From NCBI GenBank assembly GCA_017514975.1, contig JAFWIF010000035.1, forward strand, positions 124,001 through 188,000: DNA of 64,000 bases, written 5' to 3'. Both the position numbers and the translations under genes were made by a program. Position 1 is the stretch's first letter; every line of letters starts with the position of its first letter. The notes under the pieces were generated by a model. That model did not search any database, was not told the origin of the DNA, and saw only the letters and a program-made list of their open reading frames with translations. This document shows positions 1 to 64,000 of the stretch, in pieces. This stretch comes from Candidatus Saccharimonadota bacterium (GTDB taxonomy: Bacteria > Patescibacteriota > Saccharimonadia > Saccharimonadales > Saccharimonadaceae).

Positions 1-2
1 CA

Positions 3-311
3 GGCACTACTATCGTCGCGGGTCGTCTAGTCGGACTGGACAGTCGCGCCGCCGCCGAATATTCCTTCCTTGCCAGTATCCCTTTGATGTGTGGTGTTGT
101 GCTAAAAAGTTTCATTTCGGGCGACTCTAGCGCCTTTATCATGGAAAATTTACCAACCCTTATCTTCTCTAATATCGTTGCATTCCTAGTCGGTCTTGCC
201 GCAATCCATCTAGTAATGAATTTCCTCAAAAAACCACATTCTCTAAAAGTTTTTGGTTGGTATCGCGTCGTCATCGCCGCTATCGTTATTATCTTTAAGC
301 TCATTCAATAA
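3..311 (+). CDS. uppP: Undecaprenyl-diphosphatase, C-terminal part
   Basis: The reading frame is open from the window edge, so the 5' end is missing. The visible 102 residues contain the UppP/BacA signature: SGTTIVAG-like text at the edge, then RAAAEYSFLASIP, followed by two hydrophobic segments and a final membrane helix. The family is an integral membrane phosphatase that recycles undecaprenyl diphosphate to the monophosphate lipid carrier for peptidoglycan synthesis. The stop codon is one base before the lepA start, so the two genes are probably cotranscribed. An internal ATG near 84 is not the true start, because family motifs continue upstream of it. Confidence 0.88.
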   Translation, partial: GTTIVAGRLVGLDSRAAAEYSFLASIPLMCGVVLKSFISGDSSAFIMENLPTLIFSNIVAFLVGLAAIHLVMNFLKKPHSLKVFGWYRVVIAAIVIIFKLIQ

Positions 312-312
312 T

Positions 313-2121
313 ATGCAGTCTATCCGCAATTTTTGCATTATCGCGCACATCGACCACGGCAAATCAACACTCGCCGATCGTATGCTCGAACTTACCAATA
401 CCGTCACCAAGCGTGAAATGAAGCAGCAACTTCTTGATAGCATGGAGCTTGAACGCGAAAAGGGAATTACAATCAAGCTCGCCCCAGTCTGCATGCGCTA
501 TCGAGACCACACTCTTAATCTTATCGATACGCCAGGGCACGTTGATTTTTCGTATGAAGTCTCACGCTCTTTACAGGCAGTCGAAGGCGCGATTCTAGTA
601 GTCGATGCAACGCAGGGCATCCAAGCACAAACTCTAGCCAACGTTTATCTCGCCTTGGAGCAAAATCTAACTATCATACCCGTTATTAACAAAATTGATT
701 TACCAGCTAGCGACGTTGAGCGTGTTTCAGCCGAGATTATCAATCTTCTCGGTTGTTCCGCAAACGACATTATCAAGGTGTCAGCAAAGACTGGCGAAGG
801 CGTCAAAGAAGTGCTAGATGCTATTATTGAGCGCGTTCCGGCTCCGCGCCCCGATCAAGCGCTTGCGACGCCGCAATCCCAACACAACGCTCTCGACGAT
901 GACGTGCGCGCCCTCATTTTTGACAGCTATTTCGACGATTATCGCGGCGTCGTTCTCTATGTTCGAGTTTTCACCGGCGAGTTACGCAAAAACGCAAATA
1001 TTCGCATGATGGCAACGCGCTCTGATGATATTGCTCTAGAACTAGGCGTTCTAAATCCCAAGATGTCGCCAAGACAATCCCTCAAAGCCGGCGAAATCGG
1101 TTATATCGTCACCAATCTAAAGACGACTCGCGAAGCTAAAGTCGGCGATACGGTTACGCTATCAAAGAAACCCGCTTATCAAGCTCTACCAGGCTACAAA
1201 AATATTAGCCCCTTTGTTTATGCCGGTTTTTTTCCGGTCAGCAACGATCAATACAAAGAGCTAAAAGAAGCAATCGAAAAGCTTTCGCTATCCGATTCCG
1301 CCCTACAATTTGAACCAGAAAATTCACCCGTCCTCGGCTTTGGTCTACGCATCGGCTTTCTCGGCTTGTTGCATATGGATATCATCCGCGAACGTCTAGA
1401 GCGCGAATTTAAGCTCGACCTTATCATTACCAATCCCTCAACCGACTATCATGTCCAACTCGCAAAAGGCGAAGAACTTGACATTCGTTCCGCATCCGAT
1501 TTGCCCGACATGACCAAAGTTGCCGAGATACGCGAGCCTTGGGCAAAAGGCGAGATTATTACTCCAAAAGAATATATCGGCGCCATTCTTGAGCTTATCG
1601 TGAAAAAGCGCGGCTTTCAAACCAATATCTCCTACATCGACACACGCGCCATTATCGACTTCGAAGCACCGATGGCAAATCTCTTGACTGATTTTTACGA
1701 TCACCTCAAGTCTGCCACCTCTGGCTACGCATCGTTCAACTACGAACTTGACGAATACCGCGCCGAAGATCTTGTACGGGTCGATTTTTACGTTGCCGGC
1801 TCACGCGTCGATGCGTTATCGGTTATGGCCCACCGCTCCGAAGCAGAGGCAATTGGTCGCACCGTTACCAAAAAGCTCAAAGAGGTCATTCCGCGCCAAA
1901 ATTTCGAAGTCGCCCTCCAAGCGGCAATCGGCGCTCGCTTCATCGCACGCGAGACCATTGGCGCATACCGCAAAGACGTAACAGTCAAAATCCACACTGG
2001 CGACCGCGATCGCAAAGCAAAACTCGTCTCAAAACAAAAACGCGGAAAAGCCCGCATGAAACGTTTCGGCAAAGTCGACATTCCTAGCGAGGCCTTCACC
2101 GTTATGCTGCAGCGCGGCTAA
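313..2121 (+). CDS. lepA: Elongation factor 4 (LepA), ribosome back-translocase GTPase
   Basis: A 602-residue protein of the usual LepA length. GTPase motifs are in order: AHIDHGKST (G1, about residues 10-18), DTPGHVDF (G3), NKIDLP (G4) and SAKTGEG (G5). The C-terminal LepA-specific domain ends with the basic KRGKARMKRFGKVDIPSEAF stretch. I chose ATG 313 because MQSIRNFCIIAHIDHGKST is the normal family start and it follows the uppP stop by one base; the longer in-frame extension runs over uppP. The family acts on stalled or mistranslocated ribosomes in the cytoplasm. Confidence 0.97.
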   Translation: MQSIRNFCIIAHIDHGKSTLADRMLELTNTVTKREMKQQLLDSMELEREKGITIKLAPVCMRYRDHTLNLIDTPGHVDFSYEVSRSLQAVEGAILVVDATQGIQAQTLANVYLALEQNLTIIPVINKIDLPASDVERVSAEIINLLGCSANDIIKVSAKTGEGVKEVLDAIIERVPAPRPDQALATPQSQHNALDDDVRALIFDSYFDDYRGVVLYVRVFTGELRKNANIRMMATRSDDIALELGVLNPKMSPRQSLKAGEIGYIVTNLKTTREAKVGDTVTLSKKPAYQALPGYKNISPFVYAGFFPVSNDQYKELKEAIEKLSLSDSALQFEPENSPVLGFGLRIGFLGLLHMDIIRERLEREFKLDLIITNPSTDYHVQLAKGEELDIRSASDLPDMTKVAEIREPWAKGEIITPKEYIGAILELIVKKRGFQTNISYIDTRAIIDFEAPMANLLTDFYDHLKSATSGYASFNYELDEYRAEDLVRVDFYVAGSRVDALSVMAHRSEAEAIGRTVTKKLKEVIPRQNFEVALQAAIGARFIARETIGAYRKDVTVKIHTGDRDRKAKLVSKQKRGKARMKRFGKVDIPSEAFTVMLQRG

Positions 2122-2143
2122 TCTTTACGACCCGCCACTACTA

Positions 2144-2172
2144 TTGACTTTTTAGGAAGAGTGTGCTATAAT
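2144..2172 (+). promoter_or_regulatory. Consensus promoter pointing antisense into the kinase gene
   Basis: TTGACT at 2144-2149, a 17-base spacer, then TGC-TATAAT (extended -10) at 2167-2172. The predicted start, near 2179, falls on the stop codon of the minus-strand kinase gene, and no credible plus-strand gene follows until 2861. It would make an RNA antisense to the whole kinase gene. Confidence 0.5.
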
Positions 2173-2178
2173 AGTATA

Positions 2179-2844
2179 TTATACCTCTTCTTCTAATCTA
2201 ACCTCATGTTCCGGCTTCGTGCCAGCCCTACGCGCAAATTCTGCCAATTTCGTCACGGCATTATTGAAAACTTCCTCCCTTGTTCCATGCGCAGATACCG
2301 GTACTAGCAACCCTTTCTCTTGGTATGTTTCTATTACGGGCATCGTTTTTTTGCGAAATTCGTTAATCCTTTGCTCAATTACTTCTAAGCTTTTATCATC
2401 TGTACGCTCTCCGCGATCCGCTAATACCTTCGACGCCTCCCAACGCCTGCGAGCTTCAGCCTCAGATAGATTCAACAGTATCACCGCACGGATCGGATGT
2501 CGACTACTTTCAGCCGCCTCAATTACCTCAAATTCCTCGCCTCGCCATCTACCAACACTTGATAAAATTAACGGAAAATCTGCCAAATCTTCGCGCGCAA
2601 AATACGGCAAAATAATCTCATAAAAACGATTCGAGGGCACCAACATCCCGCGACTCATCTCGCCATATAGCTCCTTGTCTTGCGTGTTGTAAGCACGCAG
2701 AATCAGCCCTGAACTCAAAAATTTCCCATTTATCGCCTCCGCCAACTGCACCCCTAAGGTGTCTTTTCCAGAAAAAGGCAAACCAAAGATATTAACACTC
2801 CCCGTACCGATCCAATCAATAATGCTTTTGATTTTTTCGTCCAT
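2179..2844 (-). CDS. Adenylate-kinase-like nucleoside monophosphate kinase
   Basis: 221 residues. The P-loop near residue 21 reads GLPFSGKDT, close to the adenylate kinase pattern GxPGxGKGT. The C-terminal part has the adk-like order DRGERTDD, then RINEFRKKTMPVIETYQEKG, which matches the R-x-DD and pY...kg stretch that binds ATP and AMP. The family transfers phosphate between ATP and NMPs in the cytoplasm. The P-loop is atypical and no zinc LID cysteines are seen, so substrate choice is uncertain. The adk slot between secY and infA is empty in this window, so this gene may supply that activity. Its start codon is 16 bases from the divergent start at 2861. Confidence 0.72.
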   Translation of the reverse strand: MDEKIKSIIDWIGTGSVNIFGLPFSGKDTLGVQLAEAINGKFLSSGLILRAYNTQDKELYGEMSRGMLVPSNRFYEIILPYFAREDLADFPLILSSVGRWRGEEFEVIEAAESSRHPIRAVILLNLSEAEARRRWEASKVLADRGERTDDKSLEVIEQRINEFRKKTMPVIETYQEKGLLVPVSAHGTREEVFNNAVTKLAEFARRAGTKPEHEVRLEEEV

Positions 2845-2860
2845 CTTTTATAATAATAAC
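2845..2860. promoter_or_regulatory. Overlapping divergent -10 region between two start codons
   Basis: Only 16 bases separate the two divergent ATG codons. The segment is a TTATAATAATAA-rich block. On the plus strand TATAAT (2849-2854) lies 6 bases before ATG 2861. On the minus strand TATTAT/TATAAA lies 5-8 bases before ATG 2844. Both mRNAs are predicted to be leaderless, and each -35 must lie within the other gene. Confidence 0.55.
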
Positions 2861-4039
2861 ATGGACAACAAAAATCAGAAAAATCCTCTCGAAGGAGCCA
2901 TGAATCTTTTCGAAAAAGCGACCTCAAAATTGCCTCCTTTTCCGCCCATTGGCGGCTCTGCAAATCAACCAACTACCTCTTCTCAAAGCCCCACCCAGCC
3001 CCAATCGACCGCCTCAGGCCAGTCCAGTACAATCGTCCAGCCAAATTTTGTCAACGTTCAGACTCAAAGCCTCGTTCCTTCCTCGCGTGAGGTCGCCGAA
3101 AAAGAACTCCAAGAAATCAGCGCCTACAACGCCCAACGCCAACACGAGCAGCAGATTATCGCACGCAACGCCAAGACCAAACGATTGCTCACGCTCATGC
3201 TCATTATTATTTTCGCGGTCATTTTTGGCATCGTCGCGATTTGGATGATTTTTAATGTCTTTCTTGCCTCACGCAAAACCGCCAACGTCAACAACAATCC
3301 GACCGCACAGTCCCAGGCCGCCCTTGGCAAGATCGGTACCTATAAATGCAAAACTGGACATTGCGAAAAAATCGTCGACTTGCCCAATCAACATCTTCTG
3401 ATTCGCGACACAAATTATTACGAATACGACCCAGAAACAAAGGCCGTCACCCTTACGACTATCGATTCGCTCGACTACCACACTATCACGCCCTTCCTTT
3501 GGCACGATAAAGTCTATCTCATTCTCGACCCAGAGTCCGACCAGTCAGCCCTATACAACTTATCCGACAACCGCATCCTTACTAGCTATAATTACGACAA
3601 TTTCCTGACCGACCCTAACGACGTAGCATATAAATCTATGTCCGAACAAACTACTCGCTATATCATCGCAAAGACCAGCAACGCCTATCGCCTTATCGAT
3701 TTATCATCTGGCGAGGAGCTTATCAGCGGCTCTGGTGGCCTATTTGTCTACGGCGATTATTTCTTTGAGTACGACACGAACGGCGAACGCCGCGTTTACG
3801 GCAAAAATCGCAATCGCATTCTTGTCGCACAACCAGGTTCTGGTCTTTATGTCAAAAACGGATATCTCGTCTACGTACGCGACGCCAAAAGCTCTCCGCT
3901 TCTCTATGACAACGAAGGCAAGAACGCAAGCGACTCTACACTATCGCGAGAATTCTCAGACATTTCCAAAAATGGCGAATATATCAGTGGTCTCAACGCA
4001 CGCTCCGATTACTACACGATTCCTGTCGACCGCAAGTAA
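2861..4039 (+). CDS. Single-pass membrane protein with Pro/Ser/Thr-rich N-terminus, unknown function
   Basis: 392 residues, not recognised as a named family. Residues 1-75 are rich in Pro, Ser, Gln and Thr. Residues 76-108 are charged and helical. One strong membrane segment spans about residues 109-135. The remaining 255 residues are a Tyr/Asp-rich domain with repeated strand-like units, predicted to lie outside the cell. That topology (N-in, C-out, no cleavable signal) is inferred. ATG 2861 was chosen over a longer frame because a TATAAT box lies 6 bases upstream and the extension runs through the opposite gene. A beta-propeller or other repeat fold is possible but unproven. Confidence 0.7.
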   Translation: MDNKNQKNPLEGAMNLFEKATSKLPPFPPIGGSANQPTTSSQSPTQPQSTASGQSSTIVQPNFVNVQTQSLVPSSREVAEKELQEISAYNAQRQHEQQIIARNAKTKRLLTLMLIIIFAVIFGIVAIWMIFNVFLASRKTANVNNNPTAQSQAALGKIGTYKCKTGHCEKIVDLPNQHLLIRDTNYYEYDPETKAVTLTTIDSLDYHTITPFLWHDKVYLILDPESDQSALYNLSDNRILTSYNYDNFLTDPNDVAYKSMSEQTTRYIIAKTSNAYRLIDLSSGEELISGSGGLFVYGDYFFEYDTNGERRVYGKNRNRILVAQPGSGLYVKNGYLVYVRDAKSSPLLYDNEGKNASDSTLSREFSDISKNGEYISGLNARSDYYTIPVDRK

Positions 4040-4083
4040 CTGACACCAATCAGCGCACGTCTATTATCATATCAGGCCTACAA

Positions 4084-4110
4084 CTAGCAGACCTTGCCAA
4101 AGAGTGCTAA
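4084..4110 (+). promoter_or_regulatory. CIRCE-like HrcA operator
   Basis: The right arm GAGTGCTAA (4102-4110) is a perfect CIRCE half-site. Nine bases upstream, CTAGCAGAC (4084-4092) matches the left consensus TTAGCACTC at 6 of 9 positions. Arm length and the N9 spacer are exactly those of CIRCE. The site ends 18 bases before the hrcA start and sits just upstream of its -10, so it should autoregulate hrcA-grpE. Confidence 0.75.
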
Positions 4111-4116
4111 TTGGCG

Positions 4117-4122
4117 TAAAAT
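4117..4122 (+). promoter_or_regulatory. -10 box of hrcA, leaderless arrangement
   Basis: TAAAAT lies 6 bases before ATG 4129, with no room for a Shine-Dalgarno. It directly follows the CIRCE arm. Confidence 0.5.
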
Positions 4123-4128
4123 AAAAGC

Positions 4129-4938
4129 ATGACCGAACGTCAAAGAGAAATTCTTTATGCTATTATCGAAGAATACGCCGAGCTTGCTACGCCTGTCGGT
4201 AGCGTAACGCTCGCGAAATTATTTGACGTTTCTTCAGCGACGATACGCGCCGAGATGAGCCGGCTCGAGGCGATGGGCTATATTACCCAGCCACATACTT
4301 CCGCTGGCCGCGTTCCGACCGACGCTGGCTATCGCCTCTATGTCAACTCTCTCCAGGAAGATTTGTCGCGCCTCGAAGAAAATCCTCCCTATGCGCACGA
4401 AGAGGCTACGAGTGAGCCCTTGCCGAGTCAAGCTTCCGATATTTATGCAAACGCAGCTCCTCTCTCTCGTCGCCTCGCTCCCGCCACAGAGAGTCGCTCA
4501 TCCAAAGCCCTCGAGACCCGTATTCAGTCTCAGACCCGCATCGACCATGCGATTCGCGCTGCCGTCGACAGTCTCGTTGACCTTACTGGCAATCTTGGCC
4601 TTGCTACGATTGGCGACCAGTTATATATCTCTGGCTTTAGCAACCTTTTCGCTCAGCCCGAATTTTTCCAGATCTCGCAGGTTCAGGCCGTCGGTCAGTT
4701 GCTCGACAATATCAAGCCCTGGCTACGCGAAGTGTCGCCGAACGAAACGATTAACGTCTACATCGGGACCGAAAACCCTATCGGCAAGACCTCAAATGTT
4801 TCTTTGATTATTTCGCGCTTTCGATCACCATATTCCGACCAGAGCTATATCGGTGTCCTTGGACCGACCCGTCAATCATATAAACGCGTCATGTCGCTAG
4901 TGCGCAACGCTGGCCTGATGCTTGAGGAGATTATGTAA
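4129..4938 (+). CDS. hrcA: Heat-inducible transcription repressor HrcA
   Basis: 269 residues. The N-terminal winged helix (about 1-75) has the HrcA pattern: PVGS, SSATIRAEMSRLEAMGYITQ, then HTSAGRVPTDAGYRLYV. The C-terminal half has PEFFQ, NVYIGTEN and IGVLGPTRQSYKRVM, typical of the HrcA ligand/dimer domain. Full-length homologues are about 340 residues, so the central part is shortened here. HrcA represses chaperone genes by binding CIRCE, and a CIRCE-like site lies just upstream. grpE follows 2 bases after the stop. dnaK and groEL are not in the window. Confidence 0.93.
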   Translation: MTERQREILYAIIEEYAELATPVGSVTLAKLFDVSSATIRAEMSRLEAMGYITQPHTSAGRVPTDAGYRLYVNSLQEDLSRLEENPPYAHEEATSEPLPSQASDIYANAAPLSRRLAPATESRSSKALETRIQSQTRIDHAIRAAVDSLVDLTGNLGLATIGDQLYISGFSNLFAQPEFFQISQVQAVGQLLDNIKPWLREVSPNETINVYIGTENPIGKTSNVSLIISRFRSPYSDQSYIGVLGPTRQSYKRVMSLVRNAGLMLEEIM

Positions 4939-4940
4939 TT

Positions 4941-5498
4941 ATGCCAAAAAATCCATTCAAAACCCCAAAACCCAATCATCAACCCCACGAAAAAGACGCC
5001 ACAACCCCCGACGCTCCTAATGCTACCGCCAATCAGGCGCTCCTCCTCGCAAAAACCGCTGAGATCGCCGCGCTTCATGATCAGCTCGCCGAGAGTCACG
5101 CTCGCGTCGAAGAACTAACTAATGACCTGAAACGCACGCGTGCGGATTTTGAAAATTTCCGCCGCAACGCCGAAGAGCAAAAGCGCCAATCCGCCAAGCT
5201 CGCCAAAAACACAACTGTCGCCAAACTTCTCCCGTTAATTGACGACCTCAGTCGCGCCATCGCCGCCAATCCCGATTCGCTTGCGCCACTTGCAAAAAAT
5301 TTCGACAAGACCTTGACCAAGCTCGGCCTTACCAAGATCAACAGTAGTAAAGATTCCGAGTTTGACCCAGATCTCCACGAAGCTATCAGCTCCGAAGGTG
5401 ACGGCGACAACGATTTTATCGCCGAGACCTTGCGCGACGGCTATTATTACGAGTCAGAACTTTTGCGCCCCGCACTCGTTCGCGTAATCAAAAAATAA
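4941..5498 (+). CDS. grpE: Nucleotide exchange factor GrpE
   Basis: 185 residues. A low-complexity Pro/Thr/Ala N-terminus leads into a long coiled coil (about 35-85, with KRTRADFENFRRNAEEQK). The beta-domain then has LLPLIDDLSRAI, the FDPDLHEAIS signature and the C-terminal GYYYESELLRPALVRVIK. GrpE releases ADP from DnaK in the cytoplasm. It is cotranscribed with hrcA and should share CIRCE control. No dnaK follows, unlike the common hrcA-grpE-dnaK order. Confidence 0.95.
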   Translation: MPKNPFKTPKPNHQPHEKDATTPDAPNATANQALLLAKTAEIAALHDQLAESHARVEELTNDLKRTRADFENFRRNAEEQKRQSAKLAKNTTVAKLLPLIDDLSRAIAANPDSLAPLAKNFDKTLTKLGLTKINSSKDSEFDPDLHEAISSEGDGDNDFIAETLRDGYYYESELLRPALVRVIKK

Positions 5499-5500
5499 TT

Positions 5501-6238
5501 ATGTCTAGTTCCGCCAAAACAATATCAGACAACAATCTTGTCACCACGACCCCACGCCATTTTGCCGTTATTACGCTTTTTCCGGAAATCTTTGAGCCAG
5601 TATTTAATAGCTCTATGCTCTGGAAGGCTCAAGACAAAAACCTTGCCTGCTTTCACCTTGTCAATCTTCGCGAATTTGGTATTGGCCCGCGCCGCCAAGT
5701 CGATGACACGCCGTATGGCGGTGGCGACGGAATGCTCCTCAAACCCGAGCCGATTTTTGCCGCCGTCGAACACACTAAGTCGCTTCTCGATAAACACACA
5801 TCACAGCCGCCAAAAGTCATTCTCCTCACTCCAAAGGGAAAACTATGGCGCCAGGCCGACGCACAAGCACTCGCCGACGATACTAGCCCGCTTATTTTCA
5901 TCTGTTCCCACTACGAGGGCTACGATGAGCGTATTTTGACCCTTGTCGACCAACAGATCTCACTTGGGCATTTCATTCTCACTGGCGGCGAGCTCCCAAC
6001 GCTCGCCGTGATTGATAGCGTAGTGCGACTCATTCCAGGCGTCCTCGGCGGCGCCACTTCTGCCGAAATCGAAAGTTTTTCTAACGGCGACAATCTCGAA
6101 TATCCGCAGTACACGCGCCCAGCCGACTTCCGCGGCCAAAAAGTCCCCGACGTTTTACTATCTGGCAATCATGCCGCTATCGCCGCATGGCGCGACGCGC
6201 ATTCCTCGACCGTCTCATCACATCAGACCGACAACTAA
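5501..6238 (+). CDS. trmD: tRNA (guanine-37-N1)-methyltransferase TrmD
   Basis: 245 residues, normal length. The trefoil-knot SPOUT motifs are present: DDTPYGGGDGMLLKPEPI, CSHYEGYDERIL and SLGHFILTGGELPTLAVIDSVVRLIPGVLG. It methylates G37 next to the tRNA anticodon with S-adenosylmethionine and prevents frameshifting. The start is 2 bases after the grpE stop, so it ends the hrcA-grpE-trmD unit. About 17 residues precede the usual family start. In the second motif CG-R is CS-H. Confidence 0.96.
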   Translation: MSSSAKTISDNNLVTTTPRHFAVITLFPEIFEPVFNSSMLWKAQDKNLACFHLVNLREFGIGPRRQVDDTPYGGGDGMLLKPEPIFAAVEHTKSLLDKHTSQPPKVILLTPKGKLWRQADAQALADDTSPLIFICSHYEGYDERILTLVDQQISLGHFILTGGELPTLAVIDSVVRLIPGVLGGATSAEIESFSNGDNLEYPQYTRPADFRGQKVPDVLLSGNHAAIAAWRDAHSSTVSSHQTDN

Positions 6239-6260
6239 GGTGACTTATATTTTCAAATAG

Positions 6261-6282
6261 AAAAAAGGCCCCTTTCGGGGCC
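6261..6282 (-). terminator. Intrinsic terminator of the 6.3 kb minus gene
   Basis: Read on the minus strand: GGCCCC-gaaa-GGGGCC stem followed by TTTTTT. It lies 21 bases beyond the stop of the minus-strand gene and may also help to stop trmD transcription. Confidence 0.8.
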
Positions 6283-6302
6283 GGGAGTATGTTGGTTATT
6301 GG

Positions 6303-6716
6303 TTACAAGCGATGACGTCTGCCATCGCACCACATTTCACCTCCTTTTTCTTCGAGATATTTTTCAATCTCAGATAATTTCGGGGTCACCGTGCAACGAA
6401 AGTACTTCATATCCACCTCCTTAAACAAGATGCCAACAAGCATGTCTTCGAGTTCCTTGTCGTCCAGGTCGTTTTTCACAACCAGAAATTCTTCTCCAGC
6501 TTGTTCGCAGGTCTTTATGGGCGGATATATTACAATCCTCCCCTGATCATATTCGTAAGCTATGATCGATTTATACATCTCACCTCCCTTCGCAAGCATA
6601 ATTCCAACTGCGTCACACCCTCCTTTTGCCCTTTCAAAGACAATTTTGGGAATGTTACAACTTGCCCCACAATAAACAACAGTTTCATCCTTGAAAAAAT
6701 CAAAAACATTTTTCAT
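6303..6716 (-). CDS. Small cytoplasmic protein of unknown function
   Basis: 137 residues; not recognised. No signal peptide or membrane segment. It has several Cys residues (CGASC near the N-terminus, CDA, CEQ, CTV) and a charged C-terminal half. The start is fixed by a strong AAGGAGGT site about 9 bases upstream. It has its own promoter and terminator, so it is monocistronic. The N-terminal CGASC may be redox-active or metal-binding, but that is a guess. Confidence 0.72.
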   Translation of the reverse strand: MKNVFDFFKDETVVYCGASCNIPKIVFERAKGGCDAVGIMLAKGGEMYKSIIAYEYDQGRIVIYPPIKTCEQAGEEFLVVKNDLDDKELEDMLVGILFKEVDMKYFRCTVTPKLSEIEKYLEEKGGEMWCDGRRHRL

Positions 6717-6760
6717 TTCTCCGCGACCTCCTTAATGAACAATCCAATCGAATCAGTCCT

Positions 6761-6789
6761 ATTATAGCACACCAGACGCAAAATGTCAA
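6761..6789 (-). promoter_or_regulatory. Consensus promoter of the 6.3 kb minus gene
   Basis: On the minus strand: TTGACA (6784-6789 rc), a 17-base spacer, and TGC-TATAAT (6761-6766 rc). A leader of about 37 nt with CATTAAGGAGGT follows before the start codon. Confidence 0.8.
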
Positions 6790-6871
6790 GAGGAATACAA
6801 TAATTCAGCCATCTCCAATCAACAATTACCCCTATACTCATCAACATCTTATCAGATAAGCCCGCGACAAG

Positions 6872-6892
6872 AAAAAGCCGCCATTAGGCGGC
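6872..6892 (-). terminator. Intrinsic terminator of the 6.9 kb minus gene
   Basis: Minus-strand GCCGCC-taat-GGCGGC stem followed by TTTTTC. It lies 56 bases beyond the stop codon. Confidence 0.75.
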
Positions 6893-6947
6893 CGTAGGTG
6901 AACAAGAACGCTCTGAGACAGACGTACTCCGCGAATCTTTACGACTC

Positions 6948-7505
6948 TTAGAACGAAATCTTCTCAAGCTTCTTGAACCCCCCTCCAAATAGGCTCCATA
7001 CCTCCTTGGGTTTTTGGGGGATTTTTATCCACCCTTGTTCGTTCTCCGCATAACGCGAAGACGAAACTTTCGATATGCACCGAACTATCTTCTTTGCATA
7101 TTCTTTGACATTACCAGCCTCACCAAAGTGTGCTGTAAAAAACGCCATGATATCATCTTCACTAGCGCTTCTTTTTAGCACCTCAGTCCCAGTAAAAGTC
7201 AGTGGCGCATCGTATACGCTTGGTTCTATTTGCGACTTCGTCGCTTTTCCAACCGTAATTACCGCTTGCTGATACGCATCATCGTATGCATACTCGTAGC
7301 TGCGCCAAATGAGATTTTGAGTAAGACCTGACGGGAATTCCTCTTTATCTCGCACGAAAGATACCCTGATTGAATATATGTCGCCTTTACAGCGCACAAA
7401 CCAATCTTCCTCCGCATATTTCAGCGCGCCCCTGTTGCGCACTTGCGCTATTCGGCGGTATCCTAACACTATTACAGTTTCCTTTTCATAAATATTATTA
7501 TCCAT
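6948..7505 (-). CDS. Cytoplasmic protein of unknown function
   Basis: 185 residues; not recognised. No signal or membrane segment. The N-terminal half is aromatic (Tyr/Trp) and the C-terminal part is basic, ending GGGFKKLEKISF. A GGAGGT site 7 bases upstream sets the start. It has its own consensus promoter and terminator. Like its neighbour at 6.3 kb it is a free-standing, probably lineage-specific gene. Confidence 0.72.
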   Translation of the reverse strand: MDNNIYEKETVIVLGYRRIAQVRNRGALKYAEEDWFVRCKGDIYSIRVSFVRDKEEFPSGLTQNLIWRSYEYAYDDAYQQAVITVGKATKSQIEPSVYDAPLTFTGTEVLKRSASEDDIMAFFTAHFGEAGNVKEYAKKIVRCISKVSSSRYAENEQGWIKIPQKPKEVWSLFGGGFKKLEKISF

Positions 7506-7567
7506 AATACACCTCCAAACAACGCAATCTACAGTTTCGATCTCTAAAATCCAAGAGATATATCTTC

Positions 7568-7596
7568 ATTATATCACAGATATTAGAAAAAGTCAA
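7568..7596 (-). promoter_or_regulatory. Consensus promoter of the 6.9 kb minus gene
   Basis: Minus strand: TTGACT, a 17-base spacer, then TGA-TATAAT. The leader is about 55 nt and ends in a GGAGGT site. Confidence 0.75.
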
Positions 7597-7620
7597 GCAT
7601 ACCGCCCATCCTCATCTATT

Positions 7621-7656
7621 CCTAGGCTTTTCCCGAGGCCACCCTAAGCTTTTCCC
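7621..7656 (+). repeat. Two imperfect direct repeats upstream of recG
   Basis: CCTAGGCTTTTCCC at 7621 and CCTAAGCTTTTCCC at 7643 differ at one base and are spaced one helical-repeat multiple (22 bp) apart. They lie 65-100 bases upstream of recG. Function unknown. Confidence 0.4.
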
Positions 7657-7707
7657 AAACCGCCCCAAGCCCCCCTCATTAAGGCAGGCTACCCCAATTC
7701 ACAATGT

Positions 7708-7713
7708 TATAAT
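7708..7713 (+). promoter_or_regulatory. -10 box of recG, leaderless arrangement
   Basis: TGT-TATAAT with 7 bases between the box and ATG 7721 and no Shine-Dalgarno, so transcription should start at the start codon. Confidence 0.6.
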
Positions 7714-7720
7714 AAGCTAC

Positions 7721-9724
7721 ATGGACCTCACTGCACCGATCGAGACCGTCAAGGGTATTGGCCCCAAAACAGCAACAATACTCAACAAAGCAGGTCTCCT
7801 GACTCTCCGCGACCTCCTTTACCACCTTCCTCGCGAATATGAGAATTTTCACAACGCCACAGCAATTTCTACCCTAAAACCAGGAAAAGTCACAATCAAA
7901 GCAACAGTCTCCGACCTCAAAACCCGCCGCATGCGCCGCAACCTCCATCTTACCGAAGCGACTTTGCGCGACGACACTGGCGCACTTCGCGCAATCTGGT
8001 TCAACCAACCATATCGCGCCAAACAATTCTCAGATCAAAAAGAGTACTATTTTTCGGGCAATCTCACCTTTTCCTACGGACGTTATCAGTTATCAAATCC
8101 TTCCGCTATCCTTGCCACCGAACTCGATCAGCGACCATCCGAAGCCGCCATTCAGCCAATTTATCCTTCTCGCGGCACCGTTAAGTCCAATGATTTCAAG
8201 AAATATCTCAAAACCTTACATAACCAAGTCGCTTTAGTCCCCGATATGATTCCTAACTATGCCGGACGCGCCGACGCTCTCCTCGATGTTCATTTTCCAG
8301 AAACACTCGATCGCGCACGCTCTGGGCGAGATTATCTTGCGGTCGAGGAGCTATTTTGCCTTCAACTCGCCGCACGCCTCAATCGCGAAGCCAATCAAAA
8401 ACTCACCACCTCGCCAATTACTCCAAATCTCGCTTCGCTCAAAGATTTCATCGCAAAATTACCCTTTCAACTCACCAACGCACAGCGTCGCGCTACTTGG
8501 GAGATTATTCAGGATATGCAATCTACTACGCCAATGAACCGACTTCTTCAAGGCGACGTCGGGGCAGGGAAGACTATGGTCGCCGCCCTCAGTAGCTTTG
8601 TCGCAATTCAATCCGGCTTCCAAGTTGCCATTATGGCTCCGACCGAAGTCCTCGCTACACAACACGCCGACTCTCTCGCCAAACTTTTCAAAAACCAAAT
8701 CAAGCTCGCTCTCCTCACTGGCTCCACAAAGCATAAACCCGAACTCAAGAAACATATCGCCAACGGCACCGTAGATCTCGTCATCGGCACGCACGCTCTC
8801 CTTACCGACGATACGGTCTTTCACAATCTCGGCCTTGCAATTATCGACGAACAGCACCGTTTTGGCGTCGCTCAGCGTCAAAAACTTCTCGCTAAGGCCC
8901 ACACGATGCCACACCTACTCTCGATGACCGCTACGCCAATTCCTCGCTCGCTCCAGCTTACGATTTTTGGCGATCTCGCTATCTCAATTCTAGATGAACT
9001 CCCAAAAGGTCGCCAACCTATCACAACGCAACTAGTTTCGCCAAATTCAACCGCTCAGATGTGGCAAGCCGCCAGCCAAGAACTCAAAAAAGGTCATCAA
9101 ATTTTCTATATTTGCAAAAAAATCGAAGACTCCGACAAGAGCGAGCTTAGCTCCGTTAAGCGCGAATATCAGCATATCGCAAAACTCTTCGCAGATTACA
9201 AGGTCGCCTTGTTACATGGCAAAATGAAAAGCCAAGAAAAAGATGCTATTATGGCAGACTTTTCCGCTGGTCTCATCGACATTCTCGTCAGCACTACCGT
9301 TGTCGAGGTTGGCGTCGACGTACCCAATGCAACCGTTATCGTTATTGCCGACGCTGATCAGTACGGTCTCTCTCAGCTCCATCAGCTCCGTGGTCGCGTC
9401 GGTAGAGGCAAGGATTCCGCCTACTGCTATTTGATAAACTCAAACTCCGACCCGCCAACTCGCCGTCTTCGCGAAATCGAACGTTCAACTGACGGCTTTT
9501 ATCTCGCCGAAGTCGACCTAAAACTCCGCGGCCCAGGCGAGATTTACGGCTCCCTACAACATGGCGCACTCGATTTGCGCATCGCGTCAATCACCGACAC
9601 GAAACTCGTTCATCGCGCCAGTCGACTTGTTGATGATTTCTTAGAGAAGTCGTACAATATCGATAACTATCCCGAACTGCACTCTGCAATTCGCAAATAC
9701 CAACGTTTAACTACGCTCAATTAA
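7721..9724 (+). CDS. recG: ATP-dependent DNA helicase RecG
   Basis: 667 residues, family length. The N-terminal helix-hairpin-helix start GIGPKTATILNKAG is followed by the wedge/OB domain. Helicase motifs follow in order: GDVGAGKTMVA (Walker A), DEQHRFGVAQR (DEQH box), MTATPIPRSL (III) and QLRGRVGRG (VI). The C-terminal LRGPGEIYGSLQHG is RecG-specific. It remodels stalled replication forks and Holliday junctions. The start is supported by the -10 box 7 bases upstream; there is no Shine-Dalgarno. rsmD follows one base after the stop. Confidence 0.97.
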   Translation: MDLTAPIETVKGIGPKTATILNKAGLLTLRDLLYHLPREYENFHNATAISTLKPGKVTIKATVSDLKTRRMRRNLHLTEATLRDDTGALRAIWFNQPYRAKQFSDQKEYYFSGNLTFSYGRYQLSNPSAILATELDQRPSEAAIQPIYPSRGTVKSNDFKKYLKTLHNQVALVPDMIPNYAGRADALLDVHFPETLDRARSGRDYLAVEELFCLQLAARLNREANQKLTTSPITPNLASLKDFIAKLPFQLTNAQRRATWEIIQDMQSTTPMNRLLQGDVGAGKTMVAALSSFVAIQSGFQVAIMAPTEVLATQHADSLAKLFKNQIKLALLTGSTKHKPELKKHIANGTVDLVIGTHALLTDDTVFHNLGLAIIDEQHRFGVAQRQKLLAKAHTMPHLLSMTATPIPRSLQLTIFGDLAISILDELPKGRQPITTQLVSPNSTAQMWQAASQELKKGHQIFYICKKIEDSDKSELSSVKREYQHIAKLFADYKVALLHGKMKSQEKDAIMADFSAGLIDILVSTTVVEVGVDVPNATVIVIADADQYGLSQLHQLRGRVGRGKDSAYCYLINSNSDPPTRRLREIERSTDGFYLAEVDLKLRGPGEIYGSLQHGALDLRIASITDTKLVHRASRLVDDFLEKSYNIDNYPELHSAIRKYQRLTTLN

Positions 9725-9725
9725 A

Positions 9726-10277
9726 ATGCCTCATTCGTCAAAACAAATACGATTAATATCTGGTAAATTTGGTGGTCGATTTATCGACGCGCCAGCAACT
9801 ATCGCCACTCATCCTATGGGCAATCGTGAACGCCAAGCCCTCTTTAATTCTATTCGCGACGCCTTGCCAAACGCCACAGTCCTCGACGCTTTTGCTGGTA
9901 GTGGCGCACTCGGCCTGGAAGCCATCTCTAATGGCGCGAAACAAGTCATTTTTCTCGAAAAACACCCCACCGCAATTCAGGCAATCCGTGCAAACTATCG
10001 CTCACTGTCACTAGATGCGCCGATTATTTTGCGCACCGTTGCATCGCTGTCGTCTTTTCGGCCTTTCGACATCATCTTCGCTGACCCACCATACGGTAAT
10101 CCCCAATACGAGCTCATCTCACACCTCGCATCATTTTTAAAACCAAATGGCCTATTTGTCCTATCACATCCCGAACAGCCAAGCCCTCCAGCATTCGACG
10201 AGCTCTCTCTCGTATCCGATCGCCAATATGCAGCCGCACATATCAAAATATATCAAAAAACAAAAAACAACCTCTAA
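9726..10277 (+). CDS. rsmD: 16S rRNA (guanine-966-N2)-methyltransferase RsmD
   Basis: 183 residues. The Rossmann SAM site is DAFAGSGALGLEAISNGA, and the N6/N2 methylase motif is FADPPYGNP. The N-terminal RLISGKFGGRFIDAP and MGNRERQALFNSI are typical of RsmD (R-x-TsdrvREalFN). It modifies G966 in helix 31 of 16S rRNA. It is cotranscribed with recG. Confidence 0.94.
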   Translation: MPHSSKQIRLISGKFGGRFIDAPATIATHPMGNRERQALFNSIRDALPNATVLDAFAGSGALGLEAISNGAKQVIFLEKHPTAIQAIRANYRSLSLDAPIILRTVASLSSFRPFDIIFADPPYGNPQYELISHLASFLKPNGLFVLSHPEQPSPPAFDELSLVSDRQYAAAHIKIYQKTKNNL

Positions 10278-10285
10278 AGAGGTCT

Positions 10286-10370
10286 TGGTGCCCGGAACTG
10301 GACTCGAACCAGCAAGCCTTGCGGCACATGCTCCTAAGGCATGCGTGTCTACCAATTTCACCATCCGGGC
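10286..10370 (-). tRNA. tRNA-Leu (anticodon UAG)
   Basis: On the minus strand the cloverleaf is complete: acceptor GCCCGGA/TCCGGGC, a D-arm, anticodon stem CATGC/GCATG with loop CTTAGGA (anticodon TAG), a long class II variable arm GCC-gcaa-GGC, and a T-arm with TTCGAGT. The CCA end is encoded. A minus-strand TAAAAT box lies just upstream of the 5' end. It decodes CUA-type leucine codons. Confidence 0.97.
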
Positions 10371-10427
10371 GACAATACTATTTTATCAGATTTTCACCAA
10401 AAGCCCAAACCAATTGATTCACAACCA

Positions 10428-10456
10428 TTGACAAAATTACTATTTTTTGATATAAT
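10428..10456 (+). promoter_or_regulatory. Consensus promoter of the first lipoprotein gene
   Basis: TTGACA (10428-10433), a 17-base spacer, then TATAAT (10451-10456). The leader starts with an AGGGC-ttttc-GCCCT hairpin (10465-10479). The Shine-Dalgarno AAGGAGGAAG sits between CTGG and CCAG, which could pair and mask it. Confidence 0.82.
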
Positions 10457-10520
10457 AAGGTGATAGGGCTTTTCGCCCTTTGTAACTTAGGATGTCTGGA
10501 GCAAACAAGGAGGAAGCCAG

Positions 10521-11144
10521 ATGAAAAAAATAAAAACAATCTTCGCAACCGCACCGTTAGCCACAGCAGTATTATTGACCGCTTGCGCATCTCCGCAAAA
10601 AGTAGAGCCAACACCAACCAAGACGCCGACTTCCCTTGAGGATCTGATTGAGACAAATATCGCTTCTCCTCTAACGGTCGACGTTATGGGCTACGTCGAT
10701 AGCAATGGAGAGTTCGATTTTTCCGGAATAGCAAACGAGCTAGGTTATAAAACCGTCCACGCAAACGAGTTTGAAGAAGACTACGTACTTGAGCGAAGCG
10801 AACAACGGCCTGTCGGAATAGAAGCTTCTCTCTCCACGTACCCGGAGTTATTTGTCGAAACACCAGACGACTCCAAGAGTCAAACTCTTGCATGTCTCGA
10901 GTTAGTCTTCGACTATCAAAGCGGCAAATCCGAGACCTACCGTATTGCCCCGAAAGACTTTTATGCGGATACAGGCAAGTTCTATAAACTGGAAAACGCC
11001 AATCGCGAAACGCTAGCTACGAATGAAACATTGCAGATGTATGCAAGTATTCTCGAGTCACTACGCAACAATGCAAACATCGACCCGGCAATGCTTTTTA
11101 CGCAAAACTTCTTCAACGAAGAAGTAAAAATGTATCAAGTCTAA
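10521..11144 (+). CDS. Lipoprotein of unknown function (paralogue of the 15.7 kb gene)
   Basis: 207 residues. A lysine-rich start and hydrophobic core end in a lipobox LLTAC (Cys22), so it should be a lipoprotein anchored outside the cytoplasmic membrane. A short Pro/Thr linker follows. The domain has GYVDSNGEFDFSGIANELGY and, later, FYADTGKFYKLENANRETLA. The same two blocks occur in the minus-strand lipoprotein at 15727-16560, so the two are related. The start follows a strong AAGGAGG site. It is monocistronic with its own terminator. It could bind envelope or host components; nothing in the sequence decides. Confidence 0.82.
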   Translation: MKKIKTIFATAPLATAVLLTACASPQKVEPTPTKTPTSLEDLIETNIASPLTVDVMGYVDSNGEFDFSGIANELGYKTVHANEFEEDYVLERSEQRPVGIEASLSTYPELFVETPDDSKSQTLACLELVFDYQSGKSETYRIAPKDFYADTGKFYKLENANRETLATNETLQMYASILESLRNNANIDPAMLFTQNFFNEEVKMYQV

Positions 11145-11156
11145 ATCCGAACACGA

Positions 11157-11180
11157 GACCGTCATTTGACGGTCTTTTTT
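11157..11180 (+). terminator. Intrinsic terminator after the lipoprotein gene
   Basis: GACCGTC-attt-GACGGTC stem followed by TTTTTT, 12 bases beyond the stop codon. Confidence 0.9.
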
Positions 11181-11203
11181 AAACCGCTCTATATATTTTG
11201 TGC

Positions 11204-11209
11204 TAAAAT
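11204..11209 (+). promoter_or_regulatory. -10 box of the wall-hydrolase operon, leaderless arrangement
   Basis: TGC-TAAAAT ends 6 bases before ATG 11216, and no Shine-Dalgarno is present. It should drive the three-gene unit 11216-15613. Confidence 0.55.
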
Positions 11210-11215
11210 AACCAT

Positions 11216-11878
11216 ATGGAGTATGGGAGCCCAATACAAAACTGGTTTGCACGCAACAAACGAAGGCTTATTTTAACTCTTGTCATAGCTGCGATCTCGA
11301 TAAGCGCAATCTTTATTGCTATCTTTATAATCAAAACTCTCAAGTCTTCCGAGCTTTTAATTGTCGTCGCACCAACATCCGCCAAAGTCAAAATCAACGG
11401 CAAAACTTATCAAAACGGCAACTACAAATTCTTTCCAGGAAAAATTGTCGCCGAAATCTCCCACGACGAGCTTGAAACTAAAACCGTCGAACTAGAATTA
11501 AAAGCTAACGAAACACACACTCTCCAAGCCTACCTCGTAGGCAAAGATAACGACTTCAGCTACTACAAAAAATCCTCCGAGGATTTCGAGCTCCTAAAGC
11601 TCGTCGGCGACAAAAATGTCGCCCCCTTTGTCAATAAATGGCAAAAAGATCTGACACTGAGGGATATATTGCCAATATACAACACTAGATACGAACACGG
11701 GCAGCGAGTCATTATACAACTACAAGACGCTTCGAGTAGCAAAAAATGTACCGAAATGTTTTGCATCTTGGCTAGATCAGGCTTCTCAAAAGACAGTGAA
11801 ACTTTCGACGAAACCAATAGAGTGCTGAAGGAAGAAGGTTACGATATATATGATTACCAGATTTTATACGAGGAGTAG
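11216..11878 (+). CDS. Membrane-anchored protein with PEGA-like segment
   Basis: 220 residues. A basic N-terminus (NKRR) precedes one membrane helix, about residues 18-42. The outside part begins with LLIVVAPTSAKVKINGKTYQNG and continues with a K-phi-P-G and ELKANETHTL pattern that resembles PEGA domains, which are small surface beta-sandwiches. The last 100 residues are unassigned and contain a CTEMFC pair. It is first in an operon with the four-module hydrolase, so it may help to place or regulate that enzyme; this is an inference from position. Start chosen from the -10 spacing. Confidence 0.7.
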   Translation: MEYGSPIQNWFARNKRRLILTLVIAAISISAIFIAIFIIKTLKSSELLIVVAPTSAKVKINGKTYQNGNYKFFPGKIVAEISHDELETKTVELELKANETHTLQAYLVGKDNDFSYYKKSSEDFELLKLVGDKNVAPFVNKWQKDLTLRDILPIYNTRYEHGQRVIIQLQDASSSKKCTEMFCILARSGFSKDSETFDETNRVLKEEGYDIYDYQILYEE

Positions 11879-11885
11879 CTCATAC

Positions 11886-14546
11886 ATGCAAGACGCGCGG
11901 AGGAAAAATTATCCATTACACGCGATCGCTTTATTCGCCACCATTATAGCTGTTTTACTTCAACCAATTCAAGTCGTTGCATTAGAAGCAGATGAAGAAC
12001 TAGTCGACCGCTACATCACAGACAAAATTATGTTTTACAAACGTGACGATTGTAGCGACGGCAGCAATAACGCTAAATCATCGTACAGTGGCACTATCTC
12101 TATTAGCGGGAATACATTGAAAGAGAAAATCTGGTCAGGATTACGATCTATGGGGTTTTCCGAAGAACATACTGCCGGCATTATGGGAAACATACAAAAC
12201 GAAAGCACCTTCTATCCCACATTACACGAAGGATTATTCTATCCAAGCGCTTGGCCTTTCGACATCGAAAACAATTCCCACACGTCATATGGTATCGGTC
12301 TCGTTCAATGGTCGTTCGGCAACCGTGTCAATTTTCTTAAATTTGTTCGTGAGCAAGCTCCAGATTTAATACACTACTTCCTCGAACCCCAAAAATATGG
12401 TAGATATGATTTTTTAGATAATATGAAAGGTCACGAAGACGACATTGATAAACTGGTTGCAATCAATCTAGAATATCTCAAAAAGGAATTATTTGTCGAC
12501 GGTAAAATGCCAACAAGCAAAGATGCTAGCTTAGTACTTAGCGCCAATAACACTGTCGAGGCTATGGCAGTAGCATGGTCGTCATATTATGAAGGCTGCG
12601 GTCCTTGCAGAATATCTGGATCTAGCGAACAACGCGAACGCATTAGCGATGCGCTCGCGATTTACAATGAACTAAAAGGAACACCGGTTTCTGCGCCGAA
12701 CTCAGCAACCACATCTACCAATTCGTCAACTATTAATTCACCTACGACCAACACGCAAAGCGCGCAGTCAAACACAACAATAGACACATCTAACATGCAA
12801 CTCGTCTCGGAAATTGAAGCAGTTTCGTTTTATGGTGGCGGCGAAGACGAAAATGGAGCTGGAAATGCTGGAAAAAACAGCGGAAAACGCGACAAAAACG
12901 GCAATTTATATAACAATGGCCAATTAGCTGACGGAATTGCAGCCTTCAACGATTTACCAGCCGGCACTGTCGTATATGTAGAAACCTCTGAAACCGGCGA
13001 GGGCTCATTCGCCCATCAAAAATATTTTATTGTTGCCGATAGTGGCGGCAGCTTGATGCATAAACGCCTCGATATATTCCACGCACCAACTAAAGCCAAC
13101 GAAAACAATGCCGCTCCGTTTGGCTTAGGGAAAAATGCCAAAGTTTATAAAGTAGCCGAAAATGTCACGTGGGACGAATACATGAGCAAGTATCACGACA
13201 AATCTACATTAACTACCGAAACCGTTAATGTAACCTGGCAAAACGGATGGATTGAAAGCGGCATCGATGGCTACATAAGAGACCCTGCCGAAAATAATCA
13301 ACTGGGCATTCCTGTCGATATTTTACACGAACAAAACTATACAACTCAAACCCCAAAAGGAAACGTTGGGCCAAACAAAATCACGCTCCATAATACCCAA
13401 GGAACCAATGCCGCCCTTACGGACACTACCGCGATGGATATATATAGGCCAAGCGTAGCCGGCGGCGACGCCATACCGCCACACTTTACCGTAGATCTCA
13501 AAGAAAAACGCGTTTACCAACATTTTCCAATTACACATCCTGCCGAATCAATCAAGCAGTACGACACTAGCGCCGGCGTTCAAATCGAAATCGTAGGCTA
13601 TTCGACAGAAGCCGACAAAAACAATGATTGGTATCTGTTAAATAATTCGATTTTTGGCGACGCCGAATGGCTTTATCTAGCCAAACTCCTTGTCGGCATT
13701 AGGCAGGCCACGGGAATCCCTCTCATATCCGACGCCACAAAAGTACAATGGAAAACCGAACCGCCTCGCCTTTCCGCCGATGATTTCGAAAACTACCAAG
13801 GCATTCTCGCCCACATGCATACGCCAGCGCCAAACGACCATACTGATACCGATAATATTTGGCAATTCCTCGAACCCGCACTCAAAAAAGTCTCAATCGA
13901 TACAAATACCAACACCGATGCCTGCAATGCTTCCGGTGGCGCATCGTCGATAGCAGCAACCGGAGATCCACTAGCTTTTCTGCAACAATACATAGCAGAC
14001 ACGAATTACTTATATGGCACAAACTACGATATACCAGTCAACGCCAACATCGACGAACCCGCTTCTCCGGCTACTCCAAATGCAGACGGCCCAGTATCCG
14101 CTAGGCCCTTCAATGAGCAAACTTTGTTAAGCTCTTACGGCGCCGAAAATATCTGGAGCGGTGGCTGCTGGCACGGACAATATTGCGGACAATGCGCAGC
14201 CTTTTCTGGTTGGTTTGTATCGATGATGACAAAATATAAAATAAGCAGCGATTCTATGAACGGATACAATGTTACAACAAACGTCGCCAATGCCAACAGC
14301 GAGCTAACAAAAACAAATACAATCAGTAATTACAGTGTTTTTTCGACGTCTGACGGTGGAGTCGGACATACGGGCGTTGTTCTCTGGCAAGATTCCGACG
14401 GAGATTGGATTATAGCAGAAAACAACTGGCATACACACAAATTAGGGCTACGCAAGGTTAGCGAGGCGAAGATGCAAAGCGAAGGTGCAACATATGTAGA
14501 CTTATCAAACGGCCTCAAATTAGATCATCTAAATACAAGGTATTAG
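11886..14546 (+). CDS. Secreted multi-module peptidoglycan hydrolase (lysozyme, 3D-like, amidase, CHAP)
   Basis: 886 residues. A basic start and hydrophobic stretch (about 8-33) form a signal peptide or anchor. Modules I can see: (1) about 73-265, a phage-tail-lysozyme type domain with GIMGNIQNES, whose Glu106 is the catalytic candidate, and YGIGLVQW; (2) about 340-425, a 3D/double-psi-barrel-like domain with GTVVYVET, ADSGG and LDIF; (3) about 495-670, an amidase_2 domain with zinc-ligand candidates in ITLHNT, AHMH and NDH; (4) about 745-880, a CHAP-like domain with GQCAAFSGW (Cys770) and GHTGVV (His828). A Ser/Thr/Asn linker joins 1 and 2. ATG 11886 was chosen for the AGGAG site 10 bases upstream; ATG 11850 overlaps the previous gene. 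Together the modules could cut glycan strands and stem peptides of its own wall or a host's. Confidence 0.85.
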   Translation: MQDARRKNYPLHAIALFATIIAVLLQPIQVVALEADEELVDRYITDKIMFYKRDDCSDGSNNAKSSYSGTISISGNTLKEKIWSGLRSMGFSEEHTAGIMGNIQNESTFYPTLHEGLFYPSAWPFDIENNSHTSYGIGLVQWSFGNRVNFLKFVREQAPDLIHYFLEPQKYGRYDFLDNMKGHEDDIDKLVAINLEYLKKELFVDGKMPTSKDASLVLSANNTVEAMAVAWSSYYEGCGPCRISGSSEQRERISDALAIYNELKGTPVSAPNSATTSTNSSTINSPTTNTQSAQSNTTIDTSNMQLVSEIEAVSFYGGGEDENGAGNAGKNSGKRDKNGNLYNNGQLADGIAAFNDLPAGTVVYVETSETGEGSFAHQKYFIVADSGGSLMHKRLDIFHAPTKANENNAAPFGLGKNAKVYKVAENVTWDEYMSKYHDKSTLTTETVNVTWQNGWIESGIDGYIRDPAENNQLGIPVDILHEQNYTTQTPKGNVGPNKITLHNTQGTNAALTDTTAMDIYRPSVAGGDAIPPHFTVDLKEKRVYQHFPITHPAESIKQYDTSAGVQIEIVGYSTEADKNNDWYLLNNSIFGDAEWLYLAKLLVGIRQATGIPLISDATKVQWKTEPPRLSADDFENYQGILAHMHTPAPNDHTDTDNIWQFLEPALKKVSIDTNTNTDACNASGGASSIAATGDPLAFLQQYIADTNYLYGTNYDIPVNANIDEPASPATPNADGPVSARPFNEQTLLSSYGAENIWSGGCWHGQYCGQCAAFSGWFVSMMTKYKISSDSMNGYNVTTNVANANSELTKTNTISNYSVFSTSDGGVGHTGVVLWQDSDGDWIIAENNWHTHKLGLRKVSEAKMQSEGATYVDLSNGLKLDHLNTRY

Positions 14547-14557
14547 AAGGAATTCTT

Positions 14558-15613
14558 ATGCAATTAAACACTTATCAATCACGGATTAAAAAATTAACTA
14601 TAACAATTGCTATCGTGAGCGCATTTGCTTGCTTAATAATCTATCTGCTATCATTAAGCACGCACAAGACGACAAGCAATTCTCGTCTGCAGATCAACAA
14701 CGCCAAACAATATGCTACGACACTACACGACGCAACATTAATCGATATCGAGACTATATTATACGACGCAGCCTCCTTAAATTCATCGTTTCTACAAAAA
14801 ATTCCGACTACGGGGGCAGTCGTTCGCGATAATAGTTATAGTGAAAAAAAACATACTGCAAGTAACGACGTTGTCGTAACATTCTTAATAGACATAGAAC
14901 CTTTAGGGCAAACCTATAGAGCTACCTATAGGTCAACCGCTAACGATCCAACAAGCCACCATTTCGTACGCATTCAGTGTCCTACAAAAAACGAAATAAT
15001 TTACAAAGAATTTGTTTGTACTGAATTAGACGACGATCGATTCACGAGCCCAACTAGCTACCCAATCTCAATACGCGGCTTCCAATATCTCGTATCGCAA
15101 CATAACTTATCAGAAACCACAGCCACTTCTGTATCGAACACTATCTCCACTTTCATAAAAAACGCATACCCAGCAACCACACAAATACACTTGACCAACT
15201 ATATTTTTTCTCAAGAGACCTCGACGCATACATTTGATTTGTCCACTGATACACAAAAACTCTTTTACGCTACGTTAAAGACGAGTGACGAATATTCGTA
15301 CCAATTAACAATAGTCGACAATTTACGCAAAAATATTTTTCAAGTCGATACATCTATTTACGATCGTATATACAAAAACCCAGCTTCTCTCGCCACAAGG
15401 CACCTCCCATATCAAGATAAACTCGAAGACGGAACAGTTTTCACTGTTAAGCAAAAAGCCGAAAGCTACGAAATATCCACAACTTCTTGCGGCAATCAAT
15501 CGATAAAAGACAATGTACTCAAAGCAACTCATGTCTGGCTCGAATCTATAAATTATAGACCCACTGATTTCGAATTCATAATCCCAGACCATTGCGACGC
15601 CGAAGCGCACTAA
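14558..15613 (+). CDS. Membrane-anchored extracytoplasmic protein, unknown function
   Basis: 351 residues; not recognised. A membrane helix at about 12-34 (ITIAIVSAFACLIIYLLSLS) anchors a large Ser/Thr/Tyr-rich outside domain with strand-like segments and a few Cys (QCPTK, FVCTE, TSCGN, DHCD) that could form disulfides. It lies 11 bases after the hydrolase gene behind a GAAGGAA site, so it is in the same operon. It is probably an export, anchoring or substrate partner of the hydrolase; that is only a guess from position. Confidence 0.75.
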   Translation: MQLNTYQSRIKKLTITIAIVSAFACLIIYLLSLSTHKTTSNSRLQINNAKQYATTLHDATLIDIETILYDAASLNSSFLQKIPTTGAVVRDNSYSEKKHTASNDVVVTFLIDIEPLGQTYRATYRSTANDPTSHHFVRIQCPTKNEIIYKEFVCTELDDDRFTSPTSYPISIRGFQYLVSQHNLSETTATSVSNTISTFIKNAYPATTQIHLTNYIFSQETSTHTFDLSTDTQKLFYATLKTSDEYSYQLTIVDNLRKNIFQVDTSIYDRIYKNPASLATRHLPYQDKLEDGTVFTVKQKAESYEISTTSCGNQSIKDNVLKATHVWLESINYRPTDFEFIIPDHCDAEAH

Positions 15614-15666
15614 CGTTAGGCTATAGTACCTTTTAAAGATACTGTAGGCTATTAAACAAATAAAAA

Positions 15667-15703
15667 ATCGCCTATTACGACGCAAGGCGTAAATATAGGC
15701 GAT
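15667..15703. terminator. Bidirectional terminator between convergent genes
   Basis: ATCGCCTAT (15667-15675) pairs with ATAGGCGAT (15695-15703), and a nested TACG/CGTA stem lies inside. T-rich flanks lie on both sides. It separates the plus-strand operon ending at 15613 from the minus-strand lipoprotein gene ending at 15727. Confidence 0.8.
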
Positions 15704-15726
15704 TTATTAAATTGAAGCAGGAATAA

Positions 15727-16560
15727 TCAATAGACGTATCTTACCTCATTACCAGTATTCGATACAACCATATATTCAGGCAAGATATTGCCGAATGGAT
15801 CAGAATTAACGCTCTTTGGTATATTTTCCAACAACACAGCAAAAGCTATAAGCTCCACATAACTCACTGACCAAGCTTTATTAAATAATTTATATTTTGA
15901 CTCGTCCGGTGCATAATGCTTAAAATAACTGCCGCTATACGACTTAGGCTGATAAGTGTCTGAATCCATAAATAGCACGCTAACACTTGCTAAAGGAGTC
16001 CGGCCAACAGGACTAGTTTCTCCTCTTATGTCCTCTTCTATAGACAACCAAACTAAAGTATCGTCAATCCTTCTTTCAAATGACGACGAATCTCGTACGT
16101 CTTCATACCAGCTACCATCCTTAACGTCAAAGCCTGCATCAGTCGCCATGCCATAAAGGTCGACATTGCCATCATCATCGATATAGTCATCAATGTTGAT
16201 AGAGCAAGTCAACGAGCTATCGCCAAACTGATACGTATAGACTAAAGGAGCATACTCGTCAGAATAACTTGAAGCAATTTCAGATGCGCTTGTCGTCATC
16301 GTATTAGTTGTCGCTAGATCGGTAGCAGTAGGAGTGATAGTGGTAGTGGTAGTGGTAGTGGTAGCGACTGTAGTGGCCGTAGTAGTAGCTTCCCGTGTCG
16401 TATTTAAAGCTTCTTCTGATCTCGATTCCATCAATAATACATCATTGTCATCGGATATTGCGCTCGCGCTAGGACTGCAAGCGGCTAAGTTAGCCGAACT
16501 AACTCCAATAGTAGCGAGAATAATAACGCCCACACACTTCGTTAATAATTTCTTCTTCAT
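15727..16560 (-). CDS. Lipoprotein with poly-threonine linker (paralogue of the 10.5 kb gene)
   Basis: 277 residues. A KKKLLTK start and hydrophobic core end in lipobox NLAAC (Cys28). Residues about 50-95 are a Thr/Ala-rich linker with a run of eight Thr, a likely extended surface stalk. The C-terminal domain has YIDDDGNVDLYGMATDAGFDV and, later, HYAPDESKYKLFNKAW, matching the two conserved blocks of the lipoprotein at 10521. It ends in VSNTGNEVRYVY. The start has a GGAGGT site 10 bases upstream. The two paralogues flank the hydrolase operon on opposite strands, which suggests a shared envelope role. Confidence 0.82.
   Translation of the reverse strand: MKKKLLTKCVGVIILATIGVSSANLAACSPSASAISDDNDVLLMESRSEEALNTTREATTTATTVATTTTTTTTITPTATDLATTNTMTTSASEIASSYSDEYAPLVYTYQFGDSSLTCSINIDDYIDDDGNVDLYGMATDAGFDVKDGSWYEDVRDSSSFERRIDDTLVWLSIEEDIRGETSPVGRTPLASVSVLFMDSDTYQPKSYSGSYFKHYAPDESKYKLFNKAWSVSYVELIAFAVLLENIPKSVNSDPFGNILPEYMVVSNTGNEVRYVY
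16338..16361 (-). repeat. Hexanucleotide microsatellite in the Thr linker
   Basis: Four perfect TAGTGG units in tandem (plus-strand reading) encode Thr pairs on the minus strand. Because the unit is 6 bp, slippage would change linker length without shifting the frame. Confidence 0.8.
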
Positions 16561-16687
16561 GATTTAGCACCTCCATAATAAGCGCGAAAAAACACCATCG
16601 ACCGTCAATACTATACGTATTAAATAATTATTCTGCTTCACCAAAATAATTGGAAAAGAACTTTATCGACTACTCGTCGATTCAAAT

Positions 16688-16693
16688 ATTATA
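16688..16693 (-). promoter_or_regulatory. -10 box of the minus lipoprotein gene
   Basis: Minus-strand TGT-TATAAT. The -35 at 17-base spacing (TTTTAT) is poor, so this looks like an extended -10 promoter. Confidence 0.5.
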
Positions 16694-16722
16694 ACATGAT
16701 TATCGTGAATATAAAAGCCCTC

Positions 16723-16751
16723 TTGACATTCTCAACAAACTATGCTATCAT
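16723..16751 (+). promoter_or_regulatory. Promoter of the small Asp/Tyr-rich membrane protein gene
   Basis: TTGACA (16723-16728), a 17-base spacer, then TGC-TATCAT (16746-16751). The leader is unusually long, at about 190 nt. Confidence 0.75.
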
Positions 16752-16949
16752 ACCTCCTGTTCGGAAAGTTTTTTGCTTTTAAGCGCTAAATATCTAAAAG
16801 CCAATCGCAAATCATCAAAAAACCGCGATTAACAAAAAATGCAAAGGCCAAACAAGCCAATAAGACTAAAAGGCCAAAACACTAAAAGCGCAATACTAAA
16901 AAACTCTCGAATGCAACTTGAAACCAACAGGATCAAAGAGGAGGTACGC

Positions 16950-17225
16950 ATGACAACAAAACAGCAGAACACCGAAGAGACAAGAGAAGAAAAATTCTTT
17001 GATTATGACGATGCCTACGATTACGACTATGATTATGATTGCGATTACAATCGCCAGCATAAGTCCATTCTTGAAAGGACGCGGCGTGATAAAATCATGG
17101 ATTGGGTCAAAATCATCACAGTTGTAGGGGGGGTCATTGTGACCGGTTTTCTCATTGTGCACGGCACAAGCAAGATCACAAAATGGGGCATCCGCTCCAT
17201 AATCGCATGGGCAGAACGTAAATAG
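16950..17225 (+). CDS. Small membrane protein with Asp/Tyr repeat
   Basis: 91 residues. The N-terminal part is charged and contains a DYDDAYDYDYDYDCDY run. A basic stretch (LERTRRDK) leads to one membrane helix (about 54-76, VKIITVVGGVIVTGFLIV), then a basic tail. I chose ATG 16950 because GAGGAGGT lies 6 bases upstream. The acidic-aromatic repeat could bind cations or a partner; the function is unknown. A strong terminator follows. Confidence 0.75.
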   Translation: MTTKQQNTEETREEKFFDYDDAYDYDYDYDCDYNRQHKSILERTRRDKIMDWVKIITVVGGVIVTGFLIVHGTSKITKWGIRSIIAWAERK

Positions 17226-17258
17226 CACCCATAGTCACCCAAAACCTCTTAGCTCCAA

Positions 17259-17288
17259 CCCCAGCCTCATCGCTGGGGCTCTTTTTTA
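17259..17288 (+). terminator. Intrinsic terminator before fusA
   Basis: CCCCAGC-ctcatc-GCTGGGG stem followed by CTCTTTTTTAT. Confidence 0.9.
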
Positions 17289-17304
17289 TCGTAAAAAAAT
17301 ATGC

Positions 17305-17310
17305 TAAAAT
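17305..17310 (+). promoter_or_regulatory. Probable extended -10 of fusA
   Basis: ATGC-TAAAAT with a T-rich -35 region. It would give a leader of about 105 nt before ATG 17421. Confidence 0.4.
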
Positions 17311-17420
17311 ATCAGAAAAGCTGTTTGATGTCTTATTTTGCTATGCGGTAAAAATTACAGAACCGTATAGGACACAAATACATCAATCCGCCGACTATTA
17401 GTTAACTAAAAGGAAAAAAT

Positions 17421-19517
17421 ATGGCCACTCAACAAGTCAAGGATCTATCAAAATACAGAAATATCGGCATCATTGCGCATATCGACGCCGGAAAAACCAC
17501 TACTTCCGAAGCGATTCTTTACCGTACCGGCTTAAAGCATAAAATCGACCTCGTAAAGGGTGACACTGGCGGCGCAACTACTGACTGGATGGATCAAGAA
17601 AAAGAGCGCGGCATCACGATCACTTCTGCTGCCGTGACCGCCTACTGGAAAGGCCACAAGATCAACGTTATCGATACACCAGGACATATTGATTTTACCG
17701 CCGAGGTCGAGCGCTCTCTACGCGTTCTCGATGGCGCCGTCGTCGTTTTCGACGGCAAAATGGGCGTCGAAGCTCAGTCCGAAACTGTCTGGCGCCAAGC
17801 CGACAAATACGGCGTGCCTCGCATTTGCTTCGTTAATAAAATTAATCAAATTGGCGGCGATTTCTATAAATCTCTCGAGTCTATCCACAAGCGTCTTAGC
17901 AAAAACGCCTTCGCTGTCCACCTTCCAATCGGTTTCGAAAAAGATATTAACGGTATCGTCGACCTGATCGATATGAAAGCCTACACTTATAAAGATTACA
18001 CCGATCACGAACTTACTGTCGGCGAGATTCCAGAAGACATGAAAGAAAAGGCCAAAAATTATCGCTCAATGCTTATCGAAGAAGCCGTCCAAGCCGACGA
18101 AAAATTGATGGAGAAGTTCTTCGAGCAGGGCGAAGACGCCATTACCGTCGACGAACTCAAGTCTGCACTACGCAAACGCATTATCGATGGTCAATTCTTC
18201 CTCGTCACTGGCGGAGATGGCCGTGGCGTCATTGTCGAAAAAGTCCTCGACCTCATCACCGATTTCCTGCCAGCTCCTACCGATATTTCCGCGATTCTTG
18301 GTAAAAATCCAAAAACCGGCGAAGACCTCGTCCGCCACGCCGACGAAAAAGAACCGCTCACCGCTCTTGCCTTCAAAATCGCCACCGATCCCTTCGTTGG
18401 CAAGCTGATCTTTATCCGTGTCTATTCTGGCAAGCTTTCTTCTGGCTCTTATATCCTCAACGCCACTACCGGCAACAAAGAACGCGTTGGTCGTCTCGTC
18501 CGTATGTTCGCAGATAAGCGCGAAGACATCAACGAGATTGGCGCTGGCGATATCGCCGCTGTCGTCGGCCTTAAAGACACCACTACTGGTACAACTATCT
18601 GCGACCCGGCCCATCCTATCCTCCTCGAGTCGATTGAATTCCCGGATCCTCCCGTCTCAATTGCCGTCGAACCAAAAACCAAAGCCGACCAAGAAAAAAT
18701 GGGTATCGGCCTCGGTAAGCTCGCCGAAGAAGATCCAACTTTCCGCGTCCACAGCGACGAAGAATCTGGCCAAACCATCATCTCCGGCATGGGCGAACTT
18801 CACCTCGATATTATTATCGATCGCCTCAAGCGCGAATTTAACGTCGAAGCCAACACTGGCGAACCACAAGTCGCCTATCGCGAAACGATTCGTGGCACCG
18901 CCGAAGCCCAAGGAAAACATATTAAACAGTCTGGTGGTCGTGGTCAGTATGGCGACGTCTGGATCAAGTTCGAACCAAACGAAGCCGGCAAAGGATTTGA
19001 GTTTATCGACCAGATCAAAGGCGGCGTCGTTCCATTAGAATATCGCAAACCTGTCATGGAAGGCGTCAAAGAGACCCTCGAGGGTGGCGTTATCGCCGGT
19101 TACCCAGTTCTCGATGTCAAAGCCACTCTCTACGACGGCTCCTATCACGACGTCGACTCCTCCGAGCTCGCTTTCCACCTTGCTGGTAGCCTCGCTACGC
19201 GCGAAGGTATCAAAAAGGCCAAGCCAGTCCTTCTTGAGCCGGTCATGAAGATAGAAGTTACCACTCCAGAAGATTTCATGGGCGACGTAATCGGAGACTT
19301 AAATTCTCGCCGTGGCCGTATCGACTCGATGGAAGACCGCGAAAACGGCATCAAAGTCATCACTGGCTTCGTTCCGCTCGCCAATATGTTCGGATACACC
19401 TCCGATCTTCGCGGTATGTCCCAAGGTCGCGCTGCTTCCACTATGGAGCTTAACGGGTACGAGGAAGTTCCACCGAATATCGCCCAAGAGATTATCGACA
19501 AACGTAACGCAAAATAA
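17421..19517 (+). CDS. fusA: Elongation factor G
   Basis: 698 residues, normal length. GTPase motifs: AHIDAGKTTTSE (G1), DTPGHIDFT (G3) and NKINQIGG (G4; NK-D is NK-N here). Domain IV has GGRGQYGDVWIKFEP and the tip region, and the C-terminus has GDLNSRRGRIDSME and LRGMSQGRAASTMEL. It drives mRNA-tRNA translocation on the ribosome. An AAAGGAAAA site precedes ATG. It forms its own unit, closed by a terminator, rather than the rpsL-rpsG-fusA-tuf operon. The Asn in G4 deserves a check, since Asp there normally reads the guanine base. Confidence 0.98.
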   Translation: MATQQVKDLSKYRNIGIIAHIDAGKTTTSEAILYRTGLKHKIDLVKGDTGGATTDWMDQEKERGITITSAAVTAYWKGHKINVIDTPGHIDFTAEVERSLRVLDGAVVVFDGKMGVEAQSETVWRQADKYGVPRICFVNKINQIGGDFYKSLESIHKRLSKNAFAVHLPIGFEKDINGIVDLIDMKAYTYKDYTDHELTVGEIPEDMKEKAKNYRSMLIEEAVQADEKLMEKFFEQGEDAITVDELKSALRKRIIDGQFFLVTGGDGRGVIVEKVLDLITDFLPAPTDISAILGKNPKTGEDLVRHADEKEPLTALAFKIATDPFVGKLIFIRVYSGKLSSGSYILNATTGNKERVGRLVRMFADKREDINEIGAGDIAAVVGLKDTTTGTTICDPAHPILLESIEFPDPPVSIAVEPKTKADQEKMGIGLGKLAEEDPTFRVHSDEESGQTIISGMGELHLDIIIDRLKREFNVEANTGEPQVAYRETIRGTAEAQGKHIKQSGGRGQYGDVWIKFEPNEAGKGFEFIDQIKGGVVPLEYRKPVMEGVKETLEGGVIAGYPVLDVKATLYDGSYHDVDSSELAFHLAGSLATREGIKKAKPVLLEPVMKIEVTTPEDFMGDVIGDLNSRRGRIDSMEDRENGIKVITGFVPLANMFGYTSDLRGMSQGRAASTMELNGYEEVPPNIAQEIIDKRNAK

Positions 19518-19542
19518 CATCACCGCGCAAACAAAACCCGTA

Positions 19543-19570
19543 AAAAATCCGCCTAACCAGCGGATTTTTT
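19543..19570 (+). terminator. Intrinsic terminator after fusA
   Basis: AAAAATCCGC-ctaacca-GCGGATTTTTT. Confidence 0.92.
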
Positions 19571-19586
19571 CCAGTAAAATTCTCAC

Positions 19587-19615
19587 TTTACAGCCACGAA
19601 AAAATCATATAAAAT
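19587..19615 (+). promoter_or_regulatory. Promoter of tuf
   Basis: TTTACA (19587-19592), a 17-base spacer, then TAAAAT (19610-19615). A leader of about 65 nt ends in an AAAGGAG site. Confidence 0.65.
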
Positions 19616-19686
19616 ACTACTATATCGCTTTGGGCTGGTTAATATTAGTGCCCTTAGATTTGTAAAATAAAGGAGAAAAATAAACT

Positions 19687-20871
19687 ATGGCAAATTTCGA
19701 CCGTAGCAAGCCACACGTCAACGTCGGTACTATGGGCCACGTCGACCACGGTAAAACTACTTTGACCGCCGCTATTACGGCTGTCCTCGCAAAGAAGCTC
19801 CCTTCGGAGATTAACAAACCTGTCGCCTACGACCAGATTGACAATGCTCCAGAAGAAAAAGCTCGCGGTATTACTATCGCTACTTCTCACCAAGAGTACG
19901 AAACCGAAAAACGCCACTACGCTCACGTCGATATGCCAGGCCACGCCGACTATATCAAGAACATGATCACCGGTGCTGCGCAGGTTGATGGCGCTATCCT
20001 CGTCGTCGCTGCAAATGACGGCCCTTTGCCACAGACCCGCGAACACGTCCTCTTGGCGCACCAGGTCAACGTACCTAAGATTGTCGTCTTCTTGAACAAG
20101 ATGGATCTCGCTGACCCAGAGCTCGTCGAGCTCGTCGAAATGGACGTTCGCGAACTCCTCAACAAATACGGCTTCGATGGTGACAACGCCCCAATCATCA
20201 AGGGTTCTGCTACTAAAGCCCTCGAAGGTGATCCCGAAAACGAACAAGCAATCATGGATCTCTTGGCTGCTATGGACGACTATATCGAAGAGCCAACTCG
20301 CGACCTCGACAAGCCATTCCTTATGCCTGTCGAAGATGTCTTCTCAATCAAGGGTCGTGGTACTGTTGCTACTGGCCGTATCGAGCAGGGCATTATTAAG
20401 ATCAACGACGAAGTCGAAATCGTCGGCCTCAAAGATACTCAAAAGTCTGTCGTTACTGGTGTCGAAGCCTTCCACAAGACTCTCGAAGAAGGTCGTGCCG
20501 GCGACAACGCTGGACTTCTTCTCCGCGGTATCGAGCGCGATCAAATCGAGCGTGGTCAAGTTATTGCCAAACCAGGCACTATCACCCCACACACCGAATT
20601 TGAAGCTCAGGTTTACATCTTAAAGAAAGAGGAAGGTGGCCGCCATACGCCATTCCAGAATGGCTACAAGCCACAGTTCTACTTCCGCACCACCGATGTT
20701 ACTGGCGAAGTCGAGCTTCCAAAAGACAAAGAAATCGTCATGCCAGGCGACACTGTCACCTTTAGCGTCAAGCTCAACGCGCCAATCGCTATGAACGATA
20801 ATGATCGCTTCGCTATCCGCGAAGGTGGACGCACCGTCGGTTCTGGTGTTGTGACCAAGATCAACAAATAA
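19687..20871 (+). CDS. tuf: Elongation factor Tu
   Basis: 394 residues. Motifs: [15 protein letters not shown] (G1), [12 protein letters not shown] (G3; the usual DCPGH is DMPGH), NKMDLAD (G4) and a full set of beta-barrel domains 2 and 3 ending [13 protein letters not shown]. It delivers aminoacyl-tRNA to the ribosome. An AAAGGAGAAA site is present. It has its own promoter and terminator, between fusA and rpsJ. Confidence 0.98.
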
Positions 20872-20907
20872 ATCTACGAAATTTATCAGATTTCTAGATA
20901 AAACCGC

Positions 20908-20935
20908 CAAAAATACCTCGCAAGGGGTATTTTTG
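20908..20935 (+). terminator. Intrinsic terminator after tuf
   Basis: CAAAAATACC paired with GGTATTTTTG across a short loop. The T-tract runs straight into the next promoter's TTGACA. Confidence 0.88.
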
Positions 20936-20936
20936 C

Positions 20937-20965
20937 TTGACAAATCAGGCTATCTTTGATATAAT
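20937..20965 (+). promoter_or_regulatory. Consensus promoter of rpsJ
   Basis: TTGACA (20937-20942), a 17-base spacer, then TATAAT (20960-20965). The leader to rpsJ is about 110 nt. Confidence 0.88.
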
Positions 20966-21080
20966 AAAAAGATATATTAACTATTGTGCCGCAACCACTC
21001 ATCGACACTCTGTCTAGCGAGTATCTGAGATTATGCGACAAGTAACCGCGCCGTCAACAGCGCATCAAGAAAGGAACATT

Positions 21081-21419
21081 ATGGCAGAAGCCAAAAAGAC
21101 CACCAAAACCGATACCGGACTTAAGATTCGCATCCGCCTCAAGGCCTACGATCACCGCCTTATCGACCAGAGCGCAAAGCAAATCGTCGACACCGCAATT
21201 CGTACCGGCGCACAAGTCAGCGGCCCCGTCCCTCTCCCAACCAAACGCTCTACCTTCACCGTCACCAAATCGCCACACGTCTATAAAACAGGCGGCGAAG
21301 CTTTCGAGATGAAGGTTCACAAACGCCTTATCGACGTTATCAACGCCACGCCAAAAACTATCGACTCTCTCCAGAACCTCTCTCTCCCTGCTGGCGTCGA
21401 TGCCGAAATCAAGATGTAA
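21081..21419 (+). CDS. rpsJ: 30S ribosomal protein S10
   Basis: 112 residues with a short Lys-rich N-terminal extension. S10 motifs: [24 protein letters not shown] and [20 protein letters not shown], then [12 protein letters not shown]. It binds 16S rRNA in the 30S head and can also act with NusB in antitermination. The ATG was chosen for the AAAGGAA site; the longer frame from 21033 lacks one. Unusually, a terminator and about 1.4 kb of other sequence separate it from rplC. Confidence 0.97.
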
Positions 21420-21444
21420 GCTCTCGTAGAGATTGCCAACGAAG

Positions 21445-21473
21445 ATCCCCCGACTATTTAAGGGGGATTTTTG
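21445..21473 (+). terminator. Intrinsic terminator directly after rpsJ
   Basis: ATCCCCC stem pairing with GGGGGAT followed by TTTTT. It isolates rpsJ from the rest of the S10 operon. Confidence 0.88.
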
Positions 21474-21599
21474 GCTTTTCTTAAAATGGGCACTCCTAGC
21501 AGGGGAGGCCTTTGCTTCTTGGATTTTACATAAAACGAATATATAATTATATAAAACGTAATAATTCAAGGAAAAGAGAGCTCGTCCTCTTGCCCCCTC

Positions 21600-21628
21600 T
21601 TGACAAAAACATAAATAAGATGCATAAT
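21600..21628 (+). promoter_or_regulatory. Promoter of the small inserted gene
   Basis: TTGACA (21600-21605), a 17-base spacer, then CATAAT (21623-21628). The leader opens with a CTTCGC-aaatctg-GCGAAG hairpin (21638-21656). Confidence 0.72.
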
Positions 21629-21712
21629 AAAGTTAAGCTTCGCAAATCTGGCGAAGAGTAATTTTGTCGCTTTTGTTTTTTTACAGAGACATGTTCAAAG
21701 GAGGATGAGATT

Positions 21713-21994
21713 ATGAGGAAGAAGCAGGATTTTTTGGACTACGATAGACCTACTTACGACCCTGTGTATCTTGACGACCCACGCGTCTGTTGCGACCCCA
21801 ATAGCCCTTGCTATAAAGCTTTTCTGGATTTCAATCATTATACCCACTTCAAAATCTATGCTCCGAACGGAAACATCGAAGCGCATGGTCGCCTGAGGTC
21901 TTGGACGGATTTAGGAGACATGTTGCGTATTGTTGCGGATGACCGTATTTATCTAGCGCCGAAACAGTTGGCGATACTTGAGCGGCCTAACTAA
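21713..21994 (+). CDS. Small protein of unknown function inserted in the S10 operon
   Basis: 93 residues; not recognised. No signal or membrane segment. It is rich in Tyr and Asp, has a CCDPNSPCY cluster in the middle and ends KQLAILERPN. AAAGGAGG lies 9 bases upstream. It has its own promoter, folded leader and terminator, so it does not depend on rpsJ transcription. Its wide use of G/T-ending codons differs from the ribosomal genes around it. Confidence 0.72.
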   Translation: MRKKQDFLDYDRPTYDPVYLDDPRVCCDPNSPCYKAFLDFNHYTHFKIYAPNGNIEAHGRLRSWTDLGDMLRIVADDRIYLAPKQLAILERPN

Positions 21995-22065
21995 AGAGAT
22001 TGCATAAATCGTGTCCTAGAGATGTCCTGTTCTCGAAGAGCGTTTTGTCTTGAGGCGCACCACAG

Positions 22066-22096
22066 AAATCCACTAGTCGCATTTAGTGGATTTTTT
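22066..22096 (+). terminator. Intrinsic terminator after the small inserted gene
   Basis: AATCCACTA-...-TAGTGGATT stem followed by TTTTTT. Confidence 0.9.
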
Positions 22097-22157
22097 CATG
22101 CGCAAAAAACCATCAAAAACTACCAAAAGCCACTGGAAAAAGCTAAATAACCGCTAG

Positions 22158-22724
22158 AGAGTTATTAACGCATTGTTGCGGCAAGGCGTCGCAATAGACG
22201 ACATTGTCTCTGGAATGGGTAATCGGTGGAGTCTTGATACGAATTGTGAATATTTGCTAGAAAAAGAGGCGACACCCGATGCTATTCTCGATAAAATGCT
22301 AACATTTGACGAACAAGCCTTAGATAACATAGAGCACTTCAATGTATATCTAGAAAACAATATTGGTATTGATAAAATATTGCAGAGCACAAAGACTGTA
22401 TCTAGTCGGTTTTGGAGAAACGAAGAAATTATCAAAACCCTAAAGAACGCAGACAAAAGGCAACCGGTAGACCTAAGCGCCTTGTTCTCGAAAACTACAG
22501 ACAAAGTTTGGTCCGCAGTAGCTGCCTTACGAGCTGGCGTAGCGGTAAATAATTTAGTAGGCAAGCTGGATCGCGATGAAATAGCAAGATATAACCTAGA
22601 GTTCCAGTGGCAAATAGCGGATGCTCTATTACGCGCCGGAGCTGACAAGGAATCTTTTATTTGAGTTTTTGATAAGAAAGTCTTTGAATATAATCCCGAT
22701 GAGCAATATGACGAATTGGTTTAG
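22158..22724 (+). pseudogene. Decayed helical protein gene between rpsJ and rplC
   Basis: The frame is open from just after an in-frame TAG (22155) and codes for a helical, leucine-rich product (LLRQGVAIDDIV, then LLEKEATPDAILDKML). The pattern suggests short alpha-helical repeats. There is no ATG, promoter or Shine-Dalgarno; the first usable codon is TTG 22173, and coding-like text begins before it. A TGA at 22662 is followed in the same frame by 19 more coding-like residues (VFDKKVFEYNPDEQYDELV), then TAG. This fits a gene that has lost its 5' end and gained a stop. UGA readthrough is possible but less likely. The family is not recognised. Confidence 0.62.
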
Positions 22725-22753
22725 CTGCGAGATTTGCATTTTTCTCCTCAACG

Positions 22754-22779
22754 TGATAATATACCTAGGTATATTATCA
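22754..22779. promoter_or_regulatory. 26-bp perfect palindrome upstream of rplC
   Basis: TGATAATATACCT (22754-22766) is immediately followed by its exact reverse complement AGGTATATTATCA (22767-22779). There is no loop and no T-tract, so it is more like a dimeric protein site or paired -10 elements than a terminator. It lies 104 bases before rplC. Confidence 0.65.
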
Positions 22780-22822
22780 AAATAACGTCATTTTGGCGCA
22801 AGAGCTCGGTCCGAATATCACA

Positions 22823-22853
22823 GCTTGTGCACTATCGGATACCACTCACAAGC
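22823..22853 (+). promoter_or_regulatory. Stem-loop in the rplC leader
   Basis: GCTTGTG (22823-22829) pairs exactly with CACAAGC (22847-22853) across a 17-base loop. It may be an autoregulatory site for a ribosomal protein of the operon, as L4 leaders are elsewhere, but no known leader family was recognised. Confidence 0.4.
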
Positions 22854-22883
22854 CAAATGATTTTAATGGGAAAGGAAGCCCCG

Positions 22884-23504
22884 ATGAAGATCATCCTCGG
22901 CACCAAAATTGGTATGACCCAGATCATCGGCGACGACGGCGTAGTCACACCTGTGACTATCCTCGAAGCTGGCCCCTGTACGGTGACTCAGACTAAATCC
23001 ATCGAAACCGATGGGTATAGCGCCGTCCAGTTGGCATTTGGTCAGGGTAAGAATCTGAGCAAGGCCGTGACCGGACACGTTAAAAAATCCGGTAAAGATA
23101 TCAAACCGAAACACCTTCGCGAATTTCGCCTCGACGAAATCCCTACCGATTTAACAGTCGGTAGCGAATTCACCGTTTCCGAATTTGCCATCGGTGACAA
23201 GGTTCAAGTTACTGGCACGAGTAAGGGTAAAGGTTTCGCCGGAACCGTCAAGCGCCACAACTTCAACGAGTCTCGCAATACGCACGGTTTCAAAGGCAAT
23301 ATCCGTCGCGTTGGCTCTATCGGCTCAATGTACCCGCAAAAAGTTTTTAAGGGTAAAAAGATGCCAGGCCGCATGGGACACGACCGCGTAACGGTCAAAA
23401 ACCTCGTCGTCGCCTATATTGACGCCGAACATAATTTAATTGGCCTTAAAGGTGCCGTTCCTGGCCCAAACAAAGGCCTCGTAATGGTGGAGGGAAAGGA
23501 GTAG
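22884..23504 (+). CDS. rplC: 50S ribosomal protein L3
   Basis: 206 residues. It starts MKIILGTKIGMTQI as in most L3 proteins, behind an AAAGGAAG site; the 50-residue upstream frame extension is not part of the protein. The central GTSKGKGFAGTVKRHNF is the conserved loop that reaches the peptidyl transferase centre, and GSIGSMYPQKVFKGKKMPG is also typical. It is first gene of the long rplC-rpsH run. Confidence 0.98.
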   Translation: MKIILGTKIGMTQIIGDDGVVTPVTILEAGPCTVTQTKSIETDGYSAVQLAFGQGKNLSKAVTGHVKKSGKDIKPKHLREFRLDEIPTDLTVGSEFTVSEFAIGDKVQVTGTSKGKGFAGTVKRHNFNESRNTHGFKGNIRRVGSIGSMYPQKVFKGKKMPGRMGHDRVTVKNLVVAYIDAEHNLIGLKGAVPGPNKGLVMVEGKE

Positions 23505-23505
23505 T

Positions 23506-24108
23506 ATGGCAGACGCAAAACTCAACAAAGACGTCTTCGGTCTCTCCGTCGACAACCACGAATTAATCAAACTCGCCTACGACGCTTACCTCGCCAATTC
23601 GCGCAGTTCACACGCAAAGACCCTCACGCGTAGCGACGTTCGCGGCGGCGGCAAAAAGCCTTGGAAGCAAAAAGGCACCGGTCGCGCCCGCTTTGGCTCG
23701 ACTCGCAACCCTATCTGGCGCCACGGTGGCGTAGCTTTTGGACGCACCGGCGAAGAGAACTTCACCAAAAAGATCAGCAAGAGCTCCAAGCTTCTCGCTG
23801 TTCGCCAAGCTCTTAGCCTCAAAAACGCCAGCAAGGCAATCTACGAAGCCGACTTTAAAGTATCCGGCAAGACTAAAGACGCTGTCAAAAACCTCGCGCA
23901 ACTCAAGCTAGACGGCAAAAACATTTTACTCGTCGTTTCCGAGAAAAGCCCCGAGCTTCTTCGCTCAACCAACAATCTCCAAACCGTCAAGCTCGTCCGC
24001 GCAACTTATCTCAACGTCTTCGATATCATGAACGCCGACGCTATCGTCTTCAATACCGACGCGCTCAAGCTTACCGAAGCTTGGCTGCTCGGAAAGGAGG
24101 AAAAGTAA
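23506..24108 (+). CDS. rplD: 50S ribosomal protein L4
   Basis: 200 residues. The exit-tunnel loop signature is RSDVRGGGKKPWKQKGTGRARFGSTRNPIWRHGG, read in pieces at about residues 44-77. The C-terminal Rossmann-like half ends with DALKLTEAWL. It follows rplC by one base with a GAAAGGAG site. In other bacteria L4 also autoregulates the S10 operon. Confidence 0.97.
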   Translation: MADAKLNKDVFGLSVDNHELIKLAYDAYLANSRSSHAKTLTRSDVRGGGKKPWKQKGTGRARFGSTRNPIWRHGGVAFGRTGEENFTKKISKSSKLLAVRQALSLKNASKAIYEADFKVSGKTKDAVKNLAQLKLDGKNILLVVSEKSPELLRSTNNLQTVKLVRATYLNVFDIMNADAIVFNTDALKLTEAWLLGKEEK

Positions 24109-24109
24109 T

Positions 24110-24457
24110 ATGTTAATTCGTCCAATTCAGACCGAAAAAGCCTACCGCGAACAAACCAAGCGCAGCTATATGTTTGTCGTCCCAGAGGACACCAGTAAGC
24201 AAGCCATCGCTCAACAAATTACTGACCAATACAACGTTACAGTAACGAGCGTTCACACTATTCTTCGCAAAGGCAAAGCTACAAAGTTTAGCCGCGGCAA
24301 GCACGCTTATCCAGGCACTACTTATCGCCAAGATAAGAAAATCGCCTACGTTACCTTAAAAGACGGCGACAGCATCAAAGTCTTTGACGAAGAGGCAACC
24401 GATCAAAAGGCTTCCACATCAACCAAAACTAAGTCCGACAAGGGAGGAGATAAATAA
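24110..24457 (+). CDS. rplW: 50S ribosomal protein L23
   Basis: 115 residues. It begins IRPIQTEKAY (family LIRPVITEKA) and has FVVPEDTSKQAIAQQITDQYNV. The C-terminal tail is a Lys/Thr/Ser extension beyond the usual 95 residues. L23 lies at the tunnel exit and docks SRP and trigger factor. The stop overlaps the rplB start. Confidence 0.95.
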   Translation: MLIRPIQTEKAYREQTKRSYMFVVPEDTSKQAIAQQITDQYNVTVTSVHTILRKGKATKFSRGKHAYPGTTYRQDKKIAYVTLKDGDSIKVFDEEATDQKASTSTKTKSDKGGDK

Positions 24458-25293
24458 TGAGTATTAAAGCTTATCGCCCAACCACGCCGGCACAACGCCA
24501 AAAGACCACCCAAGATTTCGACGAAATCACAACGCGCAAACCATTAAAAAGCCTCATCGCAAGCAAAAAGCAACGCGCTGGACGCAATAATAAAGGTCGC
24601 ATCACCGTTCGTCATCGCGGTGGCGGCGTTAAACGCCACTATCGCCTCATGACCTACAATCTCCCAGAAAATCTCAAACTCACGGTAGAAGAAATCGAGT
24701 ACGATCCAAATCGTAGCGCTCGTATCGCACGGGTCAAGGATCAGAACGATGTTTATTACTACATTCTTGCCGACACCAATATGCGCAAAGGCGCTACCAT
24801 TCAAACTGGCACTAACGCTCCAATAGAAGCTAGCAACCGTCTCAGCCTCGAGCAAATTCCTGTCGGTACGCAAGTTTACGCTATTGAGCTCACGCCAGGA
24901 CGTGGCGCTCAGATGGTGCGCGCCGCTGGAGCGACCGCGCAGCTTATGGCGAAAGAAAATGGCTACGCTACCCTTCGCCTCCCATCAGGCGAAGTCCGCA
25001 AGGTACTCACAACTTGCACTGCCAATATCGGTACAGTCGGCAACGTCCAACACCAAAACATCAAAATCGGTTCTGCGGGCCGCAATCGCCGCAAAGGCAT
25101 TCGTCCAACCGTCCGCGGTGTTGTCATGAACGCCGCCGACCATCCACACGGTGGCGGTGACGGTGGTCGACACGGTTCCGGCAAAGCTCCCCGTACTCCA
25201 TGGGGTCAGCTCACACTCGGCTACCGCACTCGTCGTAATAAGAAAACTAATAAGATGATTGTTCGCAGTCGTCATGAAGGGAAGAGGAGATAG
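24457..25293 (+). CDS. rplB: 50S ribosomal protein L2
   Basis: 278 residues, normal length. It has GRNNKGRITVRHRGGG and, near the end, the conserved HPHGGGDG signature with its catalytically important His, then GKAPRTPWG. It binds 23S rRNA near the peptidyl transferase centre. A GGGAGG site lies inside the end of rplW. Confidence 0.98.
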   Translation: MSIKAYRPTTPAQRQKTTQDFDEITTRKPLKSLIASKKQRAGRNNKGRITVRHRGGGVKRHYRLMTYNLPENLKLTVEEIEYDPNRSARIARVKDQNDVYYYILADTNMRKGATIQTGTNAPIEASNRLSLEQIPVGTQVYAIELTPGRGAQMVRAAGATAQLMAKENGYATLRLPSGEVRKVLTTCTANIGTVGNVQHQNIKIGSAGRNRRKGIRPTVRGVVMNAADHPHGGGDGGRHGSGKAPRTPWGQLTLGYRTRRNKKTNKMIVRSRHEGKRR

Positions 25294-25296
25294 TCT

Positions 25297-25587
25297 ATGT
25301 CAAGATCTCTCAAAAAGGGCCCTTTTGTGGACTACAAGCTTCAAAAGAAAGTCGAAGCCCTCTCCACCGAGGACCGCACTATTATCAAAACTTGGGCTCG
25401 CCAATCCACGATTAGCCCTGAAATGGTCGGTCGCACTATTGCCGTCCATAATGGTCGCGTCCATGTCCCTGTTTTCGTTAGCGAAAATATGGTCGGACAC
25501 AAGCTTGGCGAATTTGCCCCTACTCGTAAATTTAAACGCCATGGCGGTAAAAAAGCCGCAGAGGCCGCAGCAAAGAAGGGAGCATAA
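25297..25587 (+). CDS. rpsS: 30S ribosomal protein S19
   Basis: 96 residues. [17 protein letters not shown] at the start and [29 protein letters not shown] at the end (read in two blocks) are S19 hallmarks. It lies in the 30S head near the P site, three bases after rplB, behind GGGAAGAGGAG. Confidence 0.97.
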
Positions 25588-25590
25588 TCT

Positions 25591-26010
25591 ATGAAAAATA
25601 CTCTTCGCGCACACGCCTATATTAAAGGTATCGACAACCAACCACGCAAGGTCAATGTCGTTGCCAGCCTCGTTCGCAATCGCACCGTTGCTGATGCGCT
25701 CGTCATTCTCGCGCATACACCACGCCGCGCCGCATTGCCCATTTCGAAAGCTATCGAATCTGCAAACGCCAACCTTCTTCAGCAACACGACAGCGTAGAC
25801 ACTAAATCAATAATTATTTCTCGAATCACAGTTAGCGCTGGCAGCCGCATGCGTCGCTATGTACCCGCCAGCCGCGGTCGTGCGCTTCCTTACGAAAAAA
25901 TTTCTTCCAATATCTTCGTAGAAGTTACCGGCGTCGAGAAAGCTAAAAAGGCTAATTCAGGAGAAAAGAATACAAAATCCTCCAAGCAGCCAGAAAAGGA
26001 GCAGAAGTAA
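25591..26010 (+). CDS. rplV: 50S ribosomal protein L22
   Basis: 139 residues. IDNQPRKVNVVASLVRNRTV and the tunnel hairpin SRITVSAGSRMRRYVPASRGRA are present. The C-terminus carries a Lys/Ser tail of about 25 residues beyond the core. Its stop overlaps the rpsC start. Confidence 0.95.
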   Translation: MKNTLRAHAYIKGIDNQPRKVNVVASLVRNRTVADALVILAHTPRRAALPISKAIESANANLLQQHDSVDTKSIIISRITVSAGSRMRRYVPASRGRALPYEKISSNIFVEVTGVEKAKKANSGEKNTKSSKQPEKEQK

Positions 26011-26636
26011 TGGGTCAAAAAGTTAACCCCTTAAGCTATCGTCTCCAAGTTAACAAAAACTGGAGCAGCAAGTGGTTTACTCGTAAAGCCGATTTCAAAA
26101 CTTGGCTCGTCGAGGATACCAAAATTCGCGAACTCATCGAGTCTCGCTTCAAAAGTCGCCCTACAATCGACAAAATCAATATCGAGCGCAGCCCCAACCT
26201 TATTACTATCACTATCAAAACCGCCAAGGCAGGTGCTGTTATCGGCAAACAAGGCGCTGGCATCAACGAGCTCAAAAAAGCTCTCGAACGCGTCGCTAGC
26301 GCACCTATCCGTATCAACGTCGAAGAAGTCAAAAAGCCAGAGCTCAGCGCAAAGCTTGTTGCTGAAAATATCGGCTTCCAACTCGGCAAGCGCATGAACT
26401 TCCGTCGCGCCGTTAAAATGGCTTGCGCAAGCACTATGAACGCGGGCGCAAAAGGCGTACGCATCGAAGTCGCCGGCCGTCTCAATGGCGCCGAAATGTC
26501 TCGTCGTGAAAAGTTCATCGAGGGATCAGTACCTCTTCACACTCTTCGAGCCGATATTGATTTCTACGTCGAACATGCACAAACCATTGCCGGTATCGTA
26601 GGAGTAAAAGTTTGGATTTATAAGGGGGAGAAATAA
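26010..26636 (+). CDS. rpsC: 30S ribosomal protein S3
   Basis: 208 residues. It starts [15 protein letters not shown]. The KH domain has [19 protein letters not shown], and the C-terminal part has [30 protein letters not shown]. It binds mRNA at the entry tunnel and has helicase activity in other species. The C-terminal tail is short. Confidence 0.97.
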
Positions 26637-26638
26637 TT

Positions 26639-27058
26639 ATGGCACTTAGTCAACCACGCAAAGAAGCTCATCGCAAAGTTCGCAAAGGCAAGAACGACGG
26701 CGTTGCCACACGTTGCAATACTGTCGCATTTGGCGAGTTCGGCCTTATGAGCCTCGACAATGAACGCATCAACGGACGCCAAATCGAAGCCGCCCGCCAA
26801 GCAATTACGCGCTACGTCAAGCGCGGCGGAAAGGTCTGGATTCGTATTTTCCCTCACACCCCAGTCACTAAAAAACCGCTTGACGTCAAGATGGGTAGCG
26901 GCAAGGGTGAACCACAGTTCCACGTCGCCAAGGTTAAAGCAGGCACCGTCATGTTTGAAATTGCCGGCGTTACCGAAGAGCAAGCTCGTGAAGCCTTGCG
27001 CCTCGCGTCGCACAAATTGCCAGTCCGTTGCAAAATTCTTAAACGAGAGGAGTTTTAA
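26639..27058 (+). CDS. rplP: 50S ribosomal protein L16
   Basis: 139 residues. [49 protein letters not shown] and [24 protein letters not shown] are L16 signatures (quoted in blocks). It organises the A-site tRNA region of the 50S subunit. A GGGGGAG site precedes it. Confidence 0.97.
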
Positions 27059-27262
27059 ATGGCCGACAAAAAATCCACCAAAGAAGCAAAGCAAAGCCCT
27101 AGCCAGTCCCTCGATCAGCAATTAGCCGCAAAACGCGCCGAACTTCTCGTCGCACAGCAAGGACTCGGTTCGACCCTTCAGAACCCTCACCGCATCAAAG
27201 CGATTAAGAAAGAAATCGCACGCATCCTAACGCAAATTAACGCCCCGAAAGGAGACAATTAA
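27059..27262 (+). CDS. rpmC: 50S ribosomal protein L29
   Basis: 67 residues with a short Lys/Ser N-terminal extension. The two-helix core has [37 protein letters not shown], the L29 pattern (quoted once, core at about 21-58). It lies near the tunnel exit and touches L23. The start directly follows the rplP stop behind GAGAGGAG. Confidence 0.92.
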
Positions 27263-27603
27263 TGGCTCGCACACTCACCGGAGTGGTGTCTTCCGACAAG
27301 CGCGATAAGACGATCACCGTCACAGTCACCTCTCGCGAGACGCACCCACTCTATCGCAAGCAAGTTACCGCCACGCGCAGATATTCCGCGCATGACGAAA
27401 AAAATCTTGCCAACGTCGGCGATACGGTATTGATTGCCGAAACGCGCCCTGTTAGCAAGACCAAAAACTGGGAATTAGTCGAGATTATCGAAAAATCTCA
27501 TGGCAAAGTCGAACTCAAAAACGACACCAACGCGATAATCGACGACGCAACTCAAGATACTCAATCAACTGAAGCAAGTATCGCAAAGGAGGAGGTCAAA
27601 TGA
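27262..27603 (+). CDS. rpsQ: 30S ribosomal protein S17 with C-terminal extension
   Basis: 113 residues; the core (about 1-80) has [18 protein letters not shown] and [23 protein letters not shown]. About 30 extra acidic and Thr-rich residues follow the core. The start overlaps the rpmC stop by one base, and its own stop overlaps rplN by 4 bases. Confidence 0.95.
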
Positions 27604-27968
27604 TTCAACCACAGACTCGCCTCAAAGTAGCAGACAACAGTGGCGCTAAAGAACTCGGCGTTATCCGTGTTCTTGGCGGTACACGTGCTCGCTACGCTCA
27701 TGTTGGCGATATTGTTACGTGCAGCGTCAAAGTCGCATCACCGACCGGCAACGTCAAAAAGAAAGCCGTCGTCCGCGCCGTAATCGTTCGCACACGTCAA
27801 CAAATTCGTCGCCCCGATGGCTCAACGATTCGCTTTGACGACAATGCAGCCGTCCTTGTCAATGACGACAAAACCCCTCGCGGAACTCGCGTTTTCGGCC
27901 CAGTCCCACGTGAATTACGCGATCTCGGCTATTCAAAAATCATCAGCCTTGCGCCGGAGGTACTATAA
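27600..27968 (+). CDS. rplN: 50S ribosomal protein L14
   Basis: 122 residues, canonical. [38 protein letters not shown] and [13 protein letters not shown] are family hallmarks. It forms part of the intersubunit bridge and the docking site of silencing factor RsfS. AAAGGAGG precedes it. Confidence 0.98.
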
Positions 27969-28288
27969 TGGGAACTCGTATTAAAACAGGTGACCTCGTC
28001 AAAATCATTTCCGGCTCAGACAAAGGTAAGACCGGAAAAGTTGTTAGCGTGTCTCCAAAAACCAATCAAGTACTTATCGAAGGCATTGGCAACCGTACGC
28101 GCCACATGCGCGCCAACGTCGGTCGTCAAGCTGGCAAAAAAGATATTCACGTTGCAATCAATGCTAGCAAAGTCGCTCTTGTTGTTGACGAAAAAACTAA
28201 ATCAACAAGTCGCGTCGGCTACGCTAAAAACAATCAAGGCCATACGATTCGCATCGCGCGTCAGGCCAACAATAAGGAGGTGAAGTAA
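27968..28288 (+). CDS. rplX: 50S ribosomal protein L24
   Basis: 106 residues. The KOW motif is GDLVKIISGSDKGKTGKVVSV. It is an early assembly protein at the 5' domain of 23S rRNA. Its start overlaps the rplN stop, and its stop overlaps rplE. Confidence 0.95.
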   Translation: MGTRIKTGDLVKIISGSDKGKTGKVVSVSPKTNQVLIEGIGNRTRHMRANVGRQAGKKDIHVAINASKVALVVDEKTKSTSRVGYAKNNQGHTIRIARQANNKEVK

Positions 28289-28860
28289 TGGCAAAAACCG
28301 AGTATGAAGCTCGCCTCAAAACTCTTTACAACGAGGAAATCGTCAAAAAACTTCAAAAAGAGCTTAAACTTAAAAATATCAACCAAGTTCCAAAGCTAGA
28401 AAAAATCATCGTTAGCTCTGGCGTAGGCAAAAAACGAGACGATAAGCGCTATACTGAAACCGTCGAATTGACCTTAAACAAAATCACCGGCCAAAACGCT
28501 ACAAGTCGCCTAGCAAAAAAGTCAATTGCACAATTCAAGATTCGCAAGGGCATGGGCGCACCCGTCGGCTATCTTGTTACACTACGCAACACTAAGATGT
28601 ATGAGTTCGTCGATCGCTTAGTAAATATCACTCTGCCACATGTCCGCGATTTTCACGGCGTCTCACGTAAGGCTTTCGACGCTCAAGGCAACTACAGCTT
28701 AGGCCTCAAAGAGCAAACTGTCTTCCCAGAAATTAGTTTCGAAGATGCAACGATCGCTCACGGTATCGAAATCACATTTGTCATTAAAAACGGTTCACCC
28801 GAAGGGAGCTTAAAATTGTTAGAAGCGTTCGGTATGCCATTTGAAAAGGAGAATAAATAA
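28288..28860 (+). CDS. rplE: 50S ribosomal protein L5
   Basis: 190 residues. It has [36 protein letters not shown] (two blocks) and [23 protein letters not shown]. It binds 5S rRNA in the central protuberance. AAGGAGG lies 5 bases before ATG. Confidence 0.97.
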
Positions 28861-29129
28861 TGGCTAAGAAAAGTGCAGTACTCCGCGACGAAAAACGCCG
28901 CAAAATGTACGCTAAATATCAAACAAAACGCGCAGAACTCAAAGCAGCCGGCGATTTAGAAGGTTTGCAGAAACTTCCGCGCAACTCTAGCCCTACGCGC
29001 CTCAAAAACCGCGACCTCCTCGATGGCCGTCCTCGCGGCTACATGCGCCGTTTCGGTCTCTCTCGTATCAATTTCCGCGAAAAAGCCAGCAAAGGCGAAA
29101 TTCCGGGCGTAACTAAAAGTAGCTGGTAG
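28860..29129 (+). CDS. rpsN: 30S ribosomal protein S14, zinc-free form
   Basis: 89 residues. The C-terminal [27 protein letters not shown] core (about 57-77) is typical. The protein has no Cys, so it is the longer C-minus form without a zinc ribbon. AAAAGGAG precedes it, and it overlaps the rplE stop. Confidence 0.96.
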
Positions 29130-29146
29130 AAAGGAGAAAGGAAAAT

Positions 29147-29548
29147 ATGTCTATTCAAAGTAGCGATCCAGTTGCAGATTTGATTACTCGCATCCGAAAC
29201 GCAATCGCTGTCGGCAAAACCGAAATACGTGTCCCGACCAGCAAATTAAAGTTTGCAATTGCCGATAAGCTCCAAAAAACGCATTATCTCGAAGCCGTAG
29301 AAATCGAAAAATCAAATCCACGCGATATTCTACATGTCGTCATCAATAAAGAAGGTTCGCCTTCAAGAATCAACGAAATCACTAAAGTTTCAACCCCAGG
29401 CCGTCGCACCTACGCTGGCGTCACCGAAATTCCACGTGTCAAATCAGGACGCGGTACTGTACTCGTTTCAACCAGCAAGGGTATTCTGACCGGCCAAGAA
29501 GCAATCAAGCAAAAGCTCGGTGGCGAAGTCCTCGTCAAAGTTTGGTAG
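29147..29548 (+). CDS. rpsH: 30S ribosomal protein S8
   Basis: 133 residues. It starts with SSDPVADLITRIRNAI and ends with GRGTVLVSTSKGILTGQEA and GGEVLVKVW. S8 organises the 16S central domain and represses the spc operon in E. coli. It is the last gene before a terminator that splits the spc operon. Confidence 0.97.
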   Translation: MSIQSSDPVADLITRIRNAIAVGKTEIRVPTSKLKFAIADKLQKTHYLEAVEIEKSNPRDILHVVINKEGSPSRINEITKVSTPGRRTYAGVTEIPRVKSGRGTVLVSTSKGILTGQEAIKQKLGGEVLVKVW

Positions 29549-29570
29549 CCTCGTCACAGAAACCAAAAAT

Positions 29571-29600
29571 AACCCCCTAGCGCTCTCGCCAGGGGGTTTT
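29571..29600. terminator. Terminator after rpsH, probably bidirectional
   Basis: AACCCCCT (29571-29578) pairs with AGGGGGTT (29591-29598). T-runs lie on both strands, so it can also end the convergent ThyX-like gene whose stop is at 29621. Confidence 0.82.
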
Positions 29601-29620
29601 GTGATACTTAGCTCGCGCTA

Positions 29621-30820
29621 TTATATTAACCTATCAAATATATGCCGCGGCCCCCAGAAACAGGCTTTATGGCAATTATACGAACTAAAACAGCACCGAG
29701 CATTTCCTTCTAAAATTCGCTCAAGCACCTCGACTTTTCGCGCGTGATGATTTAATCCCATCTCTACATCTCTTTTTAACGCATCGTGGTAGCGCTTAGC
29801 CGTCTCGTAACTACGCAGACATATCTCTAGCTGAGCATCCCCACACAAGCGCTCGCCACATTTTCTCACAAAACTCTCAAATAAACCTCTCTCATTCACG
29901 ATGACCTGTAAAGCTTGCGGAAAATCATCCACTATACTCTTGAGGTCGTCAAGATACTCCTGGCTTCTCGCAACATCTGCTTGCTTCAAAATTGGCGGCT
30001 CATACAAAAGCCCAGCATCTGACAAATAACTGAGCTCATAAGAAATCTTCCGATGTCGCTGTGCCTGTGCAAGCTGGGTTAATGAAGCGGTGTAATTTAC
30101 GGAATACGACTCTCCAAACTCTTCTTTTCTACGTTCGCAAGCAAACAGCGAAAAGTGCCCAAATTCTTTTGGCGGCACAAGATTCTCAACGCCCAACAGC
30201 CCATGCAGCTGATCGCGTAGCTTGGTTATATAGGGCCGCAGTTTCTCTAAAAAATGCGGCGACACCATCAATTCGCGATTATCACTATTTAAAAAATGAT
30301 CACAATATGCCACGATATAATTTGCTTGTCGTAAATTAATCGTATACATCATTGTCGTAGATGGCGCAAAAACCGAAATAAAGAACCTCGCGTTCTCAAG
30401 CGCAAACTTTTTCACTTGTCGCCCAGACAGCCCAGGATAAGTCTTACTAATTAAGTCTTCGAAGATTCCTTGCCACTTTTCATACAATTCAGCCTCACGC
30501 CCGCTAAGTCGCATCTTGGTATATCGAGCCGATTTTTCGCTCGTGTCGTAAATTTGCTCGTTATTCAAAATCATCGCAATAATTTTAGGCGCATCCTCAA
30601 TCAATAGATTATAGTATACATGCCCAGCTACGCTATGATGACCTCGTTCCAGTACACTCCGAGCGCGCTCAATTCGCCTTTCAGAATCTTCAGTCGAAGC
30701 TAATGTATCAAAATCGTCTGACATATAGCAAATTCCACTTGCTAGTCCAACCATATCCAAAGCTCCATCAAGCGAAAAAACGGATTCACGTTTCGACCTT
30801 CCAACTACCCTAATCTCCAT
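29621..30820 (-). CDS. ThyX-like protein with two thymidylate-synthase-fold halves
   Basis: 399 residues, much longer than classical ThyX (about 220-250). The first half has ERGHHSVAGHVYYNLLIE, SEKSARYTKM and AFAPST-like ISVFAPSTTMMYTINLRQAN, which follow the ThyX order but with the RHR of the FAD/dUMP motif replaced. The second half has QRHRKISYELSYL, similar to RHRxxSxNxxSxR but with Asn, Ser and Arg positions changed. The C-terminus has a CCFSSYNCHKACFWG cluster that could bind metal. It may be an FAD-dependent thymidylate synthase of a long subfamily or a relative with another role. ATG 30820 was chosen for GGAGGT 7 bases upstream. It lies antisense inside the spc operon. Confidence 0.72.
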   Translation of the reverse strand: MEIRVVGRSKRESVFSLDGALDMVGLASGICYMSDDFDTLASTEDSERRIERARSVLERGHHSVAGHVYYNLLIEDAPKIIAMILNNEQIYDTSEKSARYTKMRLSGREAELYEKWQGIFEDLISKTYPGLSGRQVKKFALENARFFISVFAPSTTMMYTINLRQANYIVAYCDHFLNSDNRELMVSPHFLEKLRPYITKLRDQLHGLLGVENLVPPKEFGHFSLFACERRKEEFGESYSVNYTASLTQLAQAQRHRKISYELSYLSDAGLLYEPPILKQADVARSQEYLDDLKSIVDDFPQALQVIVNERGLFESFVRKCGERLCGDAQLEICLRSYETAKRYHDALKRDVEMGLNHHARKVEVLERILEGNARCCFSSYNCHKACFWGPRHIFDRLI

Positions 30821-30875
30821 ATAACAACACCTCCAAATCAAGACATTCATCATTAAGTATCACCTCTAAACGAGC

Positions 30876-30926
30876 GATAGCAAGCTATCAGAGATGATTA
30901 TACTAGAAACATTGCACACTTGCCAA
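30876..30926 (-). promoter_or_regulatory. Promoter and leader hairpin of the ThyX-like gene
   Basis: Minus strand: TTGGCA (30921-30926 rc) inside repeat copy 1, an 18-base spacer, TATAAT (30897-30902 rc), then a GATAGC-tt-GCTATC hairpin (30876-30889) just after the predicted start. Confidence 0.65.
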
Positions 30927-31003
30927 CGCCGATACAGAATTTGCATCTCGTCCGAAACGCACTTGCCAACGCTAATACAGAATTTGCATCTCGTCCGAAA
31001 ATA
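30918..31003 (+). repeat. Tandem 43-bp duplication between divergent promoters
   Basis: Copy 1 (30918-30960) and copy 2 (30961-31003) share ACTTGCCAACGC, ATACAGAATTTGCATCTC and GTCCGAAA; they differ at two internal positions and at the last three bases. Copy 1 supplies the -35 of the ThyX-like gene, and copy 2 supplies the -35 of rplF. Confidence 0.85.
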
Positions 31004-31012
31004 TGATAAGAT
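30984..31012 (+). promoter_or_regulatory. Promoter of the rplF-rplO unit
   Basis: TTGCAT (30984-30989), a 17-base spacer, then TAAGAT (31007-31012). It restarts ribosomal protein transcription after the antisense insertion. Confidence 0.7.
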
Positions 31013-31046
31013 AACACAGATATTATTAACTAAAGAGGAACTTTAG

Positions 31047-31583
31047 ATGAGTCGTATCGGAAAACTACCTGTAGACCTTCCTGCAGGCGTGACAATCACG
31101 GTCGGCGACCAAGAAATTACCGTCGCTGGTCCAAAAGGCACGCTACAGGTTCCGGTCCAACAAAATACTTCGACTAAAGTCGAAAACAATCAAGTCACAG
31201 TAACGCGAGCTAATGACGAGCCAAAGTCTCGTGCATGGCACGGCTTACAACGTGCACTGCTTAACAACGCAGTAATCGGCGTCACGAAAGGCTTTGAAAA
31301 AAAGCTAGAAATTAACGGTGTCGGTTTTCGCCTAACTGGCGGTCCAAAAGAAATCGAAATGGCCTTGGGCTTTTCGCACCCAGTAAAATACCAGGCACCG
31401 GATGGGATCGAGCTCAAAACCGAAAAAATGACGATTACCGTTTCGGGTATCGATAAACAACAAGTCGGACAAGTCGCTGCAGAAATTCGCGCGCTCAAGA
31501 AACCAGAACCGTACAAGGGTAAAGGCATTAAGTACGTCGACGAGTATATTATTAGGAAAGCCGGAAAGGCAGGGAAGAAATAG
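31047..31583 (+). CDS. rplF: 50S ribosomal protein L6
   Basis: 178 residues. MSRIGKLPVDLPAGVTI, VTKGFEKKLEINGVGFR and the C-terminal PEPYKGKGIKYVDEYIIRKAGKAGKK (in blocks) are typical. It lies near the sarcin-ricin loop. AAGAGGAA precedes ATG. It starts the second part of the spc operon. Confidence 0.97.
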   Translation: MSRIGKLPVDLPAGVTITVGDQEITVAGPKGTLQVPVQQNTSTKVENNQVTVTRANDEPKSRAWHGLQRALLNNAVIGVTKGFEKKLEINGVGFRLTGGPKEIEMALGFSHPVKYQAPDGIELKTEKMTITVSGIDKQQVGQVAAEIRALKKPEPYKGKGIKYVDEYIIRKAGKAGKK

Positions 31584-31585
31584 TC

Positions 31586-31915
31586 ATGAAAGCAATTTTT
31601 CGTAAAAATCGCACCCGTGCAAAAATCCATGGCACCGCCGTGCGCCCACGCCTCAGCGTCAAGATAAGCAACCAACATATTACCGCTCAAATTATCGACG
31701 ACGATAAAGGCATCACTCTCGCCTACGCGACAACAGTCGGTATCAAACAGTCAGGAAGCAAAACTAAGCTTGCCGCTATTATAGGCGCCGATATCGCCAA
31801 GAAAGCCAAAACCGCAAAAATTAAACAGGTCGTCTTTGATCGCGGCGCTCGCCTCTATGCCGGTCGCATGAGCGCACTCGCCGACGCCGCTCGCAAAGAA
31901 GGATTGGAGTTCTAA
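31586..31915 (+). CDS. rplR: 50S ribosomal protein L18
   Basis: 109 residues. RPRLSVKISNQHITAQIIDD and VVFDRGARLYAGRMSALADAARKEGLEF-type C-terminus (quoted in part) mark L18, which carries 5S rRNA into the 50S subunit. It is two bases after rplF. Confidence 0.96.
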   Translation: MKAIFRKNRTRAKIHGTAVRPRLSVKISNQHITAQIIDDDKGITLAYATTVGIKQSGSKTKLAAIIGADIAKKAKTAKIKQVVFDRGARLYAGRMSALADAARKEGLEF

Positions 31916-31917
31916 TT

Positions 31918-32580
31918 ATGGAGAATAATCAACCAAAAGTCATCAATAAAGCCGGCACCACCAAACTCGCCGACGACGTTGTCGCCGCTCGCGAAGCAAA
32001 AGCCGAACGCGATTTCCGCAACCGCCGCCGCGACAATCGTCGCAATCGTCGCGCCGCCGATGAAGGCAAAAAAGAATTTGATTCAGTCAATATCTCAATC
32101 AATCGCGTCTCTCGCACAGTCAAGGGCGGTCGCCGTATGCGTTTCCAAGCCCTCGTAGCCGTCGGCAATCATAAGAACAAATTAGGCGTCGGCCTCGCAA
32201 AAGGTTCCGATGTTACTAGCGCCGTCCAAAAGGCTGAACGCCGCGCAAAAAAGAACATGATTGTTATCAATCTCGATCGCGACACAATTTGTCATGAAGT
32301 TGAAACCAAGGTTACGGGAGCCCATGTTCTCATGAAACCGGCTGCCCCAGGTACAGGCGTGATCGCCGGAGGCGTAGTTCGTTCAATGCTTGGACTCACA
32401 AGTATTAAGAACCTTATCAGCAAATCTCTCGGCTCAACCAATAAAGCAAATATCGCTTACGCCGTTATCGAGGGCCTACGTCAACAGGTTCCAAAACAAA
32501 ATTGGCACAAAATCGACGAAGCAACTACGACTCAAAAAAATAAAGCTCCCAAAGCCTCTACCGCAAAGGAGAATAAATAA
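31918..32580 (+). CDS. rpsE: 30S ribosomal protein S5 with long N-terminal extension
   Basis: 220 residues. About 50 Arg/Lys-rich residues precede the S5 dsRBD-like core, which has VSRTVKGGRRMRFQALVAVG, GLAKGSDVTSAVQKAERRAK and PGTGVIAGGVVRSMLGL. It affects decoding accuracy. Its stop overlaps the rplO start: no rpmD (L30) lies between them. Confidence 0.97.
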   Translation: MENNQPKVINKAGTTKLADDVVAAREAKAERDFRNRRRDNRRNRRAADEGKKEFDSVNISINRVSRTVKGGRRMRFQALVAVGNHKNKLGVGLAKGSDVTSAVQKAERRAKKNMIVINLDRDTICHEVETKVTGAHVLMKPAAPGTGVIAGGVVRSMLGLTSIKNLISKSLGSTNKANIAYAVIEGLRQQVPKQNWHKIDEATTTQKNKAPKASTAKENK

Positions 32581-33059
32581 TGAAATACAACGAACTAACC
32601 ATAACCCGCAACGCGACTAAAAAACGCGTCGGACGCGGTATCTCAGCCGGACAAGGCAAGACCGCTGGTCGCGGCACTAAAGGTCAGAAATCCCGCACTG
32701 GCCACCACAAGCTCCCTGCTAGCTTCATGGGCGGTCAACGCTCTATCATGCAAGCAGTACCAAAGCTTAAAGGCTTCAAGTCGATTCACGATAAAGCTCA
32801 AGTTGTTTATCTAGACAATCTTAACCAATTCACTGGCAAGGTCGACAATTTCACGCTCGCCGAGGCGCAGCTTGTCAAGACTCCATACGCGAAGACCAAA
32901 ATCATCACTCGAGGCGAACTAACAGCGAAAATTAACCTCGAAACCCAATTCGCAAGTCAAAGCGCAGTCGAATCAATCAAGAAAGCTGGCGGCTCTTTTA
33001 AGGTCACGAAGATTCCACAACGCCAAGCTACTCGCGAAACCACTCCAGAAGCAGCCTAG
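32580..33059 (+). CDS. rplO: 50S ribosomal protein L15
   Basis: 159 residues. The N-terminal GRGISAGQGKTAGRGTKGQKSR stretch (about 19-40) and SFMGGQRSIMQAVPKLKGF are L15 signatures. The C-terminal half is divergent. It sits directly after rpsE and before a strong terminator. Confidence 0.95.
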   Translation: MKYNELTITRNATKKRVGRGISAGQGKTAGRGTKGQKSRTGHHKLPASFMGGQRSIMQAVPKLKGFKSIHDKAQVVYLDNLNQFTGKVDNFTLAEAQLVKTPYAKTKIITRGELTAKINLETQFASQSAVESIKKAGGSFKVTKIPQRQATRETTPEAA

Positions 33060-33081
33060 TCAAAAGTCTACTTCTGATTAA

Positions 33082-33110
33082 AAGAACCTGTTCAAGCAGG
33101 TTCTTTTTTT
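33082..33110 (+). terminator. Intrinsic terminator after rplO
   Basis: AAGAACCTG-ttcaag-CAGGTTCTT followed by a T-tract. It separates secY from the spc genes. Confidence 0.92.
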
Positions 33111-33125
33111 GCTCTTTACGACTTA

Positions 33126-33155
33126 TTGCCACATCACATTTATTTGTGTTAATAT
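33126..33155 (+). promoter_or_regulatory. Promoter of secY
   Basis: TTGCCA (33126-33131), an 18-base spacer, then TAATAT (33150-33155). The short leader has a weak AGAGG site. Confidence 0.6.
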
Positions 33156-33178
33156 AGAATAAGTAATTAAGAGGCTGT

Positions 33179-34591
33179 ATGAATTTTAAGACCATATTCA
33201 AGTCTTTGACCAACAAAGACATGCGCAAAAAAATCTTGATCGTTGTTGGAATTTTGGTTGCGTACCGAATTCTTGCTCATATTCCCGTGCCCCTCGGAAG
33301 CGCGTCGACTTTCCGTGAAGCTGTCGATTCTTTAGTCAGCGGTACTGACCTTGGCGGTTTTATCAATTTAATTTCTGGTGGCGGACTTACTAATTTTTCA
33401 ATTATTCTCGTCGGCTTATCTCCGTATATTACCGCCTCTATCGTCATGCAGCTCTTGTCCAAAGCTATTCCAAAAATGGAAGAAATTAGCAAAGACGGCG
33501 AAGCTGGTCGTCGCAAAATTAACCAATGGACCCGCGTCGTCGCCGTACCTCTCGCAATCTTCCAGTCTATCGCATACATCTTTATTCTCCAACAAACTGT
33601 TCTCGCTACTAATACAAGTACCGCCGTCAATGCCACGATGGGCGAATGGGCGTTGTCTGTAACTGCAATGACCGCCGGCTCTATTTTACTGATGTGGCTA
33701 GGCGAGCTAATTACCGAACAGGGAATAGGCAACGGTATCTCAACAATCATCTTCTGTAGTATCGTATCCTCCTTCCCAAGCACTATTGCCAATTTCGGAT
33801 CTCAATTATTCGATACGACCAGCGGCTCGCTCAGTTTGTTTGGTTGGTTCAATTTGCCAGTTAACCCAACTATCTTCTGGATTCTTCTTGGCCTTACTGT
33901 TGGACTAGTCATCGTCCTCTATTTCCTCGTCAAAATCAACGAAGCTCAACGCATCATCACAATCAATTATGCAAAACGTGTTCACGGCAACAGCGCTTAC
34001 GGTGGCATCAAGTCTATCATGCCTATCAAGCTAATCGCCGCCGGCGTCGTTCCAGTTATCTTTGCCGTCGCATTCCTATCAGTTCCAGCCTTCCTCGGTC
34101 AACTCATTCAACGCGTCGACCCAAATAGCCAAATCGCACAAAACATGGTCGACTGGTTTTCTGCGCCATCCGCCTCTACTTTTGGTCAGTCTACCGGCCT
34201 CACCCCAACCGATTACATCTATCCTACCTTATACTTTCTCCTTGTCGTCATATTTACCTACTTCTATACCAGCATCGTCTTCAACCCTCAAGAAATTGCC
34301 GAAAATCTCCAAAAACAAGGCGGCTTTATAGAAGGCGTACAACCGGGCAAGCAAACCGAGCTCTATTTTAGCAAAACCGTTAACCGCCTAAATTTCTTCG
34401 GCGCTTTCGCTCTCGGCATCATCGCACTCTTACCTTATCTAGTCGACTATATCTTTATCGTTATTCTAGGCTATCCACTCGGCTTATCGATCTCAGGTAC
34501 AGGTTTGCTCATCGTCGTTACCGTCGCACTCGAAAACATTCGCCAAATCAACTCCCGCGCGCTAATGGTAACCTATGACGATTATCAATAA
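33179..34591 (+). CDS. secY: Protein translocase subunit SecY
   Basis: 470 residues with ten membrane helices. SecY hallmarks: RILAHIPVPLG (plug-side start), GLSPYITASIVMQLL, SKDGEAGRRKINQWTR, then WLGELITEQGIGNGIS and FYTSIVFNPQEIAENLQKQGGFI(P) in the C-terminal half. It forms the membrane channel with SecE and SecG. Its stop overlaps the next start by one base. adk and map do not follow. Confidence 0.97.
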   Translation: MNFKTIFKSLTNKDMRKKILIVVGILVAYRILAHIPVPLGSASTFREAVDSLVSGTDLGGFINLISGGGLTNFSIILVGLSPYITASIVMQLLSKAIPKMEEISKDGEAGRRKINQWTRVVAVPLAIFQSIAYIFILQQTVLATNTSTAVNATMGEWALSVTAMTAGSILLMWLGELITEQGIGNGISTIIFCSIVSSFPSTIANFGSQLFDTTSGSLSLFGWFNLPVNPTIFWILLGLTVGLVIVLYFLVKINEAQRIITINYAKRVHGNSAYGGIKSIMPIKLIAAGVVPVIFAVAFLSVPAFLGQLIQRVDPNSQIAQNMVDWFSAPSASTFGQSTGLTPTDYIYPTLYFLLVVIFTYFYTSIVFNPQEIAENLQKQGGFIEGVQPGKQTELYFSKTVNRLNFFGAFALGIIALLPYLVDYIFIVILGYPLGLSISGTGLLIVVTVALENIRQINSRALMVTYDDYQ

Positions 34592-35292
34592 TGAGTCTTA
34601 AGATTAATCGCCGCCTCGAAAAAACCTTACGCATCATTGCTTGGATACTCCTCGCTATTATTTTAGTCGCAATGATCAAGATATTAATTTGGGAACGCCA
34701 TTACTACAACACGAAAAGCTCTGAACTCCGCGCTACCGCACCCGTCGTAATCGAACAGATCGCTAGCGCCATCAACCCTTCAGAGATTTCACCAAGTCCT
34801 GAAGATATCGAGTCTCACCAAACCACCGCCGATCAACCACGCTACTTAGAAATCGATCGCCTCGACATTCGCGCCCGGATTCAAACAACTGATATTCCCG
34901 ACAACAACATTCTCCCAGTCCCAGACAATATTTACGATGTCAGTTGGTATGCTGGCTCTGGCCGCCCAGGCGAAAATACCTGCGTCATCATCAGTGGTCT
35001 CAGTAGTGGAAATACCCAGCCCGGTGTTTTTGCAAATCTCGACAGCCTCGAGACTAACGATCCAATAATCATTGAACTCGGCAACGGCGACCGCTACACC
35101 TACCGCGTACGCGAACTCACCCATATCCAAAGCAGCGACGCCGAGACCAAACTCCCAGACCTCCAACGTCGTCTCGACGATCAAGAGACCCTATCATTAA
35201 TAACCGCTACGCACGGTGCGGACAACAACGACACCTACGACACTATCGTCATGCTGCGTGCCAATCTCTCCGACAAACAACTAGCCGAATAA
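34591..35292 (+). CDS. Sortase-fold membrane protein lacking catalytic His and Cys
   Basis: 233 residues. One membrane helix (about 13-32) is followed by an 85-residue stretch and a domain with the class E/F sortase layout: PRYLEIDRLDIRARI, VSWYAGSGRPGENTCVIISG, GVFANLDSLETNDPIIIELGNGDRYTYRV and LSLITATHG. In active sortases the VI-GH and L-TC positions hold the catalytic His and Cys; here they read SGL and TAT, so both are lost. A trailing Arg (MLRANL) could be the third residue. It is probably a pseudoenzyme with a structural or binding role. It starts inside the secY stop, so it is cotranscribed with secY. Confidence 0.72.
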   Translation: MSLKINRRLEKTLRIIAWILLAIILVAMIKILIWERHYYNTKSSELRATAPVVIEQIASAINPSEISPSPEDIESHQTTADQPRYLEIDRLDIRARIQTTDIPDNNILPVPDNIYDVSWYAGSGRPGENTCVIISGLSSGNTQPGVFANLDSLETNDPIIIELGNGDRYTYRVRELTHIQSSDAETKLPDLQRRLDDQETLSLITATHGADNNDTYDTIVMLRANLSDKQLAE

Positions 35293-35315
35293 ATACAATT
35301 TACCCTAAATCTTTC

Positions 35316-35344
35316 TTTACATTTCAAAGAAAATTTGTTACAAT
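35316..35344 (+). promoter_or_regulatory. Promoter of the infA-rpmJ-rpsM unit
   Basis: TTTACA (35316-35321), a 17-base spacer, then TACAAT (35339-35344). The leader is only about 6-8 nt before ATG 35358. Confidence 0.65.
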
Positions 35345-35357
35345 CACAAGGTAATTT

Positions 35358-35645
35358 ATGGCTAGTCACAAGAAATCGACTAAAATCGCCAAACAAAAAT
35401 CTGGCGACACTTCTTCTAGCTCCAAAAGCCAGAAAGAAGTAATTAAGCTCACTGGAAAAGTTGTTGAGGCTCTTCCAGGGACTAAATTTCGTGTCGAGCT
35501 CGAAAACGGTCATATTATCGTGGCACATATGTCGGGTAAAATGCGCAAAAACTATATTCGACTGGTGCCGGGAGACAAAGTCGACGTCGAGCTAACGCCT
35601 TACGATTTAACCAAAGGTCGTATTAGCTACCGTCAAAAAGATTAA
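35358..35645 (+). CDS. infA: Translation initiation factor IF-1 with N-terminal extension
   Basis: 95 residues; the usual length is about 72. A Lys/Ser-rich extension of about 22 residues precedes the S1-like OB fold: [41 protein letters not shown] and [10 protein letters not shown]. It binds the A site during initiation. The leader is too short for a normal Shine-Dalgarno. Confidence 0.95.
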
Positions 35646-35725
35646 ACTTAACAAAGCGACACTAATTACGCATCATTGCGCACTGCGAAATTAGTGAGGC
35701 TTTCGAGAAAGGAAATTTTCGATAC

Positions 35726-35842
35726 ATGAAAGTTCGTGCTAGTGTAAAGAAAATTAGCCCCGATGACATTATCGTGCGTCGCAAAGGCGTACTTCGTGTT
35801 ATCAATAAGAAAAAACCTAAGAATAAGCAAAGGCAGGGTTAA
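35726..35842 (+). CDS. rpmJ: 50S ribosomal protein L36, zinc-free form
   Basis: 38 residues, canonical size. It begins [20 protein letters not shown] and ends KPKNKQRQG. The four zinc ligands of C-plus L36 (CEKC ... C ... H) are missing: ISPDD replaces the first pair and [10 protein letters not shown] the second. AAAGGAAA lies upstream, and rpsM follows after two bases. Confidence 0.95.
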
Positions 35843-35844
35843 GC

Positions 35845-36231
35845 ATGGCAAGAATCGCCGGTGTCACGATTCCTAACGAGAAGCAAGCTTGGATTGCTCT
35901 TACCTATATTTACGGGATCGGTCGCACCACATCTAAAGCCATCCTTGCGGCGGCTAAAATTGAGCCGACCACTCGGGTGAAAGATCTCACCGAGGCTGAC
36001 GAGCAAAAGCTCAACGATATTATCTCCAACCAATATTCCGTTGAAGGTGACTTGCGACGCCTCGTGACTAACAATATCAAACGTATCAAGGATATCAATT
36101 CCTACAAAGGGCTACGCCACAAAGCCGGCCTACCCGCGAACGGACAGCGCACCCGCACGAATGCGCGCACCCGCAAAGGTAGAGCCATCGCCGTCGGCGG
36201 CGCACAACCTAAAGCAGCAAGCAAAACTTAA
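35845..36231 (+). CDS. rpsM: 30S ribosomal protein S13
   Basis: 128 residues. [25 protein letters not shown] at the start and the [24 protein letters not shown] tail (in blocks) are S13 hallmarks. It bridges the 30S head to the 50S subunit. Confidence 0.97.
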
Positions 36232-36243
36232 GGAGTTAATTAA

Positions 36244-36699
36244 ATGGCAGAAGAAAATACCGAAAAAACTGCTCCTGAAGTGGAGCAAACAGCAGCCGAA
36301 ACTACGGCTGTCGCCCCAAAAGTCAAGCGTGGCAAAAAGGGCAAACGCATCGTCCAAGCAGGCGAAGTACATATTCAAGCAACCTTTAACAATACAATTA
36401 TCAGCGCAACTGACAAAACTGGCGCTACGCTCGCCGCATCGTCGGCTGGCGCCAACGGATTCCGCGGCTCAAAGAAAGGCACCGCCTACGCCGCACAGAT
36501 TGCCGCCGAAAAGGTTGCCGAAATCGTTAAACGCGATCACGGCACAACCAGCGTCGACGTTTTCGTTAAAGGCATCGGTCTTGGTCGCGATAGCGCAATT
36601 CGCGCTTTTAGCGCACAGGGCATCACTATCAATAGTATTACCGACAAGACCCCAATCCCACATGGCGGCTGTCGACCTAAGGGAGAAAGGAAACCATAA
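36244..36699 (+). CDS. rpsK: 30S ribosomal protein S11 with N-terminal extension
   Basis: 151 residues. About 30 acidic and Lys-rich residues precede the core, which has HIQATFNNTIISATDKTGATLAA, GFRGSKKGTAYAAQ and DKTPIPHGGCRPKGERKP. It shapes the mRNA exit site. Its stop overlaps the rpsD start. Confidence 0.97.
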   Translation: MAEENTEKTAPEVEQTAAETTAVAPKVKRGKKGKRIVQAGEVHIQATFNNTIISATDKTGATLAASSAGANGFRGSKKGTAYAAQIAAEKVAEIVKRDHGTTSVDVFVKGIGLGRDSAIRAFSAQGITINSITDKTPIPHGGCRPKGERKP

Positions 36700-37310
36700 T
36701 GGCACGCGATTTATCACCTATTGGCAAACAATCTCGCCGTGAAAGTTATGCCCTTGCCCCCAAGGCGCAAAAAATCATGGCCAAAAAATCCGGCATCCCC
36801 GGCCAACACGCCGACATGCGCGTTCGCGGTGGCAGCCTTTATCTTACGCAGCTTCGCGAAAAACAAAAAGTTCGCCGCATTTACGGCGTTCTCGAAAAGC
36901 AATTCGCAAAGCTAATGCGCGAAGCCAATCGCGCCGAAGGGATGACTGGCGAAAATCTTCTTAATTTCCTCGAACGTCGTGCCGACAACGTCGTCTATCG
37001 CGCCGGCTTCGCTTCTACGCGCCGTGCCGCTCGTCAGCTCGTTTCGCACGGCCACTTTGAGCTCAACGGCCATCGTATCGATATTCCATCAATCCGCCTC
37101 AAAGCCGGCGACAAGCTTGTCGTTCGCTCAAAGTCCCAAAAGAACACCTATTTTGCAAATCTTGCAACTATCGCCAGCAACTCACAAGCATTGTCTTGGC
37201 TCAAAGCCGATACAAAGAAAATGACAATCGAAATCACCGGATCACCAAAGCGCGAAGAAGCCGAGGTGGGCATCAACGAACAATTAATCGTCGAGTATTA
37301 CTCACGCTAA
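36699..37310 (+). CDS. rpsD: 30S ribosomal protein S4, zinc-free form
   Basis: 203 residues. LREKQKVRRIYGVLEKQF and the S4 RNA-binding domain RRADNVVYRAGFASTRRAARQLVSHGHF (in blocks) are present. There is no Cys in the N-terminal region. It initiates 30S assembly and acts as an antitermination factor in E. coli. Confidence 0.97.
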   Translation: MARDLSPIGKQSRRESYALAPKAQKIMAKKSGIPGQHADMRVRGGSLYLTQLREKQKVRRIYGVLEKQFAKLMREANRAEGMTGENLLNFLERRADNVVYRAGFASTRRAARQLVSHGHFELNGHRIDIPSIRLKAGDKLVVRSKSQKNTYFANLATIASNSQALSWLKADTKKMTIEITGSPKREEAEVGINEQLIVEYYSR

Positions 37311-37319
37311 AGGAGAAAT

Positions 37320-38243
37320 ATGACAAAAGCAATTCACGAAGCAGAACTAGCAGAGATCAAAGACCTTGGTGAAAACAGTTCCAGCTTTGTTATCAAGCCG
37401 CTTTATTACGGTTACGGTAACACCCTTGGCAATTCACTCCGTCGCGTGCTTCTCTCTAGTATCAAAGGTGCCGCAATTACCGCTTTCCGCATCGACGGCA
37501 CTACGCATGAATTTTCCGCTATCCCAGGCATCGTCGAAGACACCGTAGACATCATGCTCAACCTGAAGAATATCCACCTCAAGTCCCACTCCGACACGCC
37601 AATCGAAATCCACCTCGAGAAAAAAGGTACCGGCGTCGTCAAGGCCGGCGACATCAAGCTCCCCGCCGAACTCGAAATCGCCAATCCACAACAAATTATC
37701 TGTACAATCGACGATCCAAAATTCACTCTAAAAATGGATATGATTGTCGACACTGGTCGCGGTTATCTCTCGATTGAGCAATCTAGCGCCGAACGCGTCC
37801 ACAGCGACATGATCGCCCTAGACGCAGTCTTTACGCCAGTCTTACGCGTCCGCTACAATGCCGAAAATACCCGCGTTGGCCAAGACACCAACCTACAACA
37901 ACTCACATTAACGATTGACACCGATGGCACAATCAGCCCACGCGAAGCTTTCGAAGAAGCTGCCGCTATCCTCGTCAATCAATACAAGGCTCTTGCCGGC
38001 AAGACCGAAGTCGAGTCCGCACCAGCCCCAACTACCGACAAGTCCGAAGACGAATCCGGCCTCATGCTTCCAATCGAAGAATTAGGCCTCTCTGCACGCA
38101 CTGCCAACGCACTGCTCAATAACGAGATTCGCACCGTTCGTGACCTTGTTGTCCTATCAGAAAGCGACTTAAAAGAGCTCAAAGGCTTTGGCGCCAAAGC
38201 TCTCGACGAAGTTCGCGAAAAACTAACGGAGTTAAAAGTCTAA
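37320..38243 (+). CDS. rpoA: RNA polymerase alpha subunit
   Basis: 307 residues. The N-terminal dimerisation domain has YGYGNTLGNSLRRVLLSS and GTTHEFSAIPGIVEDTVDIMLNLK. After an acidic/Ser linker (about 225-240), a C-terminal domain with PIEELGLSARTANALLNNEI and LKGFGAKALDEVREKL is intact, so DNA UP-element contact is possible. It stops one base before rplQ. Confidence 0.97.
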   Translation: MTKAIHEAELAEIKDLGENSSSFVIKPLYYGYGNTLGNSLRRVLLSSIKGAAITAFRIDGTTHEFSAIPGIVEDTVDIMLNLKNIHLKSHSDTPIEIHLEKKGTGVVKAGDIKLPAELEIANPQQIICTIDDPKFTLKMDMIVDTGRGYLSIEQSSAERVHSDMIALDAVFTPVLRVRYNAENTRVGQDTNLQQLTLTIDTDGTISPREAFEEAAAILVNQYKALAGKTEVESAPAPTTDKSEDESGLMLPIEELGLSARTANALLNNEIRTVRDLVVLSESDLKELKGFGAKALDEVREKLTELKV

Positions 38244-38678
38244 ATGCATCGTCATGGTTATAAAGGGCGCAAGTTCGGTCGCGAAACCGACCAACGCACT
38301 GCATTAACACGCGGTCTGATGCGCTCCTTGTTCAAATATCAATCAATCACTACTACTCTCGCCAAGGCTAAAGAGATTCGACGCCCAGCCGAAAAGCTTA
38401 TCACGCTCGCAAAACGCGGCGACCTCGCTGCGCGCCGTCTCATCATCGCACGCCTCGACGATCGCGATACCGCCAACTTTCTCGTTGACACTATCGCGCC
38501 CCAAATTAAACGCAATAGCGGATTCTTCCGTATCGAACACGCCGGCTTCCGCCGCGGCGACAACTCAGAAATGGGCATAATTTCTTTCGTCGACAAACTT
38601 TCGACCGAAATTGCACCCACCACAACCAAAGCGTCCGCTCAAAAACCAAGCAAAAATGCGACTAAGGAGGAAAAATAA
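38244..38678 (+). CDS. rplQ: 50S ribosomal protein L17
   Basis: 144 residues. MHRHGYKGRKFGRETDQRTALTR and LMRSLFKYQSITTTLAKAKEIRRPAEKLITLAK (in blocks) are typical. The C-terminus has a Lys/Ala tail. The start directly follows the rpoA stop. Confidence 0.96.
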   Translation: MHRHGYKGRKFGRETDQRTALTRGLMRSLFKYQSITTTLAKAKEIRRPAEKLITLAKRGDLAARRLIIARLDDRDTANFLVDTIAPQIKRNSGFFRIEHAGFRRGDNSEMGIISFVDKLSTEIAPTTTKASAQKPSKNATKEEK

Positions 38679-39104
38679 ATGAAGACCTTTAGTCAGAAAT
38701 CATCCGAAGTCTCGCGCGACTGGTGGATTGTCGACGCCTCATCTATGCCGCTCGGCAAACTCGCCGTCGTCATCGCCGACAAGATTATCGGCAAATCAAA
38801 AGTTAGCTTCACGCCCCATACCGACAATGGCGACCACGTCGTTGTTATCAACGCCGCCAAAATTCAAGCTTCCGGCAACAAGCTAACCGACAAACATTAT
38901 TACAGCCACTCCGGTTTTCCAGGCGGCCTCAAGGATCTCACTTTGAAAGAATTGATTGAAAAGGATCCAACTTTCGTCGTCAAACACGCTGTTGCTGGAA
39001 TGATCCCCAAGAACAAATTACACGCTCCGCGTATGGCTCGCCTTCGCGTCTTTCCTGGCGCCGAACACGCTCATACCGCTCAAACGCCAAAGGAGATTAA
39101 ATAA
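38679..39104 (+). CDS. rplM: 50S ribosomal protein L13
   Basis: 141 residues. It has DWWIVDASSMPLGKLAVVIAD, DHVVVINAAKIQASGNK, HSGFPGGLK and AVAGMIPKNKLHAPRMARLRVFPG. It is an early 50S assembly protein. AAGGAGGAAAA precedes it; its stop overlaps rpsI. Confidence 0.97.
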   Translation: MKTFSQKSSEVSRDWWIVDASSMPLGKLAVVIADKIIGKSKVSFTPHTDNGDHVVVINAAKIQASGNKLTDKHYYSHSGFPGGLKDLTLKELIEKDPTFVVKHAVAGMIPKNKLHAPRMARLRVFPGAEHAHTAQTPKEIK

Positions 39105-39508
39105 TGCCAACCAAATCCGATAAGTACACTTACGGCGGCGGTAGTCGCAAAGCTGCTACTGCAACTGCGCGCCTCTACAAAGGCAAAGGTGAAATCACTA
39201 TCAACGAACAGCCTGCGCTCGACTATCTCTGCAACAATAAAACCCTCATGGCCGAGATCACCGATCCGCTCGCTATCGTCCAAAAGCAAAAAGAATTTGA
39301 CGTCACTATTCACGTCAAAGGCGGTGGCTCTGCTGGACAAGTCGACGCTATTAAGCTTGCCATCTCGCGCGCGCTTGTCGCCGAATTTCCAGAATTTCGC
39401 CCCGTTCTCAAGAAAGCCGGCCTGATGAAACGTGATCCGCGCGAAAAAGAGCGCAAACACTACGGTCTTCGCAGCGCTCGTCGTCGCGAACAGTTCAGCA
39501 AACGCTAA
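39104..39508 (+). CDS. rpsI: 30S ribosomal protein S9
   Basis: 134 residues. GGGSRKAATATARLYKGKGEI at the start and the basic tail DPREKERKHYGLRSARRREQFSKR, whose final Arg reaches the P-site tRNA. It is the last gene of the alpha/L13-S9 run before a strong terminator. Confidence 0.97.
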   Translation: MPTKSDKYTYGGGSRKAATATARLYKGKGEITINEQPALDYLCNNKTLMAEITDPLAIVQKQKEFDVTIHVKGGGSAGQVDAIKLAISRALVAEFPEFRPVLKKAGLMKRDPREKERKHYGLRSARRREQFSKR

Positions 39509-39558
39509 ACTATATCGACTATTTTACGCGCACAACAAAATTCAAATGCGCTCCCAAA

Positions 39559-39597
39559 AACTGAACCGCCCGCCGAAATCGCGGTTCAGTTTTTTTA
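39559..39597 (+). terminator. Intrinsic terminator closing the ribosomal cluster
   Basis: AACTGAACCGC (39559-39569) pairs with GCGGTTCAGTT (39581-39591), followed by TTTTTT. Confidence 0.93.
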
Positions 39598-39634
39598 TCT
39601 AATATCAGCCAATTACCGCGAAACCCTAAAATAC

Positions 39635-39663
39635 TTGACAAAACCCAACTTATTTGCTATAAT
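39635..39663 (+). promoter_or_regulatory. Consensus promoter of the 39.7 kb gene
   Basis: TTGACA (39635-39640), a 17-base spacer, then TGC-TATAAT (39658-39663). Confidence 0.87.
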
Positions 39664-39671
39664 ATAAGTAT

Positions 39672-39737
39672 GGCGTCTTTATCGCCTTGCAACTATCAAT
39701 AAAGCCCTATGGCTTTATTTGCACCTTAAAGGAGGTT
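39672..39737 (+). promoter_or_regulatory. Folded leader with GCACCTTAA-GGAGG motif (39.7 kb gene)
   Basis: Hairpin 1 GGCG/CGCC (39672-39686) starts at the predicted transcript end. Hairpin 2 AATAAAGCC-ctat-GGCTTTATT (39698-39719) is a perfect 9-bp stem. GCACCTTAAAGGAGGT (39721-39736) follows at once and ends 5 bases before ATG. Confidence 0.65.
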
Positions 39738-39741
39738 TCGT

Positions 39742-40383
39742 ATGGGCAACACAAAAACCGTAACATATAAACAGCTTCAGACAATCGTCGAAGGGCCGTC
39801 ACGGGATCGCATTTACGACGCTTGCAAGTACGCATTCGATCTCGGCACCGAAATGCGCGCCACTTTCAAGTCCGACCGCAACGAAAATCTCGTGATTACA
39901 ATCGTAGGGATAGAGCACGAGGACGGAAGCGGAAATTCCTTTAATATAAAAGGGCATCTTCGGCGTCCTCGACACAGCTACCCTTGCCGTCTCTATTACA
40001 ACGCGAAGAGGCGTAGCGGCTCAATTAACATCGACGCCGCAACGGTAACCAACGAATTTCGCACGGTCATTCACGATTCCACACAGCTATTCACGCTTGA
40101 GGATCTTGAAGAAACCGCCAACACCCTCGAAAGATTATGTTACGACTTCAGAACAGGTCGCTATGTAACCATCGATAGTGAAATTGAATGTTGCGCGAAA
40201 CAGGTTAGCGAATTAGCGCATATCGCTTACGACATCGTTAAACGCTATGACGTCAACTCGCCTGTCGCCGCATGGCTAAATGAATTATGCGACGCAACAG
40301 CGCATACCAAAAAGACATTGGAATATCCAATGTTCAAAGTAGAGCCCTTACAACATTATGTTGAGAACTTCTGCTTGAAATAA
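39742..40383 (+). CDS. Cytoplasmic protein of unknown function
   Basis: 213 residues; not recognised. No signal or membrane segment. The middle (about 60-100) is basic with RRPRHSYPCRLYYNAKRR and could bind nucleic acid. The C-terminal half is helical with several Cys (ECCAKQ, ELCDA, NFCLK). It has a consensus promoter, folded leader, strong Shine-Dalgarno and terminator, and stands alone. Confidence 0.75.
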   Translation: MGNTKTVTYKQLQTIVEGPSRDRIYDACKYAFDLGTEMRATFKSDRNENLVITIVGIEHEDGSGNSFNIKGHLRRPRHSYPCRLYYNAKRRSGSINIDAATVTNEFRTVIHDSTQLFTLEDLEETANTLERLCYDFRTGRYVTIDSEIECCAKQVSELAHIAYDIVKRYDVNSPVAAWLNELCDATAHTKKTLEYPMFKVEPLQHYVENFCLK

Positions 40384-40404
40384 CTACAAAAAACAAAACC
40401 CAAG

Positions 40405-40430
40405 CCCCCGCCTCCGCGGGGGTGATTTTT
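40405..40430 (+). terminator. Intrinsic terminator after the 39.7 kb gene
   Basis: CCCCCGC-ctcc-GCGGGGG followed by TGATTTTTT. It may also end the convergent GH97 gene. Confidence 0.87.
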
Positions 40431-40445
40431 TAGCAAATTTCGCTC

Positions 40446-42521
40446 TTAGGTCTTTTCCTTCTTCAACTTAATCGCGAACCCACCCCCAGGCGCCATATAC
40501 AATTCAATTCTATCCCCACGCCTCACAATACGCTCCTCAATAACGTAGCCCAGTTGATGATCGCGATAATGCGCATCTTCCGAATCGCGATAAATCGTCG
40601 CCACGTAATCCATCCGCGGCTCAATAAAATCAAGATACAATTCGACTTTACGCCCCTCCTCGTTCGTCACCCCACCAACATACCACTCATCACCTTGCCA
40701 TGCCTGACGCGCTACTACGAAGCTCCGCCCAATCTCCCCCAAAAGCGGCACCGTCTTCTCCCATCTCACCGGCACATCCCGAATAAAGGCGAACAGATCT
40801 GGAAAGTTTTCAAGATAAAGCTGTGGTCGGTCTGCCGCCATCTGCATCGAAGAATAAATCGTCACATAATACGCCAATTGACGCACAATCGTCGAGGCAA
40901 TACGCTTTGAAAAATTACCCACATCAAAAATGCCACTCGTATAATCCATCCCACCCGCCAATAAACGCGTAAACGGCAAGAAACACGCATGCGAAGGCAC
41001 CAATGCTCCACCCTCATATTCTTGCCCGCGCGCACCTTCTCTCGTCATCAAATTCGGCCAAGTCCGCTCAATCCCCGTTCCCTTAATCGGTTCATGCACG
41101 TCAAGCATAATTTGATACTCCGCCGCCAATTCCAATGCATACTGATAATGCAATACCCCTAGCTGGGAATGATGAAATTCTCTTTGCCCATTTATCATCA
41201 TCTTCGACCCCGCATATCCCGACTTAATATACCTCACGCCTCGCTCGCGCAGAAAAGCATACGCATCTTCAATCTGCTCTTCATAGTTATCGATAAAACC
41301 AACCGTCTCGTGATGTCCAACAATCTCCACGCCATTTTCACGCGCGTAGTTCGCAACCGCACGCATATCAAAATCAGGTGTCGCTTCGGTAAATTTATTA
41401 TACCGACCATTTTCCAGCCAATCCCCCTCCCAACCGTCATTCCACCCCTCAATCAGCAGCGCTGGTATTCCTAGCTTTGCACAGGCGTCAATATACTGCT
41501 TCGCGTGTTCTGTCGTTGCACCGTGTCGCTCCCCAGGCGCCCAAGTCCACTCGCCAACATACATCGCCCACCAAATCCCCAAAAACTTCGTCGGCGATAC
41601 CCACGAAAAGTCATCTCTCGGCGGCTCATTCAGGTTCAACAACATCCGATTTACAACCAAATCTACCGCCGAATTACCAACCATAATCACACGCCAGGGA
41701 GTAGAGAAGGGCAACTCAACATACGCACGCATCCCATCAGCCAACGGCGTAATATCCGAACGCAACGACGCGCCGTCAAGCTTCAAAGTCATCGATCCGT
41801 AGTTATACAACGCCGCTTCATGCAAAGAAATATAGTGACCAGTTGGACATTGAATCGTTAAAGGCGTGTGTACCGACTCATGCAACTCGTGTACTCTCTT
41901 ATTTGTGTAATCATATTCGTATCTATCTGGCTGATACGCAGGAATGCTCCACGATTGCCCATTCACATCTACCGTAAACTCCGTCAACTCATCTGCAACA
42001 ATCATCTTGTCCATCGCATTCTGCACCGGCACCTCGTAGCGAAACGCCACACCGTCGTCAAAGACCCTAAACCGCAGAGTCAATAATCGATTTGGCTTAC
42101 CAGTTTCCTCTAAATAAATCGCCGTTTCATTATAGTGATTGCGAATCACGCGCTGCTCCCCCCAATACGCCTCCCATGTCTCATCAATACTCTTCGAGTA
42201 TGCTCGAATCAGCCCAAAATCATCCGTCATCGGACGATCATCTTTAACCGCGATTCCCAACTTTGAGCGCCGCACAATCACCTGTTCGTCTTTTTTCACG
42301 AAATAACAAATCTGCCCCTTATCCAACATAAACGTCGCCACTAGTCTTCCGTTCGGCGACTTAATCTCAAACACCGCTTCCCGACGCGGTTTTTTTGCAA
42401 ACACAGACGAAAGCCCGCTGTTTTTGATGTTCTTTTTTACATTCAAAATCTTACCGGCGCCATTTCCGCCACCATTTTGACTATGTCCAAACCTCAATTT
42501 TTCCAGTCCAAATAGACCCAT
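40446..42521 (-). CDS. GH97-family alpha-glycosidase
   Basis: 691 residues. The N-terminal beta-sandwich starts FEIKSPNGRLVATFMLDKGQICYFV. The barrel carries GH97 landmarks: LGIWWAMYVGEWTW, LLIEGWNDGWEGDW, the VGHHE stretch, GYIKSGYAG-like YIKSGYAGSK, and MLDVHEPIKGTGIERTWPNLMTREGARGQE (quoted in blocks). The family hydrolyses alpha-glucosides or alpha-galactosides. No signal peptide is visible: about 45 Gly/Lys-rich residues precede the first domain, so it may be cytoplasmic or exported in another way. It is large for a reduced genome and stands alone between accessory genes, which suggests transfer. ATG 42521 has only a weak GGTGG site. Confidence 0.9.
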   Translation of the reverse strand: MGLFGLEKLRFGHSQNGGGNGAGKILNVKKNIKNSGLSSVFAKKPRREAVFEIKSPNGRLVATFMLDKGQICYFVKKDEQVIVRRSKLGIAVKDDRPMTDDFGLIRAYSKSIDETWEAYWGEQRVIRNHYNETAIYLEETGKPNRLLTLRFRVFDDGVAFRYEVPVQNAMDKMIVADELTEFTVDVNGQSWSIPAYQPDRYEYDYTNKRVHELHESVHTPLTIQCPTGHYISLHEAALYNYGSMTLKLDGASLRSDITPLADGMRAYVELPFSTPWRVIMVGNSAVDLVVNRMLLNLNEPPRDDFSWVSPTKFLGIWWAMYVGEWTWAPGERHGATTEHAKQYIDACAKLGIPALLIEGWNDGWEGDWLENGRYNKFTEATPDFDMRAVANYARENGVEIVGHHETVGFIDNYEEQIEDAYAFLRERGVRYIKSGYAGSKMMINGQREFHHSQLGVLHYQYALELAAEYQIMLDVHEPIKGTGIERTWPNLMTREGARGQEYEGGALVPSHACFLPFTRLLAGGMDYTSGIFDVGNFSKRIASTIVRQLAYYVTIYSSMQMAADRPQLYLENFPDLFAFIRDVPVRWEKTVPLLGEIGRSFVVARQAWQGDEWYVGGVTNEEGRKVELYLDFIEPRMDYVATIYRDSEDAHYRDHQLGYVIEERIVRRGDRIELYMAPGGGFAIKLKKEKT

Positions 42522-42548
42522 TAAACCACCCTATACTTCATGGAAAAA

Positions 42549-42578
42549 ATTATACACGCTTTTGTTTATTTTTGTCAA
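42549..42578 (-). promoter_or_regulatory. Promoter of the GH97 gene
   Basis: Minus strand: TTGACA, an 18-base spacer, then TATAAT. Confidence 0.75.
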
Positions 42579-42644
42579 AGAAAAACCGTCAATCCACCCC
42601 ATCACCGTCTCACCTCTTAACATATTTTTCTATCATATTTGCTA

Positions 42645-42673
42645 TTGCTTTTCTATTCAAAGTATGATATAAT
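42645..42673 (+). promoter_or_regulatory. Promoter of the 42.8 kb gene
   Basis: TTGCTT (42645-42650), a 17-base spacer, then TGA-TATAAT (42668-42673). Confidence 0.72.
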
Positions 42674-42678
42674 TAGTA

Positions 42679-42750
42679 ATGGTACTTATACACCATGTTC
42701 CGTATCTAAACAATCGCCGTTTAGTATCTGCGGACGCACATTAAGGAGGT
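42679..42750 (+). promoter_or_regulatory. Folded leader with GCACATTAA-GGAGG motif (42.8 kb gene)
   Basis: Hairpin 1 ATGGT/ACCAT (42679-42696). Hairpin 2 has TCCG/CGGA outside and CTAAAC/GTTTAG inside (42699-42734). GCACATTAAGGAGGT (42736-42750) follows and ends 4 bases before ATG. Confidence 0.6.
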
Positions 42751-42754
42751 TTAT

Positions 42755-43138
42755 ATGCAGAAACCAATGAAAAATGTCTCTGAGCAGGAATATAGAGATT
42801 TGGTGCGGCTCGACAAAACCTTTTACGGCTTTATCGAAAATTTAAATAAAGCACAAATCTCACATTTTCTGCGCGACAAGAAAGAAAAGACTGCTTTAAT
42901 GCAGATTGAAGAAGCCTACGTCAAGCCTAACGCACAGAGCGTACATCTGGCGCGCGCGATTAAAATCCTCGAACATGGGGACGAGCTTATCGCAGCTATC
43001 GATCAGCTGAACGCTAAGCCTGACTATGCCAACGCTTGGCGTCAGGAATGGACTGAAAGCATCAGTCTCCGCAACGCATATTCGGAATTCTTAAAAGAAT
43101 TCAAGATTTGCGACAAGATTACCTTCGAAAGAAGGTAA
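42755..43138 (+). CDS. Small helical protein of unknown function
   Basis: 127 residues; not recognised. It is predicted to be nearly all helical and charged, with no signal or membrane segment, and ends CDKITFERR. The start is fixed by AAGGAGGT. Own promoter, folded leader and terminator. Confidence 0.74.
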   Translation: MQKPMKNVSEQEYRDLVRLDKTFYGFIENLNKAQISHFLRDKKEKTALMQIEEAYVKPNAQSVHLARAIKILEHGDELIAAIDQLNAKPDYANAWRQEWTESISLRNAYSEFLKEFKICDKITFERR

Positions 43139-43165
43139 TCAGCCACTCAACCAATCAACCTCCCC

Positions 43166-43192
43166 GTCCACCAGTCCTCTGGTGGACTTTTT
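43166..43192 (+). terminator. Intrinsic terminator after the 42.8 kb gene
   Basis: GTCCACCAG-tcct-CTGGTGGAC followed by TTTTT. Confidence 0.92.
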
Positions 43193-43619
43193 ATGCATGA
43201 TGATATTTGCCGCCATTCGCAATCTCTTGCGCCCGATATATTTGCTCAATCATCACCGCACGACACAATTGATGCGGCAAGACCATTTTCGATAAACTTA
43301 ACACCGTGTCCGCTCGCCGCACAACCGTTTCCGCAAAATGCCCAAACGCTCCTCCAATTACAATCACCACTTCGCGTCCATCCATAAACGCACCGTCCAG
43401 CTTCTCTGCAAACTCCTCAGAAGACAAAGCCGCCCCATGCTCATCGAGCAGAATCATCAACGCGCTTTTTGGCAACTGTGCAACCTTTTCCGCTATTTTC
43501 TCCTCATCTACAAACAGCCATTCAGTCGCATAAGGTTTGCGCAATCTTTTTTCATATTCCTCAACCGCCTCGGCCAACCATCGTTGGTGTTTTTTACCAC
43601 CCGCAATTATCCTAATCAC
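43191..43619 (-). CDS. rlmH: 23S rRNA (pseudouridine-1915-N3)-methyltransferase RlmH
   Basis: 142 residues. The SPOUT fold has LLDEHGAALSSEEFAEKL, VVIVIGGAFGHFAE and LSLSKMVLPHQLCRAVMIEQIYRA, with the final YH matching RlmH. It methylates pseudouridine 1915 in helix 69 of 23S rRNA. The start codon is GTG with a GAGGTGAT site upstream. A minus-strand TATAAT lies about 30 bases before the start, close to the plus-strand rplJ promoter. Confidence 0.95.
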   Translation of the reverse strand: MIRIIAGGKKHQRWLAEAVEEYEKRLRKPYATEWLFVDEEKIAEKVAQLPKSALMILLDEHGAALSSEEFAEKLDGAFMDGREVVIVIGGAFGHFAETVVRRADTVLSLSKMVLPHQLCRAVMIEQIYRAQEIANGGKYHHA

Positions 43620-43638
43620 CCTGTATCACCTCAATTAT

Positions 43639-43667
43639 TTGCTTTATTATAACCTTTTTGCTATAAT
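43639..43667 (+). promoter_or_regulatory. Promoter of rplJ-rplL
   Basis: TTGCTT (43639-43644), a 17-base spacer, then TGC-TATAAT (43662-43667). Confidence 0.75.
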
Positions 43668-43673
43668 ACTTCC

Positions 43674-44009
43674 AGTTACCAAAGACAGCGACGGCTTCAT
43701 TTCTCACATTTAGAGCGTAGGCAATGCCTAAGCCTCAAAAAAACAGAGAATACCAAGCTTAATCATGTCGCCGAGGACAACCTTCTTTGAAGAACCTGTT
43801 GGTGACGTTGTCTTGAAAACGCACAAGCTATTAAACACTCCTTGCTACTTTTAAGGATTGTTGTCCATGCTTACCGCCGCTTCAAGATATTAACATTTTG
43901 GCTACTTGTATCAGGATACTGCTCAGTTTAATTCGCTTATAGCCAAGCTATAAGCTGTTAACTAAACGATATCTTAAAAACTATCAAACCAAACGGAGAT
44001 TTCTAGTCT
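43674..44009 (+). promoter_or_regulatory. Long rplJ leader with an L10-type autoregulatory domain
   Basis: About 336 nt from the predicted start to rplJ. The first 110 nt carry the bacterial L10-leader pattern: AAAGACAGCGACGGC near the 5' end and TTAATCATGTCGCCGAGGA downstream, pairing as GCGAC (43688-43692) with GTCGC (43767-43771). A TAGGC/GCCTA hairpin sits inside. A second helix GACAAC/GTTGTC (43776-43812) follows. Near the gene a 9-bp GCTTATAGC/GCTATAAGC hairpin (43935-43955) is flanked by GTTTA/TAAAC. The known role is binding of L10(L12)4 to stop translation or cause termination. The last 190 nt are longer than needed and unexplained. Confidence 0.72.
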
Positions 44010-44534
44010 ATGGCTATTAGCAAAGATAAGAAAGAACAGTTGGTTGCTGATTTAACGACCTTGCTCTCCGACGCAAAGATGACCGTATTTGCAAAATATC
44101 AAGGCCTTTCGGTCGCCGATATGCAAGAATTACGCAAACTTGCTCGCGAAAACAACGTCCAAATCAAAGTCGTCAAAAACCGTCTCGTACGCGTCGCAAT
44201 GAACGAGATCGCCGTCTACAAAGACACCGACGCTTCTGCGCTCGAAGGACAGCTGCTTTACGCAGTCAGTTCCGAAGACGAAGTTGCGCCCGCACAGATT
44301 CTCGCCAAATTCGCCAAAACTCATAGCGCACTCGAGCTTAAAGGTGCTTTTAGCGGAGAAGGGAAGACGCTTTCAGAAACTGAAGTCGTCGAACTCTCAA
44401 AACTCCCAAGCCGCGAACAGCTTATCGGTCAAGTCGTCGATATGCTTCTCAGCCCGGTCAACGACGTTACGAATGGTCTTTCCGGCAATCTTCACGCCCT
44501 CCTCGATGGCGTCGCCGAGAAAGCCAGCAACTAA
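44010..44534 (+). CDS. rplJ: 50S ribosomal protein L10
   Basis: 174 residues. KKEQLVADLTTLLSDAKMTVFAKYQGLSVADMQELRKLAREN (in blocks), VVKNRLVRVA and a helical C-terminus that binds L7/L12 dimers. It forms the stalk base. A CGGAG site precedes it. rplK and rplA are not upstream, unlike many bacteria. Confidence 0.96.
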   Translation: MAISKDKKEQLVADLTTLLSDAKMTVFAKYQGLSVADMQELRKLARENNVQIKVVKNRLVRVAMNEIAVYKDTDASALEGQLLYAVSSEDEVAPAQILAKFAKTHSALELKGAFSGEGKTLSETEVVELSKLPSREQLIGQVVDMLLSPVNDVTNGLSGNLHALLDGVAEKASN

Positions 44535-44611
44535 TCTACTATCAACTACGCCTCGCATCGTATACAATATGCGAATCAATTATTTATTAAAATTTAAATA
44601 AAGGAGTCACT

Positions 44612-44992
44612 ATGGCTACTGATGTTAAAAAAATTGCTGAGGAATTGGTCAAACTTACCGTCCTCGAAGTCAACGAACTTAAAAATGTCCTCAAGGACGA
44701 ATACGGTATCGAGCCAGCTGCCGCCGTTGCTGCTGTTGCTGCCGCTCCTGCCGATGGTGCTGCTGCCGCCGCAGAAGAGAAGAGCGAATACACCGTCGTC
44801 TTGAAAGACGCCGGCGCACAGAAGATCGCCGTTATTAAAGCCGTCAAAGAGGCAACCGGCCTCGGTCTCGGCGAAGCCAAAGCAATCGTCGACGGCGCTC
44901 CCGCCAACGTCAAGGAAAAGGTCGCCAAAGACGAAGCCGAAGCTCTCAAGAAATCTCTCGAAGAAGCTGGCGCAACCGTCGAACTCGCCTAG
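44612..44992 (+). CDS. rplL: 50S ribosomal protein L7/L12
   Basis: 126 residues. The N-terminal dimer domain is [24 protein letters not shown]. An Ala-rich hinge (about 35-55) leads to the C-terminal domain with [20 protein letters not shown] and the end [13 protein letters not shown]. It recruits translation GTPases. AAAGGAGTC precedes ATG. It is cotranscribed with rplJ and closed by a terminator; rpoB does not follow. Confidence 0.97.
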
Positions 44993-45054
44993 TCGAAAAC
45001 GACCTCGTCTTGCCTCCCAAAGAGCCAAGACCCCAAAAAGTAGCCAAAATCCAA

Positions 45055-45082
45055 AAACACCTCCCTGGGGGAGGTGTTTTTT
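45055..45082 (+). terminator. Intrinsic terminator after rplL
   Basis: AAACACCTCC pairs with GGAGGTGTTT across a 5-base loop, followed by TTTT. Confidence 0.92.
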
Positions 45083-45222
45083 TGTGCATCAAAACTTGCC
45101 GACAGCGATAAACTTAATACTCATGCTTTGGAGGATTCTGACTCGGCATTATACTAAAATAGACGGCGAATTTTTCGACCTACCGCGTTCGAAAATCATA
45201 ATAAACAAAGGGAGGTAAAACC

Positions 45223-45468
45223 ATGACGAAAGAAGAAAAGTGGTGGTTTTCGGTCGTGGATATTGTCGGGGTTTTGACGGAACAGGAAGACTACGCGAAA
45301 GTTCGGAACTATTGGAAATGGCTTAAAAATAAACTTATTGATGAGGGTAGCCGACTGGTTAGTAATACTAACCACTTGAAACTCCTCGCTCCTGACGGCA
45401 AGATGCGTTTAACTGACGTCATGGACACCGACAAATCCTACGGGGCTAACTTTGACAATTCCGACTAA
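45223..45468 (+). CDS. Bro-N (phage antirepressor-like) domain stub
   Basis: 81 residues. KWWFSVVDIVGVLTEQEDYAKVRNYWKWLKNKL and the later HLKLLAPDGKMRLTDVMDTD (quoted in blocks) fit the N-terminal part of Bro/DinD-like antirepressors, whose full proteins run to about 280 residues. Here the frame ends just after that block. The last codons (FDNSD) also encode the -35 and spacer of the next gene's promoter, so a deletion may have fused this stub to that promoter. It still has a GGGAGGT site and a TTTTCG/CGAAAA leader hairpin, so it may be expressed as a short DNA-binding protein. Confidence 0.68.
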   Translation: MTKEEKWWFSVVDIVGVLTEQEDYAKVRNYWKWLKNKLIDEGSRLVSNTNHLKLLAPDGKMRLTDVMDTDKSYGANFDNSD

Positions 45469-45479
45469 TATGATATAAT
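45452..45479 (+). promoter_or_regulatory. Promoter of the FAD oxidoreductase gene
   Basis: TTGACA (45452-45457), a 16-base spacer, then TGA-TATAAT (45474-45479). It overlaps the 3' end of the Bro-N stub. The leader has a TTAAG/CTTAG hairpin and GCACCTTAAAAGGAGGTA (45523-45540). Confidence 0.72.
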
Positions 45480-45544
45480 TATAGTGTCGCTCTATATTTT
45501 CTTAAGTTCAAGGCTTAGGAATGCACCTTAAAAGGAGGTATCTT

Positions 45545-46633
45545 ATGCAACATTACGACGTAATTATTATTGGCGCCGGTCTTGCTGGCGCGAGTCTCGG
45601 TTATCTGCTCCAGAAACAGGGCAAAACAACGTTCATTATCGAACGCGCCGATCTCAACAAAAAAGACAAGCTTTGTGGTGGTCTCCTGACGAAAAGGTCT
45701 TTCAAACTTTTCCGCAAAAATTTCGACCAAAATAACATTTTACCGTTCCGCAAGTTCCAAAACTTTACCGTTAAGACTAGGCGCGCAGCTACAACCATTC
45801 GTCACGATTTCTACAGCATTTCCCGCAAACAGCTCGACGACTACCTCGTCAGTCTCTATCCCGAAGCGGGCGGCACGATTTTCTCCCCCATAAAAACCTA
45901 CTCACTCAACCTTCATAAGCGCATCGTCACTACAGAAGGCGGCACCCCTTTCAGCTACGACACGCTCATTGGTGCCGACGGTATCCACAGCAAACTTCGC
46001 ACAATTCTCACGGGAAGATCGCAACGCAAAAATTTTGCTCTCGAAACTCAACTTCCGACCAACACTTCCGCCGAACTCGTCATTCATTTTCTAGACGACC
46101 TCAAAGGTTACGCGTGGCATATTCCTAACAACGAACATCTCATGCTCGGTCTCGGCGACGTTTCCGAAAAGACCAATCTCCGCCCCCGCTTCGACCAATT
46201 CCTCGCAACACAAAATTGCCATAGCAAAAACCTTCGTGGCGCTTTCCTGCCGACAGGAAACGATATTTTCCTCGGCAAAGGCAATGTCTTTCTTATTGGC
46301 GACGCCGCTGGCCTCGCTTCGCCTATCTTTGGCGAAGGCATCTATTACGCTTTTGTCTCTAGCATCGCCCTCGCCAAAGCTCTCGACCCAAAGACCTCAA
46401 GTTTCAACTCTGAAACTTCATGCCACGCAAACCATAACTCTGAATCCGCGAGCCACAATCACGCAGCCAAAACCTACCGCGCCCTTATGCTCCCCTATAT
46501 CAACCGTCTTAAGCGTGAACATCACCTCAAAAAGTTTATCTTTAATGCAAAACTAAACCAGTTTGTTTTCAGGAATTATCACTTATCCCTAATTAAGCCC
46601 TTCGTCGACCGCTTTGTCGCAAAATACCTCTAA
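45545..46633 (+). CDS. FAD-dependent oxidoreductase, geranylgeranyl-reductase/FixC type
   Basis: 362 residues. The N-terminal FAD fold is DVIIIGAGLAGASLGYLLQKQG, with Glu at the end of strand 2 (IIER). CGGLLTKRS matches the C-G-G motif of geranylgeranyl reductase-like proteins. A second FAD motif, GNVFLIGDAAGLASPIFGEGI, is at about 255-275. Such enzymes reduce isoprenoid double bonds or oxidise small substrates; the substrate here is unknown. The C-terminal part has a His/Ser-rich insertion and a basic tail. Start chosen for AAAAGGAGGT 5 bases upstream. Confidence 0.85.
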   Translation: MQHYDVIIIGAGLAGASLGYLLQKQGKTTFIIERADLNKKDKLCGGLLTKRSFKLFRKNFDQNNILPFRKFQNFTVKTRRAATTIRHDFYSISRKQLDDYLVSLYPEAGGTIFSPIKTYSLNLHKRIVTTEGGTPFSYDTLIGADGIHSKLRTILTGRSQRKNFALETQLPTNTSAELVIHFLDDLKGYAWHIPNNEHLMLGLGDVSEKTNLRPRFDQFLATQNCHSKNLRGAFLPTGNDIFLGKGNVFLIGDAAGLASPIFGEGIYYAFVSSIALAKALDPKTSSFNSETSCHANHNSESASHNHAAKTYRALMLPYINRLKREHHLKKFIFNAKLNQFVFRNYHLSLIKPFVDRFVAKYL

Positions 46634-46650
46634 ATTACCTCAAAAACCCA

Positions 46651-46677
46651 AAATCCACGCCCCTGCGTGGATTTTTC
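46651..46677 (+). terminator. Intrinsic terminator after the oxidoreductase gene
   Basis: AAATCCACGC-ccct-GCGTGGATTTTT. Confidence 0.93.
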
Positions 46678-46755
46678 GCGTTGCGAATACAAAAGGCCAC
46701 CCTAATAATCTCCCCCACCAAACCTTGCCAAAACACCACTTTCACGTCATAAATA

Positions 46756-46784
46756 TTGACAAAAAATTAAATATATACTAATAT
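46756..46784 (+). promoter_or_regulatory. Promoter of the 46.9 kb gene
   Basis: TTGACA (46756-46761), a 17-base spacer, then TAATAT (46779-46784). Confidence 0.75.
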
Positions 46785-46786
46785 AC

Positions 46787-46853
46787 GTCGCCGCGTTATG
46801 CGCGACAAATTTTAACTGTCTCGGGGGAGAGCAGTTGCACATTAAAAAGGAGA
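46787..46853 (+). promoter_or_regulatory. Folded leader with GCACATTAA-GGAG motif (46.9 kb gene)
   Basis: Hairpin 1 GTCGC/GCGAC (46787-46806). Hairpin 2 AACTG-TCTC paired with GAGA-CAGTT (46814-46836, one bulge). GCACATTAAAAAGGAGA (46837-46853) follows and ends 6 bases before ATG. Confidence 0.62.
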
Positions 46854-46859
46854 TACGTT

Positions 46860-47789
46860 ATGTACAAAGAAGAAAAATTTGACCATGTTTACATGATACT
46901 GAATGGGCCTTCAGTATTTAAAATGATGCTATCTATGGAGTCAGCCGCTGCGCCTCGCCCGCCAGTAGTTAATTTTACTTTACGCGATGAACTTACTGGC
47001 AAAAAGAGGTTAGTGAATGCCGTAATCGAGGGTATGCATAATGCTCGTTTCGGTTGGCGCCTTGAAGGTTTTCTCGTAGAGAAGTCGAGTAGTCCACTAT
47101 TCAAGGCAATGTATTTCACAGAGGATACGCGCATCGGCCGCATGGAAGTTTCGGAGAAGCTTTCAGATTTCACCTTTACGGAGGCCTGGCTTCTGGAGCA
47201 CTCTTCTGAGTTGCAGGACGATGGACTTGGAATCGAGCGCATTTACACAGGAACTACTACAGCCAAGATGCGTCAGGATCATCCGCTCATCTGGTTTTGG
47301 GCCAAGGCGAACATGAAGCGTCAGGCTTTATCGTTCCGTGGTCGTAAGGTAGCCTCGTTTGTCTCGTTCAAAGACTTCATTAGCGGCCAGAAGCTTCAGG
47401 CCGATGAGGATGATGTGGCGGAGAAATTATCTTTCATGTATCTGGCCTCTAATTATAATGGTTCAGTTAATATGCTAGTGGAAGATGATTTGTCTCAGCC
47501 GTTCCTGCACGGTATCAAGGTCGACCCGTCTCTCTGGACTTGGGGCTCACCTTCTCAGCGAGAGCCGAAGGAAAGCCTTCCGGAATACTTGGACAGGTAT
47601 AGCCGCGACTTAGAAAAATATAGTCGTGAACTTAACTTGGACGCACTTACAGCCACTATTAAGAATTTTATGCCAAGCAAAAAAGCTAGACTTGACCGAG
47701 CATTCCACGAAGCTGTCAACAATAGGAATAGCGGACAGAGTGAAGGATTTATTAGTTTTGAAGAGTTCAACAAGCTCAAACAAAACTAA
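46860..47789 (+). CDS. Cytoplasmic protein of unknown function with foreign codon use
   Basis: 309 residues; not recognised. No signal or membrane segment. The N-terminal half looks mixed alpha/beta, the middle is basic (KANMKRQALSFRGRKVASF) and the last 100 residues are charged and helical. Codon choice (many CGT, CAG, GTT, TTT and G/T third positions) is unlike the C-ending bias of housekeeping neighbours. It has its own promoter, folded leader and terminator. Transfer or a distinct expression class could explain the codon use. Confidence 0.75.
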   Translation: MYKEEKFDHVYMILNGPSVFKMMLSMESAAAPRPPVVNFTLRDELTGKKRLVNAVIEGMHNARFGWRLEGFLVEKSSSPLFKAMYFTEDTRIGRMEVSEKLSDFTFTEAWLLEHSSELQDDGLGIERIYTGTTTAKMRQDHPLIWFWAKANMKRQALSFRGRKVASFVSFKDFISGQKLQADEDDVAEKLSFMYLASNYNGSVNMLVEDDLSQPFLHGIKVDPSLWTWGSPSQREPKESLPEYLDRYSRDLEKYSRELNLDALTATIKNFMPSKKARLDRAFHEAVNNRNSGQSEGFISFEEFNKLKQN

Positions 47790-47823
47790 TTTCCAACTAA
47801 GATAATATTATGTATCTCCCCCT

Positions 47824-47852
47824 CCCCAGCTTAACCGCTGGGGATTTTTTTC
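47824..47852 (+). terminator. Intrinsic terminator after the 46.9 kb gene
   Basis: TCCCCAGC-ttaacc-GCTGGGGA followed by TTTTTTT. Confidence 0.93.
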
Positions 47853-48003
47853 TCGCCATAGTTAAAAATACAACATTTTTCGCCCCACCTCTGTTTTTTC
47901 TGTGGAAAAGCCCCCCATTAATCCTCGTCATCTCCCAGGCAACCAAAATCAATCCAAAAAATGCCCAAACAACAAGGCTCAAAATCATTTTTCCACAAAT
48001 TAT

Positions 48004-48032
48004 TTGACAAAGCCATCAAAGCCCTATAATAT
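48004..48032 (+). promoter_or_regulatory. Promoter of the 48.1 kb gene
   Basis: TTGACA (48004-48009), a 17-base spacer, then TAATAT (48027-48032). Two TATAAT boxes (48025, 48032) overlap, so the exact start is uncertain. Confidence 0.6.
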
Positions 48033-48069
48033 ATAATGTAATAAAACTAACACAGACAGGATGCGAACT

Positions 48070-48588
48070 ATGTCTGAATTACCAGAAAAACAAATAAAAC
48101 GCCTACGCAGTCTCCTTACCGAAGCCGAGACGAATCTTTCTGCGGCCCGCGAATTATTAACCTCTATGCTTGGCGATGGCGACGTTATCACTACTCCGTC
48201 CAACACTATCGCCGAAAGCCCGGAGGGTAAAATTATCGAGGGTGTCTTTGATGGACAGATTATGATTGGTCCCGACGGCAAAAATTATCCCGTCCCTGCA
48301 AACTACGCCAGCAAGTCCAAGCTCGTCGAAGGAGATATTCTCAAACTCACAATCACCGAAGGCGGTAAGTTTCTTTATAAACAGATTGGCCCTGTCGAAC
48401 GCAAAACTGTGATTGGCACCCTCACGAGCCACGACGACCAGTACTTTGTCGAAGTCAATGGCAAAGAATTCAAAATTCTCTACGCCTCTGTTACCTATTT
48501 CCGTCTCAAAATCGGCGATCAGGTCACCGTCACGATCCCTGCTGACAACGACGAGGCGACTTGGGCTGCCGTCGAAGCCAATTTATAA
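48070..48588 (+). CDS. Conserved-looking protein with N-terminal coiled coil, unknown function
   Basis: 172 residues. Residues 1-35 form a charged helix (LPEKQIKRLRSLLTEAETNL). The rest has two similar small beta-rich units: GDILKLTITEGGKFLYKQIGP and GDQVTVTIPADNDEATWAAV, like OB or KOW-type barrels. The housekeeping codon bias suggests a core gene, but I cannot name it. ATG 48070 was preferred because AGGA lies 8 bases upstream; ATG 48061 is the alternative. Confidence 0.7.
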   Translation: MSELPEKQIKRLRSLLTEAETNLSAARELLTSMLGDGDVITTPSNTIAESPEGKIIEGVFDGQIMIGPDGKNYPVPANYASKSKLVEGDILKLTITEGGKFLYKQIGPVERKTVIGTLTSHDDQYFVEVNGKEFKILYASVTYFRLKIGDQVTVTIPADNDEATWAAVEANL

Positions 48589-48674
48589 GTATCCCTCTTC
48601 TCCCCGAGTTTCCTTTCTGAAACAAACCACCCAAAAGATTCACGCTAGATTTTGTCGAGCGCCTATATCTCTAT

Positions 48675-48703
48675 ATTATATCAAATTTTTCGCTAAAAGT
48701 CAA
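48675..48703 (-). promoter_or_regulatory. Consensus promoter pointing antisense into the 48.1 kb gene
   Basis: Minus strand: TTGACT (48698-48703 rc), a 17-base spacer, then TGA-TATAAT (48675-48680 rc). No minus-strand gene follows. The RNA would run into the 3' end of the 48.1 kb gene. Confidence 0.5.
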
Positions 48704-48758
48704 TACTTGTCAAGCTTAAGCTCAATTTGATATTTTTAAGGTATTATTAAGTAATGTG

Positions 48759-48827
48759 AATGGCAAAATTAGTTAAGCTATTGCCAGCCTTTCGGCTACG
48801 TCTATAGCACGCCGCTAATTTTCCATT
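48759..48827 (+). promoter_or_regulatory. Compact folded leader upstream of the aquaporin gene
   Basis: Three nested helices: AATGG and AAAATTAG (48759-48772) pair with CTAATTTT and CCATT (48815-48827) with one bulged C; GCTAT (48777-48781) pairs with ATAGC (48804-48808); AGCC-tttc-GGCT (48786-48797) caps it. The Shine-Dalgarno AGAGAGGT follows within 10 bases. No known riboswitch class was recognised. Confidence 0.6.
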
Positions 48828-48845
48828 TCAAGAGAGGTACAATTT

Positions 48846-49556
48846 ATGAGTAAAACTCACAAAAAATACATCGCCGAGGCAATCGGCACCGCCGTACTCG
48901 TTCTGTTTGGTTGCGGCACTGCTGTTGTTACTGCAGGACAAGGCGATCATCTTGTCGCGACCGCTTTAGCATTCGGGCTTGCTATCGTCGCGACTGCTTA
49001 CGTTATTGGCGACATTTCTGGTTGCCACGTTAATCCTGCCGTCTCTTTCGCGATGCTCTTAACAGGCAAAATGGGCAAACGCGAATTCCTCGGCTATGTT
49101 ATTTCGCAAGTTCTCGGCGCTCTCGCTGGTACTGCGCTACTTAGCCTGATCTTGCTCTCGGTCGGCCAAACTGGTGGTTGGGAAGGTATCGTGAATGGCG
49201 CTGGCTTAGGGGCTAACGGCTTTGACGCTAGCGATGCTGGAGGTATCAACGTCTGGGGCGCAATCTTAACCGAAATCATCCTCACTTTCGTCTTTATTTA
49301 CACTATCCTTGGCGTCACCTCGGATAGCAAAAAGGCGAGCGTTGCCGGCATCGTCATCGGTCTCACTTTGACCTTTGTTCACATTATCGGCATCAACCTT
49401 ACTGGCACTTCCGTCAACCCTGCCCGTAGCCTTGCTCCAGCAATCTTCCTCGGAGGCACCGCACTGGGTCAAGTCTGGGTCTTTATCCTTGCTCCATTCA
49501 TTGGTTCCGCGCTCGCCGCATATACCTTTAAAGCTCTCAATGTAGCTAAAAAATAA
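48846..49556 (+). CDS. aqpZ: Aquaporin (AqpZ-type water channel)
   Basis: 236 residues with six membrane helices. The two NPA loops are HVNPAVS (about 56-62) and SVNPARS (about 182-188). The selectivity region has FVHIIGINLTGTSVNPAR, where His and Thr match AqpZ rather than the Gly/Phe of glycerol facilitators, so water is the likely substrate. It starts behind AGAGGT and a folded leader. Such channels help osmotic balance. It is monocistronic with a following terminator. Confidence 0.93.
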   Translation: MSKTHKKYIAEAIGTAVLVLFGCGTAVVTAGQGDHLVATALAFGLAIVATAYVIGDISGCHVNPAVSFAMLLTGKMGKREFLGYVISQVLGALAGTALLSLILLSVGQTGGWEGIVNGAGLGANGFDASDAGGINVWGAILTEIILTFVFIYTILGVTSDSKKASVAGIVIGLTLTFVHIIGINLTGTSVNPARSLAPAIFLGGTALGQVWVFILAPFIGSALAAYTFKALNVAKK

Positions 49557-49571
49557 GTCCGATTCTATTCA

Positions 49572-49606
49572 AATAAACCACTCTTCTTCAGGGTGGCTTA
49601 TTTTTA
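49572..49606 (+). terminator. Terminator after the aquaporin gene
   Basis: AATAAACCACTCT pairs with AGGGTGGCTTATT (one mismatch), followed by TTTATT. Confidence 0.8.
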
Positions 49607-49623
49607 TTATCTGGACAACATGC

Positions 49624-49629
49624 TAAAAT
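49624..49629 (+). promoter_or_regulatory. -10 box of dnaX, leaderless arrangement
   Basis: TGC-TAAAAT lies 7 bases before ATG 49637; there is no Shine-Dalgarno. Confidence 0.55.
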
Positions 49630-49636
49630 ATACCTA

Positions 49637-51085
49637 ATGAAAGCATTGTATCGACGCTATCGACCGCGCTCGCTCAAGGAGGTAATTGGTCAGTCACAGG
49701 TAACCGACGTTCTCAAACGGTCTCTCGAGAACCACAAGATTAACCACGCTTACCTCTTTATCGGCCCCCGCGGCACCGGCAAGACTTCTGTCGCACGCAT
49801 CTTCGCACACGAGATTAACGGCTTTGACTATGAACTCGAAGACGACTATATTGACATTGTCGAAATCGATGCTGCCAGCAATACCGGCGTCGACAATATT
49901 CGCGATCTTCGTGAAAAAGCCATAGTCGCACCAAGCACCGGTCAGTACAAAGTCTATATTATTGACGAGGTCCACATGCTCTCGAAAGGCGCCTTTAATG
50001 CACTCCTCAAGATCCTCGAGGAACCGCCCGCACACGTCGTCTTTATTATGGCCACGACTGACGCCTATAAAGTCCCAATCACGATATCTTCCCGATGCCA
50101 GACCTTCACTTTCAAGCTCGCAACACCAGAAATCATGCTTGACTACCTAAAAGAAATCGTCAAAAAAGAAAAGATCAACATCGATTCCGATGCGCTCCAG
50201 CTCGTCGTACAACGTGGTGGTGGCTCCTTTCGCGACACCTTATCGCTCCTCGACCAGGTCTCAAATCTTTCCGACAGCTCCGATAAGCCTATTACTCTAG
50301 AACTCCTCACTAACGCTCTCGGTCTTCCACAACAAGACGCTATCGATAGCCTCCTTGCTGCCTATCAATCCGCCTCGCTCGACTCAATTCGCACAAACTT
50401 AAACACGCTTTACGCCGCAAACATCAAACCCGATCACATCGCCGCCGCTCTTATCGATACAATCCTCGCCAATCCAAATCCTAGCCTTATCCAACTCCTC
50501 TCGCCACTGGTAGCCGTATCTTCCTCATCGCAGCATCCCGACGCACAGCTTCTTGTCGCTCTTTGCTCCAATCAAACAAGCCCCACGCCATCTACTCCCA
50601 CAAAAGCCACTCCACAACCACCACAACCTAGCCCCTCTCTCCCGCGCCCCGCAGTACCTCCTTCGCACCCATCTCCAGCCACCACACCAACAAAACCCGT
50701 CACCGCAACCGCCCCAACCACAGCACCAACAAAACCCGTCGCCGCAACCGCCCCAACCACCGCCGCTCCCCAATCGACCACCGCTGGCGATTCGTCCACC
50801 GACGACCTATGGCAAACCCTCCTCTCACACGCCGCCAATAAGGCCAAAAGCATTTACAGCACCCTCAATACTGCCGACCATGATTTCGCTAATAATACCC
50901 TTACTATTTATATTCCACATAAATTTAAAAAACAGCAAGTCGAGAAAAAACGCGCTGTCCTATGCGACGCCCTCCCAAGCAATGTCGAACTCGCAATCGT
51001 CGACCACGCCCGTACAACTGATCCGACAATTGCTTCAATTGCCGAAATTATGGGTGGCGGAGAGGAGGTAGCTCTAAATGTCTAA
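49637..51085 (+). CDS. dnaX: DNA polymerase III subunit gamma/tau, zinc module absent
   Basis: 482 residues. It starts ALYRRYRPRSLKEVIGQ. Walker A is GPRGTGKTSVA, Walker B is YIIDEVHMLS, and the sensor 1 and 2 regions ILEEPPAHVVFIMATTD and GGGSFRDTLSLLDQ are present. DnaX proteins normally carry a four-Cys zinc module after Walker A; here FAHEINGFDYELEDDYID replaces it with no Cys. A long Pro/Thr/Ala linker (about 312-390) with a 13-residue tandem repeat leads to a short C-terminal domain. It is the clamp-loader core. It overlaps dnaB by 8 bases. Confidence 0.96.
   Translation: MKALYRRYRPRSLKEVIGQSQVTDVLKRSLENHKINHAYLFIGPRGTGKTSVARIFAHEINGFDYELEDDYIDIVEIDAASNTGVDNIRDLREKAIVAPSTGQYKVYIIDEVHMLSKGAFNALLKILEEPPAHVVFIMATTDAYKVPITISSRCQTFTFKLATPEIMLDYLKEIVKKEKINIDSDALQLVVQRGGGSFRDTLSLLDQVSNLSDSSDKPITLELLTNALGLPQQDAIDSLLAAYQSASLDSIRTNLNTLYAANIKPDHIAAALIDTILANPNPSLIQLLSPLVAVSSSSQHPDAQLLVALCSNQTSPTPSTPTKATPQPPQPSPSLPRPAVPPSHPSPATTPTKPVTATAPTTAPTKPVAATAPTTAAPQSTTAGDSSTDDLWQTLLSHAANKAKSIYSTLNTADHDFANNTLTIYIPHKFKKQQVEKKRAVLCDALPSNVELAIVDHARTTDPTIASIAEIMGGGEEVALNV
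50687..50764 (+). repeat. 39-bp tandem repeat in the dnaX linker
   Basis: Two copies (50687-50725 and 50726-50764) encode PTKPVTATAPTTA and PTKPVAATAPTTA. The unit is in frame, so copy-number change only alters linker length. Confidence 0.8.
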
Positions 51086-52442
51086 CTCCGAACCTAGCTC
51101 AAGCGCTCAAGCCACAAAACGCATCCCTCCGCAAAACCTCGATGCCGAAAAATCGCTTCTTGGTGCTATTCTCATTTCCGAAGAATCTCTCCCAGATGTT
51201 ACCGAAATCGTCAAGCCTCATGATTTCTACGACGAACGCCACCAACATATTTACAGTGCCATGTGGAATCTTTACGAACATCATCGCCCTGTCGATTTAT
51301 TGACCGTCAAAGCCGAACTCAAAAGCAAGAAACTCACCGAAAAGGCTGGCGGATCAGCATATCTATCCGAATTAGCTGGCTACGTCCCTACAGCCGCACA
51401 CGCCGCCGCCTACGCCGAACTCGTCTCAAAAGCCGCCGTCCGCCGTCGCCTGATCGCCGCCGCCGCAACTATCACCGAACGCGCCTATGACGAAGACGGT
51501 GAAACCCTCGAAATCCTCGGCGACGCCGAACGCTCATTGTTTGAAGTCTCCGAGCAAAACGTAAAAAATGACCTTGTCTCGATTTCCGACCTACTTTCCG
51601 AAACCTTCGATCGACTCGAAGAGCTACACGAACACAAGGGCTCAATCGCTGGTCTAAAGACCGGTTTTCCCGATCTCGACCGGATTACTGCCGGCTTCCA
51701 CAAATCCGATCTTATCGTCCTAGCAGCGCGCCCCGCCATGGGTAAAACCGCTCTCGCTCTTAATTTCGCCCACAACGTCGCCACTATCAACAAAAAAGCC
51801 GTATTAATCTTCTCGCTAGAAATGGGTCGCGAGCAACTTATTAATCGCATGCTCTCCGACGCTTCCGGTATCGACTCTTTTAATCTCGAAACAGGCAATT
51901 TTAGCGGTGATGATTTTGCCAAAATCTCCGAGGCCATGGCAGAACTATCCGAAGATCCGATCTTTATCGACGATACGCCAGGATTAACTGTGATGGAGAT
52001 GCGCACTAAAGCCCGCCGTATTGCCCACGACCAAGACGTCGGCATGATTATTGTCGACTACCTCCAGCTCATGTCCGGCTCATCAAAACGCGCCATGGAC
52101 AACCGCGTCCAAGAAATATCCGAAATCTCACGCGGCCTCAAGCTTATCGCACGCGAACTCAACGTGCCCGTAATCGCCCTTTCACAACTTTCTCGCACCG
52201 TCGAAAATCGCAGCCCTCAAATACCGATGCTCTCCGACCTACGCGAGTCTGGATCGATCGAGCAAGACGCCGACATCGTCATGTTCTTATACCGCGAAGA
52301 TTATTATAACGAAGATACCGACCGTCAAAATATCACCGACCTTATTCTCGCCAAACATCGCCGCGGCGCCACCGGACGCGTCGAACTCTACTTCGACAAA
52401 ACCCGCGTTCGCTTCCTTTCGCTTGATACAAAACACGAATAA
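51078..52442 (+). CDS. dnaB: Replicative DNA helicase DnaB
   Basis: 454 residues. The N-terminal domain has PPQNLDAEKSLLGAILIS. The RecA-like domain has AARPAMGKTALALNFAHN (Walker A), FSLEMGREQLINRML, IIVDYLQLMSG (Walker B) and LSQLSRTVENR, then LRESGSIEQDADIVMFLYRE. It unwinds DNA at the replication fork. The GAGGAGGT site lies inside the end of dnaX, so the two are cotranscribed and perhaps coupled. Confidence 0.98.
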   Translation: MSNSEPSSSAQATKRIPPQNLDAEKSLLGAILISEESLPDVTEIVKPHDFYDERHQHIYSAMWNLYEHHRPVDLLTVKAELKSKKLTEKAGGSAYLSELAGYVPTAAHAAAYAELVSKAAVRRRLIAAAATITERAYDEDGETLEILGDAERSLFEVSEQNVKNDLVSISDLLSETFDRLEELHEHKGSIAGLKTGFPDLDRITAGFHKSDLIVLAARPAMGKTALALNFAHNVATINKKAVLIFSLEMGREQLINRMLSDASGIDSFNLETGNFSGDDFAKISEAMAELSEDPIFIDDTPGLTVMEMRTKARRIAHDQDVGMIIVDYLQLMSGSSKRAMDNRVQEISEISRGLKLIARELNVPVIALSQLSRTVENRSPQIPMLSDLRESGSIEQDADIVMFLYREDYYNEDTDRQNITDLILAKHRRGATGRVELYFDKTRVRFLSLDTKHE

Positions 52443-52445
52443 TGC

Positions 52446-52451
52446 TAATAT
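52446..52451 (+). promoter_or_regulatory. -10 box before a leaderless GTG start
   Basis: TGC-TAATAT lies 7 bases before GTG 52459, directly after the dnaB stop. Confidence 0.45.
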
Positions 52452-52458
52452 AGTGCTA

Positions 52459-54021
52459 GTGAATAAAGTCGATCGCAAAACCGACGCCAATCAGTCGTCG
52501 CCTCGCCACAAAACTCTCTTTCTCTATCGGTTTCGTTTTGTTTTTGGCTATATTTTTCTCCTACTTAGCTTTTTCTTGCTCTTAAGTTTTCTCCCAAACG
52601 TCGCCCCAATTGGCCTCAGCGATGCCGAAATGCAGACAGCCGTCTCTGCCGATACTATTAGCACGGATTTTATCGCTAGCGGAAACGTCATCAACCTTCC
52701 TTATCTCGCACTCCAAAAATTCAGCTTACACTTATTTGGCCTGTCCGCTTATGCGATAAAACTTCCTTCAATTATCATTGCCGTCTTTGCCGCTCTTTTT
52801 TTGGTTCTACTTCTCAATCGCTGGTTCAAGTCTGATGTTGCTATTGTTGGCTCATTTTTAACCACATTGTCGACCGCATTTCTTTTTCTCTCCGAGTCAG
52901 GCACACCAACTATTATGTATATTTTTTGGCTCAGCCTCCTTCTGTGGTTAGGCTCTAAGATCGTCGGCAACAAACAGCCTCACCCTCTTGCCGTCATTGG
53001 CTTTTTTGCTACACTCGCACTTTCTATCTACACACCACATCTCTGCTATGTCTCGCTTACAATCTTGATCGCTGGCCTCCTCCACCCACACCTACGCTTT
53101 TCTTTAAAACAAATCAAGCCGTATCAAACCGCTCTTGCTTTTGTCGTCTATGCACTGATCGTCTCCCCACTTCTTATCTCCTGCTTCATGAACCATCATC
53201 TCTTTATCGACCTCGTTTGGGCCGACAATTTCCATATCAAAGATTTCTTCCTCAATATTTCCACCGCTTTCGCCCCATTCTTCTCCTTTAGCCTTGCCTA
53301 CGACAGCGTCTATCTTGCACCACTATTTAGCCTTGCCAACGTCGCACTCATCGCCATCGGCGTCCTCGCTAGCATTGGCAAATTCTTCACTTCCCGAAAC
53401 ACTATTATCGCACTGCTCATTATCTTCGCAATCACCATTGCCGGCCTCAACCAATCCGTCGCAACCGCAATCATCATCCCTATCGCTATCTTAAGCGCCG
53501 CAGGTCTCGAATCGCTTATCGATAAATGGCATTCACTTTTTCCTGAAAATCCTTACGCACATATTATCGGCGCTATTCCCATCGTCGTCGTTACTCTTAT
53601 GATCCTCGTCTCAGGACTCTTCCATTTTATTTTTGGCTACCACTATACTCCTCGCGTCGCAAAAAACTTCTCCGACGACCTTTCGCTTATCCTCGACAAT
53701 CTTCATTCAGGCGATACGCTAGTCTTATCTAATGACGACACCAACCAAAACTTTTATCGCCTTCTCGCCAACCATCACGGCATCAATGTCTTACCCGAAC
53801 ATCCAGCCGACGCAAGCGACAACCTACACAACGTCGCTACCTCTCTCGAGCAACCCGAAACAACGTCGCATCAAGTCGCATTCCACGCCACCACCGCCAA
53901 AGAATACTTCAACTCAGATGTCGAATTCACCAAAAAAGCCAAACTTCAACGCATTATTACGTCGCCGAAAAACCTAAATTCTGATAGACTATACATATAC
54001 ACATTAAACCAAACTGATTAA
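52459..54021 (+). CDS. GT-C fold membrane glycosyltransferase-like protein
   Basis: 520 residues with about ten membrane helices and a C-terminal outside domain. After the first helix comes GLSDAEMQTAVSADTI, like the acidic D-E motif in the first outer loop of PMT/ArnT family transferases. Then NLPYLALQKFSLHLFGLSAYAIKLPS (in blocks) follows the same family layout. Members move sugars from polyprenyl carriers to proteins or lipids. The acceptor is unknown. I chose GTG 52459 because it follows a -10 box by 7 bases; the upstream frame overlaps dnaB. Confidence 0.75.
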   Translation: MNKVDRKTDANQSSPRHKTLFLYRFRFVFGYIFLLLSFFLLLSFLPNVAPIGLSDAEMQTAVSADTISTDFIASGNVINLPYLALQKFSLHLFGLSAYAIKLPSIIIAVFAALFLVLLLNRWFKSDVAIVGSFLTTLSTAFLFLSESGTPTIMYIFWLSLLLWLGSKIVGNKQPHPLAVIGFFATLALSIYTPHLCYVSLTILIAGLLHPHLRFSLKQIKPYQTALAFVVYALIVSPLLISCFMNHHLFIDLVWADNFHIKDFFLNISTAFAPFFSFSLAYDSVYLAPLFSLANVALIAIGVLASIGKFFTSRNTIIALLIIFAITIAGLNQSVATAIIIPIAILSAAGLESLIDKWHSLFPENPYAHIIGAIPIVVVTLMILVSGLFHFIFGYHYTPRVAKNFSDDLSLILDNLHSGDTLVLSNDDTNQNFYRLLANHHGINVLPEHPADASDNLHNVATSLEQPETTSHQVAFHATTAKEYFNSDVEFTKKAKLQRIITSPKNLNSDRLYIYTLNQTD

Positions 54022-54037
54022 TTGGGAGATAAATACT

Positions 54038-54334
54038 ATGGGTGCTACCATGGACCAAATGAAAATGCTAAACCAACTACGCAAAGCACAGAAAGATTTA
54101 AAAAACGAGATTGTCGAAGTCGAAGCCGGCGACGGTGCGGTCGTGATTCAAATCACCGGCGAACTCAAGATTAAAAAAGTCGAACTCGACCCAGAAAAAA
54201 TCGACCTCGATGACATCCACGAACTCGAACGCTGGATCGAAAACGCCATGCGTGATGGCTACGCCAAAGCCCAAGAAATAGCTACCGATAAAATGAAACC
54301 ACTTATGGGTTCGCTCGGCAACCTAGGACTCTAG
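54038..54334 (+). CDS. ebfC: Nucleoid-associated protein EbfC/YbaB
   Basis: 98 residues. The N-terminal helix has MDQMKMLNQLRKAQKDL. The middle GDGAVVIQITGELKIKKVELDPE and the C-terminal helix with KAQEIATDKMKPLMG are YbaB features. It binds DNA as a dimer. A GGGAGAT site precedes it. It pairs with recR downstream, an arrangement common in bacteria. Confidence 0.94.
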   Translation: MGATMDQMKMLNQLRKAQKDLKNEIVEVEAGDGAVVIQITGELKIKKVELDPEKIDLDDIHELERWIENAMRDGYAKAQEIATDKMKPLMGSLGNLGL

Positions 54335-54351
54335 AACTACAAGATTCAGCT

Positions 54352-54957
54352 ATGTTGCCTACCGCACTCGCTAATCTCATCGACGCACTCGGTCGCCTTC
54401 CAGGAGTTGGCGCTCGTACGGCTGAGCGCTACGCTTACTTTCTCTTCAAATCCGACACCAATCTTTCGCACAAGCTCGCCACCGCTCTCGAAGAACTCCA
54501 CCAAAACGTCAAAACTTGCCCAAAAACTTTTGCAATTATGGACGCAAGCGACCAGGTCTCTCCGCTCTATGACGACCCAGCTCGCGATAAAAGCATCGTT
54601 CTTGTCGTCGAAGAAGCACTTGATATCTACGCTATCGAACATACGAAGACTTTTCATGGAACCTACCACGTCCTTGGCGGCGCCATCTCTCCAATCGACG
54701 GCGTTTCCGCCGATCAACTCCATATTCACGAACTAATCCAGCGCGTCGCCGACGACTCAGTCGAGGAAGTGATTATCGCCACTAATCCATCTGTCGAAGG
54801 CGAATCAACCGCCATTCTCCTCGAAAAGCTCCTCCACGAACGCTTTGGCAACCTAAAAATCACTCGCCTCGCCCGTGGACTTCCTCTCGGTGTATCGCTA
54901 GAATATGCCGATCAGATTACGCTTTCTGCCGCCCTCGAAAACCGCACCAAATTATAA
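54352..54957 (+). CDS. recR: Recombination protein RecR with degenerate zinc finger
   Basis: 201 residues. The helix-hairpin-helix LIDALGRLPGVGARTAERYAYF is intact, as is the Toprim part VVEEALDIYAIE, YHVLGGAISPIDGV and LARGLPLGVSLEYADQITL. The zinc finger between them normally has four Cys; here only one remains (VKTCPKTFAIMDASDQVSPL). RecR works with RecO or RecF in gap repair. There is no Shine-Dalgarno, 17 bases after ebfC. Confidence 0.95.
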   Translation: MLPTALANLIDALGRLPGVGARTAERYAYFLFKSDTNLSHKLATALEELHQNVKTCPKTFAIMDASDQVSPLYDDPARDKSIVLVVEEALDIYAIEHTKTFHGTYHVLGGAISPIDGVSADQLHIHELIQRVADDSVEEVIIATNPSVEGESTAILLEKLLHERFGNLKITRLARGLPLGVSLEYADQITLSAALENRTKL

Positions 54958-54976
54958 GACATCACCCCCAATATGC

Positions 54977-54982
54977 TATAAT
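54977..54982 (+). promoter_or_regulatory. Extended -10 of rplY
   Basis: TATGC-TATAAT; the -35 at proper spacing is weak. The leader is about 45 nt with an AAAGGAAGGGAA site. Confidence 0.55.
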
Positions 54983-55031
54983 ATCCCTAGATTAAACTTT
55001 TATTTCTAAAGGAAGGGAACTATTAACTACT

Positions 55032-55721
55032 ATGAGCGAAGATAAACTCAACCTCCAAAAACGCGAACTGACAGGAAAACAAACTGCCGAACTTCGCAAA
55101 CAGGGAATCATTCCCTCTGTCGTTTACGGCGACGCTAAAACCGACCCAATCTTAACCCAGTCGGATTACAATGCTACCGACAAGATTCTCCGCAAGGTCG
55201 GCTATCACTCTACCCTCGACCTCGAGATTGATGGCAAAACCAAATCCGCCCTCGTAAAAATCATCGACATCGATCCTGTGAAGCGTCGTATTCGCAACGT
55301 CGAATTTCAGACCGTTTCCGCCAATAAAGCTGTCGAAGCAACTGCCCCGATTCATATTATCGACTTTGAATCCTCCGACGCCAGCAAGGCCCACCTAACC
55401 TTGTCTCAAGTCCTCGAGGAAATCTCTATCAAAGCCAAGCCTGCCGATCTACCAGACGCTCTCACTATCGATGGCTCAAAGCTCGCTACCGCCGAAGACC
55501 ATCTCACCCTTGCCGACATCAAGCTTCCTAAAGGCGTCGAATTCACCCACAAAGATCTCGATCTTTCCCAAATCGTCGCAAACGTCTTCGACCCAGCCGT
55601 TGAAGCAGCTAACCGCGAAGCTAAAGCAGAGGCCGACAAGTCCGCCGAAGAGGCTCGCGCCGCCGAAGCCGCTGCCGAAAACAACGCCCAAGCCACCGGA
55701 GACGAAAAGGCCGAATCATAA
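55032..55721 (+). CDS. rplY: 50S ribosomal protein L25 (CTC/TL5 form)
   Basis: 229 residues. The N-terminal L25 domain has LQKRELTGKQTAELRKQGIIPSVVYG and the 5S-binding part VKIIDIDPVKRRIRNVEF. The C-terminal CTC beta-domain follows (LTLSQVLEEISIKAKPADLPD). About 40 Ala/Glu/Lys residues end the protein. It binds 5S rRNA. Own promoter. Confidence 0.95.
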   Translation: MSEDKLNLQKRELTGKQTAELRKQGIIPSVVYGDAKTDPILTQSDYNATDKILRKVGYHSTLDLEIDGKTKSALVKIIDIDPVKRRIRNVEFQTVSANKAVEATAPIHIIDFESSDASKAHLTLSQVLEEISIKAKPADLPDALTIDGSKLATAEDHLTLADIKLPKGVEFTHKDLDLSQIVANVFDPAVEAANREAKAEADKSAEEARAAEAAAENNAQATGDEKAES

Positions 55722-55765
55722 GCTGAGCACCGCCTCAAATTTAACCTAAAAACATAGATTTATAC

Positions 55766-55794
55766 TTGACATTTTTACAATTTTGGTGTATAAT
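55766..55794 (+). promoter_or_regulatory. Perfect promoter of uvrA, leaderless arrangement
   Basis: TTGACA (55766-55771), a 17-base spacer, then TG-T-TATAAT-like GTG-TATAAT (55789-55794). Only 6 bases separate the box from ATG 55801, and an in-frame ATG also lies at 55798. Confidence 0.85.
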
Positions 55795-55800
55795 AGTATG

Positions 55801-58656
55801 ATGGATGGGGATTTTATCAGAATCCGCGGCGCACGCGTCAATAATCTTAAAAATATCGATGTCGATATTCCACGCGACAAGCTCGTCGTAATTACTGGTC
55901 TTTCTGGCTCCGGAAAATCCTCACTTGCTTTTGACACCATTTACGCCGAAGGTCAACGTCGCTACGTCGAGTCACTCTCGAGCTATGCGCGCATGTTTCT
56001 CGGCGTTATGGACAAACCAGACGTCGATATGATTACCGGCCTCAGTCCTGCCATTTCAATCGACCAAAAATCAACATCGCGCAACCCCCGCTCCACTGTC
56101 GCCACCGTTACCGAAATCTACGATTACCTCAGGTTACTTTTTGCACGTATCGGCATCCCGCATTGCCCAATTTGCCACAAATCCGTTACTCGTCGCACAA
56201 CCCAAGACATCATCGACCAAGTCATGACATTTCCTGTCGCCTCAAAACTCATGATTTTAGCCCCTATCGTTTCAGAGAAGAAAGGCTCTTTTGCGCATAT
56301 TGGCGAACAATACCTCGCAAAAGGTTTTTCACGTGCGCGCGTTGACGGAATTATTTATGCACTCGACGAGTGGCCCGAACTCGATAAAAACTTGCGCCAC
56401 GATATCGAAATCGTCGTCGATCGCCTCGTCATGGCCCCCGATATCGAAAGTCGCGTCTCACAATCCGTCGAACAAGCTCTCGAAATCGGCGAGGGTATCA
56501 TGCAAATTCTCCAAATCAAAGATACTACGACCGCCCTCGGTCAAAACCGCATCGACACCACGAACGCCGACCTCACTACCTATTCCCAACGCTACGCTTG
56601 CCCAGACCACCCCGACGAACTCATTCCCGAACTCGAACCCCGACTCTTTTCGTTCAACGCCCCCCAAGGCGCCTGTCCAACCTGCACCGGTCTCGGTACT
56701 CGCCTCGAAATCGACCCCAGCCTCGTCTTAAACCAAAACCTCACTATCGCCGAAGGCGGCATTCGACCCTATAATCGCGTCAACCAAGAGTCTTGGTGGC
56801 TCAAACGCCTAGAGGCTGTCGCCGAACGCCATAACTTCTCGACGCGCATTCCGATTCGCGAACTCAGCGAAGAAGCAATTCATATCATTCTTTACGGAAC
56901 CGGCGACGAAAAGTACCACGTTCGTCTCGGCAATGGCTACGAATACGACGCAAGCTACGAAGGCGTCATCGCTAACCTCGAACGACGTCATCGCGAAACT
57001 GAATCCGACTTTATCAAAAAAGACATCGAACGCTTTATGCGCGAACGTATTTGTCAAACATGTCATGGCGCACGCCTAAAACCTGTCGTCCTCGCCATTA
57101 CTATTCACGACCTTAATATTATGGATATGTGCGCACTCAATGTCGATCAAACTCTTGAAGTCTTAAATAGCGACCTAAAACTTAGCGAAAACGAGACTCT
57201 CATCGCCGCACCTATCTTAAAAGAGATCAAAGCCCGCGTCGGCTTCATGCGTGACGTTGGTCTAAACTACCTCGAACTCGGGCGCTCTGCTGCCACTCTC
57301 TCTGGCGGCGAAGCTCAGCGTATTCGTCTCGCTACCCAGATCGGCTCTGGGCTTCAAGGCGTCCTCTATGTTCTCGACGAGCCATCGATTGGTCTTCATC
57401 AGCGCGACAATGATCGCCTCATCAAAACCCTAAAACATCTCCGCGACCTCAAAAATACCGTCATCGTCGTCGAACACGACGTCGAAACCATCGAACAAGC
57501 CGATTATCTCATCGATATCGGACCTGCCGCCGGCATCCATGGTGGCGAAGTCGTCGCTTCCGGCACCCCAGAAGTAGTCGCAAAAAACCCTCAATCTATC
57601 ACTGGCAAATATCTCTCCAAAAAAGCAAAGATTGAAACCCCGAAAAAGCGTCGCAAGCCCACCAATAAATATCTCGAAATTATCGGCGCCCGCGAAAATA
57701 ACCTCAAAAATATCAACGTCAAAATCCCACTCGGACTCATGACCGTCATTGCTGGCGTCTCTGGCTCTGGAAAGTCCACGCTCGTCAACACTATCCTCGC
57801 CAACGAGCTCCTTGCTCGTCTCCATCGCGCCCAGACTGTATCAGGCGCCCATGATCGTATTGAAGGCATCGAGCATCTAAATAAAGCTATCGTCATCGAT
57901 CAATCCCCAATCGGACGCACTCCGCGCAGCAACCCCGCAACTTACACCGGCGTCTTTAATGCTATTCGTGAACTGTTCGCCAATCAGCCCGAATCCGAAG
58001 TACGCGGCTACAAAGCCGGGCGCTTCTCTTTCAACGTCAAAGGTGGGCGCTGCGAACATTGCCAAGGCGATGGTGTCATCAAGATTGAAATGCACTTTCT
58101 GCCCGATGTTTTTGTCACCTGCGACGTCTGCCATGGCAAACGCTACAACCGTGAGGTCCTCGAAGTAAAATACAAGGGAAAAACTATCAGCGATGTCCTC
58201 GATATGACAATCGACGAAGCCGTCAATTTCTTCGAAAATATCCCAGCTATCGCCAACAAATTAAAAACTATCCAAGAGGTTGGCCTCGGCTACATCCGCC
58301 TCGGTCAACCCGCCACTACCTTTTCTGGCGGCGAAGCCCAACGCATCAAACTCGCCACCGAACTTGCTCGTCGTTCAACCGGCAAAACCCTCTATATTCT
58401 CGACGAACCTACCACTGGCCTCCATAGCGACGACGTTAAGCGCTTGCTCGCTATTCTTCAACGTCTCGTCTCTGGCGGTAATTCCATGATTATCATCGAA
58501 CATAATCTCGACGTCATCAAATCCGCCGATTATCTTATCGATATGGGTCCAGAAGGCGGTCAAGGCGGCGGCACCGTAGTTGCTACCGGCACTCCCGAGG
58601 ATCTCGCCAAGAATCCCAACAGCGAAACCGGCAAATACCTCAAAAAACTTTTATAA
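55801..58656 (+). CDS. uvrA: Excinuclease ABC subunit A
   Basis: 951 residues, family length. ABC site 1: [20 protein letters not shown] (Walker A). Zinc and signature features follow: [15 protein letters not shown] with [26 protein letters not shown] site 2: [12 protein letters not shown], the CEHCQGDG ... [10 protein letters not shown] zinc finger and [15 protein letters not shown]. It finds bulky DNA damage as a dimer and loads UvrB. The start was set by the promoter spacing; ATG 55798 or 55783 are alternatives. In this window it keeps its Cys pairs while several other proteins lost theirs. Confidence 0.97.
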
Positions 58657-58660
58657 ATGC

Positions 58661-58666
58661 TACAAT
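58661..58666 (+). promoter_or_regulatory. -10 box of the murL-murD unit, leaderless or nearly so
   Basis: TGC-TACAAT ends 9 bases before ATG 58676; no Shine-Dalgarno is seen. Confidence 0.45.
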
Positions 58667-58675
58667 ATAAGCATA

Positions 58676-60061
58676 ATGCAACTAGGTCTACGAGAACAAT
58701 ATCCCGAATTTATCTTTGAATCCTACAATATCGACTACGGCGTTACCGGTATTCACGTTCAATACACTTACCGTCTCGCCAACTACGTCTTTACCCCAAA
58801 AGTCACTATTCCCGCCGACAGTATCAAAAATCAACATTTCGACCGCGCTTTTCTCGATACTCTCTTCTTCCATTTTGGCATCATCAACGCTATTAACTAT
58901 TACAAATTATCCTGTCCCCCAACTTTTATAATCAAAGCTGCGCCTCTCGACCCCGTCCAGGCCGCCTTTTATAAAAAACTTTTCTATCACGGCCTCGGCG
59001 AATTCATGTATATCAATAATCTTGACCTAAAAAGAGAGTCTTTCCTAAATATTGTCGCCGACCCGCCGTCCACCCCACCAACGGCCTTCGATCTCCAAGA
59101 CGATTTCCATGGCAACCTCATTCCCGTAGGCGGCGGCAAAGATTCTATCGTTACCCTCCGCGCTCTCGACTCGATGCACGACGACAATCTCTGCCTCCAA
59201 TACAATCGCAGCCTCTATCCAACCAACCACGCCGCCATCTCTGCCATTAAAGCTACCGGCTACTCACTTAATCAGATTGTCAACTTTAATCTCGAAATCG
59301 ACCCGCTCCTTCTAGAATTAAACCATCAAGGCTTCTATAATGGCCATGTTCCTTTCTCTGCAAGTCTCGCCTTCGCCTGTATCATCATGGCGCACCTCAA
59401 TAACAAAGCCTATGCCGTTCTCTCAAACGAGTCCTCTGCCGACGAAGGCAATCTAAAAGGTTCAGATATCAACCATCAATACTCAAAAAGCCTCGAATTT
59501 GAGACCGACTTTCGCAACTTTACTAGCGCCTATTTCACCAATAAAATCCAATATTTCAGCCTTCTTCGCTGCCTCAACGAATATGAAATCGTTCAAAAAT
59601 TCCTCAAATTCCCGACCTATCTCGATATTTTCCGCAGCTGCAACGTTGGCACCCGCACTAATTCATGGTGCGGCCACTGCGCTAAATGCCTTTACGTCTA
59701 TATTATGCTCTATCCTTTCGTCTCCCAAAACCACCTTCAAAGAATTTTCGGACACGACCTTTTCTCTGACGAGACTCTTCTTAACGATTTCATCGGCCTC
59801 GTCAATCCCGACAAACTCAAACCTTTTGAATGTGTCGGCACAAAAGAAGAAATCAATTATTCTCTCCGCCTCGCCATTAACCAAACCGACAATCGCAATC
59901 TTCTTCCGCCTCTGCTTAAATACTATACCCAAAATTACTACCAGCCCACCCGTGCCGCCAGCCCCTTTGCCGACCCTGAAGCCGACCGCGCCATTACCGA
60001 TTTCTACAACCCAAACCATTATATTCCAGAGTCTTATCTAAAACTAATCCTCTCTCTGTAG
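58676..60061 (+). CDS. murL: Probable UDP-MurNAc-L-Ala-L-Glu epimerase MurL
   Basis: 461 residues. A central PP-loop-like LIPVGGGKDSIVTLRAL (about 148-164) binds ATP in this type of protein. Later come NESSADEGNLKG, then NSWCGHCAKCLYVYIM with a C-x2-C-x2-C cluster. This layout fits MurL, which uses ATP to epimerise the terminal L-Glu of UDP-MurNAc-L-Ala-L-Glu to D-Glu. A MurD-type ligase lies 3 bases downstream, as in known murD2-murL pairs, and supports the call. If right, D-Glu enters peptidoglycan without MurI. I rely on motif memory and context, not on an alignment. The longer upstream frame overlaps uvrA. Confidence 0.75.
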   Translation: MQLGLREQYPEFIFESYNIDYGVTGIHVQYTYRLANYVFTPKVTIPADSIKNQHFDRAFLDTLFFHFGIINAINYYKLSCPPTFIIKAAPLDPVQAAFYKKLFYHGLGEFMYINNLDLKRESFLNIVADPPSTPPTAFDLQDDFHGNLIPVGGGKDSIVTLRALDSMHDDNLCLQYNRSLYPTNHAAISAIKATGYSLNQIVNFNLEIDPLLLELNHQGFYNGHVPFSASLAFACIIMAHLNNKAYAVLSNESSADEGNLKGSDINHQYSKSLEFETDFRNFTSAYFTNKIQYFSLLRCLNEYEIVQKFLKFPTYLDIFRSCNVGTRTNSWCGHCAKCLYVYIMLYPFVSQNHLQRIFGHDLFSDETLLNDFIGLVNPDKLKPFECVGTKEEINYSLRLAINQTDNRNLLPPLLKYYTQNYYQPTRAASPFADPEADRAITDFYNPNHYIPESYLKLILSL

Positions 60062-60064
60062 CCC

Positions 60065-61531
60065 ATGCACAGCCCAATCAACCCAATCAGCCCAATCAAC
60101 CCACCCCGCCAATCTTCCGCTAAATCCGCCATCATAGATTACCTCAAAGGCCGAAATATCCTCATCTTAGGCTTTGGCAGGGAAGGCAAGAGCGTATTTA
60201 ATCTTCTCTCGGCAAATCTCCCCCCGTCCGATCTCAAGAACCTCGCCATCGCCGACCAAACCCCAATCAAACTCCCCGACAATACGCCAGTTATCCCAAA
60301 ACTCATTTCCGGCCCCTCTTATCTCGACGCCTGCGCCGACTACGACCTTATTATCAAATCTCCAGGCATCCCCAGCAAACTCCTCCCCTCCACCATCCAT
60401 CAAAAACTCACTTCAAGCACCGATCTCTTCCTTCGCTTCTGCAACAATCCCATTATCGGCATTACTGGCACCAAAGGCAAAAGCACTACCGCCTCGCTTC
60501 TCCACCACATCCTTACCGAAACTAACTATTCACCCCAAGAAACCAAAAATCTTCCAAAAGATAGCCACGCGACTCCAGATATTACAGCTTCCGTTCTCGC
60601 AGGGAACATCGGCAAACCTTGCCTTGACCTTCTCGATTTCCTTGACGAACACCCCGAAACAACCGCCATCCTCGAACTATCTAGCCACCAGCTCGAATTT
60701 GTCCACGCCAGCCCTCACATCGCCGTACTTCTCAATCTATACGAAGAACATCTCGACCATTACGCCAAAAAAACCGATTATTTCTCCGCAAAACACAATA
60801 TTTTTCGCTATCAAACCGCCGAAGATTTTTTTATCTACGGCGATATTTTGACCCATACTCCCACCCATCTTCTCGTTACCTGTCTCTCCCAAAAAATCAA
60901 TTTCCTTGCCGACCAATCCATGCCTCCACGCTCAGCAGTCAAAACTCACCTAAAAGGCGAACACAACTACAAAAACATCTGCGCCACTCTCGCCGTATGC
61001 GACATCCTCAAAATTCCGCGCACCGCAGCCTTAAACGCCATCTCGTCTTTCCATGGTCTCCCTCACCGGCTCGAATTTATCGGCGAATACAATTCCGTCA
61101 AATATTACAACGATTCAATTGCCACTATACCCGAGGCAACTATCAACGCTCTCAAATCCATCCCCGACACTAACGTTCTCATTCTCGGCGGCATGAATCG
61201 CAACATCGATTACCACCCTCTCGTCGACTACCTCGTCTCCCACCCCGTCGCCAATCTCATCCTTCTCCCAGACACCGCAGATCTACTCCTTGATCTTTTC
61301 AAACAATCTTCACCGACCCAAACCAACTTCCTCCGCGCCGACACTCTCGCCGAAGCTGTCTCACTCGCCTTTTCCGTCGCAAAACCAAACACCAGCTGTC
61401 TCCTCTCGCCAGCCGCCGCTAGCTACGGCTTCTTTAAAAACTTCGAAGAGCGCGGCAAAGTCTTCCGTCAGCTCGTCCAAGAATGCGCAAGCTTGCCCAA
61501 AAATCAACAAACGCCACAAAACGAACACTAA
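60065..61531 (+). CDS. murD: UDP-N-acetylmuramoyl-L-alanine-glutamate ligase (MurD, probably MurD2 type)
   Basis: 488 residues. The N-terminal Rossmann part has ILILGFGREGKSVFNLL. The ATP loop is GITGTKGKSTTASLLHHIL; ELSSHQLEF and the LNLYEEHLDHY stretch follow (NxxEDHLDxH in MurD). HRLEFIGEYNSVKYYNDSIAT has DSIAT where classical MurD has DSKAT. It adds glutamate to UDP-MurNAc-L-Ala in the cytoplasm. Beside murL it probably adds L-Glu. An N-terminal Pro/Ser extension of about 20 residues is present. Confidence 0.88.
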   Translation: MHSPINPISPINPPRQSSAKSAIIDYLKGRNILILGFGREGKSVFNLLSANLPPSDLKNLAIADQTPIKLPDNTPVIPKLISGPSYLDACADYDLIIKSPGIPSKLLPSTIHQKLTSSTDLFLRFCNNPIIGITGTKGKSTTASLLHHILTETNYSPQETKNLPKDSHATPDITASVLAGNIGKPCLDLLDFLDEHPETTAILELSSHQLEFVHASPHIAVLLNLYEEHLDHYAKKTDYFSAKHNIFRYQTAEDFFIYGDILTHTPTHLLVTCLSQKINFLADQSMPPRSAVKTHLKGEHNYKNICATLAVCDILKIPRTAALNAISSFHGLPHRLEFIGEYNSVKYYNDSIATIPEATINALKSIPDTNVLILGGMNRNIDYHPLVDYLVSHPVANLILLPDTADLLLDLFKQSSPTQTNFLRADTLAEAVSLAFSVAKPNTSCLLSPAAASYGFFKNFEERGKVFRQLVQECASLPKNQQTPQNEH

Positions 61532-61554
61532 ACCCCAAATTATCACGCTTATCC

Positions 61555-61583
61555 TCGACATTTTCCCCGCATTGTAATATAAT
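61555..61583 (+). promoter_or_regulatory. Promoter of the DUF5684-type gene
   Basis: TCGACA (61555-61560), a 17-base spacer, then TATAAT (61578-61583). The short leader has an AAGGAAAT site. Confidence 0.6.
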
Positions 61584-61613
61584 TTAAGTATCATTTAAGT
61601 AAGGAAATAAGCT

Positions 61614-62123
61614 ATGCAACTAAATAATCTCCTTCAATTCTTCGCAACCATCCACTACGACATGCCAAACAGCCATTTAATTGGCCCCAGCCAACCCACT
61701 ACTAGCGTTGACGCCGCCACGGCGCTCGTCGCTCTACCAATGCTCCTATTTATCCTCGCGATATTCTTCGCCATCTCAATCATCCCGACCTGGAAAATTT
61801 TCACCAAAGCCGGCGTCGAAGGTTGGAAATCCATAATTCCCATCTACAATACCTGGACTCTCTTTGAAATAGTCGGCCTACAAGGTTGGTATTCTCTCTT
61901 GCTCTTCGTTCCGATCGTAAACATCATCGTTAGCATCTACTGCAATATCAAGCTTGCACGTGCCTTCGGCAAGCAAGATGTTTTTGCGCTCGGTCTGATT
62001 ATTTTCCCATTCATTTTCCATTGTATTCTCGCCTTCGGTTCGTCAAAATACGCCTTGGGCAAATCCGCTGCAACCGTCAAGAAAAAAGACCCTATCGACG
62101 ACTGGGTCTCTGAAAAGAAATAA
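61614..62123 (+). CDS. Membrane protein, DUF5684 type
   Basis: 169 residues. Three or four membrane helices. The conserved pattern is PTWKIFTKAGVEGWKSIIPIYN, LFEIVGLQGWYSLLLFVPIVNI, then LARAFGKQDVFALGLIIFPFIFH (in blocks), which fits the DUF5684 family. Members often lie beside or are fused to signal peptidase I; none is here. The C-terminus is charged and cytoplasmic. Function unknown. Confidence 0.82.
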   Translation: MQLNNLLQFFATIHYDMPNSHLIGPSQPTTSVDAATALVALPMLLFILAIFFAISIIPTWKIFTKAGVEGWKSIIPIYNTWTLFEIVGLQGWYSLLLFVPIVNIIVSIYCNIKLARAFGKQDVFALGLIIFPFIFHCILAFGSSKYALGKSAATVKKKDPIDDWVSEKK

Positions 62124-62135
62124 GTATATCTCTCT

Positions 62136-62164
62136 ATTATAGCACACTTAACGTAAAAAGTCAA
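62136..62164 (-). promoter_or_regulatory. Consensus promoter pointing antisense into the DUF5684-type gene
   Basis: Minus strand: TTGACT (62159-62164 rc), a 17-base spacer, then TGC-TATAAT (62136-62141 rc). It closely resembles the orphan promoter at 2144 (shared TTGACTTTTTA and AGTGTGCTATAATAG). No minus gene follows. Confidence 0.5.
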
Positions 62165-62178
62165 GTATAACCGTTTTA

Positions 62179-62200
62179 GGTCTGTCAAAAACGACAGACC
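62179..62200. promoter_or_regulatory. Inverted repeat just upstream of the uvrB -10
   Basis: GGTCTGTC (62179-62186), six bases, then GACAGACC (62193-62200). It abuts the -10 TTTAAT (62203-62208) and covers the -35 position, so it may be a repressor site. It could also be a weak terminator of the gene before, but the T-tract is poor. Confidence 0.55.
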
Positions 62201-62202
62201 TA

Positions 62203-62208
62203 TTTAAT
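62203..62208 (+). promoter_or_regulatory. -10 box of uvrB, leaderless arrangement
   Basis: TTTAAT ends 6 bases before ATG 62215; no Shine-Dalgarno. Confidence 0.45.
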
Positions 62209-62214
62209 CTAACT

Positions 62215-64000
62215 ATGAATTTTAAATTAAACAGCACTTATCAACCCACCGGCGACCAACCACAGGCTATTAAAAAATTAAATGACGGCCTAAACCGCGG
62301 CGCCCGCGAACAGACTCTCCTCGGCGTAACCGGTTCTGGCAAAACCTTTACGATGGCCAACCTCGTTGCTTCCCAAAACCGCCCCACCCTCGTTCTCGCC
62401 CACAACAAAACCCTCGCCGCCCAACTATACTCCGAATTTCGCGATTTTTTCCCCGAAAACGAGGTCCATTATTTTGTATCATACTTCGACTATTACCAAC
62501 CCGAAGCCTACATCGCCAACACCGACACCTATATCGAGAAAGACAGCGCAATCAACGAAGAAATCGACCGCTTACGCCATGGCGCCACCGAAGCCCTCCT
62601 GACACGACGCGACACCCTTATCGTCGCCTCAGTCTCCTGTATTTACGGAATCGGTTCCCCCGAACACTACAAAGCTATGGCGATTCGTCTCAAAGTCGGT
62701 GAAGCGCTCAACCTCACTCAATTTATCAAGCTTCTCACCGAAATCCAATATCAGCGCAACGACATCGCTTTCGAGCGCGGCAATTTCCGCGTCCACGGCG
62801 ACACTTTGGACCTTTTTCCGGCCTCCGGCGACCGCGCCTATCGCCTAGAATTTGCTTTCGATACTCTCGAAACGATCAAAGTCATCGACCCTCTCACCGC
62901 CGAGCTAATTAGTACCCCCGACGAAATCGGCATCTTCCCAAACACCCACTACGCGACCCCAAAGGAATCGCTCGATTTGGCTATCAAAAAAATCCGCGCC
63001 GAATATCAAGGTCGCTTAAAATTCTTTGAACAACAGCAAAAATATCTCGAAGCTCAGCGTCTTTCTCAGCGCATCAAGTACGATCTCGAGATGCTCGAGC
63101 AAACCGGTTTCGTAAAAGGCATCGAAAACTACTCACGTCATCTCGACGGACGCAAGCAAGGCGAACCGCCAGCAACTCTCCTCGATTACTTTCCCGACGA
63201 TTATTTAATGCTTATCGATGAGTCTCATATGACTCTACCTCAGGTTCGCGGCATGTTCAACGGCGACCATGCTCGCAAAGAAACTCTCGTCGAATACGGT
63301 TTTCGCCTCCCCTCCGCACTAGACAATCGCCCACTCACTTTTGCCGAATTTGACCAACACATCAATCAAGTTATCTATATTTCCGCCACACCAGGACAAT
63401 ACGAGCTCGACCGCAGTACCAACCGCGCCGAACAAATCATCAGACCAACCGGACTCCTTGATCCAGAAATCGAAATCCGCTCTAGCGAAAATCAGATCGA
63501 CAACCTCGTCGAAGAAATTGACCAACGCATCGCCAAACACCAACGCGTTCTCGTCACCACTCTTACCAAGCGCATGGCCGAAGATTTATCCGAGCATTTA
63601 CTCGAGCTCAACATCAAAACCGCCTACATCCATAGCGACATCGACACTCTCGAACGCGGCGATATCCTCCGCGACCTCCGCAATGGCACTTATGATGTTC
63701 TCATCGGCATCAATCTCTTACGCGAGGGTCTCGATCTACCCGAAGTCTCCCTTGTCGCAATTCTCGACGCGGACAAGGAAGGCTTCTTAAGAAGCGAATC
63801 CGCTCTCGTTCAAACCATTGGACGCGCCGCACGTCACGTCGAAGGCAAAGTCATCATGTATGCCGACTCAACAACCGGCAGCATGGAGCGCGCCATCAAC
63901 GAAACCTATCGTCGCCGCGAGATTCAACAAAAATACAACGCCGAACACCACATCACTCCCACCTCTGTCAAAAAAGCCATCGGCGATGGCCTGCGCGCCA
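62215..64000 (+). CDS. uvrB: Excinuclease ABC subunit B, 3' end outside the window
   Basis: 595 residues visible and open at the edge. It begins [20 protein letters not shown]. Walker A is [14 protein letters not shown]. The beta-hairpin region has [11 protein letters not shown], and later motifs include [18 protein letters not shown]-like [54 protein letters not shown] and QTIGRAARH (in blocks). It is loaded by UvrA at damage and recruits UvrC. About 60-70 residues are probably missing. Confidence 0.97.

Follow-up and report, generated by a model that had tools for sequence, protein, structure and literature searches.

The 64,000-nucleotide stretch of DNA analysed here (the window) encodes a secreted, multi-module peptidoglycan hydrolase that resembles PrgK and VirB1 and is the central member of a three-gene cassette standing on its own, and from its sequence we are inclined to regard it as an enzyme that opens the wall of a host bacterium. 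Sequence and predicted fold supply its modules and their catalytic residues, its operon, a gene triad conserved among relatives, a constant N-terminus, kinship with T4SS-linked paralogues and fast divergence. It is not yet understood how ultrasmall episymbionts pass the wall of a host or what determines which hosts they can use, and variable modules coupled to a fixed N-terminus and fixed partners offer a specific candidate answer to each question that can be tested. The cassette may be a tool by which Saccharibacteria open the walls of different hosts.

The source organism is tiny and probably parasitic, and its genome assembly comprises 885,703 bases in 39 contigs. The initial annotation had linked it to the Saccharibacteria, and a single query with the amidase module agreed, as the four closest named relatives were Candidatus Saccharibacteria MAGs from the rumen or from ruminants. 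Checking of open reading frames placed three genes on the forward strand: gene A (11216-11878), the hydrolase gene (11886-14546, or from an earlier ATG at 11850, giving 898 instead of 886 amino acids) and gene B (14558-15613). An 886-residue protein between two anchored neighbours had been described previously; its coordinates and frame were correct, and both neighbours do look anchored. Protein A is signal-anchored, with a transmembrane helix at about residue 16 and a PEGA-like outer domain, and protein B is signal-anchored with a small alpha/beta outer domain; each is a conserved partner in related cassettes. The hydrolase begins with a signal peptide (about the first 33 residues, 11886-11984, forward strand), read from the sequence and found at the same start in intact relatives, that looks cleavable, anchoring being seen only for A and B.

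That the hydrolase belongs to an operon of its own, as had been proposed, is upheld by signals on both sides. On the forward strand, the lipoprotein gene upstream ends in an intrinsic terminator (11155-11180; fold of -14.3 kcal/mol, z -4.83) that divides it from the cassette; this terminator was found by sequence reading and folding, and is absent from the output of a consensus scan. An extended -10-like element read from the sequence, TGCTAAAAT (11201-11209, forward strand), lies 6 nucleotides 5' of the ATG of A, whose start may be of the leaderless type. On the 3' side an inverted repeat, also read from the sequence (15661-15709), occupies the space between B and a convergent lipoprotein gene and is a probable terminator. 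G+C content drops to 40-45% across the cassette stretch. Upstream of the first lipoprotein gene lies a sigma-70-type promoter (10428-10456) with a perfect 12/12 match and a TG before the -10. Further downstream, a weak NCBIfam match to a TIGR-Tas endonuclease (16839-17225; 16 bits against 100) was taken as chance.

Just past the signal peptide, residues 39-51 (12000-12038, forward strand) carry a constant motif, LVDRYITDKIMFY, with the family consensus D.FA.NNI.FY.P..C; a profile of the N-terminal motif matched the window hydrolase at E=3.7e-11 and nothing else in its own genome. The four modules of the initial annotation follow, all on the forward strand. Its lysozyme reading proved strong, and its CHAP and Amidase_2 readings were borne out, the latter by profile and residues; its 3D reading fell below the cut-off. 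Judged from these comparisons, the lysozyme, amidase and CHAP modules stand well, and the 3D module, the weakest of the four, is probable. The phage tail lysozyme domain (12123-12671) matched PF18013 (Phage_lysozyme2) at E=1.6e-20, with 74.2 bits against a curated cut-off of 28.2. Its family profile found phi29 gp13 at E=5e-15, and its predicted fold aligned with that of gp13 at Z=14.6 over 144 residues with 24% identity. The catalytic Glu is in place, as Glu106 aligns with gp13 Glu45 and does not vary across 26 sequences. The phage protein also has an M23 peptidase and is located at the phage tail tip.

The 3D (MltA/YuiC-like) module (12750-13205) was delimited from a sub-threshold Pfam match (PF06725, 1.8e-4, 22.1 bits, just below the cut-off of 23.8) and an alignment of eight sequences, in which the second and third Asp are kept (Asp385 and Asp396) and the first is not conserved; the third Asp is the catalytic one in 3D domains (PMC4499186). 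Bd3285 of Bdellovibrio, an MltA-like 3D-domain enzyme, is secreted by the predator and cuts the prey wall (PMC10127604), although it is a lipoprotein with a single 3D domain from a diderm predator, and the analogy is functional only. For the Amidase_2-type module (13206-13967), a Pfam scan of the window protein gave no direct match to PF01510, and the corresponding match in a 54%-identical relative (L031) reached 1.7e-4 and 22.4 bits against a cut-off of 26. A profile built from relatives found XlyA at E=6e-5, and actinophage LysA endolysins aligned to the module at E 7e-12. His502, Glu568, His643/645, His652 and Asp654 are kept in an alignment with two of these LysA proteins, and are presumed zinc ligands and catalytic residues.

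The CHAP module (13968-14543) matched PF05257 at 1.7e-3 with 19.2 bits, below the cut-off of 26; its predicted fold aligned with a CHAP endolysin structure at Z 8.2, and Cys770 and His828 are invariant in nine sequences. Because the full-length structure model is poor (pLDDT 57) outside the lysozyme and CHAP modules, fold comparison extended mainly over residues 76-265 and 742-878, and the fold evidence is confined to those two modules. For both of them the hydrolase folds foreseen in the initial annotation were obtained, and the residues it had named (Glu106, Cys770/His828 and the amidase zinc ligands) are in place in the alignments.

Several features relate this protein to PrgK, the VirB1-like enzyme of the pCF10 T4SS of Enterococcus. 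Both gather several wall-hydrolase domains in one extracellular protein, including a muramidase of the phage-tail-lysozyme kind and a C-terminal CHAP domain, and both have an anchored partner, which for PrgK is PrgL (PMC11323569). As in VirB1/PrgK-type enzymes, a glycan-cutting domain (lysozyme) is joined to a peptidase domain (CHAP), and there is homology to a T4SS-linked hydrolase through the shared lysozyme, N-terminal motif and A-type partner. The window gene is not within a T4SS locus beside VirB4, whereas its paralogues in relatives are. PrgK also differs in having a cytoplasmic domain and a transmembrane anchor and in sitting in a conjugation operon, whereas the window protein combines a signal peptide and the constant N-terminal motif with 3D and amidase modules and belongs to a standalone cassette.

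Two of the three PrgK domains, LytM and CHAP, are inactive in vitro and regulatory (PMC11323569), and a similar reading could be proposed for the window protein, in which most modules would be inactive and would bind peptidoglycan. The missing first Asp of its 3D module would fit, as would the amidases of several relatives (L040, L041, L054 and L079 in our alignment), which lack the first zinc-ligand His and are for that reason probably inactive. The lysozyme, amidase and CHAP modules of the window protein nevertheless retain all the catalytic residues examined, and we consider it very improbable that the protein is mostly a binding or regulatory one. Given the lost zinc ligand in relatives and the inactive domains of PrgK, not every module need be active in an enzyme that opens a host wall.

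Homologues of the hydrolase were found in 51 of 100 related genomes, and in 43 of 44 from the same genus. Pfam scans of some 40 family members revealed that the modules are swapped: Phage_lysozyme2 or Glucosaminidase; GDSL-like or 3D; Amidase_2, M23, VanY or M15; and CHAP, C39 or NlpC/P60. Among these members, only the window protein showed the order lysozyme-3D-amidase-CHAP. Multi-module breadth is thus typical of the genus, contrary to the earlier view that it is unusual in so small a genome. What stays constant is D.FA.NNI.FY.P just past the signal peptide, common to nearly all intact family members. Used alone, a 32-position profile of this motif retrieved cassettes that the module search had missed and that carry other modules (Glucosaminidase, M23, C39, VanY, M15 and NlpC/P60). 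All strong matches that were fetched and read are large secreted family proteins adjoining A, B or both, and most of the proteins retrieved bear recognisable wall-hydrolase modules, often of other kinds; one weak match (L117, E=0.006) was a false positive on reading. Since the motif by itself finds further cassettes with the same neighbours, it checks the definition of the family independently, and its short sequence serves as an easy search tag for gathering enzymes of this type.

Polymorphic toxin systems likewise join a constant N-terminus to exchangeable effector modules. The resemblance of the cassette family, with its constant N-terminus and swapped domains, raises the alternative that the hydrolase is a lytic weapon of the bacteriocin kind, aimed at rival Saccharibacteria or at other bacteria sharing the host, with flanking lipoproteins as protection. 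The cassette in the window is flanked by two predicted lipoprotein genes (10521-11144 and 15727-16560), whose products have a distant mutual similarity (20.7% identity, E 2e-4), and a related lipoprotein adjoins the cassette in two relatives (L069 and L070). This lipoprotein family occurs, however, at only 3 of about 50 loci examined, too few for the lipoproteins to be general immunity partners; in the window, moreover, one lipoprotein gene is terminated ahead of the cassette and the other is convergent. Unlike variable immunity proteins, A and B are constant partners, and unlike the effectors of polymorphic toxins the modules are of wall-hydrolase type and are distributed over the length of the protein. 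Antagonism therefore appears improbable to us.

Gene neighbourhoods were read at 55 loci, and two settings emerged. In the first, PrgI, a VirB4-like ATPase and a large membrane protein with a CHAP domain come ahead of the hydrolase and an A-type PEGA protein, and dnaN and a RecF-like gene are nearby; these loci match the Patescibacterial T4SS (PMC12102498). In the second, the hydrolase, A and B stand alone outside the T4SS locus, as in the window, where the hydrolase gene has no T4SS genes beside it and sits upstream of fusA. The A-hydrolase-B triad recurs in about 30 cassettes within one genus. A table of 42 genomes of the genus, which omits one genome (G015) whose copy is T4SS-linked by its coordinates, lists a T4SS-linked copy in 31, a copy elsewhere in 35 (an upper bound, since some assemblies are fragmented) and both in 24. 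Outside the genus, nearly all hydrolase matches are T4SS-linked. Depending on the species, standalone cassettes are found next to rpsL/rpsG/fusA, behind rpsI, ahead of secY or next to rplJ, and since these sites are all ribosomal or translation-linked operons they may give high expression.

The partners follow the same division. Protein A has some 36 standalone homologues, and Pfam matched PEGA in a T4SS-linked A paralogue (locus L061). On a tree of A proteins the T4SS-linked and standalone groups split almost cleanly, with 3 label changes against 13.1 in shuffles. For B, the predicted model (pLDDT 72) gave weak matches to assorted unrelated folds, with the VirB8 homologues CagV (Z 4.7) and OrfG (Z 3.9) among them, and a profile search with B gave no match; with fold scores weak and mixed and no profile match, an identification with VirB8 was dropped. 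In the source genome itself, pilin-like genes are present, and dnaN and VirB4 are both absent from the assembly. Because dnaN, the neighbour of VirB4 in relatives, is missing as well, the claim that the source genome has lost its T4SS was dropped. Elsewhere in the window a protein of 309 amino acids without a Pfam match (46860-47789) is about 28% identical to part of the multi-TM fam8 protein that opens the T4SS loci of relatives.

The hydrolases diverge far more than their genomic background. Median identity within the genus was 93% for EF-G, 92% for VirB4, 55% for the T4SS-linked hydrolase and, for copies lying elsewhere, 30% (23% when taken over the longer protein), a contrast that is large even though the sample is non-random, the loci having been picked by hydrolase matches. 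Relaxed selection or exchange among unsampled strains could also fit this quick divergence.

These data bear on the main rival to host-wall opening, namely that the enzyme opens the peptidoglycan of the producer itself, either for T4SS or pilus assembly, the usual role of VirB1, or for growth and division. VirB1-type enzymes work on the wall of the producer (PMC12102498), the anchors of A and B lie in the membrane of the producer, and the source genome encodes two transpeptidases of its own, which indicates that the cell has a wall. The 24 genomes with a copy elsewhere and a T4SS-linked copy, however, already hold an enzyme able to fill the VirB1 role, and a housekeeping enzyme would be expected to keep its modules between species at about 93% EF-G identity. 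The source genome also encodes better candidates for division (G000:C23, L122 and L123), a LysM-LysM-CHAP protein whose gene adjoins that of an Obg-type GTPase and a PcsB-like coiled-coil CHAP protein whose gene adjoins that of a CtpA-type protease, both of which are likely to be housekeeping wall hydrolases. We therefore consider action on the producer's own wall a serious reading, albeit a rather unlikely one.

Action on a host wall, the reading that we favour, draws on four lines of evidence that were beyond the reach of the initial annotation, which had raised this role beside one in the cell's own division. The first is that the family adjoins VirB4 in the T4SS locus and has counterparts reported to be essential: the T4SS is reported to be essential in Ca. 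Southlakia epibionticum (PMC10633639), and homologues of peptidase and lysozyme encoded immediately after virB4 in this organism are reported to be essential for epibiotic growth (PMC12102498, citing PMC10633639). By their description, these homologues are like the T4SS-linked paralogues in position and domain type, whereas the window gene lies in a standalone cassette and has other modules. The second is the swapping of modules and the fast divergence of the cassettes, and the third the separate PcsB-like and LysM-CHAP hydrolases, which would serve the cell's own wall. The fourth is that the nearest phage amidases are endolysins of actinobacterial phages, the LysA proteins of Brevibacterium (AGM group) and Streptomyces (Urza and Celia) phages, matches that represent about three independent phage lineages. 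Their amidases are 30-33% identical to that of the window protein and keep the active-site residues, although they are phage lysis proteins without its other modules. A phage origin of the entire gene was considered and rejected, as phage kin were found for the lysozyme and amidase only and one scan of viral contigs, sensitive to close relatives only, returned no relative of the whole gene. Scanning the whole protein against named genomes gave zero matches.

We infer that the hydrolase would be exported by Sec and that its conserved mature N-terminus would dock it on its two anchored partners or else on the envelope complex of the T4SS, so that the modules work together at the contact site. 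The lysozyme, perhaps with the 3D module, would cut glycan strands, the amidase would strip stem peptides and CHAP would cleave peptides or cross-bridges. The likely substrate would be the wall of the bacterium that carries the Saccharibacterium, probably an actinobacterium, and opening it would let a secretion apparatus or pili through or would free nutrients. Changing the modules would fit the enzyme to different host walls. More tentatively, rumen Saccharibacteria may hold a T4SS-derived, polymorphic wall-opening system made of a docking motif, two membrane partners and exchangeable modules at several ribosomal-operon sites, whose modules would set which walls can be breached and hence the host range; this wider proposal is possible but somewhat unlikely. 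VirB1/PrgK enzymes with several domains are already known, as is the Patescibacterial T4SS, and in the open-access literature, outside which many journals lie, we met no description of cassettes that stand alone and exchange modules behind a constant N-terminus.

Several further observations were made during the reading of loci. At three loci (L050, L056 and L068) the large T4SS membrane protein (fam2) accompanies the hydrolase with VirB4 absent nearby, and these are possible intermediates between T4SS loci and standalone cassettes. In L084 (G022:C9:1-12000), what appears to be the T4SS-type hydrolase end and A is followed directly by a standalone cassette upstream of rpsL. One family hydrolase gene (L053:9447-12623, G006:C9) is divided among three reading frames, contains stops and is masked over one stretch, and is either a broken gene or an assembly fault. 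Despite the small genome, the window encodes a member of glycoside hydrolase family 97 (40446-42521). Lastly, a gene in L031 (9938-11029), with equivalents in L032 to L034, encodes two TM segments, a VanY carboxypeptidase domain and a region that matches T4SS_pilin below threshold, and is followed by a second A-like protein; its product is possibly a pilin carrying a wall hydrolase.
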